NCBI GenBank assembly: GCA_002781365.1
Contig: PETN01000091.1
Span: forward strand, 1 to 35,885
Source: Sulfurimonas sp. CG01_land_8_20_14_3_00_36_23
GTDB lineage: Bacteria; Campylobacterota; Campylobacteria; Campylobacterales; Sulfurimonadaceae
Direction of reading: 5' to 3'
Length of the DNA stretch: 35,885 nucleotides
Shown: one piece after another, positions 1 to 35,885 of the stretch
How positions within the stretch are numbered: the stretch's first letter is position 1
How the letters are laid out: every line of letters starts with the position of its first letter
Position numbers and translations under genes: made by a program
The notes under the pieces: generated by a model
Told to the model about the DNA's origin: nothing
The model's database searches: none
What the model saw: the letters and a program-made list of their open reading frames with translations, nothing else

Positions 1-48
1 TTCGCATGAATACTCCTGATTTATTTTATCAGAATTATTCCGTTCTAA

Positions 49-2046
49 GTGGTACTGTTTTTGGGGAGGCTTACAATAGAAACTCTAGAACAAATAAAGG
101 AAGCTATAAAAGATGAAATAAATTTGCTTTTTAATGAAGAATTTGATTTATATGAAGATACTGTTATTAGGTATAAAGATAAAAATATTCTTCTTTTTAT
201 TGATAACCTTGAAACTTTACTACGTGATTCTGAACAAATTTTTTCTGAATTTAATAATAATTTACCTTTGAATTGGAAGGTATTAGTTACCAGTAGAGTT
301 TCTATTACAAATTCATATTTAATTCCACTGAAAACATTAAAAAAACCTTCAGCAATCCATTTAGCAAGAAGTTATATTAATAGAACGATTGGAAACGATA
401 TTGACGAATGTGTTATAGAAAATGTTGTAAAACAAGCTCATTATAATCCACTTGCAATTAGATTGACGATAGATTTATACAATGCTGGTAAGGAAATTCC
501 AGAATCAATACATATAGCAAATAAAGAAATTGCAGATTTCTCATATAATAACTTAATTGAGACTATAAGTAATAATGGTGTTTTAGTTTTAGAAACACTT
601 TTTATACAAGATGGTTTAACTAGACATGGACTTTGCGAATTTCTTCAGAAAGATTTAGATGATATTACAGAGGCTATTAATGAATTAAATAGAACTAGTT
701 TGGTAATAAGAGTACAGAATAATGAAGATTCTGAAGAGTATAAACTAAATTCTTCTGTAAAAGATTTATTGTTGAAAAGCCCACGGAATATTAAGTGTAG
801 AAAAGCTGTCCAAGAAAAAATCGCTAAACAAAAAACCCTCGCTAATCAAGTAGAAAAAACACAATTAACACAAGGAATAGATGAGTATCATAGATATTAT
901 ATACCTAGTTTATCTAATCCTAGTTTAACAGTTTTAATAGGAGAATTATATAAGGTATTGCAACAAAAAAATTATAATAACAGTAAAATAGTTGAGCAAT
1001 ATAACAAGTTTGATGATTCTAAGCATTTATACAATAAAGAAGCTATTTTTCATCGTGGCATGGCATTTATATATAGAGAGATGAATGATATATCAAATGC
1101 TGTTCAATCTTTTAAAAAATCTATAAACTTAAACAAAGCAGATTCAAGTACAAAACTTATGTTGGCAATTTTATTTAGAAAAAATAATGATTTTAAAAAT
1201 GCTAAAGATATTCTTAATGAGCTAATTCATGAAAAGAAGTGGGAGGAAAACTATAACTTTGGACAAATTGTTTTTAGTGAATATTTCCGTACTCTACTTT
1301 ATAATCATGATTATGAAAAAGTTTTAAAGCATACAGAAAACTGGGAAACAGCTAAACTTTATACTAAAGTTTTGGGTTGTTATCGTGCAAGTGCATGGAA
1401 AAGAAAAGTAGAACTAACAATTGATACCGACCATGACACAACGGTTGAGGCTATGTCAATGGCAGTAAAAACAATGAATTTAGTAATTGAAAATCATGGA
1501 TATTTTGAATCAGCCTGTGCGGAAACTTCGAAAATATTTGACCAAATAGAGATTTGTTTACTTAAACCAGAATATAGAGAGTATAGCCCTGATATTTATG
1601 AATGGTTAACATTTATTGAGACTCATATACTTAATATAGTTAATTCTAGATATAAATATTATAAAGAAGATGCGGAGCATACGATTCATTTGTTAAGAAA
1701 AAAAGATATTAGTAATAATATCTTTAATAGTAAAAGATGGAATGAATACCTAAAGCTTACTTTTGAATTTTCAATTGATATTCATGAAGCAGAGAAGTAC
1801 CATTATGTTATTTGTACTATTTATAACATACCAGTATACACTGGCGGAGGTTATTCAAGAAATTTATTTGCTAAAGATATTGACTTGAATCAATATTATA
1901 TTAATGAAGATAAGTTTAAGGGTTCGATTGATGAATGGAAGCGATTAAAAATAGATATGAGGCTAGCAATTAAGCCAGAGGTAGATTCATCTGGTAAAAT
2001 TGGTAAAACTCCTCCAGTAATTGAAGCATTAGTTATAGATGAGTAA
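49..2046 (+). CDS. NB-ARC/STAND-type ATPase with TPR-like repeats, N-terminus missing
   Basis: This is probably a signal-transducing STAND ATPase of the kind found in bacterial defence and regulation. A Walker B strand (ILLFIDN, residues 47-53), a sensor-like VLVTSR (78-83) and a GLPL-like element (YNPLAIRL, about 132-139) follow in the order seen in NB-ARC domains. A helical region with TPR-like repeats (about 325-400) follows, then a long unassigned C-terminal half whose last 70 residues may form a small beta domain. No Walker A lies in this frame. An in-frame TAA at 46-48 forces the GTG at 49, so the start is doubtful. Another frame, open from position 3, reads SGTVFGEAYN just upstream, so either a frameshift near 50-80 or loss of the N-terminal part is possible. 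The gene is visibly more AT-rich than the housekeeping genes, which suggests transfer. Family call fairly sure; biological role not known. Confidence 0.6.
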   Translation: MVLFLGRLTIETLEQIKEAIKDEINLLFNEEFDLYEDTVIRYKDKNILLFIDNLETLLRDSEQIFSEFNNNLPLNWKVLVTSRVSITNSYLIPLKTLKKPSAIHLARSYINRTIGNDIDECVIENVVKQAHYNPLAIRLTIDLYNAGKEIPESIHIANKEIADFSYNNLIETISNNGVLVLETLFIQDGLTRHGLCEFLQKDLDDITEAINELNRTSLVIRVQNNEDSEEYKLNSSVKDLLLKSPRNIKCRKAVQEKIAKQKTLANQVEKTQLTQGIDEYHRYYIPSLSNPSLTVLIGELYKVLQQKNYNNSKIVEQYNKFDDSKHLYNKEAIFHRGMAFIYREMNDISNAVQSFKKSINLNKADSSTKLMLAILFRKNNDFKNAKDILNELIHEKKWEENYNFGQIVFSEYFRTLLYNHDYEKVLKHTENWETAKLYTKVLGCYRASAWKRKVELTIDTDHDTTVEAMSMAVKTMNLVIENHGYFESACAETSKIFDQIEICLLKPEYREYSPDIYEWLTFIETHILNIVNSRYKYYKEDAEHTIHLLRKKDISNNIFNSKRWNEYLKLTFEFSIDIHEAEKYHYVICTIYNIPVYTGGGYSRNLFAKDIDLNQYYINEDKFKGSIDEWKRLKIDMRLAIKPEVDSSGKIGKTPPVIEALVIDE

Positions 2047-2109
2047 ATTAGTAAAACAAAAACTACATTACAAAGTTTAAAATCCAATTTAGGTAATGAT
2101 ACAAATCTC

Positions 2110-2150
2110 GGCATGTGGAAATAAAAAGTTCATGTAGATTTCCACATGCC
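2110..2150. terminator. Inverted pair of the GGCATGTGGAA word, likely terminator
   Basis: GGCATGTGGAAAT (2110-2122) and its exact complement (2138-2150) are separated by 15 bases, giving a 13-bp stem. It lies 64 bases after the stop of the ATPase gene. The arms are copies of the dispersed 11-mer described elsewhere in this annotation. Terminator function is inferred from the position and the stem. Confidence 0.6.
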
Positions 2151-2314
2151 ATAGAAAAACAGTGCAAATTCAAGTTTAAAGAGCAACAGATATAAAATGC
2201 AACAGAGCTTTAGAGTTATAATAATAAAATAAAGGGATATTGAGTGGCTACTTTTGGATACACTAAGTAAAAAAGTTGTTGGGAAGTCCATGTTTTAGGT
2301 GGTTTTACCTAAGA

Positions 2315-2389
2315 TGGCTCCGAATACTGGATTCGAACCAGTGACCAAGTGATTAACAGTCACCTACTCTACCGCTGAGCTAATTCGGA
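2315..2389 (-). tRNA. tRNA-Asn (GTT)
   Basis: Read on the minus strand, the 7-bp acceptor stem TCCGAAT/ATTCGGA, the D-arm motif TAGCTCAGCGGTAGAG, the anticodon loop CTGTTAATC (anticodon GTT), the T-arm GGTTCGAATCC and an encoded CCA are all present. The 3' end faces the NB-ARC ATPase gene, the usual side for islands inserted at tRNA genes. Confidence 0.95.
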
Positions 2390-2412
2390 ATGTGTAAAAA
2401 AATCTACTTAAA

Positions 2413-2489
2413 TGGTGTCAGAGGGGGGACTCGAACCCCCGACCCCCGGCTTATGAGACCAGTGCTCTAACCAGCTGAGCTACCCTGAC
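2413..2489 (-). tRNA. tRNA-Met (CAT), elongator-like
   Basis: On the minus strand the acceptor stem GTCAGGG pairs with CTCTGAC (one G-T pair). The D-arm TAGCTCAGCTGGTTAGAGCA, anticodon loop TCTCATAAG (anticodon CAT), T-arm GGTTCGAGTCC and encoded CCA follow. It lacks the initiator hallmarks (GGG/CCC anticodon stem, unpaired first base). A lysidine-modified tRNA-Ile2 also has a CAT anticodon and is not fully excluded. It is 23 bases upstream of tRNA-Asn and probably co-transcribed with it. Confidence 0.9.
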
Positions 2490-2765
2490 ATCCGTTTTGT
2501 AGGTCGGAATTATAACTATCCAAAGCTTTTGTTTAGCTTTTGTGATTACGAATTGTGATTTATATTTATAACCATACAAATCAGCTCCTTTTTTCTCTCA
2601 AACAAAGTGCCTCTGTAAGATACTTTAAGAGCCTAAGCGCTTTGAACTCAAATATGCGAAAAAGTGTGCAAATTTTAAATCTAAAGCTTATAAATTGATA
2701 TTAGAAACTATGGATTAAACCTATTATGGTAAAGTTCCATATATAAAATATAAAAGGAGATTTCA
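2490..2765 (+). promoter_or_regulatory. groES upstream region
   Basis: This 276-base gap must hold the groESL promoter. A TATTAT at 2722-2727 is a possible -10, with only a weak -35 (TTGATA at 2695-2700, spacing longer than usual). A clear CIRCE element (TTAGCACTC-N9-GAGTGCTAA) is not present. A strong ribosome binding site, AAAAGGAG, lies just before the groES ATG. The heat-shock control is therefore not readable from sequence. Confidence 0.35.
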
Positions 2766-3026
2766 ATGAATTTTCAACCATTAGGAAAAAGAGTTTTAGT
2801 AAAGAGAGTCGAAGAGGCGAACACTACTATTTCTGGGATTATCATTCCTGATAATGCAAAAGAGAAACCATCACGCGGAGAGGTTGTCGCGGTGAGCAAA
2901 GAGGTTACAGAGTTGGCATGTGGAAACCAAGTTTTATTTGGGAAGTATGCTGGCAATGAAGTAGCGCTTGGGGCAGATAAATATATAGTTTTAGAAGTAG
3001 AAGATATTTTCGGAATAATAGGTTAA
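2766..3026 (+). CDS. groES: Co-chaperonin GroES
   Basis: The 86-residue protein is the cytoplasmic 10-kDa cap that closes the GroEL chamber during ATP-driven protein folding. It starts with the typical [15 protein letters not shown], has the mobile loop around [10 protein letters not shown] (about residues 20-30) and ends with [12 protein letters not shown]. Length is a little shorter than the usual 95-97 residues, as common in Campylobacterota. A copy of the dispersed word GGCATGTGGAA (2915-2925) is read here as LACGN in the variable segment before VLFGKYAG, where GroES proteins normally carry an acidic or glycine turn. It is followed after 18 bases by groEL and forms an operon with it. Confidence 0.97.
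2915..2925 (+). repeat. Uptake-like word GGCATGTGGAA inside groES
   Basis: An exact copy of the dispersed 11-mer, preceded by TT as in most copies. It lies within the coding frame of groES and is translated as part of LACGN. Confidence 0.75.
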
Positions 3027-3044
3027 AAGGGAGGATTTAAAATC

Positions 3045-4682
3045 ATGGCAAAAGAGATAATTTTTTCAGATAATGCGCGTAATGCATTAGCACGCGGCGT
3101 TGCAAAACTAACAGATGCAGTAAAAGTGACAATGGGACCAAGAGGTCGTAATGTTCTTATTCAAAAAAGTTACGGTTCTCCAATCATCACAAAAGATGGT
3201 GTAACGGTTGCACGTGAAGTTGAACTAAAAGATAAACTAGAAGATATGGGTGCGCAACTTGTAAAGCAAGTAGCATCCAACACTGCGGATGAAGCGGGAG
3301 ATGGTACAACGACTGCGACAGTTTTAGCAAATGCAATCTTCTCTGAGGGTCTTAGAAATATCACAGCAGGAGCAAACCCTGTTGAGGTAAAGCGTGGAAT
3401 GGACAAAGCGTGCGAAGCTATCTTAGAACACCTCAAAGCATCTTCAAAAGCTGTAAATGGTAAAAAAGACATCGCGCAAATTGCAACTATCTCAGCAAAC
3501 TCTGACACTGCTATCGGCGATATGATTGCTGAGGCGATGGAAAAAGTTGGACAAGATGGTGTTATCACTGTTGAAGAGGCGAAAGGTATCTCAGATGAAC
3601 TTACAGTTGTGGAAGGGATGCAGTTTGACCGTGGTTACTTAAGCCCATACTTCATAACAAATACTGAGAAGATGACGGCTGAGATTGAAAATCCTTGGAT
3701 TTTACTTGTAGATGGAAAAATCTCATCACTTAAAGATTTGCTTCCAGTGCTTGAACAAGTGCAAAAAACTTCTCGCCCACTTCTTATTATCGCGGAAGAT
3801 GTAGAGGGTGAAGCACTTTCAACCTTAGTTGTAAACAAACTTCGTGGTGTTTTAAATATCTCTGCAGTAAAAGCTCCTGGTTTTGGTGATAGAAGAAAAG
3901 CTATGCTTCAAGATATTGCAACTTTAACTGCTGGAACGGTTATCTCAGAAGAGACTGGTTATACACTTGAAGGTGCAACGATTCAGCATCTTGGACAAGC
4001 ATCTAGAATAGTAATCGACAAAGACAATACTGTTATCGTAAATGGTGCAGGTACTGAAGAAGCTGTTAAATCAAGAATCGCTGAGATAAAAGTTCAGATA
4101 GATGCAACAAGCTCAGAGTATGACAAAGAGAAGCTTCAAGAGCGTCTTGCAAAACTGAGTGGCGGTGTCGCAGTTATCAAAGTAGGTGCTGCAACGGAAA
4201 CTGAGATGAAAGAGCGTAAAGACAGAGTAGATGATGCACTCTCAGCTACAAAAGCGGCAGTAGAAGAGGGGATTATCATCGGTGGTGGAGCGGCTTTAGT
4301 ACGCGCTGCTGCGAAAGTGAAGCTTGATTTATCGGGCGACCAAAAAATCGGTTGTGAGATTATCCTTCGTGCAGTTAAAGCTCCAATGAAACAAATCGCT
4401 CAAAATGCAGGTTATGATACAGGTGTTGTCGTAAACTCTGTAGAGACTGCTACAAATGAGAACATAGGCTTTAACGCTGCAACTGGCGAATATGTAGATA
4501 TGTTTGAAGCTGGAATTATTGATCCACTTAAAGTGGCTCGTGTTGCACTGCTTAACGCAACATCCGTTTCTAGTCTCCTTCTTACAACTGAAGCTGCGAT
4601 TTTTGAAATACCAGAAGAGAAACCAGCTGCACCAGATATGAGTGGAATGGGTGGTATGGGCGGAATGCCAGGGATGATGTAG
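3045..4682 (+). CDS. groEL: Chaperonin GroEL
   Basis: The 545-residue protein is the 60-kDa chaperonin subunit. It carries the N-terminal [12 protein letters not shown], the nucleotide-binding [11 protein letters not shown] (about 85-96), the [11 protein letters not shown] segment (about 27-37) and the C-terminal Gly-Gly-Met tail ([12 protein letters not shown]). Length matches the family. A good ribosome binding site (AAGGGAGG) lies before the ATG. It is the second gene of the groESL operon. A hairpin at 4723-4746 follows it. Confidence 0.98.
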
Positions 4683-4722
4683 TCGTTTACTGCATCATGA
4701 TTCTCCCCTCAAAGAACTTTAA

Positions 4723-4746
4723 GAATAGCCATATTCACGGCTATTC
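4723..4746 (+). terminator. Hairpin after groEL
   Basis: GAATAGCC (4723-4730) and GGCTATTC (4739-4746) form a perfect 8-bp stem with an 8-base loop, 41 bases after the groEL stop. No long T-run follows, so termination efficiency is uncertain. Confidence 0.5.
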
Positions 4747-4866
4747 AAATACTCTACTCCACACTTTTAGAAATTCTAAAGGATAAAAATTGTTACTTAA
4801 AGTGCCATAAAGGCATGAAGCCAACAAACTTCATCTATTCCGCTGAACTATTCAGGTGATTATAGG

Positions 4867-6297
4867 ATGTATTATCATAGAATCAAGCCTATGAAAAAGC
4901 ATTTAACTCCTATGAGCATCACACTGCTTACTTTTACTCTTTTAATAGCATTTTTATTAAGTGGATATTCACTCTCTGACTTTGAAAAAACTATTTTCGC
5001 TATCTTTATTTCAATAGCTCTAGGCTATCTATTTCATTTGAAAATGAATGCAGAAAAAATGATTGTAAGACTTCAAAAAGCAGCAAACATCTCAAAGGTA
5101 GGCTTCTGGTCTTTAGACCTCGTCAAAGATGAACTCTATTGGTCACAGGAAATATTTGATATATTTGAAATTGACTCTAAAAAATTTCAACCATCCTATG
5201 CCTCTTTTTTGCATGCGATTCACCCTGATGATAGAGAGTTAGTAAATGATGCTTACACAACATCCTTAAAAACGAAAGAAAATTATAGTATTCAACATAG
5301 ACTTCTCCTAAGTGGTGGACGAATAAAATGGGTCAAAGAAGAGTGCGAAACAGAGTTTGATAAAAGTGGTAAGCCTTTACTCTCCATAGGTATCATCACA
5401 GATATTACAACTGAAGTAGAGCATTTACATGCTGTAGAAGAGTCAGAGAGTTCTTTAAGCTCTATTATCAATTCTATAGATGATATTATATTTTTTAAAG
5501 ATAAAGACTTTAAGTACTTAGGGTGTAATGAAGCATTTTTAAAATTTGTTGGAAAGACAAAAGAGGAGATGATTGGTCATTATGATTATGAGCTTGTAAG
5601 TAAGGATATGTCTTCAGTCTTTAGAGAGATGGATATTAAAACCTTAGAAACTAATGAAGTCTCTTCTGGTTATGCATGGCTTACCTATCCTAATGGCAAA
5701 AAATATTATAATCTCATCAAAAAAATCCCATTTAATTATCATGAGAGTGATATTGGAGTTTTAGGAATAGGAAGAGATATAACTGCACTTCATCTTTCAC
5801 AGCAAAAGATAGAGTTACAGTCCTATGTAGATGACTTAACAAAACTCAATAACCGCAAATCGTACAATGAAAGAGTCGAAGAGTTACTGGCACTTAAAAA
5901 GCGATATAAAACTCCATTTTCTATGATTATTTATGATATTGATGACTTTAAATATATTAACGATACCTATGGACATAAAGTGGGTGATAATGTCTTGGTT
6001 AAAATGAGTGCGTTAATCAAATCTCTTCTAAGAGAGAGTGATTATCTCTTTAGACTTGGTGGGGAAGAGTTCGTTATTTTACTCACTGAAACCAATTTAG
6101 AAAATGCTAAAAAGGTTGCTTTAAAAGTTTGTAAGAGTGTTGAAGAGAACCTCAAAACAATTACAGATAATAAAATTACCATAAGTGTCGGAGTCTCAGA
6201 AGTCAATGAGAGTGATACCGAAGATACAATCTTTAAAAGAGTAGATGACTTGCTCTATAAGTCCAAACTGAGTGGTAAAAACAGAGTCTCTTTTTAA
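4867..6297 (+). CDS. Membrane PAS-PAS-GGDEF diguanylate cyclase
   Basis: The 476-residue protein should make cyclic di-GMP from two GTP at the inner membrane. Two hydrophobic helices (about 17-36 and 42-56) leave almost no periplasmic loop. They are followed by two PAS domains (about 70-180, ending DITTEVEH, and 190-310, with DIIFFKDKDFKYLGCNEAF) and a GGDEF domain (about 315-476). The active site reads GGEEF (about 398-402), and RESD nine residues upstream fits the RxxD inhibitory site, so the enzyme looks active and product-inhibited. Signals are probably sensed by the PAS domains in the cytoplasm. The ATG at 4867 has a weak ribosome binding site; a second ATG at 4891 (MKKHLTP) is a possible start and would keep both helices. 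Confidence 0.88.
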   Translation: MYYHRIKPMKKHLTPMSITLLTFTLLIAFLLSGYSLSDFEKTIFAIFISIALGYLFHLKMNAEKMIVRLQKAANISKVGFWSLDLVKDELYWSQEIFDIFEIDSKKFQPSYASFLHAIHPDDRELVNDAYTTSLKTKENYSIQHRLLLSGGRIKWVKEECETEFDKSGKPLLSIGIITDITTEVEHLHAVEESESSLSSIINSIDDIIFFKDKDFKYLGCNEAFLKFVGKTKEEMIGHYDYELVSKDMSSVFREMDIKTLETNEVSSGYAWLTYPNGKKYYNLIKKIPFNYHESDIGVLGIGRDITALHLSQQKIELQSYVDDLTKLNNRKSYNERVEELLALKKRYKTPFSMIIYDIDDFKYINDTYGHKVGDNVLVKMSALIKSLLRESDYLFRLGGEEFVILLTETNLENAKKVALKVCKSVEENLKTITDNKITISVGVSEVNESDTEDTIFKRVDDLLYKSKLSGKNRVSF

Positions 6298-6328
6298 CAC
6301 TTTACATATATTATCCTAAAGGTTCCAC

Positions 6329-6565
6329 ATGACAAACCCTTTTGAAACAGGTCACATCAGAAACTACATCTTACTCTATGTAAGTGTTGTGGTGATTATG
6401 ATACTTTTTTTTGTAGCAACTACACTTTTTAATGATGTTAAAGAGGTTGAGAGAAAGATTTTTGATACAAATGTGAGTGAAGTTCCACATGCCAAGAAAG
6501 TGGTAGAAAGTGCAGGGGTGCATACCAACACTTCAAGGGTTAAGCTTCTAGATAAAAGCTACTAG
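6329..6565 (+). CDS. Small single-span membrane protein, unknown
   Basis: The 78-residue protein has one membrane helix (about residues 13-33) and a charged C-terminal tail. AAAGG precedes the ATG. The start region TTCCACATGAC differs from the dispersed word (TTCCACATGCC) by one base, and a full copy (6483-6493) is read inside the gene as VPHAK. Its stop abuts the exbD stop on the other strand with no base between. It follows the GGDEF gene by 31 bases and may be co-transcribed with it. No family is recognised. Confidence 0.6.
   Translation: MTNPFETGHIRNYILLYVSVVVIMILFFVATTLFNDVKEVERKIFDTNVSEVPHAKKVVESAGVHTNTSRVKLLDKSY
6483..6493 (-). repeat. Uptake-like word inside the small membrane protein gene
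   Basis: An exact copy of GGCATGTGGAA on the minus strand (TTCCACATGCC on the plus strand). It is read through by the gene as part of VPHAK. Confidence 0.75.
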
Positions 6566-6958
6566 TTACTCCTTGGTAACGATGTAAAGTTGCTCATGCT
6601 TGAGACGTTTGAGTATATCCATCACACTTACAAAGTCTTGGAACTTTGAATCTTTATCACTTCTTAAAACAACGGTTTGCTCTTTTGAGAGTCCAGCTAA
6701 TTTCTCTTCTAAAGTTGCTAAATCAACTTTTTCTTTTTCAAAAAACATCTCACCCATAGCATTGACATAAACAGATATCTCTTTTTTGAGCTCCTCTTTT
6801 TGACTCCCTTTGGCATGTGGAAGTTCTACTGGAATCACACCTTGCTTGATGAAGGTTGCGGTAGTGAGAACCATAACTAAAAGAACAAGCATGATGTCGA
6901 TAAAAGGGATGACGTTAATCTGGTCAAATCTTTTTTGACTTTTTTTACATTTTGCCAT
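6566..6958 (-). CDS. exbD: ExbD/TolR family energy-transducing protein
   Basis: The 130-residue protein partners with ExbB to use the proton gradient to drive TonB- or TolA-type machinery. The N-terminal FDQINVIPFIDIMLVLLVMVL is the single membrane helix with the essential proton-carrying aspartate (D21). A periplasmic domain follows (about 45-130). It lies 5 bases downstream of exbB and is the last gene of the pyrC-RR-HK-exbB-exbD run. A full copy of the dispersed word (6812-6822) is read here as LPHAK in the linker after the membrane helix. ExbD and TolR cannot be told apart with certainty, but the short ExbB partner favours ExbD. Confidence 0.9.
   Translation of the reverse strand: MAKCKKSQKRFDQINVIPFIDIMLVLLVMVLTTATFIKQGVIPVELPHAKGSQKEELKKEISVYVNAMGEMFFEKEKVDLATLEEKLAGLSKEQTVVLRSDKDSKFQDFVSVMDILKRLKHEQLYIVTKE
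6812..6822 (+). repeat. Uptake-like word inside exbD
   Basis: An exact copy of GGCATGTGGAA preceded by TTT. On the coding (minus) strand it is translated as part of LPHAK. Confidence 0.75.
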
Positions 6959-6963
6959 TTGTG

Positions 6964-7416
6964 TTACTTCTCTTTTTTGTCTTGCGTTACATCGTACTTT
7001 GTAAGAACTCTCTCAACTTTACGAAGGGCAATCGTATAAGCGACAATCGCAGGTATAGCAACCACAAGACCCATCGCAGTTGCTTTGAGAGCGAGCGCAA
7101 GACCAATCATGATTTTCTTAGCATCTACAGCGCCTACATCACCCATCGTATAAAACGTAAGCATGATTCCAACTACCGTTCCAAGAAGACCAACGTAAGG
7201 TGCATTTGCACCTATTGCACTAATGATTCCTATATTGTCAGTTAAATCCATCTCTAAGTTGTCTCGATGATCATAATCTTCAATTCTGACACTTTTATAA
7301 AACATCATTCTCTCTATAAAGAGCCATAAAGTGACAATACTCATAAGAAGTAAAATCCCCATAACACCATAATCAAGTGCATTCTCCGCGTAGAGTAGTA
7401 AGTTGTTTGTTTCCAT
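6964..7416 (-). CDS. exbB: ExbB/TolQ/MotA family proton channel
   Basis: The 150-residue inner-membrane protein forms the proton channel with ExbD. Three hydrophobic helices are visible: about 15-35, 62-85 (containing APYVGLLGTVVGIM, the conserved channel signature) and 100-130 (IMIGLALALKATAMGLVVAIPAIVAYTIAL). It is short, as usual for the Campylobacterota ExbB group, compared with about 230-240 residues in E. coli. It starts 9 bases after the histidine kinase stop and is 5 bases upstream of exbD. No tonB gene follows in this window. Confidence 0.9.
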   Translation of the reverse strand: METNNLLLYAENALDYGVMGILLLMSIVTLWLFIERMMFYKSVRIEDYDHRDNLEMDLTDNIGIISAIGANAPYVGLLGTVVGIMLTFYTMGDVGAVDAKKIMIGLALALKATAMGLVVAIPAIVAYTIALRKVERVLTKYDVTQDKKEK

Positions 7417-7425
7417 CTGTTTTCC

Positions 7426-8247
7426 TTAAAATTTTAGTAGTACCGTTGTTCCATACTCTTTTTTGGATTTAAAGCTAAGTTTGATTTTATGCGAGTCACA
7501 AAATCGTTTTACCATGCCAAGACCTATGCCAAAGCCTTGCATGTTTTCATTACATTGATAATAGTTGTCAAAAATTTGCAGGAGTTCAACTTCATCCATC
7601 CCAGAGCCATAATCTTTTATCTCAAGGGTAAAATCATGTAGAGTTATCTCGATTTTATCGCTGTTTGGCGAGTATTTTACCCCATTATGAATGATGTTGT
7701 CAATCACTTTGGCAAGTCCTATTTTATCGTTGAAGATTATGGTTGGTTCAAGCTTACAATCAAAGTGAATATGGGAGTAGATTGCTTGGAAAAAATGGAT
7801 TCTCTCTTGGATAAGGGCTTCAAGGCTGAAGTTCTCTTTTATCTCCTGCACACTTTGCGTTTTTATCATGTAATCGAGTTCGTTATATCTCTGTTGCAGC
7901 ATAGAACACGCAGTCTCAATCCGCATAACTCTTTTTAAATCCTTCTCATCTTGCATATTTTTTTTAATCATGTGCAGATTGGTATTAATCGTTGTGATGG
8001 GGAGGTTGAGTTCATGGAGTGTCTCTTTGGAGAGATTTTGAAGATTTCTTACATGCTCTTGGAGGGGGTCGATGGCTAGCTTGGAGATAAAAACACCAGC
8101 GATAGTTACAAAGCTGAGCATCACAACTGCGAGTAAAAAAGTGTTTTGAACATGGACAATATTGAGCATATAGTGCAAAATAGCTAAAAAGGTACTCGCA
8201 GTTAAAAAGTAGTAGATAAAAATATTTATACGAAGATTACGAAACAA
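7426..8247 (-). CDS. Membrane sensor histidine kinase
   Basis: This 273-residue kinase should autophosphorylate and pass phosphate to the response regulator encoded just upstream. Two N-terminal helices (about 8-30 and 34-56) enclose only a few periplasmic residues, so any signal is probably sensed within the membrane or cytoplasm. The H-box reads ETLHELNLPITTIN (phospho-His about 78), the N-box NIIHNGVKYSPNS (about 188-200), and the G-boxes KDYGSGMDE and GFGIGLGMVKRF follow. The start codon is TTG, overlapping the regulator's last codons by 11 bases, which indicates translational coupling. It lies 9 bases upstream of exbB. Confidence 0.9.
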   Translation of the reverse strand: MFRNLRINIFIYYFLTASTFLAILHYMLNIVHVQNTFLLAVVMLSFVTIAGVFISKLAIDPLQEHVRNLQNLSKETLHELNLPITTINTNLHMIKKNMQDEKDLKRVMRIETACSMLQQRYNELDYMIKTQSVQEIKENFSLEALIQERIHFFQAIYSHIHFDCKLEPTIIFNDKIGLAKVIDNIIHNGVKYSPNSDKIEITLHDFTLEIKDYGSGMDEVELLQIFDNYYQCNENMQGFGIGLGMVKRFCDSHKIKLSFKSKKEYGTTVLLKF

Positions 8248-8893
8248 GCTTGTATCCTATTCCTCGTATATTTTCTATTTTAAGCTGAGGAAGAAGTTGT
8301 TTGATTCGGTTGATGTAAACGCGAATTGCTCCATCACTTCCAGACTCTGAAGTACTCCATAACTCATCTAAAATAAGCTCTTTTGGAACAGCACTATTGA
8401 CATGTCTCATAAGAAGTAAAAGGAGTTCATACTCTTTTTTGGAGAGTTCAAGCTCCTGCTTATCGTAAAATATCGTTTTATGAACTTCATCATGGCAGAG
8501 AAGATTTATGCACTCTAAGGTCTCGACTTTAGTGCGTTTAAGAAGGGCGCTAATGCGAAGTAAAAGCTCATCCGTGTCAAAGGGTTTGGTGATGTAATCA
8601 TCTGCCCCACTCATAAAACTGCTCTTTAACATCTCTTTATCTTTATGGGAGGTAAGAAAGATTGCGGGTGTTTTGTCATTTGCTTCACGTAGTTCACGAA
8701 GAAGGGTTATCCCATCTATGAGAGGAACATTGATGTCGAGCAGGTAAATATCAAACTTTTCATTAAAGATGGTGTCTAAGGCTTTTTGACCATTTGGCAC
8801 ATGCAATACCTCATAGTCGTTATCTTCGAGTAAATCTGTAAGCGTCTCCGCTAAAAGCAGATCATCCTCTAAAAGTAAGACTCTAATCAACAC
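8237..8893 (-). CDS. OmpR-family response regulator
   Basis: This is a two-domain regulator with a receiver (about residues 1-115: LLLEDD acidic pair, [10 protein letters not shown] phospho-acceptor aspartate, FLTSHKD, and the lysine of ITKPFD). A winged-helix DNA-binding domain follows (about 125-218, ending [13 protein letters not shown]). A longer reading up to 8941 exists but would run 59 bases into pyrC with an atypical leader. The GTG at 8893 (then TTG, ATT, AGA) starts the protein right before IRVLLLEDD, giving 218 residues, the usual OmpR length. A TTG at 8890 is the alternative. It overlaps the pyrC end by 11 bases and the kinase start by 11 bases. Its target genes are unknown; exbBD in the same operon are candidates. 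Confidence 0.88.
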
Positions 8894-9890
8894 TGGCAAT
8901 AGCCCATGAAATAGCCTCTCCTGCATACATAGGAACAACACCAGAGTAGTTCTCTGGAACTACAAAGGGACGTTTTTCTAAGATAACCTCTTTAAACTCA
9001 GGGCAAATTCCATAGATATTTTGAGCGTTGTCACTTACAAAAGCTTGTAAGTTCTCTAACTTGCCATACTGCTCAAAAACTTCACATAAGAGTTGAAGCG
9101 AAATAGGTGCGCTAAAAACTCCAGCAGCACAGCCACAAGACTCTTTTTTGTTTTGAGGGTGTGGTGCGGAGTCAGAGCCGAACATCACTTTTGGGTGTGC
9201 TTCGAGGGCAACAGTTAAGAGTGCGTCTAAGTCCTCAGGTCGTTTTGCAATAGGTTTACAAAAGAGGTGCGGTTTCATCATCCCACCAATAACATCATCG
9301 AGTGTCAAGATAAGATGGTGCACTGTAATCGTTGCATAGAGATTTTCATGCTTGTCAAGCATATCGACTGCCGCTTTGGTAGTGATATGCTCCATAATGA
9401 TTTTAAGTTTTGGAAATGAAGTCGCAAGAAGCTCATAGATACTCATAAACTCAGCCTCTCTATCCATCACAAAACCATCTGTTTCGCCATGCACACAAAG
9501 AGGAATCCCTAAGTCGCTCATTGTTTGAAGTGTCTCTCTCATCTCCTCAATGTCAAATGAGGAGAGACCACTTTCAGAGTTTGTCGTTATTCCAGCAGGG
9601 TAGAGTTTTATAGCTGTTATATGATCTGCAACACTTGCTAAAAAAGCCTTGTCATAGTTTTTGTAAAAGAGTGTCATATAGGGTTCAAAATAGTCGTTTG
9701 GAACAGCTGCGATGATGCGAGCTTTGTAGGCTTTTATATCTTCAAGAGATTCAACGGGTGGAACGAGATTTGGCATAATAAGCGCACCGCTGTAACTATA
9801 AGCAGTAAGGGGAGCAATATTTTCAAGCATCACTCCATCACGAAGATGAAGATGCATGTCTAGGGGCATTAAAAGTGTATGAGTTTTCAT
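8883..9890 (-). CDS. pyrC: Dihydroorotase (PyrC, class II type)
   Basis: The 335-residue enzyme cyclises N-carbamoyl-aspartate to dihydroorotate, step three of pyrimidine synthesis, in the cytoplasm. Zinc ligands are visible in [10 protein letters not shown] (H13 and H15), the carboxylated lysine in AIKLYPAG (about 96), HGETDG (about 134), MEHITT (about 167) and the aspartate of FGSDSAPHP (about 240). Length matches the E. coli PyrC type. It heads an unusual operon with a two-component system and exbBD; its last 11 bases overlap the regulator start. The window also encodes a dihydroorotase-like protein lacking these ligands (16330-17547). Confidence 0.96.
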
Positions 9891-9959
9891 TGTTTTTCCT
9901 CAAAAGATATAATTTTATTTGTGGGCAAAATTATATCAAAATAAGATTTAAACAGTTAT

Positions 9960-9970
9960 GGCATGTGGAA
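9960..9970 (+). repeat. Uptake-like word after the mutase gene
   Basis: An exact GGCATGTGGAA one base beyond the stop of the phosphomannomutase/phosphoglucomutase gene, as a single copy without an inverted partner. Confidence 0.7.
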
Positions 9971-9971
9971 A

Positions 9972-11330
9972 TTAGAGGGCGTTTTTTGCCTCTAAAATCA
10001 AATCATTTATCGCTTTTTCATAAAGGAGTGCTTCCTCTTTTGAAGTAGATTCAAAGCGGGTTACAAGAACTGGGGTCGTGTTACTTGCACGCACAAGTCC
10101 CCAGCCATTTTCAAAGTTTATGCGTACGCCATCCACATCTATAATATTTTTTATAGTTGGAAAGTTGGCATGTGGATTTTTAAGAAGCTCTTTTACTTTG
10201 TCGATGATTTTAAACTTTTCTGCTTCCGTTGTCTCTACTTTAATCTCTTGAGTTGAGAAAACTTGAGGCAACTTCGCAAGCTCTGCATCCAAATCAATTC
10301 CATCATAAACAAGCTCTAACATTCTAAGGGTTGCATAAATCGCATCATCATAACCAAAGTAACGGTTTTTGAAAAAGACATGCCCTGAAACTTCACAAGC
10401 AAGGTCAGCATTTGTCTCTCTCATCTTCACTTTGAGGTTGGAGTGCCCAGTCTTATACATAATGGCAGTCGCACCTCTTTTTTCTAGCTCATCATACATC
10501 ACTTGAGAACATTTCACTTCACCGATAACGGTCGGTTTATCCATTTTCATAGAGTATAAAAGTGCCATCATGTCGCCTTTTATATTGTTCTTATGTGTCA
10601 AAACTGCAATACGGTCTGCATCTCCATCATAAGCAAAAGCGATGTCGCCATCAGTTGCTAAAAGTTTTTTAATATCTTCTAAATTGTGCTCATCGGATGG
10701 GTCTGGATGATGGTTTGGAAAAGTTCCATCAGGGTCAACATAGAGACCTTTTGTTGTAAGTTCGAGTTGTGAAAAAATATCTTCAGTTACAACACCTGCA
10801 ACACCATTTCCACAATCATAAACGATACGTGTTGGCATCCCTTTTAGGTGCTGAAACGCATGGACGATGAAGTCAATATATCTATGCACAGCATCTATCT
10901 TAGTCACATCTCTTTTGGCATGTGGAATTGTATCCATCGCTTCACACTCACGACCTAGTTGATAAATCTCTTCTCCAAAAAATGGAGCTTTATCCAGAGT
11001 GATTTTAAAGCCATTATATTCACTTGGATTGTGTGAACCTGTAATCATTACAGAAGCTGAAGGAGTGATACCATCCCACTCTTGATAGTTTGTAAAGTAG
11101 TTCACTGGAGTAGGAACAAGTCCCATATCTAAAACTTTTTTTCCACCAGCATTTAAACCGCGAACAAGATATTCAAACAAAATAGGTGAATGACTTCTCG
11201 CATCGTAACCCACAGCAACATAGTCACCAGATATTTTTGAAGCCAAAGCATACCCGATACGTGTTGTACTTAACTCATTTAACTCTTTCTCGTAAATTCC
11301 TCGGATGTCATACTCTCTGTAGATGCTCAA
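9972..11330 (-). CDS. Phosphomannomutase/phosphoglucomutase (ManB/AlgC family)
   Basis: The 452-residue cytoplasmic enzyme interconverts hexose 1- and 6-phosphates to feed LPS, capsule and glycan synthesis. Four family signatures are present in order: the phosphoserine loop MITGSHNPSEYNGFK (about 96-110), the metal-binding AYDGDADRIAV (about 233-243), the sugar-binding CEVSGHVFFK (about 313-322) and the C-terminal phosphate-binding VRASNTTPVLVTRFES (about 413-428). The start MSIYREYDIRGIYEK is typical. Two copies of the dispersed word lie inside the gene (10167-10176 with one mismatch; 10917-10927 exact), read as NPHAN and IPHAK. The gene is transcribed alone. Substrate preference between mannose and glucose cannot be read from sequence. 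Confidence 0.92.
   Translation of the reverse strand: MSIYREYDIRGIYEKELNELSTTRIGYALASKISGDYVAVGYDARSHSPILFEYLVRGLNAGGKKVLDMGLVPTPVNYFTNYQEWDGITPSASVMITGSHNPSEYNGFKITLDKAPFFGEEIYQLGRECEAMDTIPHAKRDVTKIDAVHRYIDFIVHAFQHLKGMPTRIVYDCGNGVAGVVTEDIFSQLELTTKGLYVDPDGTFPNHHPDPSDEHNLEDIKKLLATDGDIAFAYDGDADRIAVLTHKNNIKGDMMALLYSMKMDKPTVIGEVKCSQVMYDELEKRGATAIMYKTGHSNLKVKMRETNADLACEVSGHVFFKNRYFGYDDAIYATLRMLELVYDGIDLDAELAKLPQVFSTQEIKVETTEAEKFKIIDKVKELLKNPHANFPTIKNIIDVDGVRINFENGWGLVRASNTTPVLVTRFESTSKEEALLYEKAINDLILEAKNAL
10167..10176 (+). repeat. Variant uptake-like word in the mutase gene
   Basis: GGCATGTGGA followed by T instead of A, with the usual TT in front. It is read on the coding strand as part of NPHAN. 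Confidence 0.55.
10917..10927 (+). repeat. Uptake-like word in the mutase gene
   Basis: An exact GGCATGTGGAA preceded by TTTT. The coding strand reads IPHAK through it. Confidence 0.75.
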
Positions 11331-11613
11331 ATCTAGCTCCTTTTAATCTTATCAAATCTAATATAATTGAATTGTTTCATTATTTTATTTATATTGAAGT
11401 GGAATGGTACAATGAAAAATATTAAACAAAGTATAACACCTCTACAAAGCAAGAAGAACTAGCTATTTGTTCTTCTTATATTGCCTAATGTAACTTCTTC
11501 GTGCAAAGTTTTAGTGGATGAATAGTATTGTATAATTCATGAAAATTTTTAAACAAGAGAGTGCAAATAAGTGTATAAAGAGATAACTCTCAAAATAATG
11601 AAGGATAAATTGA
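11331..11613 (+). promoter_or_regulatory. Divergent intergenic region with a promoter candidate and a hairpin
   Basis: This 283-base gap separates the mutase gene (minus) from the thioredoxin-like gene (plus). A TATAAT at 11531-11536 is a good -10 for the plus-strand gene, though no clear -35 precedes it. A perfect 9-bp inverted repeat (AAGAAGAAC at 11451-11459, GTTCTTCTT at 11469-11477) lies upstream. Overlapping it is a 16-codon open frame at 11413-11463 that I do not consider a gene. AAGGA before the 11614 ATG is its ribosome binding site. Confidence 0.4.
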
Positions 11614-11997
11614 ATGAAAAAAATAGTATTGCTACTCACTCTACTGACTAGCTCTGTGTTTGGTGAAATAAGCTGGATGAAGTATAAGGATGCGATAGCA
11701 CAAGCAAAGGCAGAGAAAAAAATCGTTATGGTGATGCTTTCGAGAGAGGGGTGTCAAACATGTGAGTATATGAAAGATATTGTCTTTGAAAATGAGAAGG
11801 TAATGGCCGCATTTGAGAAGAATTTTCTCGGAGTATATATAGATATCCATGATGATTATATTCCAAATGATTTGAGCTACATGGGTACACCGACTTTTCA
11901 TTTTCTAAATGGTTTTGAGAGAAAATTAGATAGGATTGATGGAGGGGTGAACTCTTTAGAATTTATAGAAAAATTAAAAGAGGTTCAAACGAAGTAG
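11614..11997 (+). CDS. Periplasmic thioredoxin-fold protein (CQTC)
   Basis: The 127-residue protein has a signal peptide (MKKIVLLLTLLTSSVFG, cleavage near residue 17) and a thioredoxin fold of the Thioredoxin_7/SoxW-like type. A redox-active CQTC (C47-C50) follows a beta strand (KIVMVMLSREG), and a cis-proline loop GTPTF (P93) lies near the end. It should reduce or shuffle disulphides in the periplasm. Partners are unknown. It stands alone: the next gene, lpxA, converges from the other strand with 7 bases between stops. Confidence 0.82.
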   Translation: MKKIVLLLTLLTSSVFGEISWMKYKDAIAQAKAEKKIVMVMLSREGCQTCEYMKDIVFENEKVMAAFEKNFLGVYIDIHDDYIPNDLSYMGTPTFHFLNGFERKLDRIDGGVNSLEFIEKLKEVQTK

Positions 11998-12004
11998 CGT
12001 CTCT

Positions 12005-12739
12005 TTACTGCATGTTGCTTTTTGCAACAAATGCAGAAAAGATTTTTACATACTCATTCTCATGCGTGTTGGCGACTTCTCTTGCTAACTCTTTATCTAA
12101 GTTTTTTCCAGCGATTCTTTTAAAGATAGATTTTATCTCTTCTATATCGCCTTTGTTCTCAAGTCTTCTTCTAAGCCCGATGACATTTAAACCTTTGACA
12201 CTTGCACGATTCCCCTCAACGAGAGTAAAGGGAGGCATATCTTGGTCCACATACGAAGCGCCACCAACCATAACACCTGTTCCAAGTGTATTGTTCGCTT
12301 CTACCGTACTTAAACCACCGATGATGACGCGCTCTTCACACTTTACATTTTCATACAATCGCACAGCATTGGTAAGGATACAAAAATCACCAAGCTCTAC
12401 GCCGCTGAGTATCTGAACATAACCCATAAGAAAATTGTTTGCACCGATAATAATCTTTTTAGGTTTTTCGTTCTCATCTTCTTGTGTTCCAATCTGTGCA
12501 AACTCACGTATATGTGTTTTTTCACCTATTGTGATGTCCGATTTTTTATGTCCAATAGAGGTAAAACTAAAAATTCGTACATCCTTATGAACAGTAAGTT
12601 TCCCTTTTAAGATGACATTTGACTCTAGCCTGCAACCAGATTCTAGAGTGACATTTTTTCCTATGTGACAAAACGGACCGATGATAACATCGTCGGCTAC
12701 GCTCGCTCCATCTTCGATGATGACTGAGTTATGAATCAT
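12005..12739 (-). CDS. lpxA: LpxA-type UDP-sugar acyltransferase
   Basis: The 244-residue cytoplasmic enzyme should transfer the first 3-hydroxyacyl chain in lipid A synthesis. Hexapeptide repeats of the left-handed beta-helix run from about residue 5 to 185 ([44 protein letters not shown]). The C-terminal helical part begins with [12 protein letters not shown], a LpxA hallmark. It is slightly shorter than the E. coli enzyme (262). It overlaps gnnA by 11 bases. Because gnnA and gnnB lie between it and lpxB, its substrate is probably UDP-GlcNAc3N, giving an amide rather than an ester chain at position 3; this is inferred from context. GGAGAT lies 6-8 bases before the ATG. Confidence 0.9.
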
Positions 12740-13640
12740 TTGCTATCTCCAATGTTATGATGCTGTCTTGTAGAGATGCCAAAGAGCCTCTCTCACCACT
12801 CTCTAGATAAGTGATAAATGCTTGAAGTTCATCCAGAAGAGCATCGCTTCTTCTTATAAAACAGTTTCTTGTTGTGTGGGAATTTCCATCAATGTTGATT
12901 CTCTCTTTTAAAGTTTGTGAAATCAGATCGGCTTCAAAATATTTTATTTTGCTATTTGCATCAACTCTACAAGCTACTGTAATACTTCTTTTACGGTATG
13001 GCGTAAGCCAGTTTGTAGTAATGTCCCCTATAACCTCACCCTCAAGCTCAAAAGCTAAAATAGCATTATCTTCATGTGTTTTATGGATTTTTTGTGACTT
13101 GAAAACGGCACTTCTAACGATGTTCTTTTGCGTGATAAATCGAATCAAATCACTATCATGTACAGAGAGATCTGTTAAAATTCCAACATCGGCGATACGC
13201 TCAGGAAAAGCACCACTGCGAGTAATGGAGATAGATAAAATCTCATGATCTTTTATCTCACTAATAAGCGCTTTGACAACAGGGTTAAAACGCTCAATAT
13301 GCCCAACACAGCTTTTGAGATTTTTGTTCTCTACGACTCTCGCCATCTCTTTTGCATCTTCTACCGTTGAAGCAGCAGGTTTTTCTATAAACATGTGAAT
13401 GTTTCGTTTAGCACACTCGAGAGCAGTCTGTTTATGTAAAAATGTAGGTGTTACAATGATAACTGCATCGGGTTTTACTTCATCAAGCATACTCTCAAGA
13501 GAGGTATAAAAGGGTGCTTTAAAATCACCATTTTTTACTACATCGCAAAGTGCGGCAATGTTTACATTTTTGATATTTTTCAAAGTGTTGTAATGGTTTT
13601 TTCCCATCACACCTAAACCCACTATTGCTATATTATGCAT
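12729..13640 (-). CDS. gnnA: GnnA-like UDP-GlcNAc 3-dehydrogenase (Gfo/Idh/MocA family)
   Basis: The 303-residue NAD-dependent oxidoreductase has an N-terminal Rossmann fold ([17 protein letters not shown], residues 4-20), the family motif EKPAA (about 92-96), and a C-terminal alpha/beta domain. In Acidithiobacillus ferrooxidans, where gnnA and gnnB likewise lie between lpxA and lpxB, GnnA oxidises the 3-OH of UDP-GlcNAc and GnnB then transaminates it. The same arrangement here supports this role. It starts 2 bases after gnnB and overlaps lpxA by 11. A function in another sugar pathway is possible but less likely. Confidence 0.85.
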
Positions 13641-13642
13641 TG

Positions 13643-14734
13643 TTAGCCTTTGATTGCTTGAATGATGAAATCTTGCTGCTCTTCTTTAAGATAAGGACTC
13701 ATAGGAAGTGACATAATCTGCCCAGCAATCTCTTCACTGATTGGGAAATCTCCAACTTTATATCCAAGATACTCAAAAGCCTCTTGAAGATGAAGTGGCA
13801 CAGGATAGTGAACTGCAGTAGGAATTTCTTGCTCAGTCAGTTTTTCCACCATCGCTTCTCTATCTTTCACACGGATAGAGTATTGCGCATAAACACTCGT
13901 ATTTCCCTCTTTGATTTTAGGAGTGATAACATCCGTATCCTCTAGTAGGTCAGAGTATCTTGCGCCAATCTCTTCTCTCTCTTGAACCTCTTTTTCAAAA
14001 TGTTTTAATTTAACATTTAAAACAGCAGCTTGAACAGCATCAAGACGACCATTAATACCGATATATTTATGTTTGTATCTTTCGTTTTGACCATGGTTTA
14101 AGAGCATTCGCATTTTTGCAGCAAGGGCATCATCACTTGTGAAAATCGCACCACCATCACCATAGGCACCAAGTGGTTTTGAAGGGAAAAAGCTTGTACA
14201 GCCAATCGTGGAAAGATTACATGATTTTTTGCCATTGTAAGTTGCACCAAAACTTTGGCAAGCATCTTCAATGACTGGGATGTTATGCTTAGAAGCGATG
14301 TAGTTTATCGCATCCATATCTGCACATTGACCATAAAGTGAAACAGGGATAATCGCTTTTGTTCTCTCAGTGATGGCACTTTCAATCTTTTTTGCATCAA
14401 TGTTATATGTGTCACTCTCAATATCAACAAAAATAGATGTCGCGCCTAAGAGAGCGATGACTTCAGCCGTAGCTATAAAAGTAAAAGGAGTGGTAATCAC
14501 TTCATCGCCTGCACCAATATCTAGAGCCATAAGAGCAAGTAAAAGAGCATCTGTTCCACTGCTACAGCCGATTGCGTGCTTTGCGCCAGTGTAGGTTGCA
14601 AGTGAATTTTCTAGTCTGTTTAATTTTTCGCCGCCAATAAATTGTGCTGAGCTAAAAACTTCTAAAACTTCTTGATCTATCTCTGTCTGATACTCTAAAT
14701 ATTGTGCCTGTAAGTCTATAAAGTTGATTTTCAT
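13643..14734 (-). CDS. gnnB: GnnB-like sugar aminotransferase (DegT/DnrJ/EryC1/StrS family)
   Basis: The 363-residue PLP enzyme should convert the 3-keto sugar made by GnnA into UDP-GlcNAc3N, using glutamate. The PLP lysine lies in [15 protein letters not shown] (about residue 182), with [13 protein letters not shown] (about 53-65) binding the cofactor phosphate and EDACQSFGA (about 155-163) carrying the ring-contacting aspartate. The open frame extends upstream to 14752, but the ATG at 14734 (MKINFIDLQ) has GAGG six bases before it and matches family starts, so I chose it. About 125 bases separate it from lpxB, where a separate promoter could lie. Confidence 0.87.
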
Positions 14735-14841
14735 GTTTATCCTCGATACCACTGTTTTTAAGTTTGAAAGGATAGCGTAAAGATAGTTTAAATCTTCTTT
14801 GTAGCGCTTTTAAAAATATAAACATGGCTAAAAATAGGAGC

Positions 14842-14861
14842 GCATGAAGCGAGTTTCATGC
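14842..14861 (-). other. Small hairpin at the lpxB stop
   Basis: GCATGAA (14842-14848) and TTCATGC (14855-14861) form a 7-bp stem with a 6-base loop that reaches the lpxB stop codon. It may weaken transcription between lpxB and gnnB. No T-run follows. Confidence 0.3.
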
Positions 14862-15916
14862 TAAGAAAGTGTTCTATTTTCTATGAGAGATGCGACTGTT
14901 TTTGAACTTCCATGTTCTAAATAGCTGCGAAGTGACTTTGAATCACTTAAAAAACTACTTCTGTCATACGCTTTATATGCTTGGATGAGATTTTCTGCAT
15001 TTACCTCTTCTTGAATAAACTCAGGGTGTAAATCTCTCTCGCAAAATTTAGAAAACATAATATTACTAAGCCCTATATGACTCAGTTTTACAAGTCTGCT
15101 CGCTATAAAATAATCAAGTGGCTTTGCGATATAAGTGAGAATAAAAGGGGTTCCAATAAGTGCTGCTTCAAGTGTTGCTGTTCCACTACATATAAAAGCA
15201 AAATCTGCTTCATAAAGCGTTTTATAGGTCTCATTTGAGATGCTAAAACCTGATAGGTCGCCATAAAGCTCCGCTATATCCTCTTGCGTAAAGTGTTTTG
15301 GAATGATGATAGTCGCTTTTACATCAAGCTTTTTTAGCAGCTCTTTAAAAATAGGCATCAACTTTTTGATTTCACCCTTACGGCTTCCTGGCATAAAGGC
15401 TACGCTCTTAATCTCTGTGTTTAACTCCTCTTTAAACTTCGGAATAATATCGAGGAGCGGATGTCCTACATAGGTGATAGGAGCAGTTTTAGAGTAGTAC
15501 TCTTTTTCAAAGGGAAGAATAGAAGCGAGATGGTCAATCGTACGCTCCAAGACTGGAATGCGCTTTTTCTTCCACGCCCATGCCTGAGGTAAAATGTAGT
15601 AGATTATCTCTTTTTCGGGGTATCTTTTTTTGATTTTTTTTGCCAAGGGGAGGTTGAAGCCTGAGGAGTCTATCAGCAGGACTTTATCGACATCTTTTGC
15701 CAAATCCGCCATCTGTGTGTTGAGTTTAAAAAAGTAGCGAAGTTTCTTGATGGCATCGACAAATCCCATAATGGCAAGTGCGCGTAAATCCACAATGGAA
15801 TCTCCTAACTCACTATCAAAAATCCCAACAAACTCCACATCACTGCTCAGCTCTTTTTTTAAAGATTTTAGGTGTATATTTGCTGAGTGTTCTAAAGCGC
15901 TAACTAAAATTTTCAT
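14861..15916 (-). CDS. lpxB: Lipid-A-disaccharide synthase
   Basis: The 351-residue glycosyltransferase (GT19) joins lipid X with UDP-diacyl-sugar to form the beta-1,6 lipid A disaccharide at the inner face of the membrane. It begins MKILVSALEHSANIHLKSL, the Campylobacterota form of the family start (GEPSGD replaced by ALEHSAN). Also visible are YYILPQAWAWKKKR (about 97-110), VGHPLLD (about 149-155), FMPGSRKGEIKKLMP (about 176-190) and CSGTATLEAALIGTPFI (about 244-260). It overlaps the cytochrome gene stop by four bases (ATGA). Confidence 0.94.
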   Translation of the reverse strand: MKILVSALEHSANIHLKSLKKELSSDVEFVGIFDSELGDSIVDLRALAIMGFVDAIKKLRYFFKLNTQMADLAKDVDKVLLIDSSGFNLPLAKKIKKRYPEKEIIYYILPQAWAWKKKRIPVLERTIDHLASILPFEKEYYSKTAPITYVGHPLLDIIPKFKEELNTEIKSVAFMPGSRKGEIKKLMPIFKELLKKLDVKATIIIPKHFTQEDIAELYGDLSGFSISNETYKTLYEADFAFICSGTATLEAALIGTPFILTYIAKPLDYFIASRLVKLSHIGLSNIMFSKFCERDLHPEFIQEEVNAENLIQAYKAYDRSSFLSDSKSLRSYLEHGSSKTVASLIENRTLS

Positions 15917-16275
15917 GAACCGCCATCCCCTTGTGTTCTAAAACTGTCATCATATTGTTCCTCTAAATTATCCTCTTTAAACTCATATAAAAATGTAGTG
16001 AGTCTATCAATATCCTCATCACTTAAGTGAAGAGCAAAAGGAATCATCATCTCTTGTTGCTGTGTGCTTGTCTTCTTGTCCCGAAATTGTTCCAGCTTGT
16101 AACTCAAAAATCCCTTTGCCCGATTTGAGAGACGCGGATATCTATGCATACCCTCAGCTTTCGTTCCGTGACAACTGTAACAACCCTTTTGCATATAGAG
16201 CTCTTTGCCAAGTTGGTAGGGAGTTTGAGCTTTTAAAAAGCTTGCTAGAAGAAAAGATAGAAGTAAAAAACGCAA
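15913..16275 (-). CDS. Periplasmic c-type cytochrome
   Basis: The 120-residue protein has a signal peptide (residues 1-17), a single haem-attachment motif CYSCH (32-36) and a likely axial methionine in QEMMIPFA (M76 or M77), which makes it a class I monohaem cytochrome for periplasmic electron transfer. The start is TTG with AAGG seven bases upstream. It heads the lpxB transcript with an ATGA overlap, an odd partner for lipid A synthesis. Its redox partner cannot be told. Confidence 0.85.
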   Translation of the reverse strand: MRFLLLSFLLASFLKAQTPYQLGKELYMQKGCYSCHGTKAEGMHRYPRLSNRAKGFLSYKLEQFRDKKTSTQQQEMMIPFALHLSDEDIDRLTTFLYEFKEDNLEEQYDDSFRTQGDGGS

Positions 16276-16329
16276 TTCTAAGCCTTAATAATTTATAATG
16301 CCAATATTATATCAAAGGTGGTCTGAAAT

Positions 16330-17547
16330 ATGGTTATAGCTAATGCAATCGTTTGCGATCTTAGAGGCGAAAAAAGTGCTGATATCAAAATAGAAAATGG
16401 AATCATTACCCAGATAGGTTCTAACCTCAAAGATGAAGAGGTTATAGATGCAAACGGCGCATACTTTATGCCGCTTTTAGTAGATACAAATATAAGACTT
16501 TACGACTCTACACTTAACTCAAAAAATATTAAAGCGATTTCAGAAGAGGCACTTCGAGGTGGAGTAGGGCATTTAGTTTTAAATGCACAGAGCCAACCTG
16601 CCATTGATAATGAAGTTGTTTTGGAGTTTGCACAAAATAGTCTTGCCGAGCTAAAAGGTGCAAAAGTAGACTTGATGATTAACACACTTAAAGAGGATAG
16701 TACACTTAGTAATATTGCTATCCTTTTAAAAAGAGGAGCCATAGCACCTTTTATGAGTACGATTGCTAAAAATGATATTGCAATCAAGATAGCTGAGTAT
16801 GTGAAAATGTATGGAGTAACTCTTTTTTGTAAGGCAGAAGATAACTCTTTGATGCAAAACGGGGTAATGCTTGAGGGAGATATGAGTGCGAAGCTAGGAC
16901 TTGCAGGCATACCAGATTTGAGTGAAGTTTTACATGTCTCTCGAATGATAGAGTTAGCAAGGCATTTTAAAATCAAAATTGTTTTCAAGTCCATCGCCTC
17001 TCCTCGCTCAATATACTTAATAGACAAGGCAAAAAAAGAGGGTGTAGAAGTGCAATGTGAAGTCTCTATCCACCATCTAGTAAACTCAGATTTGGCATGT
17101 GAAAACTTTAATACCAATGCAAAATTGAACCCACCTTTGGCATGTGAAAAAGATGTCGCGTTACTTCAAGAAGCACTTAAAAACAAACAGATTGATATGT
17201 TGACAACTCTGCATCAACCAAGTTCTCCTGTCAACAAAGAGGTCGCATTTTTCGATGCTGCCTATGGTTGCGAAGCCCTTACAGATGCACTTCCACTCTA
17301 CTATACAAAGCTCGTACAAACTGGGATGTTAAGTATGGGTGAACTTATTAGACTCACAGTGCAAGCACCTTCAAAAAGTATAGGTAAAGAGTCAGGAGTT
17401 CTAGAAGTAGGGCAGAGAGTAGAGGCAGTTTTATTTAATCCACATGCCAAAAAAACGCTTCACAATAAACAATCTCTTTATAATGGCGAAGCGTTAAACG
17501 GTGAAGTGCTTATGAGCTTTCAAGGGGAGAGAATAACTAAATTTTAG
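16330..17547 (+). CDS. Dihydroorotase-like protein lacking catalytic ligands (PyrC'/PyrX type)
   Basis: The 405-residue protein has the amidohydrolase fold of class I dihydroorotases, including the N-terminal beta sandwich (DIKIENGIITQIG). The metal-binding DxHxH motif is replaced by DTNIR (52-56, both histidines lost). The following ICHAED-like motif reads FCKAED, and the catalytic TDHAPH region reads TTLHQPS. Only IHHLVNSD keeps its histidines. Inactive homologues of this type serve as structural partners of aspartate transcarbamoylase (PyrB) in Pseudomonas, and that is the best guess here, since an intact PyrC is encoded at 8883-9890. Three copies or variants of the dispersed word lie inside. 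It converges with the next gene, with an 11-base overlap of 3' ends. Confidence 0.82.
   Translation: MVIANAIVCDLRGEKSADIKIENGIITQIGSNLKDEEVIDANGAYFMPLLVDTNIRLYDSTLNSKNIKAISEEALRGGVGHLVLNAQSQPAIDNEVVLEFAQNSLAELKGAKVDLMINTLKEDSTLSNIAILLKRGAIAPFMSTIAKNDIAIKIAEYVKMYGVTLFCKAEDNSLMQNGVMLEGDMSAKLGLAGIPDLSEVLHVSRMIELARHFKIKIVFKSIASPRSIYLIDKAKKEGVEVQCEVSIHHLVNSDLACENFNTNAKLNPPLACEKDVALLQEALKNKQIDMLTTLHQPSSPVNKEVAFFDAAYGCEALTDALPLYYTKLVQTGMLSMGELIRLTVQAPSKSIGKESGVLEVGQRVEAVLFNPHAKKTLHNKQSLYNGEALNGEVLMSFQGERITKF
17094..17149 (+). repeat. Two variant uptake-like words in the PyrX gene
   Basis: TTTGGCATGTGAAAA occurs twice, 45 bases apart (core at 17094-17104 and 17139-17149). Both differ from the consensus by G to A at the ninth base. 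They are read as LACEN and LACEK. Confidence 0.55.
17439..17448 (-). repeat. Variant uptake-like word in the PyrX gene
   Basis: The complement of GGCATGTGGA, with the eleventh base changed. It is read as NPHAK in the gene. Confidence 0.5.
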
Positions 17548-18985
17548 TCTCCTCTGGAGCATAGCATTTCTGTACATAGAGACCTGCAATAGCTAAAAAT
17601 ACACCAGTAATGGAAGTAATAAAAGCTAGAGAAGCAAACCATAAAAGAGCAACGAGTCCAACAGTCCCTTTTGGTACATCAAGCCCATTATCTTTACCAC
17701 TGACATAGGATGCAACACGATAGACTTGGTTCTGGTTGACCAGTCTATTCATATCGTAGTTTATATCTTTTTGCTCTATTTTGAGTGCGTAGATTTCTGC
17801 ATCATAAATTTTGACTTGTGCTTGAATCTCTTCATATGTACCATAGAGTACCTGCTTTTCATCTCCAGCTCTTTTGATGAGATTAGATTTGTTTTTATGT
17901 GCATTATTTGTAAAAATTTCTAAATCTTTACGATACTTTGCCTGTAAAAATTCATTTGAATTTTGATGCTCTTTTAACTGTTTATTGAGGTAATTGATGC
18001 GAGAGCGAATGGAATCAATACGCTTTTGATAACCATTTCCCACCGCTTTGAGTTGTTCTTGCAACTGTTTTTCTGTATCTGTTTGTTGATCAAGTGCTTT
18101 GGTTCCTGTAGAGTAGTCAGATACGGCGTAGAGACGTTTTTCTTTTTTTGCAATGAGTTCTCTATACTCTTTTTCAACACCTTGTCTTGTTAAAAAGTTA
18201 GCCTCAGCCATTTTCTGTTTCATCTCATTTTTTAACTCTTGAACTTCTTGTTCAAGTTTGTCTTTATCTGTATTTGCACCTTTGATGTTTTGGTTTAATA
18301 AACTTCTTAAGCGTTGCTGTGTACTCTCTCGTTCTTTATCCCATGCTTCATAGATCTTTGTCTCTTTATTGTAGAGGTCATTTAATTCTGCATCTGTTTT
18401 AGTCTTAAAACTATCATCCATACTATTTAATTGTTCGTTGATATAGTCACTCTGATGCTGGACTTGCTGATTGAAGCTTTGATTTGCCATAGTGATTTTT
18501 TTCAAGTAAGCATTTTCTACATTTTCAATATTTATGATATCTATTTTTCGTTTTTCTTCTTCAATGTTATCTATACTGTGTTGTAATAACATCGCATCAT
18601 TTTTACGTTTTTCAATTGCAAATGTGAGGTTGGCAAAATTACGCTCAAAGCCATTAATCATTGTTTCAAATGTTATCAGCACAAGCATTACAATACCAAT
18701 GAGGAAGAGAATTCTCCAGCTTGTATGCTTTGCATACATCATAGCAGTTGCTAAAGGAATCTTAGTAGCCTCAACGATTGCAACAAGAAGAAAGGGTAAA
18801 CCAGAAACTATGACAGAGGAGTAGTCACCAAATGTTAATGCTCTATCAAGTTTATTCATCTCTATAAAAACAGAATAAGAGACTATGATAGATATTAAAA
18901 AGCCTATTAAAACAGCTATGATTTCAACAGTCCATGCGAACTTAACTAGGTTTTGACCAACTTTGAAGAGTCTATGTTCATTCAT
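17537..18985 (-). CDS. Membrane protein with long coiled coil, DUF4407-like
   Basis: The 482-residue protein has three N-terminal membrane helices (about 16-42, 54-80, 90-110), a roughly 300-residue highly charged coiled coil (about 120-425, rich in Lys, Glu and Gln) and one C-terminal helix (about 443-472). This matches the general build of DUF4407-type proteins, but I cannot assign a function. The even number of helices would put both short ends on the same side, with the coiled coil on one face of the inner membrane. It stands between pyrX and tgt; the gap to tgt is 63 bases and both genes are on the minus strand, so tgt may drive it or they may be separate. Confidence 0.6.
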   Translation of the reverse strand: MNEHRLFKVGQNLVKFAWTVEIIAVLIGFLISIIVSYSVFIEMNKLDRALTFGDYSSVIVSGLPFLLVAIVEATKIPLATAMMYAKHTSWRILFLIGIVMLVLITFETMINGFERNFANLTFAIEKRKNDAMLLQHSIDNIEEEKRKIDIINIENVENAYLKKITMANQSFNQQVQHQSDYINEQLNSMDDSFKTKTDAELNDLYNKETKIYEAWDKERESTQQRLRSLLNQNIKGANTDKDKLEQEVQELKNEMKQKMAEANFLTRQGVEKEYRELIAKKEKRLYAVSDYSTGTKALDQQTDTEKQLQEQLKAVGNGYQKRIDSIRSRINYLNKQLKEHQNSNEFLQAKYRKDLEIFTNNAHKNKSNLIKRAGDEKQVLYGTYEEIQAQVKIYDAEIYALKIEQKDINYDMNRLVNQNQVYRVASYVSGKDNGLDVPKGTVGLVALLWFASLAFITSITGVFLAIAGLYVQKCYAPEETKI

Positions 18986-19048
18986 ACTCTATCCTACATT
19001 TTAAATAAGAGCAAAAGAGTATCAAATGAAAGTGAGTTTGTAGTGAGT

Positions 19049-20173
<1,125 letters not shown>

Positions 20174-20241
20174 TTATATCCTAATAGCTAAATGATTTGG
20201 CATTATAGCATTTTGAAGATAGGAACAAACAATAGGAGCAT

Positions 20242-20252
20242 TTCCACATGCC
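20242..20252 (-). repeat. Uptake-like word between tgt and the GGDEF-EAL gene
   Basis: An exact copy on the minus strand, in the 98-base gap upstream of tgt and 13 bases after the stop of the GGDEF-EAL gene. Its place at a gene end resembles the copies at 9960 and 25485. Confidence 0.7.
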
Positions 20253-20265
20253 AAGAGTAAAAAAA

Positions 20266-22260
20266 TTAATTTGGAATATAGGTTTGATGGAAGCTCTCAA
20301 AATCTTTAACAGCGAGTGGTCTTGAGCAGTAGTATCCTTGATAGGTTGCACAGTCGATGATTCTTAAATACTCAACTTGTCCTTTCTCTTCGACTCCCTC
20401 TGCAATGATATCCATTTTGAGGGTTTGCCCCATCTTGACAATAGTTTCAACAAATATCGCACCTTCTGGTGTATGGTAGTCATCCATAAACAGCTTGTCA
20501 ATCTTCAATATATCAATAGGAAATTTCTTGAGATATGAGAGTGAAGAGTAGCCTGTCCCAAAATCATCTAGTGCAATCTTTATACCTTTGTTATGGATAA
20601 AGTTCAATACTCGTAAATTGTTTTTATTGTTTTCCAAAAAGAGATACTCCGTAATCTCAATAGTAATCTTTGAAGTATCAACTTGACTCTCTTGAAGTAG
20701 TGTTGTCAGTTTATACTCAAATGTAGGTTCAAGAAGCTGTTTTGCAGCAATATTAATAGCAATACTAATATCTAAGCCTTTCTCCTTCCATTTGAGTTGT
20801 TGACTGATTGCTTCTTTTAAAACCCAATCCCCAAGTTCTACTATAAATCCATTCTCTTCAGCAAGTGGAATAAAAACATTTGGAGGGATGAAGCCTTTGG
20901 CTGGACTTATCCATCGTATCAAGGCTTCTGCTCCAACTATAGCGCCAGATTTTACATCTGTTTTTGGTTGATAGTAGAGTTCATACTCATTATTAATAAG
21001 TGCTTGGCGCATCGTTTTATCAAGCGCAATTGTCTCTTGCACTTGTTTATTGAGTGCATCTGTAAAAAAGTGATACTGCGCGCGACCCTCTTTTTTCGCT
21101 TCACTCATCGCCATGCTTGAGTGTTGCATAAGAGATGTGATGTCAACCCCATCCTTAGGATAAAAAGCAATCCCGATACTGCTTGAAATAGTTATAGGAT
21201 TTGTTTGTATAACCCATTGGTCATTAATAGTCTGTTGTATTCTATCTATGATATTTGTTAGTTCACTCAGTGTGTCGTACTGGTGCAGAACTACAACAAA
21301 CTCATCTCCACCAACACGGGCTACAAAATCATTCGAAGGAATAGCTGCTGTAATTTTTGAAGAGACATTTTTTAAAAGTTCATCCCCTATGAGATGCCCT
21401 AGTTCATCATTCACTGTCTTAAAATGGTCAATATCTAAAAAAAGAAATGCAAACTCTTTGTTCGTATGGAGAGCATCTGCGATTAAACGCTCTGTATATT
21501 CGTTAAGTGCATTACGATTTGCAAGCCCACTCAAGCTATCTGTTCGTGCCATAGCATAAAGCTCGTTTTGCTCTTCGTCGAGTCTTGCAAATGTCTGTGC
21601 CATAGAGGAGCGAATGGCTTCAAGCTCTTTGAGTTTAAAAGCTTTTGGAACAACATTGTGGTAGTAGGCGAACTGTCGTAACAACTCGAGTGGAGTAGCA
21701 ACAAAATAACGCACGACAAGCCAAGAAAGAAATATCACTAAAATCGGAAGCAATGCAAAGTAGAGTGCAAAATCCATTTTACTCGCTTCGAAATGTTCAT
21801 TTATCTCACTTCTGTCAAACAAAAACATAAGTCTCAATGTGTGTAATGCTTTCCCCTCGTAATACCTTATCCTACCCTCTATGCCTTTTTTGTGGTCTAA
21901 AACTTCATGGGATGTGAGTGTATCGTCATTAAATATATCTGTTCTTGAGGGAGCAGTTTTAAAATGAGGGTCTGTTGAAACTAAAACATCATTGTCATCT
22001 AGAATCAATATAGCTAAGATATAGTCATTGTTTGAGGCTGTTCTATCTAAAACTGCTCGATATGTATTTGCATTTAAATTATGGGTAATATTTTTAGAAA
22101 GTATATAGCTCAGTTCAGACATGTCATTTTTTAAACTATTTAAAATAACAGATGCCGTCTTCTCTTTTTGATCTAAAAAATATTTTGTAAACACAGAAGA
22201 TACAAGTGTAAGTATGATGAAAAGCATGATGAGGGCAAATTTTTGAATAGTTAGTAACAT
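20266..22260 (-). CDS. Membrane GGDEF-EAL c-di-GMP enzyme with periplasmic sensor
   Basis: The 664-residue protein has a membrane helix (about 8-27), a periplasmic domain (about 28-165), a second helix (about 166-190), a linker, a GGDEF domain (about 240-400) and an EAL domain (about 410-664). The GGDEF motif is intact (RVGGDEF, about 314-320), but the RxxD inhibitory site is lost (PSND). The EAL domain has its key elements: EALIR (about 441), EITEYLF, DDFGTGYSS (about 565) and EGVE, so phosphodiesterase activity is likely; both activities are possible. It starts 1 base after the stop of an orphan periplasmic binding protein gene, the arrangement of NspS-MbaA in Vibrio cholerae, so the binding protein is probably its ligand sensor. 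Confidence 0.9.
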   Translation of the reverse strand: MLLTIQKFALIMLFIILTLVSSVFTKYFLDQKEKTASVILNSLKNDMSELSYILSKNITHNLNANTYRAVLDRTASNNDYILAILILDDNDVLVSTDPHFKTAPSRTDIFNDDTLTSHEVLDHKKGIEGRIRYYEGKALHTLRLMFLFDRSEINEHFEASKMDFALYFALLPILVIFLSWLVVRYFVATPLELLRQFAYYHNVVPKAFKLKELEAIRSSMAQTFARLDEEQNELYAMARTDSLSGLANRNALNEYTERLIADALHTNKEFAFLFLDIDHFKTVNDELGHLIGDELLKNVSSKITAAIPSNDFVARVGGDEFVVVLHQYDTLSELTNIIDRIQQTINDQWVIQTNPITISSSIGIAFYPKDGVDITSLMQHSSMAMSEAKKEGRAQYHFFTDALNKQVQETIALDKTMRQALINNEYELYYQPKTDVKSGAIVGAEALIRWISPAKGFIPPNVFIPLAEENGFIVELGDWVLKEAISQQLKWKEKGLDISIAINIAAKQLLEPTFEYKLTTLLQESQVDTSKITIEITEYLFLENNKNNLRVLNFIHNKGIKIALDDFGTGYSSLSYLKKFPIDILKIDKLFMDDYHTPEGAIFVETIVKMGQTLKMDIIAEGVEEKGQVEYLRIIDCATYQGYYCSRPLAVKDFESFHQTYIPN

Positions 22261-22261
22261 G

Positions 22262-23140
22262 TTAAATCAAACCTATGGTAGGAAAATGTGACTCTTTCAT
22301 GCGTTGCTTCAACTCTGGAGATATATTTTTGTTTATCCACTCTATATCTTGAGTAGATTGAATAAACTCTTCATAGTTTAACTCTAACAAATAGGGTTTA
22401 ACCATCTTATAAAATTCACGTGGATTTTTCTCAAGTACATCTACAGCCCTATCAACTAGTTTTTTTAATTCACTGAACTGTTTTTGATGTTTTGAGAATG
22501 TTTTTTCAGTTGTAAACATGGCATCAATAACCAAGAGATTTAAATTGTCTTTTGTTGAAGCAATACTCTTAAATCCATGTTTGTTTAACTCTATATCATA
22601 GGGAATATATGTGACAATGATAGCATTTTTGACAGTGCTACTAGAGAGCGTCGATATGGATGTTTGGTCACGGTTGATATAGTTGATTTGCTTTTCATGC
22701 AAGTTATAGTTTTGTATGAAATCTTCCAAAAGAGTGCTATTTACAGAGTCCATCTCTAGATAGGCATTGATTGGCTCTGTACTTTTTTGTAGTTCTTCTA
22801 TGGAGAGATTACTCATAACCACATCCCCACCATTGGAGCGGTCAAAGAGCATTACAGGAATAAGTGAAGGCTCTTTTTTGATGAGCATATTATACTCATA
22901 CTGTGTTCCTACATAAGCGTCTGCATTGCCTGCTTGATAGAGGTACATATTTTCACTGAGTGAACTTACATGCATGAGCTTGATATTGAGAGGCTTAAGC
23001 CACCCTTTTTCTTTAGCATAAAAAAGAGGGGAATAGCCAATCCATGTTGTTGTAGAGATTTCTAGTTTCTCTTGTTTTTCAGAGGAGCAAGAGGTTAATA
23101 AAAATAAAAGAGTCATGAATAATAAGAGATGCTTATACAT
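22262..23140 (-). CDS. Lipoprotein substrate-binding protein, NMT1/THI5-like
   Basis: The 292-residue protein has a lipoprotein signal (LLFLLTSC, lipidated Cys about 18) and a periplasmic binding fold of the NMT1/THI5/SsuA group: TTTWIGYSPLFYAKEKGWL near the start, GNADAYVGTQYEY (about 72-84) and a C-terminal helical lobe. Such proteins deliver pyrimidines, sulfonates, taurine or related ligands to ABC importers, but no permease or ATPase gene is present. Instead the next gene, 1 base away, is a GGDEF-EAL enzyme. I infer a sensory rather than transport role. AAAGG precedes the ATG. Confidence 0.85.
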   Translation of the reverse strand: MYKHLLLFMTLLFLLTSCSSEKQEKLEISTTTWIGYSPLFYAKEKGWLKPLNIKLMHVSSLSENMYLYQAGNADAYVGTQYEYNMLIKKEPSLIPVMLFDRSNGGDVVMSNLSIEELQKSTEPINAYLEMDSVNSTLLEDFIQNYNLHEKQINYINRDQTSISTLSSSTVKNAIIVTYIPYDIELNKHGFKSIASTKDNLNLLVIDAMFTTEKTFSKHQKQFSELKKLVDRAVDVLEKNPREFYKMVKPYLLELNYEEFIQSTQDIEWINKNISPELKQRMKESHFPTIGLI

Positions 23141-23362
23141 TTAAAAATAACCTTTCATTGAATTTCGCACAAATATTAGCATATTTTTTATAGAAAAGAT
23201 GAATATTTATCCTAATAATATTGACTTTATATAAATACATAACATTTTTGTCCATAGAGTTTAAAATCACGATGTTGCTTAAAATATCTAATTGAATTGT
23301 TTAATAATAAACAATGATTCCTTTAAGTAAAATCACAAAAAAAATTAAAAAAAAGTATATAT
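23141..23362. promoter_or_regulatory. Divergent promoter region between two c-di-GMP units
   Basis: These 222 very AT-rich bases lie between the divergent binding-protein gene and the GGDEF gene at 23363 and must hold promoters for both. I could not identify a convincing -35/-10 pair or an operator. The plus-strand gene lacks a recognisable ribosome binding site. Confidence 0.3.
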
Positions 23363-24835
23363 ATGAATGAAAATAACTCTTTTTTACCAGAAACCTTAGA
23401 TGTTGCCTTTAAATATTTAAAGTTTTCAACCTTGGCGGCTTTAGGGAACGTTGTCATAGTTGCCCTATTTTTACATGGCAGTTTATCTGATGCAGTTTTA
23501 GGAGAGTGGGTGCTCTTTGCCACTCTCGTTACTGCTTCAAGATTGCTTCTAATGAGATATTATTTAAAAAACACAGAGAAATTTACTACAAAACAGTGGG
23601 AGAATTTTTTTACAGTTGGAGTTCTCTTTGGCGCTTCAATCTGGGGCTTGACTCCCTTTATCTTATTTGATGACTCAAATGTGTTGAATCAAGCAATGCT
23701 TCTGTTTGTGTTAGCTGGAATCAGTGCAGGCTCTATCGCATCTTTGTCCTCACACCCAAAGTCTATTCAACTTTTTGTACTGATTACTTTAATCCCTCTA
23801 ATCGTAAAACTTCTTACTATAAATGAAGAGATATATTACTATCTAGCCTTTCTTTGTTTTTTATTTTTGTTAATGCTTTTTAATACTGCGAAGGTATTTC
23901 ATAATAACCAGATTAAATATTTAACATCTCAAAAAGAGCTGACTCTTTCAAACAACTATCTTAAAACGATTATTGAACATGCTCCTGTTGGAATCTTCAC
24001 TTATGATAAAAATTTAGTTATATTAGATGGTAACAATGAGCTTTCAAGCATACTCAAAGCCCCTTTAGATTATTTGATAGGTCTTGATCTGCATACTCTG
24101 CCAGATACGAGAATTTTACCTACAATCAAATCTCCACTTGAAAATCTCAATGGCTTTTATGAGGGAGAGTACATTACGGGTTACAGCTCCACTAAAATGT
24201 GGGTAAGAATCTATACAACAGCTATTTTCAATGAGCACAATAGTGTGAATGGTGGCTTGGGAATTGTACTTGATATTACAGAGCGAGTAAAAGTGGAAAA
24301 ACAGTTTGAGTATAAGGCAAAGTATGATGCGCTGACAGGTATTCCAAATAGATACACACTTATGGATAGATTGTCCCAAGAGATTATTAGGTTCAAAAGA
24401 CATAACATTATCTTTGCCGTAGTATTTATTGATTTAGATCACTTTAAAAACATAAACGATACCTTTGGACACGCTGTGGGAGATGAGCTTCTCTACGATA
24501 TGGCACAAAGATTACAACATGCCATCCGAGAGGGGGACATGGTTGCAAGGTTAGGCGGCGATGAGTTTATTTTACTCTTATCTGATTTATCGACAGAGAG
24601 GGAGATAGCAATGCAAAAAGCCGAGCTTGTTGTAGAAAATGTAAACAGTGCTTTTTGCGACTCCTTTAAAATACAAAATAATATCTTAGATGTTACGCTC
24701 AGTATTGGTATCGCTCTTTGTAGTTCAGAAGTTACCCCTGATGATATACTCAAGCATGCAGATACAGCTATGTATAAAGCTAAAAAAGATGGCAGAAATT
24801 TGAGTAGATTTTATGAAAACTCAATGGAGCAGTAA
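23363..24835 (+). CDS. Polytopic membrane PAS-GGDEF diguanylate cyclase
   Basis: The 490-residue protein has about six N-terminal membrane helices (residues about 15-175, a MASE-like sensor I cannot name), a PAS domain (about 200-310, TIIEHAPVGIFTYDKNL to LDITERVKVE) and a GGDEF domain (about 320-485). The catalytic motif is intact (RLGGDEF, about 396-402) and REGD upstream fits the RxxD inhibitory site, so it should make c-di-GMP under feedback control. It is divergent from the binding-protein/GGDEF-EAL pair and 72 bases upstream of efp. Confidence 0.9.
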   Translation: MNENNSFLPETLDVAFKYLKFSTLAALGNVVIVALFLHGSLSDAVLGEWVLFATLVTASRLLLMRYYLKNTEKFTTKQWENFFTVGVLFGASIWGLTPFILFDDSNVLNQAMLLFVLAGISAGSIASLSSHPKSIQLFVLITLIPLIVKLLTINEEIYYYLAFLCFLFLLMLFNTAKVFHNNQIKYLTSQKELTLSNNYLKTIIEHAPVGIFTYDKNLVILDGNNELSSILKAPLDYLIGLDLHTLPDTRILPTIKSPLENLNGFYEGEYITGYSSTKMWVRIYTTAIFNEHNSVNGGLGIVLDITERVKVEKQFEYKAKYDALTGIPNRYTLMDRLSQEIIRFKRHNIIFAVVFIDLDHFKNINDTFGHAVGDELLYDMAQRLQHAIREGDMVARLGGDEFILLLSDLSTEREIAMQKAELVVENVNSAFCDSFKIQNNILDVTLSIGIALCSSEVTPDDILKHADTAMYKAKKDGRNLSRFYENSMEQ

Positions 24836-24907
24836 GTTCAAATAAGAACTACGCTTAAGTGAATTTAGTGTAAAATCCAGAAATTATATTTAAAACAAGG
24901 TGTGTTT

Positions 24908-25474
24908 ATGGCAACTGTTGGCATGAGTGATATTAAAAAAAATGTTCGTATGATTGTGGGGGACGTACCCTATAAAGTGGTAGAGTTTCAACACGTTAAA
25001 CCAGGCAAAGGTGCGGCGTTTGTTCGTATGAAAATAAAAAGTTTTTTAAACGGAAAAGTGGTGGATAAAACTGTTCACGCGGGTGATAAGTTTGAAGTTC
25101 CTGAAATAACTTATACAACAATGCAGTATCTTTATGATGATGGCGAGCAGTACCAGTTTATGGATAATGACACGTATGAGCAACTTGGTCTTTCGTATGA
25201 GCAGTGCGATGACGCTTCAAAATGGTTCAAAGATGGTATCAATGTCGATATTATCTTCTACAAAGGAAACGCTATCTCTGTAAGTGCTCCGGAGACTATG
25301 GAACTTGTTATTACTGAAACACCGCCAAACTTCAAAGGCGACACTTCAAGCGGAAGCAAAAAACCTGCTACACTTGAAACAGGTGCAGTTGTTCAAGTTC
25401 CTTACCATGTTCTTGAAGGCGATACTATCAAAGTAAACACTGTTGAGTGTGAGTATTTAGAAAAAGTAAAATAG
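24908..25474 (+). CDS. efp: Elongation factor P
   Basis: The 188-residue protein binds the ribosome and relieves stalling at polyproline stretches. Three beta-barrel domains are recognisable: VGMSDIKKNVRMIVGDVPYK at the start, the modified tip in VKPGKGAA (the second lysine of KPGKG is the E. coli modification site), and the C-terminal signature around VQVPYHVLEGDTIKVNT. A GTG at 24902 is in frame but the ATG at 24908 (MATVGMSD) fits the family and has AGGTG upstream. Its last 11 codons and the hairpin after it are duplicated 3.2 kb downstream (28699-28779). Confidence 0.96.
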   Translation: MATVGMSDIKKNVRMIVGDVPYKVVEFQHVKPGKGAAFVRMKIKSFLNGKVVDKTVHAGDKFEVPEITYTTMQYLYDDGEQYQFMDNDTYEQLGLSYEQCDDASKWFKDGINVDIIFYKGNAISVSAPETMELVITETPPNFKGDTSSGSKKPATLETGAVVQVPYHVLEGDTIKVNTVECEYLEKVK

Positions 25475-25521
25475 CTACTGTTTTGGCATGTGGAAATTTC
25501 CACATGCCAAAGATTTAAATC
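25441..25521 (+). repeat. 81-bp direct repeat, left copy (efp 3' end plus hairpin)
   Basis: This copy covers the last 11 codons and stop of efp and the palindrome after it. It matches 28699-28779 at 79 of 81 positions without gaps. Together the two copies bracket the tsx-BMP-GGDEF genes. This is the functional copy, since it ends the intact efp. Confidence 0.92.
25482..25511. terminator. Perfect palindrome of two uptake-like words after efp
   Basis: TTTGGCATGTGGAAA is followed at once by its exact complement, a 30-base perfect palindrome with no loop, 8 bases after the efp stop. It is made of two inverted copies of the dispersed word, the way uptake sequences double as terminators in Neisseria and Haemophilus. 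Confidence 0.65.
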
Positions 25522-25652
25522 TTTCTTATTCCATCTCTCCCTATAATGAATTTATACTTTTATAATTACCGATAATTTCTCATGTGGAACCAATAAGGAA
25601 CCATCTGTTTGCTAGAATACTTTGCAAAAATAGCAGACACAAGGAAAACAGA
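25522..25652 (+). promoter_or_regulatory. Upstream region of the tsx-BMP-GGDEF unit
   Basis: Two TATAAT hexamers (25542-25547 and 25561-25566) are -10 candidates, with no strong -35. CATGTGGAA at 25581-25589 is a partial copy of the dispersed word. AAGGA at 25641-25645 is the ribosome binding site that decides the tsx start. Confidence 0.4.
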
Positions 25653-26495
25653 TTGCATTTTATCAAATACTCGCTCTTAGCATCTCTACTCATCACAACA
25701 TCATTAGTGTCAAAAGAGCCATCGGAGATTACCAACTCATCTTGGGCAAACCTCAATCTTTACAGAGGTATTGATCAAAGAGGCGGACCATATACTTTTA
25801 ACGATACATATGTAGAGTTGGAATTTGGCGGGCGATATGAGTGGCTCGATATGTACGGGTATATAGATTATCTTGATGTCTTGAATGACCCAAACAGTGA
25901 CAAGCATGCTCAGGAGAATTTTTTTGCAGATTTTGAACCAAGAATCTCCCTTGATTATCTTTTACAACAAGACCTCTCCTTTGGTGCTGTGGATGAACTC
26001 TTTCTTGCATTTGACCTCTACTATGGGGAAGCGGCACCTAGCATGAACAAGGGACTTAAAGTATTATGGATGGGCGTTGGAAGTAATATCAACATCCCAT
26101 GGTTAGGCTTAAGCGGTGTGAATTTGTACGCTAGATATATAGACGAAAACTACGGCGCAAGCAATGAAGGTGGCTTTGATGGTTACGATTTACATATCAA
26201 TTGGTTTAAACCTCTTTACTCCTTTTCGGATAAAAAGTTTATAGCATTTCAGGGGTATGCGGATTATGAGTTTGGAAGTAAAATGCCTCAAAATGCATTT
26301 GAAGAGACATATAGAACAGGTGATTCTTTTCAATCATATTTTGGTTTTTGGCTCCATGATGAAAAATGGGCTTTAGGGTATGGACTTAAACTCTGCAACA
26401 ACATGACACAGTGGAAAGATGGCCAAAATCTAAACGGTAAAATGACAGATACAACAGGTGCGGCACACTATTTTAATGTAACGTACAAGTTCTAA
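25653..26495 (+). CDS. tsx: Tsx-family outer-membrane nucleoside channel
   Basis: The 280-residue protein has a signal peptide (to about residue 20) and an outer-membrane barrel like E. coli Tsx: YTFNDTYVELEFGGRYEWLD, MYGYIDYLDVL, FADFEPRISLDYLLQQDLSFG, MGVGSNINIPWLGLSGVNLY and NYGASNEGGFDGYDLHINWF line up with Tsx segments in order. It ends in a terminal phenylalanine (YKF), as barrel proteins do. Tsx forms a channel specific for nucleosides. The open frame runs back to a GTG at 25584, but the TTG at 25653 has AAGGA seven bases upstream and begins right at the signal peptide. It is the first gene of a unit with a BMP-type binding protein and a GGDEF protein. Confidence 0.88.
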   Translation: MHFIKYSLLASLLITTSLVSKEPSEITNSSWANLNLYRGIDQRGGPYTFNDTYVELEFGGRYEWLDMYGYIDYLDVLNDPNSDKHAQENFFADFEPRISLDYLLQQDLSFGAVDELFLAFDLYYGEAAPSMNKGLKVLWMGVGSNINIPWLGLSGVNLYARYIDENYGASNEGGFDGYDLHINWFKPLYSFSDKKFIAFQGYADYEFGSKMPQNAFEETYRTGDSFQSYFGFWLHDEKWALGYGLKLCNNMTQWKDGQNLNGKMTDTTGAAHYFNVTYKF

Positions 26496-26504
26496 GGATA
26501 AAAG

Positions 26505-27512
26505 ATGTTAAAAACAATATTTATACTCTTTATTACGCTAACGAGCTTACTCTTTTCAAAAGATATAAAACCTGTAATGATTTTTGACGCTGAGTATATT
26601 ATGGATGGCGCTTGGAATGAGTTGATATATAATGGTATTAAAAAATTTGAAAAAACAAGCGGTGTAAAAGTAGAAATTTTAGTTATACCAAATATTAAAG
26701 AGTATAATGAAAAGATTGCACTTTATGCAGATAGAGGATATGACCCAATTATGCTAAGCGGTGTAGAGTCCTCAAGGGAACTTGTAAAGTCAACTATGTT
26801 AAAGCATTCACAAACAAGATTTGTAATTTTTAACGGCACTTTTAATATGCCAAATGCACACTACTTTATATTCTCATTCCAAGAGAGTTCATTTTTAGCG
26901 GGTTACTTAGCGATTAAAAAGAGTAAAACTAAAAAAATAGGCTTTATTGGTGGCGTAGATATGCCAGCTCTAAGAAATTATTTATGCGGATATATAAAAG
27001 GCGCAAAGTATGCTGATTCAGACGCAGATGTGCTATATGATTTTATAGGCAATGATTTTCATGCCTGGTCCGATCCTGACAAAGCGTATGCAATTACACT
27101 GAATCAGATAAAGAAGAATGCGGATGTTATCTTCCCTGCAGCTGGTGCAAGTACTTTAGGTGCATTAAAAGCTGCTGATGAGAGCAAAATCTTTTCTATC
27201 GGTGTGGATACTAATCAAAACCACCTCTATCCAAACAGCATATTAACATCCGTAATGGTAAGAGTCGATAATGCTGCATATAGAGCGTTGATGGCATCTT
27301 CCAGAGGTATATGGCGTGATCAGATGAAAGTAATGGGACTGCAAGAAAAGGGTGTTGAGTTGGCGTTTGACAAATATAATGAGCCACACATTGATGAAGC
27401 TTTAAAAAGGGAACTTCAAAATTTAGAAGCAGATATTATTCTAAAAAAAATAGATTTACCAGAGTATACTTTTACCAATGAGTGTGTTGTGAATGGGGTT
27501 AAGATCTTTTGA
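26505..27512 (+). CDS. Periplasmic BMP/PnrA-family nucleoside-binding protein
   Basis: The 335-residue protein has a signal peptide without lipobox cysteine (cleavage near LLFS, about residue 18), so it should be free in the periplasm. The Bmp fold shows VMIFDAEYIMDGAWNELIYNG near the start, YFIFSFQESSFLAGYLA (about 117-133), KIGFIGGVDMPALRNYLCGYIKGAK (about 143-167) and DVIFPAAGASTLGALKAA (about 204-221). The Bmp/PnrA family binds purine nucleosides, which agrees with the upstream Tsx channel. No transporter genes follow; instead the stop overlaps a diguanylate cyclase start by four bases (TTGA). Ligand inferred, not shown. Confidence 0.88.
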   Translation: MLKTIFILFITLTSLLFSKDIKPVMIFDAEYIMDGAWNELIYNGIKKFEKTSGVKVEILVIPNIKEYNEKIALYADRGYDPIMLSGVESSRELVKSTMLKHSQTRFVIFNGTFNMPNAHYFIFSFQESSFLAGYLAIKKSKTKKIGFIGGVDMPALRNYLCGYIKGAKYADSDADVLYDFIGNDFHAWSDPDKAYAITLNQIKKNADVIFPAAGASTLGALKAADESKIFSIGVDTNQNHLYPNSILTSVMVRVDNAAYRALMASSRGIWRDQMKVMGLQEKGVELAFDKYNEPHIDEALKRELQNLEADIILKKIDLPEYTFTNECVVNGVKIF

Positions 27513-28687
27513 AACATCCATGGTACTCCTCCATAACTGCAACGCTCTTGCTAGGAGTTCTGTTGGGACTTATTATACCCATAGGTACAGCTTCATGGTA
27601 CACGATGACAGTATACAAAGAGAGACTTTATGATGAGTTCCAAAACTACTGCTTTGAAACTACAAAAAATATTGCAACTATTATGTCTGATCCAATCTAT
27701 TACTACTCTCCAAATAACGGTAGTATGGCATTAGAAGTAACAAAAGCAGACACAAGAGTTGTAAAGGTCGAAGTTTATGATACTTTAAATGATATGGAGT
27801 TTATAGAATTTTACATTCCACAAAGAGAACTAGGTGCTTTATTTGAGTATAAAGAGCGGGTATTTACCAAAGATAATGAAGAGATAGGCTGGGTAAAAAT
27901 AGTCTTTAATGATTTTAAGCTTTCTCAAGATATAGAAGATAAAGAGGCGATTTTCCAAACTGTTTTTGGCTTGACCTTTTTAGTAATGATGCTCATAATG
28001 TCTCCTCTTTTATATCTTAAATTAATATTGCCACTTCAAAAACTACTACGTCAATCAAAAGATTTTAGAAAAAATAGGTTAGAAAATAAATTCCAATGGG
28101 ATGGAAAAGATGAGCTAAATATTTTAGGTCAAAGTCTAGAGTTGGCAAGAGTCTCAATTGTGGAACTCATTGGTACGCTAGAAGAAAAAAATGAGGAGTT
28201 GGAAACTTTACATATAACTGATAGCTTAACAGGGCTATATAACAGACATAAACTCGATTGGGAATTGTTAAGTGAGATAAATCGTGCTGATAGATTTGAG
28301 TACTCGTTTGGAGTCATTCTTCTTGATATTGATTATTTTAAAAGTGTAAATGATACATACGGTCATCTAGTTGGGGATGATGTGTTAATCGATTTAGCAA
28401 AAATTTTAAAAGAGAACACACGCCAAACTGATATAGTAGGAAGATGGGGTGGAGAAGAGTTCCTTATCATAGTTCCAAAAGCAGATGAAGAGGGCATAAA
28501 AAAGTTGGCAGAAACTTTAAGAGCTGCAATAGAAAACCATATTTTTAATCTTGTCAAAACAAAAACGGCAAGTTTTGGAGTAACACTCTTCATAGATAAT
28601 GACTGCATAGATACAATGATTGCAAGAGCCGATAAAGCTCTCTACGTAGCAAAAGAGCAAGGAAGAAATCAAGTTGTTTACAACTAA
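27509..28687 (+). CDS. Membrane GGDEF diguanylate cyclase with periplasmic domain
   Basis: The 392-residue protein has a membrane helix (about 10-33), a periplasmic region (about 34-148) suited to contact a binding protein, a second helix (about 149-172), a HAMP-like linker with a coiled coil (about 173-232) and a GGDEF domain (about 233-392). The motif is GGEEF (about 314-318), with RQTD upstream as RxxD inhibitory site, so it should be an active, feedback-inhibited cyclase. The TTG start lies within the BMP-gene stop (TTGA), implying coupled translation and a shared function. Confidence 0.9.
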   Translation: MKHPWYSSITATLLLGVLLGLIIPIGTASWYTMTVYKERLYDEFQNYCFETTKNIATIMSDPIYYYSPNNGSMALEVTKADTRVVKVEVYDTLNDMEFIEFYIPQRELGALFEYKERVFTKDNEEIGWVKIVFNDFKLSQDIEDKEAIFQTVFGLTFLVMMLIMSPLLYLKLILPLQKLLRQSKDFRKNRLENKFQWDGKDELNILGQSLELARVSIVELIGTLEEKNEELETLHITDSLTGLYNRHKLDWELLSEINRADRFEYSFGVILLDIDYFKSVNDTYGHLVGDDVLIDLAKILKENTRQTDIVGRWGGEEFLIIVPKADEEGIKKLAETLRAAIENHIFNLVKTKTASFGVTLFIDNDCIDTMIARADKALYVAKEQGRNQVVYN

Positions 28688-28698
28688 GAACGAGATAG

Positions 28699-28779
28699 TG
28701 TTGCGTGTGAGTATTGAGAAAAAGTAAAATAGCTACTGTTTTGGCATGTGGAAATTTCCACATGCCAAAGATTTAAATC
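28699..28779 (+). repeat. 81-bp direct repeat, right copy (efp tail relic plus hairpin)
   Basis: It begins 12 bases after the GGDEF gene stop. It copies the end of efp, but one of its two changed bases turns the Leu codon into TGA (reading VACEY then stop), so the efp tail is a relic. Its last bases include the stop codon of the modC remnant coming from the other strand. Confidence 0.92.
28740..28769. terminator. Perfect palindrome of two uptake-like words after the GGDEF gene
   Basis: Identical to the palindrome after efp. It lies between the convergent GGDEF gene and modC remnant and could end transcription from both sides. Confidence 0.65.
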
Positions 28780-29516
28780 GCAGAGAGTGTTGCTTCTTGC
28801 GAATCTAAAACAATCTCTACAATCTGTTGCCCTATGGCTACAACGGCTAAGAAAATTACATCTGCTTTTATGATCTCTAAAATCTCTCCCTCAAAGCTGA
28901 ACTTCTGGCTTCCTTTGGTTTGTAAAAGTACCTCTTTTGGAGTTGCGTCTTTGATGATTTTTCCATTTTTTAGAAGAAGAACACGCGAAGCGAGACGGTA
29001 GATTTCACTTGGGTCATGGCTCACCATGATAGTAGTCATATCAAACTTTTTATGGAGAGTTAAGATGTCTTGTTGAAGCTTGGCACGCATGAGTGGGTCG
29101 AGTGCTGAGAGTGGTTCATCCATGAGTAAAAGTTTTGGTTTACTCATGAGTGCACGACAGAGTGCAACACGCTGTTTTTGCCCACCACTGAGTGTTTCAG
29201 GATAGCGGTTTTTGAGTTCACCAAGCTCTGTGAGTTCAAGTAAAGAGCGCGCCAACTCAGGGTTGTTGCTTACATAGAGCAGATTTTTCTCTACACTCAT
29301 GTTTGGAAAAAGTGCATAGTCTTGAAACAAAAAGCCTATGCCTCTTTGGTTTGGAGCTTTGTTCACTTTGGAGCCTAGCCATGTCTCATCGAACACATCT
29401 ATCTCGCCGCTTGCACTCTCTAATCCTGCTAAAATTCTCAAAAGCGTTGTTTTTCCACTTCCGCTTGGTCCCGCGATGGCTAGAAACTCACCTTTTTTTA
29501 TGTTTATATTTACATC
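28773..29516 (-). pseudogene. modC: modC remnant (molybdate ABC transporter ATPase)
   Basis: The frame from 29516 contains a full ABC ATPase core: Walker A GPSGSGKT, Q-loop FLFQDYALFP, signature LSGGQKQR, Walker B LLLMDEPLSALD and the switch VSHDP, ending with part of a TOBE-like domain. It has no proper start: the first residues (DVNINIKKGEF) come directly after a TAA that ends the modB fragment in the same frame, and the first later start codon (TTG, 29441) lies after Walker A. The C-terminus stops inside the 81-bp repeat and is probably shortened. I judge it non-functional. The family call is based on the ATPase core plus the modB-like and Mop-like neighbours. Confidence 0.8.
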
Positions 29517-29879
29517 TTAATGCATCTGTGCTTCACTTCCATGAAGCTCTTTTTGTACACGTACCATAAAAGGAAAAGAGTAAAAACAGCTAGCGATGAC
29601 AAGTCCTGTAAAGTTAAAAACCATCTTTATGCCAAAAGTCTCTTGCATAAAAACACCGATAGGCGAGTTATGCGAAAGTGTAAAAAGGATATAAAACCCC
29701 AAAACCGAAGGTAGCAAAACGATAGGGAGAGAGACAATAGCCTCGATGAAAGGCTTCACTTTTCTTTTTGTTTGACTCAGACACCAACTCAGCGGAATGG
29801 CGATAAAAAAGAGTATGAGCGTAGTGAGTCCTGCCAACTTAAAAGAGAGCAAAAACGGTTCAAAATCTAAGGCACTCAT
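29517..29879 (-). pseudogene. modB: modB fragment fused in frame to the start of modC
   Basis: The first 105 or so residues match the N-terminal half of a molybdate permease: membrane helices at about 10-35, 42-70 and 88-105, with PIVLLPSVLGFYIL. It breaks off after YSFPFMVR, before the conserved permease EAA loop. The next residues (KELHGSEAQMH) look like the beginning of ModC, so a deletion seems to have joined the two genes in frame. A TAA (probably from TTA Leu) then ends the frame. Usual length is about 220 residues. It overlaps the preceding Mop gene by four bases. Confidence 0.78.
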
Positions 29880-30289
29880 AGCTTCTCTTCTCCGTTTTCA
29901 AATGATGTTATCGAGACATCGCTTGCTTTTATGAGCGCGATGATTGTATCGCCCACTTTTATATCCATCTTTAAAGCGGAGCTTTGTGTGATGATACTCT
30001 CTAAGATTGTATCTTGGAGTTTGATTCTCACACTGCAAAGAATCTCTCCGCTGTCCATCTCATAAATCTCGCCTTGGAGCTGGTTGGAGATAGATATTTG
30101 CGTCTCTATCTCTTTTGCTAGAGAAATATCTGTCGCTTTGGCTTTGATGGTTACTTCTGAACCTATTTAAAGCTTTTCATTGAGTTCCAAGGCAACCATA
30201 CTCATCTTAAATCCGAGTGAATCAAAGCTCAAAGCAGATACATTTTGATACTTTTTTATATCTGTAATCGTTGCTTTTATCTGGTTCAT
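29876..30289 (-). pseudogene. Mop/TOBE-domain molybdate-binding protein with internal stop
   Basis: Reading from an ATG at 30289, 138 codons encode two tandem Mop (TOBE) domains, as in ModE C-termini and molbindins: MNQIKATITDIKKYQNVS begins the first and MDSGEILCSVRIKLQDT the second. A TAA at 30167-30169 interrupts the first domain after LELNEKL, just before the conserved GSEVTIKAKATDISLAK. The frame is otherwise open to the end. A shorter second-domain product from the ATG at 30058 (60 residues) is possible. The stop overlaps modB by four bases, as in an intact mod operon. Confidence 0.75.
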
Positions 30290-30492
30290 TAAAGGCGATA
30301 TCCTTGAAAAATAGATAGTTTACACTACAAATTAGAGTGCAATTTACTCTCTAGCAGCCTTGCATTTTGTTCTGCTATTTTTATAGCGTAGTATATTGTT
30401 TTATATATCGAAGTGTCAAGGCTCTTTTTGTTGATATTAAGTCGTTTTGACTATAATAATACTCTTATAAATCAAATCTCCAAAGGTACCTC
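30290..30492 (+). promoter_or_regulatory. dnaE promoter region
   Basis: A TATAAT at 30452-30457 with TTGTTG (30428-30433, spacing 18) or TTGATA (30431-30436, spacing 15) upstream is a good sigma-70 candidate. AAAGG precedes the dnaE ATG. No modA gene or remnant is visible here. Confidence 0.45.
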
Positions 30493-33400
30493 ATGAGCGC
30501 ACAGCCATTTACACATTTACATCTTCATACAGAATACTCACTCCTTGATGGTGCAAATAAATTAAGTACTCTTGTAAGCCGTGTAAAAGAGCTTGGGATG
30601 ACCTCTGTAGCGATGACTGACCATGGAAATATGTTTGGTGCCATTGATTTTTACAAGCAGATGAAAGAGGCAGGACTCAAGCCTATCATTGGGATGGAAG
30701 GGTATATCCACAACGGTGCTACGCTTGATGATAAAACGACAAAGCAAAGATTTCACATCTGTCTCTATGCCAAAAATAAAAAGGGTTATGAGAACCTTAT
30801 GTACCTCTCATCCAAAGCTTTCATCGATGGTTTTTACTACTTTCCACGTATCAACAAACAAGAGCTTCGCGACCACTCTGAGGGACTTATCTGCTCCTCT
30901 GCATGTTTGCAAGGTGAGGTAAACTGGCATCTCAACCTTAGTGAGCGAAATCTTAAAAATGGTGCTTTAGGGTATGAGGCTGCAAAGAGTGTGGCATTGG
31001 AGTACAAGGAGATATTTGGTGATGATTTTTACCTTGAACTTATGCGTCATGGGATTGGTGATCAGTTAAATATTGATGAGCAGATTTTAAAAATCTCCCA
31101 AGAGACAGGCATCAAAATTGTCGCAACCAATGACACGCACTACACCTACCCAGATGATGCGCAGTACCATGAAGCATTTATGTGTATCGGGATGAATAAA
31201 CTCTACGATGACCCTAACCGTATGCGTCACTCCGTGCATGAGTTCTATATCAAAAGTCCAGAGCAAATGGCGCGTCTTTTTGCAGATATTCCTGAAGCTT
31301 TGGCACATACGCAGGAGATAGTGGATAAGTGTGAAGAGTATGCACCTATAGTCAAAACTCCAACACCTCCAAATTTTAAATTTACACGAGAGTATGCAAC
31401 TGCTGAGGGTCTCAACATCGACTATGCTGATGATGCACCTTTAGGTAAAGATGCAAGTGAAGAGGAGAAAAAGAAGTGGTTCAGCGCGGCGGATAAAAAT
31501 GATGCAGAGTATTTCATCATCAAGTGCCGTGAGGGTTTAGAAAACAGACTTAAAATCGTACCGCCAGAGCGTCATCAAGAGTACAAAGAGCGACTTGAGT
31601 TTGAGATGAATGTCATCAACTCCATGAAATTTCCAGGCTATATGATGATCGTTTGGGACTTTGTCAAAGAGGCAAAAAGAATCGGTGTAGCTGTTGGTCC
31701 TGGACGTGGTTCTGCGGCTGGAAGTTTGGTTGCGTATTCGCTTGATATTACCGATATCGACCCTATGAAGTATGACCTACTTTTTGAGCGATTTTTAAAT
31801 CCTGAACGTGTAAGTATGCCCGATATTGATATGGACTTTATGCAAGCGAGACGCGGCGAAGTTATAGACTATGTTGTGCAAAAATATGGACGCAATCAGG
31901 TGGCGCAAATCATCACTTTTGGTTCACTTCTTGCAAAAGGGGTTATCCGTGATGTTGCCAGAGTTTTAGATATGCCTCTCTCTCAGGCAGACAAAATGGC
32001 AAAACTTGTGCCAGATGAGCTTGGAATCACCCTCAATGGAAAGACAAAAGGGGGTGAGTTTAAAGAGGGTGCTTTTCAAAAAGAGCCAAAACTCCAAGAG
32101 CTTATAGCGAGTGACCCCAACTCTGCAAGAGTTTGGGAGTTTGCAAAAAAACTTGAAGGACTTAAGCGAAACTCAGGAATGCATGCTGCGGGTGTTGTTA
32201 TCTCAAACGAGGAGCTTTGGAAAAAAACTCCTATCTACAAGCCCTCAGGTGAGACAACATTTGTAACACAATACTCACTCAACTTCCTCGAAGATGTTGA
32301 TCTTATCAAGTTTGACTTCTTGGGACTCAAAACGCTCGATGTTATTGACAATGCGATAAAACTGATAAAAAGAAGATATGACAAAGATATCCATTGGCAC
32401 CTCATAGATGAGAATGATAAAAAAGTTTATGATGTTATTCAAACGGGTGAGACTGTCGGAATGTTCCAGATAGAGTCCTCAGGTATGCAGGATTTGAACA
32501 AACGCTTGAAGCCTTCAAACTTTGAGGATCTTATCGCGGTCTTGGCACTTTATCGCCCAGGTCCGATGGAGTCGGGGATGCTTGATGACTTTATCGAGCG
32601 TAAACATGGTCGTCAAGCGATTACCTATGTTTTTTCTGCTTTAGAGGATATTTTAAAACCTACTTATGGGGTCATCGTTTACCAAGAGCAGGTTATGCAG
32701 ATTGTTCAGACTATCGGTGGGATGAGTCTTGGTGGTGCGGACATCGTGCGTCGTGCCATGGGTAAGAAAAAAGTGGAGGAGATGCTCAAGTATAACAAAG
32801 AGTTCTCTCTTGGTGCGCAAAAACAGGGACTCGACTACGATAAAGCCTCTAAACTCTTTGACCTGATAGAGAAGTTTGCAGGATACGGTTTTAACAAGTC
32901 GCACTCTGCGGCGTATGCGATGGTAACTTTTCAAACTGCTTGGCTCAAAACTTACTATCCAAATGAGTTTATGGCGGCACTTTTAACTTCGGACAAGGAC
33001 AATACGGACAAAGTTGTTCGCTACATTGATGAAGTCAAACGTATGGGAATCGAACTCTCTCCTCCTGATGTGAATGACTCTTACCTTGAGTTTTCTGCCA
33101 TCACTAAAGATGAAAAAGATATTATTCTTTTTGGTTTGGGTGCGATTAAGGGAGTGGGTGAGGCGGCTGTTGAGTCGATTATTCAGACAAGAGAAGAAGA
33201 TGGTGAGTTTACTTCGATTGAAAATTTTGTCAACCGAATAGACCCCTCAAAAGTCAATAAGCGTTTTGTGGAGTCAAGTATAAAGTCGGGTGGTTTTGAT
33301 AGATTTGGCTTCTCAAGAAAAGCACTCTTAGACCAGATAGAGCTTATAGTAGAGACTGCAAAAAAAGCGAGTGATGCAAAGAAAAAAGCAGTCGGAAGCC

Positions 33401-34104
33401 TCTTTGGCGATGATACAGATATTACGACTGTGAAGTTAGAGCTTAGAAACTCAGATGAGTACACGCTCAAAGAGATTTTGGAGTTTGAGAAAGAGACTTT
33501 AGGTTTTTATGTCTCGGGGCATCCTCTGGATGAGTACAGAGCTTCTATGGATGAACTCAACTACACGCTCTCCTCAGAGTTGGAAAACATCAAAGATGGC
33601 TCAAGTGCGATTTTTATAGGGAAAGTCGAAGAGATACAGAAGAAGACCTCCAAAAAAGGAAACCAGTTTGGCATCGTCAGCCTTATGGACTTTCATGGAA
33701 ATATAGAGATAATGCTCTTTGCCGACAAGCTTGAACAACTCGCAGATATGAATCTTGAAGAACCCGTAGCCTTTAAAGTAAAAGTAACGCATACAGAGAT
33801 GTTTACAAGAATCTCAGTCACAAAGATAATGACCCTCAAAGATGCAATCAAAGAGACAAAAAAGGTTAAAAAAGAGGTAAGAGAAGCACCACCAGAACCT
33901 CTAAATCTGGCGATAAAACTCGATACAAACATGAAAGCTTTAGAGGAGTTATACAGGGTTGTAAGACAAAACCCAGGAAATCGCCCTCTGATTATAACCA
34001 TCATCTCTAAACTTCACAACGTCCTCATAGACTCCGCCATAAGAGTAGATACGAAGATTATCACAGCTTTGGAGAGTAATGAGCATGTGGATATTCTCTC
34101 TTAG
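30493..34104 (+). CDS. dnaE: DNA polymerase III alpha subunit
   Basis: The 1203-residue replicative polymerase synthesises both strands of the chromosome in the replisome. The PHP domain opens the protein (FTHLHLHTEYSLLDGA, about 6-21). The catalytic palm shows GPGRGSAAGSLVAYSL (about 409-424) and the acidic PDIDMDF (about 445-451), with KFDFLGLKTLDV further on. A tandem helix-hairpin-helix (FGLGAIKGVGEAAV) and an OB domain (AIFIGKVEEIQKKTSKKGNQFG) follow. Length agrees with the DnaE1 class. It is apparently transcribed alone. A weak hairpin (ATTCTC/GAGAAT, 34093-34116) spans its stop. Confidence 0.98.
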   Translation: MSAQPFTHLHLHTEYSLLDGANKLSTLVSRVKELGMTSVAMTDHGNMFGAIDFYKQMKEAGLKPIIGMEGYIHNGATLDDKTTKQRFHICLYAKNKKGYENLMYLSSKAFIDGFYYFPRINKQELRDHSEGLICSSACLQGEVNWHLNLSERNLKNGALGYEAAKSVALEYKEIFGDDFYLELMRHGIGDQLNIDEQILKISQETGIKIVATNDTHYTYPDDAQYHEAFMCIGMNKLYDDPNRMRHSVHEFYIKSPEQMARLFADIPEALAHTQEIVDKCEEYAPIVKTPTPPNFKFTREYATAEGLNIDYADDAPLGKDASEEEKKKWFSAADKNDAEYFIIKCREGLENRLKIVPPERHQEYKERLEFEMNVINSMKFPGYMMIVWDFVKEAKRIGVAVGPGRGSAAGSLVAYSLDITDIDPMKYDLLFERFLNPERVSMPDIDMDFMQARRGEVIDYVVQKYGRNQVAQIITFGSLLAKGVIRDVARVLDMPLSQADKMAKLVPDELGITLNGKTKGGEFKEGAFQKEPKLQELIASDPNSARVWEFAKKLEGLKRNSGMHAAGVVISNEELWKKTPIYKPSGETTFVTQYSLNFLEDVDLIKFDFLGLKTLDVIDNAIKLIKRRYDKDIHWHLIDENDKKVYDVIQTGETVGMFQIESSGMQDLNKRLKPSNFEDLIAVLALYRPGPMESGMLDDFIERKHGRQAITYVFSALEDILKPTYGVIVYQEQVMQIVQTIGGMSLGGADIVRRAMGKKKVEEMLKYNKEFSLGAQKQGLDYDKASKLFDLIEKFAGYGFNKSHSAAYAMVTFQTAWLKTYYPNEFMAALLTSDKDNTDKVVRYIDEVKRMGIELSPPDVNDSYLEFSAITKDEKDIILFGLGAIKGVGEAAVESIIQTREEDGEFTSIENFVNRIDPSKVNKRFVESSIKSGGFDRFGFSRKALLDQIELIVETAKKASDAKKKAVGSLFGDDTDITTVKLELRNSDEYTLKEILEFEKETLGFYVSGHPLDEYRASMDELNYTLSSELENIKDGSSAIFIGKVEEIQKKTSKKGNQFGIVSLMDFHGNIEIMLFADKLEQLADMNLEEPVAFKVKVTHTEMFTRISVTKIMTLKDAIKETKKVKKEVREAPPEPLNLAIKLDTNMKALEELYRVVRQNPGNRPLIITIISKLHNVLIDSAIRVDTKIITALESNEHVDILS

Positions 34105-34131
34105 GATTCAGAGAATGTATGTAAGTCAAGA

Positions 34132-34137
34132 TATAAT
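34132..34137 (+). promoter_or_regulatory. Possible -10 element of the HEPN/MNT pair
   Basis: TATAAT lies 32 bases before the HepT-like start. No clear -35 is seen. Confidence 0.35.
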
Positions 34138-34168
34138 AAGTTATGAAAACTAGCATAATGAGGAAAAA

Positions 34169-34600
34169 ATGACTCAAGATATAAGATGGCATCAGCGATT
34201 TTCAAATTATAAAAAAGCCTTAATTCAGTTGCGCGATGCTGTGCAACTTTCACACCAAAGAGAACTTACACCACTTGAAAAGCAGGGTTTGATTCAATCA
34301 TTTGAATACACGCATGAGTTAGCTTGGAAAACACTCAAAGATTTCTTGCAATATCGCGGCAGTACAGAAGAGATTTACGGCTCAAAAGATGCCTCAAGAC
34401 AAGCTTTTGCAAATGGAATTATCTCTGATGGTGAAACGTGGATGAGTATGGTTAAAAGCAGAAACTTAACATCGCATACCTACGATGAGGAAACTGTAGA
34501 AAAGATAGTGGATGTGATTTTAGGAAGCTATATTTTTGAGTTTGAAAAACTCGAAGAAAAACTTGAAAGTTTAAAACAAGAAGAGCTTAATAACTCATGA
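34169..34600 (+). CDS. hepT: HepT-like HEPN-domain toxin
   Basis: The 143-residue all-helical protein belongs to the HI0074/HEPN family (ALIQLRDAVQL, FEYTHELAWKTLKDFL). It carries RNLTSHTY (about 110-117), the RX4HXY motif of HepT toxins, in which R and H form the RNase site and the tyrosine is the target of AMPylation by the partner. GAGGA lies before the ATG. The stop overlaps the MntA-like start by four bases (ATGA). Confidence 0.87.
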   Translation: MTQDIRWHQRFSNYKKALIQLRDAVQLSHQRELTPLEKQGLIQSFEYTHELAWKTLKDFLQYRGSTEEIYGSKDASRQAFANGIISDGETWMSMVKSRNLTSHTYDEETVEKIVDVILGSYIFEFEKLEEKLESLKQEELNNS

Positions 34601-34890
34601 AATATGGATTAAGCGAAGATGTTATTGCTAAAATAAAATCTGTATTTGCTAAGTATCCCCAAATAAAAAAAGTTGTACTTTACGGTTCAAGAGCAAAGGG
34701 TAATTTTAGAGATGGCTCAGATATAGATTTGTCCTTATTCGCAGATGATATAGAACTGTCACTTTTGCAAAAGATAGAGCTGGAACTTGATGATTTACTC
34801 CTTCCGTATACCTTTGACTTGTCTGTTTATAGTGAGCTGAAAAGTGATGAGCTTAAAGAACATATTGATAGAGTCGGTGTTTTATTTTAG
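34597..34890 (+). CDS. mntA: MntA-like minimal nucleotidyltransferase antitoxin
   Basis: The 97-residue protein carries the polymerase-beta-type motif GS-X10-DID (GSRAKGNFRDGSDID, about 28-42), complete with both metal-binding aspartates. MntA enzymes add AMP to a tyrosine of HepT and thereby neutralise it. The ATGA overlap with hepT and the intact motifs of both suggest a working pair. The C-terminus (PYTFDLSVY) fits the family. Confidence 0.88.
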   Translation: MKYGLSEDVIAKIKSVFAKYPQIKKVVLYGSRAKGNFRDGSDIDLSLFADDIELSLLQKIELELDDLLLPYTFDLSVYSELKSDELKEHIDRVGVLF

Positions 34891-34909
34891 ATATTGATGA
34901 AGAACTATA

Positions 34910-35695
34910 ATGAATAAAACAATCCTCAAACAAGCTCTTTTATTTGAAGATGACAACCCAGTATCTAGTAAAATAAAAGATTTAGGAGAATTGGCTTCAA
35001 AATATCAAAATGAAAACGAGCTCTATTTTTTACATGCCAAGCGAAGAGAAAAAGCTGTTATAAAAAATAGGGAGTTGTTTTTTGGCTTTTTATCTCAAAC
35101 ACAACAAGTAACTGTAGAAAGCTTTGAAGATATTCATAATATTTTAAATGCTACATGTAGAAGTGATAATATTAAATTTAGTGGAGATTCAAAGTCTAAT
35201 TTTGTAAGAGTTTTTGACAATGTGGTTGTAATCAAAAAAAGAGGGGAAATTGCAAAACTTTATCAAAGTGGGGATTTGCATGAACTAAGTATGATAGATA
35301 AATTTGTAGCTATAGAAAATGGGGAAACTTTTTTAAATATTGATAAATTCGCAGAGTATTTTGATGAAGATTATTTCATATATTTGGCTGGATATGCAAA
35401 CACACTTACAAGAACATTTTTAAAAACAAAAAAAGTTCATTTTTTTATAGATTTAGACATTGAGAGTATGAACATTTATGAAAGTTTTGAATGTGAGAGT
35501 AAAGCGCTACATATTCCAAAAGATATAGAACAATATTTTTCAGACAAAGCATATAATAATGTCGAGCTGTATAAAAAACAAAGAGCAAGAATGAAAAATG
35601 TTTACTCGCAAGATGTCATGCCAATAATCGAACTTATACAAAAATACAACACAGTAGTGGAACAAGAGATACTGTATGATGAAGGGTCTGCATGA
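34910..35695 (+). CDS. Toprim-like protein resembling the JetD C-terminal domain
   Basis: The 261-residue protein has no signal peptide or membrane helix. Its second half shows a Toprim pattern: a glutamate in VAIENGETFL (E136 to E139) and an acidic cluster FIDLDIESMNIY (179-190), with GYANTLTRTFL between. This order matches the C-terminal domain (DUF2220) of Wadjet protein JetD (ENxETF ... GDID.hG). It is shorter than JetD (about 380-400 residues), and the N-terminal part is unassigned. It starts 19 bases after mntA and overlaps a 34-codon frame by four bases. Assignment rests on motif resemblance only. Confidence 0.5.
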   Translation: MNKTILKQALLFEDDNPVSSKIKDLGELASKYQNENELYFLHAKRREKAVIKNRELFFGFLSQTQQVTVESFEDIHNILNATCRSDNIKFSGDSKSNFVRVFDNVVVIKKRGEIAKLYQSGDLHELSMIDKFVAIENGETFLNIDKFAEYFDEDYFIYLAGYANTLTRTFLKTKKVHFFIDLDIESMNIYESFECESKALHIPKDIEQYFSDKAYNNVELYKKQRARMKNVYSQDVMPIIELIQKYNTVVEQEILYDEGSA

Positions 35696-35796
35696 GTTCA
35701 GAATTTTTTACACATCCAAATATAAGTGTTAAAATGAATAGATCAGATTATAGATACTCATCTGCACTTATTGGAAAAATGTTACAGGTTGGATAA
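35692..35796 (+). CDS. 34-residue open frame coupled to the Toprim gene
   Basis: The ATG overlaps the Toprim-gene stop (ATGA), and the frame reads MSSEFFTHPNISVKMNRS and ends after ALIGKMLQVG. It may be a small protein, or the start of a longer gene broken by a stop. No family is recognised. A hairpin follows closely. Confidence 0.3.
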   Translation: MSSEFFTHPNISVKMNRSDYRYSSALIGKMLQVG

Positions 35797-35802
35797 AAAT
35801 TC

Positions 35803-35827
35803 AACTGTTAAGTTTTTCTGAACAGTT
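35803..35827 (+). terminator. Hairpin near the right end
   Basis: AACTGTT (35803-35809) and AACAGTT (35821-35827) form a 7-bp stem with an 11-base loop, just after the small open frame. Confidence 0.4.
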
Positions 35828-35844
35828 CAAAAAAAGGGAAATAT

Positions 35845-35885
35845 ATGCTACCCCAAAAAGTCAAGACAACTTTTTTTAAATCTTA
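35845..35885 (+). CDS. Start of a gene cut by the window end
   Basis: An ATG preceded by AAAAGGGAAA, with an open frame (MLPQKVKTTFFKS) to the last base. Too short to identify. Confidence 0.35.
   Translation, partial: MLPQKVKTTFFKS

Follow-up and report, generated by a model that had tools for sequence, protein, structure and literature searches.

Only a minority of diguanylate cyclases have a known signal, and a cyclase gene that had arrived together with its own pore and its own binding protein would, if true, allow the class of signal to be narrowed by genetics alone. Three genes that raise this question occupy positions 25653-28687 of contig PETN01000091.1 from Sulfurimonas sp. (35,885 nucleotides, hereafter the window), where a Tsx channel, a periplasmic binding protein of the BMP/PnrA family and a GGDEF membrane protein are encoded one after the other. 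Is this trio a unit that reports extracellular nucleosides to c-di-GMP, as a previous sequence-only reading of the window had proposed, or a set of genes that merely travelled together? The trio proved to be real and unusual, a singleton so far, and its ligand is uncertain.

Three closely packed genes

The proposed layout of three intact genes in head-to-tail order was confirmed at these coordinates, including a gap of 9 bases between tsx and the BMP gene and a 4-base overlap (TTGA) between the latter and the cyclase gene. The tsx gene (25653-26495, + strand, 280 aa) starts at a TTG codon behind an AAGGA motif, and its product shows a signal-like N-terminal stretch followed by a match to PF03502 (E=3.5e-77), which covers positions 3-244 of the 244 in the profile. 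The BMP gene (26505-27512, + strand, 335 aa) matches PF02608 (E=1e-48; profile positions 3-299 of 301), whereas the cyclase gene (27509-28687, + strand, 392 aa), again with a TTG start, matches PF00990 (E=5.3e-45). We infer that the three genes are co-transcribed.

Hydropathy analysis of the cyclase revealed two hydrophobic stretches, whose 19-residue windows begin at residues 5-14 and 146-159, and thus an architecture of a transmembrane segment, a periplasmic domain of about 113 residues (close to the roughly 115 first estimated), a second transmembrane segment and the GGDEF domain. The translation contains a GGEEF motif and, five residues before it, an RxxD I-site (RQTD), no EAL domain was matched, and the active site can be regarded as intact, in agreement with the original proposal. 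By its motifs, the protein is predicted to be a membrane diguanylate cyclase with an intact catalytic apparatus. Among the candidates scored in 228 genomes of the family (up to 8 per genome) there was no full-length relative of this protein. The matches listed began at residue 146 or beyond and ran to the C-terminus, so that they covered chiefly the GGDEF part. The N-terminal part gave no Pfam match above the cut-off (HAMP, with E=0.069, fell under it) and no match in the PDB, residues 1-236 showed no Cache family at E<=10, and the periplasmic part found no relative in viral_contigs. The structural model of the periplasmic domain, obtained from a single sequence, was poor (pLDDT 44.2).

An orphan binding protein with an altered pocket

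The BMP protein has a single N-terminal hydrophobic stretch and no cysteine in the signal region, so it is likely a soluble periplasmic protein, as had been suggested, and not a lipoprotein. It is the sole PF02608 match of a genome of 2.43 Mb (completeness given as 100), and its gene adjoins the sole tsx gene. The absence of permease and ATPase genes noted in the sequence-only reading is correct within the operon, and that of the permease extends to the whole genome: PF02653, the family of BMP-type ABC permeases, one of which had been named as possible counter-evidence, was not detected, while 12 of 14 control genomes were positive. Nor was there any match to the CNT nucleoside carrier (PF07662; positive in 4 of the 14 controls), in a genome-wide transporter search that covered these two families. 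Since neither type of partner was detected, the protein is, as judged from the genome, an orphan binding protein without a matching transporter.

A conventional explanation would be that Tsx and the BMP protein serve nucleoside import through an inner-membrane carrier encoded elsewhere, the cyclase being merely co-regulated. Both families are classically composed of uptake proteins (PF03502, PF02608), as exemplified by BmpD and BmpA (PMC7093131, PMC13325309). However, neither a PF02653 permease nor a CNT carrier was detected in the genome, and the ABC ATPase frame beside the trio (28773-29516, 85 bases downstream of the cyclase gene) runs on the opposite strand, where its neighbours are an ORF with a TOBE domain and another of 120 aa that has no Pfam match. 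This frame is read as the remnant of a molybdate-type transporter and not as a partner of the BMP protein, and, as judged from the two carrier families covered, an uptake operon seems improbable.

Above the cut-off, the family was found in 1 of the 397 genomes of the phylum sample, which is the genome studied here; another genome of that sample (G274) gave a weak match, but tblastn of the BMP protein against the locus found nothing. Of the 135 genus genomes, one (again this one) held a relative, and so did 6 of the 398 genomes of the order sample, this one included, with up to 5 candidates scored per genome in the latter. Each of the five other BMP genes found in the order sample is accompanied by an ABC ATPase gene and by one or more permease genes, and the gene described here therefore lacks a transporter where its relatives have one. 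Similarly, 78 of 80 related loci in genome_contigs carry an ABC ATPase gene and 76 a permease gene, counts that refer to the best 80 of at least 583 relatives, some of them on contigs that end near the gene. Single-sequence searches of genome_contigs and viral_contigs found no close BMP relatives, and the alignment-based search relied on DNA patterns that favour canonical transporter BMPs, so that orphan BMP/GGDEF pairs outside the phylum may be missed. Matches to the family were also obtained in 407 plasmid records, in 7 of which the neighbours were read, and in 11 phage records. A BMP protein of a Marinobacter plasmid (L034) was considered as a possible BMP-effector fusion and discarded, as only the Bmp family matches it.

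The published pocket of BmpA offers a reference for the ligand. According to this 2026 study (PMC13325309), residues F27, F151, F176, V224, D225 and K242 line the pocket, and D98, K242 and D225 are positioned to engage the ribose, while F27 and F176 are indispensable in the case of thymidine. Mapped by hand through a HMMER alignment, in which the chain is numbered six higher than in the paper, F27, D98, F151, F176, V224, D225 and K242 correspond to W37, N110, Y159, W188, V234, D235 and V252 in the BMP protein. In 89 aligned relatives, columns 37 and 159 hold F in all 89, columns 110 and 235 hold D in all 89 and column 252 holds K in all 89, whereas column 188 holds W in 80 and F in 9, and column 234 holds V in 87 and C in 2. 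Four of the seven contact positions (W37, N110, Y159 and V252), including two of the three ribose contacts, are thus unlike every aligned relative. On the other hand, V234, D235 and W188 are as in the relatives, and an aromatic residue is retained at both clamp positions, bearing in mind that the conservation of D235 is partly due to how the rows were selected, because the D235 block formed part of the patterns used to pick them. Of the 95 BMP rows, six with stop-to-stop frames longer than 450 aa stayed outside the alignment (L034, L035, L077, L110, L118 and L138); five of them have the usual residue at all seven positions, and L034 shows Y, G, L, W, V, D and K, three of which differ. Altogether, the ribose-contacting K of column 252 is kept in 95 of 95 relatives and the D of column 110 in 94 of 95 (two rows, L070 and L192, are identical sequences).

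These changes are not restricted to the pocket. Of 86 columns with a conservation of 95% or more across the 89 relatives, 35 are changed in the BMP protein, and its branch in the tree is very long (8.15) and of unsure placement, all of which makes a loss of constraint on the protein possible. When only strictly invariant columns are considered, changes are more frequent in the pocket (4 of 5) than elsewhere (2 of 17), an enrichment that comes from few columns (one-sided Fisher p=0.009) and is absent at the 95% cut (p=0.18). In any case, the reading frame is intact and the fold was modelled well from 40 sequences (pLDDT 89.6). The closest structures were Lbp with guanosine (7x0r_B; Z 37.2, rmsd 2.6, 307 residues aligned), PnrA (2fqw; Z 36.1, rmsd 2.4, 298 aligned) and 6shu (Z 34.9, rmsd 2.9, 307 aligned), followed by RfuA with riboflavin (4iil; Z 33.8, rmsd 2.9, 295 aligned) and AtzT (6pi5; Z 32.2, rmsd 2.8, 301 aligned). 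From the model, the BMP protein can be assigned with confidence to the fold of nucleoside-binding proteins, with nucleoside-bound entries as the closest ones. RfuA and AtzT trail these entries closely, so that the ligand cannot be read from the fold by itself.

As regards the proposal that the protein binds purine nucleosides, its fold is the expected one, but ribose-contacting residues are replaced. An ordinary nucleoside appears doubtful as a ligand, given that four of the seven contact positions differ and that two of the three ribose contacts are among them. The adjoining Tsx, the modelled fold and the retained aromatic clamp would suggest that the ligand is probably nucleoside- or nucleobase-like, an ordinary ribonucleoside not being assured. 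A related alternative keeps the sensing mechanism and replaces the ligand by a non-nucleoside, such as a vitamin, nucleobase or other heteroaromatic compound. The differences equivalent to D110N and K252V, which remove two of the three published ribose contacts, the presence of W37 and Y159 where relatives have F, and the position of the riboflavin-binding RfuA and of AtzT among the best structural matches would fit such a ligand, whereas V234, D235 and the aromatic clamp residues are retained, the neighbouring Tsx points to nucleosides, and the pocket enrichment depends on few columns and on the cut chosen. This alternative overlaps with the sensing-unit reading and does not exclude it, and we regard it as a plausible option with somewhat less than an even chance.

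A repeat-bracketed block behind efp

The three genes are bracketed by an 81-bp direct repeat, whose two copies are identical at 79 of 81 positions. The left copy (25441-25521, + strand) comprises the last 34 bp of efp, which form the native end of this gene, a 26-bp perfect palindrome and flanking bases. The right copy (28699-28779, + strand) begins 11 bases past the stop codon of the cyclase and contains a decayed efp end with two changes, again with the palindrome; the ABC ATPase frame mentioned above terminates within it. The repeat had been overlooked in the earlier reading of the window. In three related genomes (L150-L152), efp ends in a comparable way and is accompanied by a version of the palindrome. 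The next ORF beyond the palindrome in L150 and L152 is read, by inspection and without a family search, as an amino-acid permease, with dnaE coming next in L152. No tblastn match to Tsx, to the BMP protein or to the N-terminal part of the cyclase was obtained at efp in any of the three genomes (about 9 to 10 kb each), and other GGDEF proteins are encoded near efp in L151 and L152. Since two repeat copies flank the genes and these are absent at efp in the three related genomes, the trio looks as if it had been inserted as a single block, the end of efp being duplicated. Between the repeats there is space for these three genes only and no room for an integrase gene.

The 26-bp palindrome is a dispersed intergenic sequence with 8 exact copies in the genome, which raised the possibility that the repeat was nothing else than this palindrome. 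This idea was rejected, as among 9 of the 11 sites (the other two have 3 mismatches) the left part derived from efp turned up nowhere but in the two copies that flank the block. A terminator scan did not call the palindrome (0 found), and Rfam gave no match above gathering scores. The block shows no foreign composition either, its GC content (0.34-0.39) and codon distances falling within the range of the neighbouring genes.

Conservation of the trio in other genomes, whose absence had been named as a refutation of the proposed unit, was not found as far as the search reached, which counts against that reading. Neither a Tsx nor a GGDEF gene was detected at any of the 80 related BMP loci of genome_contigs (the best 80 of at least 583 relatives; phmmer E<=1e-4) or at the five further BMP loci found in the order sample. 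The whole 3.3-kb stretch matched only its own genome among the 135 of the genus (two candidates scored per genome), others matching just the GGDEF part or the efp end. The trio was thus seen nowhere else among the genomes and loci examined, and no conserved linkage backs it. Tsx is the only PF03502 match of its genome, and the family is present in 26 of the 397 genomes of the phylum sample, this one included, with strong matches (E<1e-80) in 8 genomes of one genus from another family. Two Tsx proteins from this set, in genomes of the same order, are 62% (G296) and 60% (G369) identical to the one described here, and no BMP or GGDEF relative was found near them within stretches of 13 kb. Among the genomes searched, tsx and the BMP gene thus have different closest homes, which would indicate that the trio has been assembled.

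The trio may instead be loose cargo, three genes moved together by chance, among which the BMP protein would be the relic of a lost transporter operon, Tsx a general pore, and the cyclase a protein answering a signal through its own periplasmic domain. The lack of a second instance of the trio, the unaccompanied Tsx genes of the two genomes just mentioned, the strong divergence of the BMP protein with its changed pocket and the block-like insertion all agree with this explanation. Against it stand the tight packing of the trio, with the 4-base overlap between the BMP and cyclase genes, and the intact frame and predicted fold of the BMP protein. This explanation, in which the BMP gene would be decaying, constitutes the main rival, a possible though rather unlikely one.

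A putative sensing unit and its known counterparts

The likeliest reading, to which we give about even odds, is that the trio is a sensing unit of the NspS-MbaA kind made of new parts, acquired as one transferred operon and devoted to a small extracellular molecule. What is observed is the three genes in their arrangement, a cyclase with intact motifs, the lack of a BMP-type permease and the block-like insertion. In such a unit, Tsx would admit the small molecule through the outer membrane, and the soluble BMP-family protein would bind it in the periplasm. By analogy with NspS-MbaA and XylFII-LytS, the binding protein, either loaded or empty, may dock on the periplasmic domain of about 113 residues of the cyclase. 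Docking would then alter the c-di-GMP output, the direction of the response being presumed. The more specific pathway from nucleosides to c-di-GMP proposed in the earlier reading is partly supported: it gains from the absence of PF02653 and CNT partners, from the overlap of the BMP gene with an intact cyclase gene and from the nucleoside-binding fold, and it loses from the uniqueness of the trio and the replaced ribose contacts.

The docking of a type I binding protein on a membrane sensor is known from XylFII-LytS, LuxP-LuxQ and TorT-TorS, and a complex of the first system (XylFII-LytSN, 5xsd) appeared among the fold matches of the BMP protein. The output of these three systems is a histidine kinase and not a cyclase. 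NspS is a PotD-like protein and MbaA a GGDEF-EAL protein, and to our knowledge no Tsx belongs to this system. In NspS-MbaA, described in Vibrio cholerae and Sinorhizobium meliloti, a periplasmic binding protein does more than serve transport and acts on a GGDEF membrane protein. The trio shares with it the linkage of a binding protein that lacks a permease of its own to a GGDEF membrane protein, but has a GGDEF domain alone, without EAL, and a binder of the BMP family. NspS binds polyamines (PMC9993111), and the output of the GGDEF receptor is governed by the state of NspS (PMC8967002).

Nucleoside control of a diguanylate cyclase has already been published, for VC2224 of V. cholerae: inosine and guanosine raise c-di-GMP, the purine being bound by the dCache_1PU sensor domain of the cyclase itself (PMC11245519). 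In contrast, the periplasmic part of about 113 aa encoded in the trio has no Cache match, and a separate binding protein is encoded. With PnrA, BmpD and Lbp, the BMP protein shares the PF02608 family, the fold (Z 33.8-37.2 to nucleoside-bound entries), D235 and the aromatic clamp. Unlike these components of ABC transporters, it has no PF02653 permease in the genome, its K and D ribose contacts are replaced, and it lacks a lipoprotein cysteine.

In a 2022 review (PMC8846402), SBP_bac_3 is given as the only one of 27 families of the periplasmic-binding-protein clan studied in c-di-GMP networks. Within the open-licence literature searched, no paper was found that paired the BMP family, or basic membrane proteins, with GGDEF, or extracellular nucleosides with c-di-GMP and biofilm. 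In the same literature, a search for PnrA with diguanylate cyclases or periplasmic binding proteins had no PnrA among the matches listed, and one for Tsx with nucleosides, c-di-GMP and diguanylate cyclases yielded other topics only. If the sensing unit were confirmed, it would show how a transporter protein has been turned into a sensor, and a ligand released by lysed neighbours, if true, would link nearby cell death to surface life. A more speculative version, which we put forward tentatively and consider clearly less probable than not, is that of a compact transferable cassette with its own pore, binding protein and cyclase that entered behind efp as a single block. Its BMP protein, freed from its transporter, would have had the pocket adapted to a new cue resembling a nucleobase or nucleoside.

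A last observation concerns another pair of genes just upstream of the trio in the same window. An NMT1-like binding protein with a lipoprotein-type signal is encoded at 22262-23140 (- strand) and followed, after one base, by a GGDEF-EAL gene (20266-22260, - strand). Unlike the trio, this pair is conserved, and from these comparisons it is the better-supported couple of a binding protein and c-di-GMP enzyme in the window. In the 20 best loci of the genus, the one described here included, a GGDEF-EAL relative follows the binding-protein relative in all 20, so that pairs of this type are an established layout in these bacteria, which speaks for the sensing-unit reading of the trio. Relatives of the NMT1-like protein itself are present in 47 of the 135 genus genomes at E<=0.001, five of them weakly.

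The interval between tgt and efp

The tgt and efp frames are spaced by only 27 bases in two related genomes (L150 and L152) and by 0.8 kb in a third (L151), all three without the trio at efp, whereas in the window 4.7 kb lie between them (20168-24901). This interval, which holds one binding-protein gene along with two GGDEF genes, is a second gain beside efp. An NMT1-like lipoprotein-type gene and a GGDEF-EAL gene map to the minus strand (20266-23140), with the NMT1-like gene first and a 1-base spacing. Relatives of the NMT1-like gene were found in 47 of the 135 genomes of the genus, five of them weak, and the pair is present in all 20 loci read (the best 20, own locus included).

Repeats and transporter remnant

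The two 81-bp direct repeats each carry a perfect 26-bp palindrome, TGGCATGTGGAAATTTCCACATGCCA (25484-25509 and 28742-28767), with 8 exact copies in the genome. Related genomes also have a form of this palindrome behind efp, and a terminator scan did not pick it up. On the minus strand (28773-30058), an ATPase frame that stops within the right repeat is accompanied by a 60-aa TOBE ORF and by a 120-aa ORF that matches nothing in Pfam; together they form an apparent remnant of a molybdate-type transporter.

BMP and tsx genes elsewhere

Two alphaproteobacterial BMP genes (L041 and L145) show neither ATPase nor permease within the stretch read, and their proteins retain the usual pocket D and K, so transporter-distant BMP genes with both positions unaltered do exist. 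On a Marinobacter conjugative plasmid (L034, 4923-6620), a BMP protein gene adjoins a ParA gene; its product differs at three pocket letters and has ~250 additional C-terminal residues, which match no Pfam family. In genome G369 (L154, 5819-8487), ~0.7 kb separates the Tsx and tgt genes; tsx is likewise near tgt in the window, at 5.5 kb, a nearness that may be due to chance.
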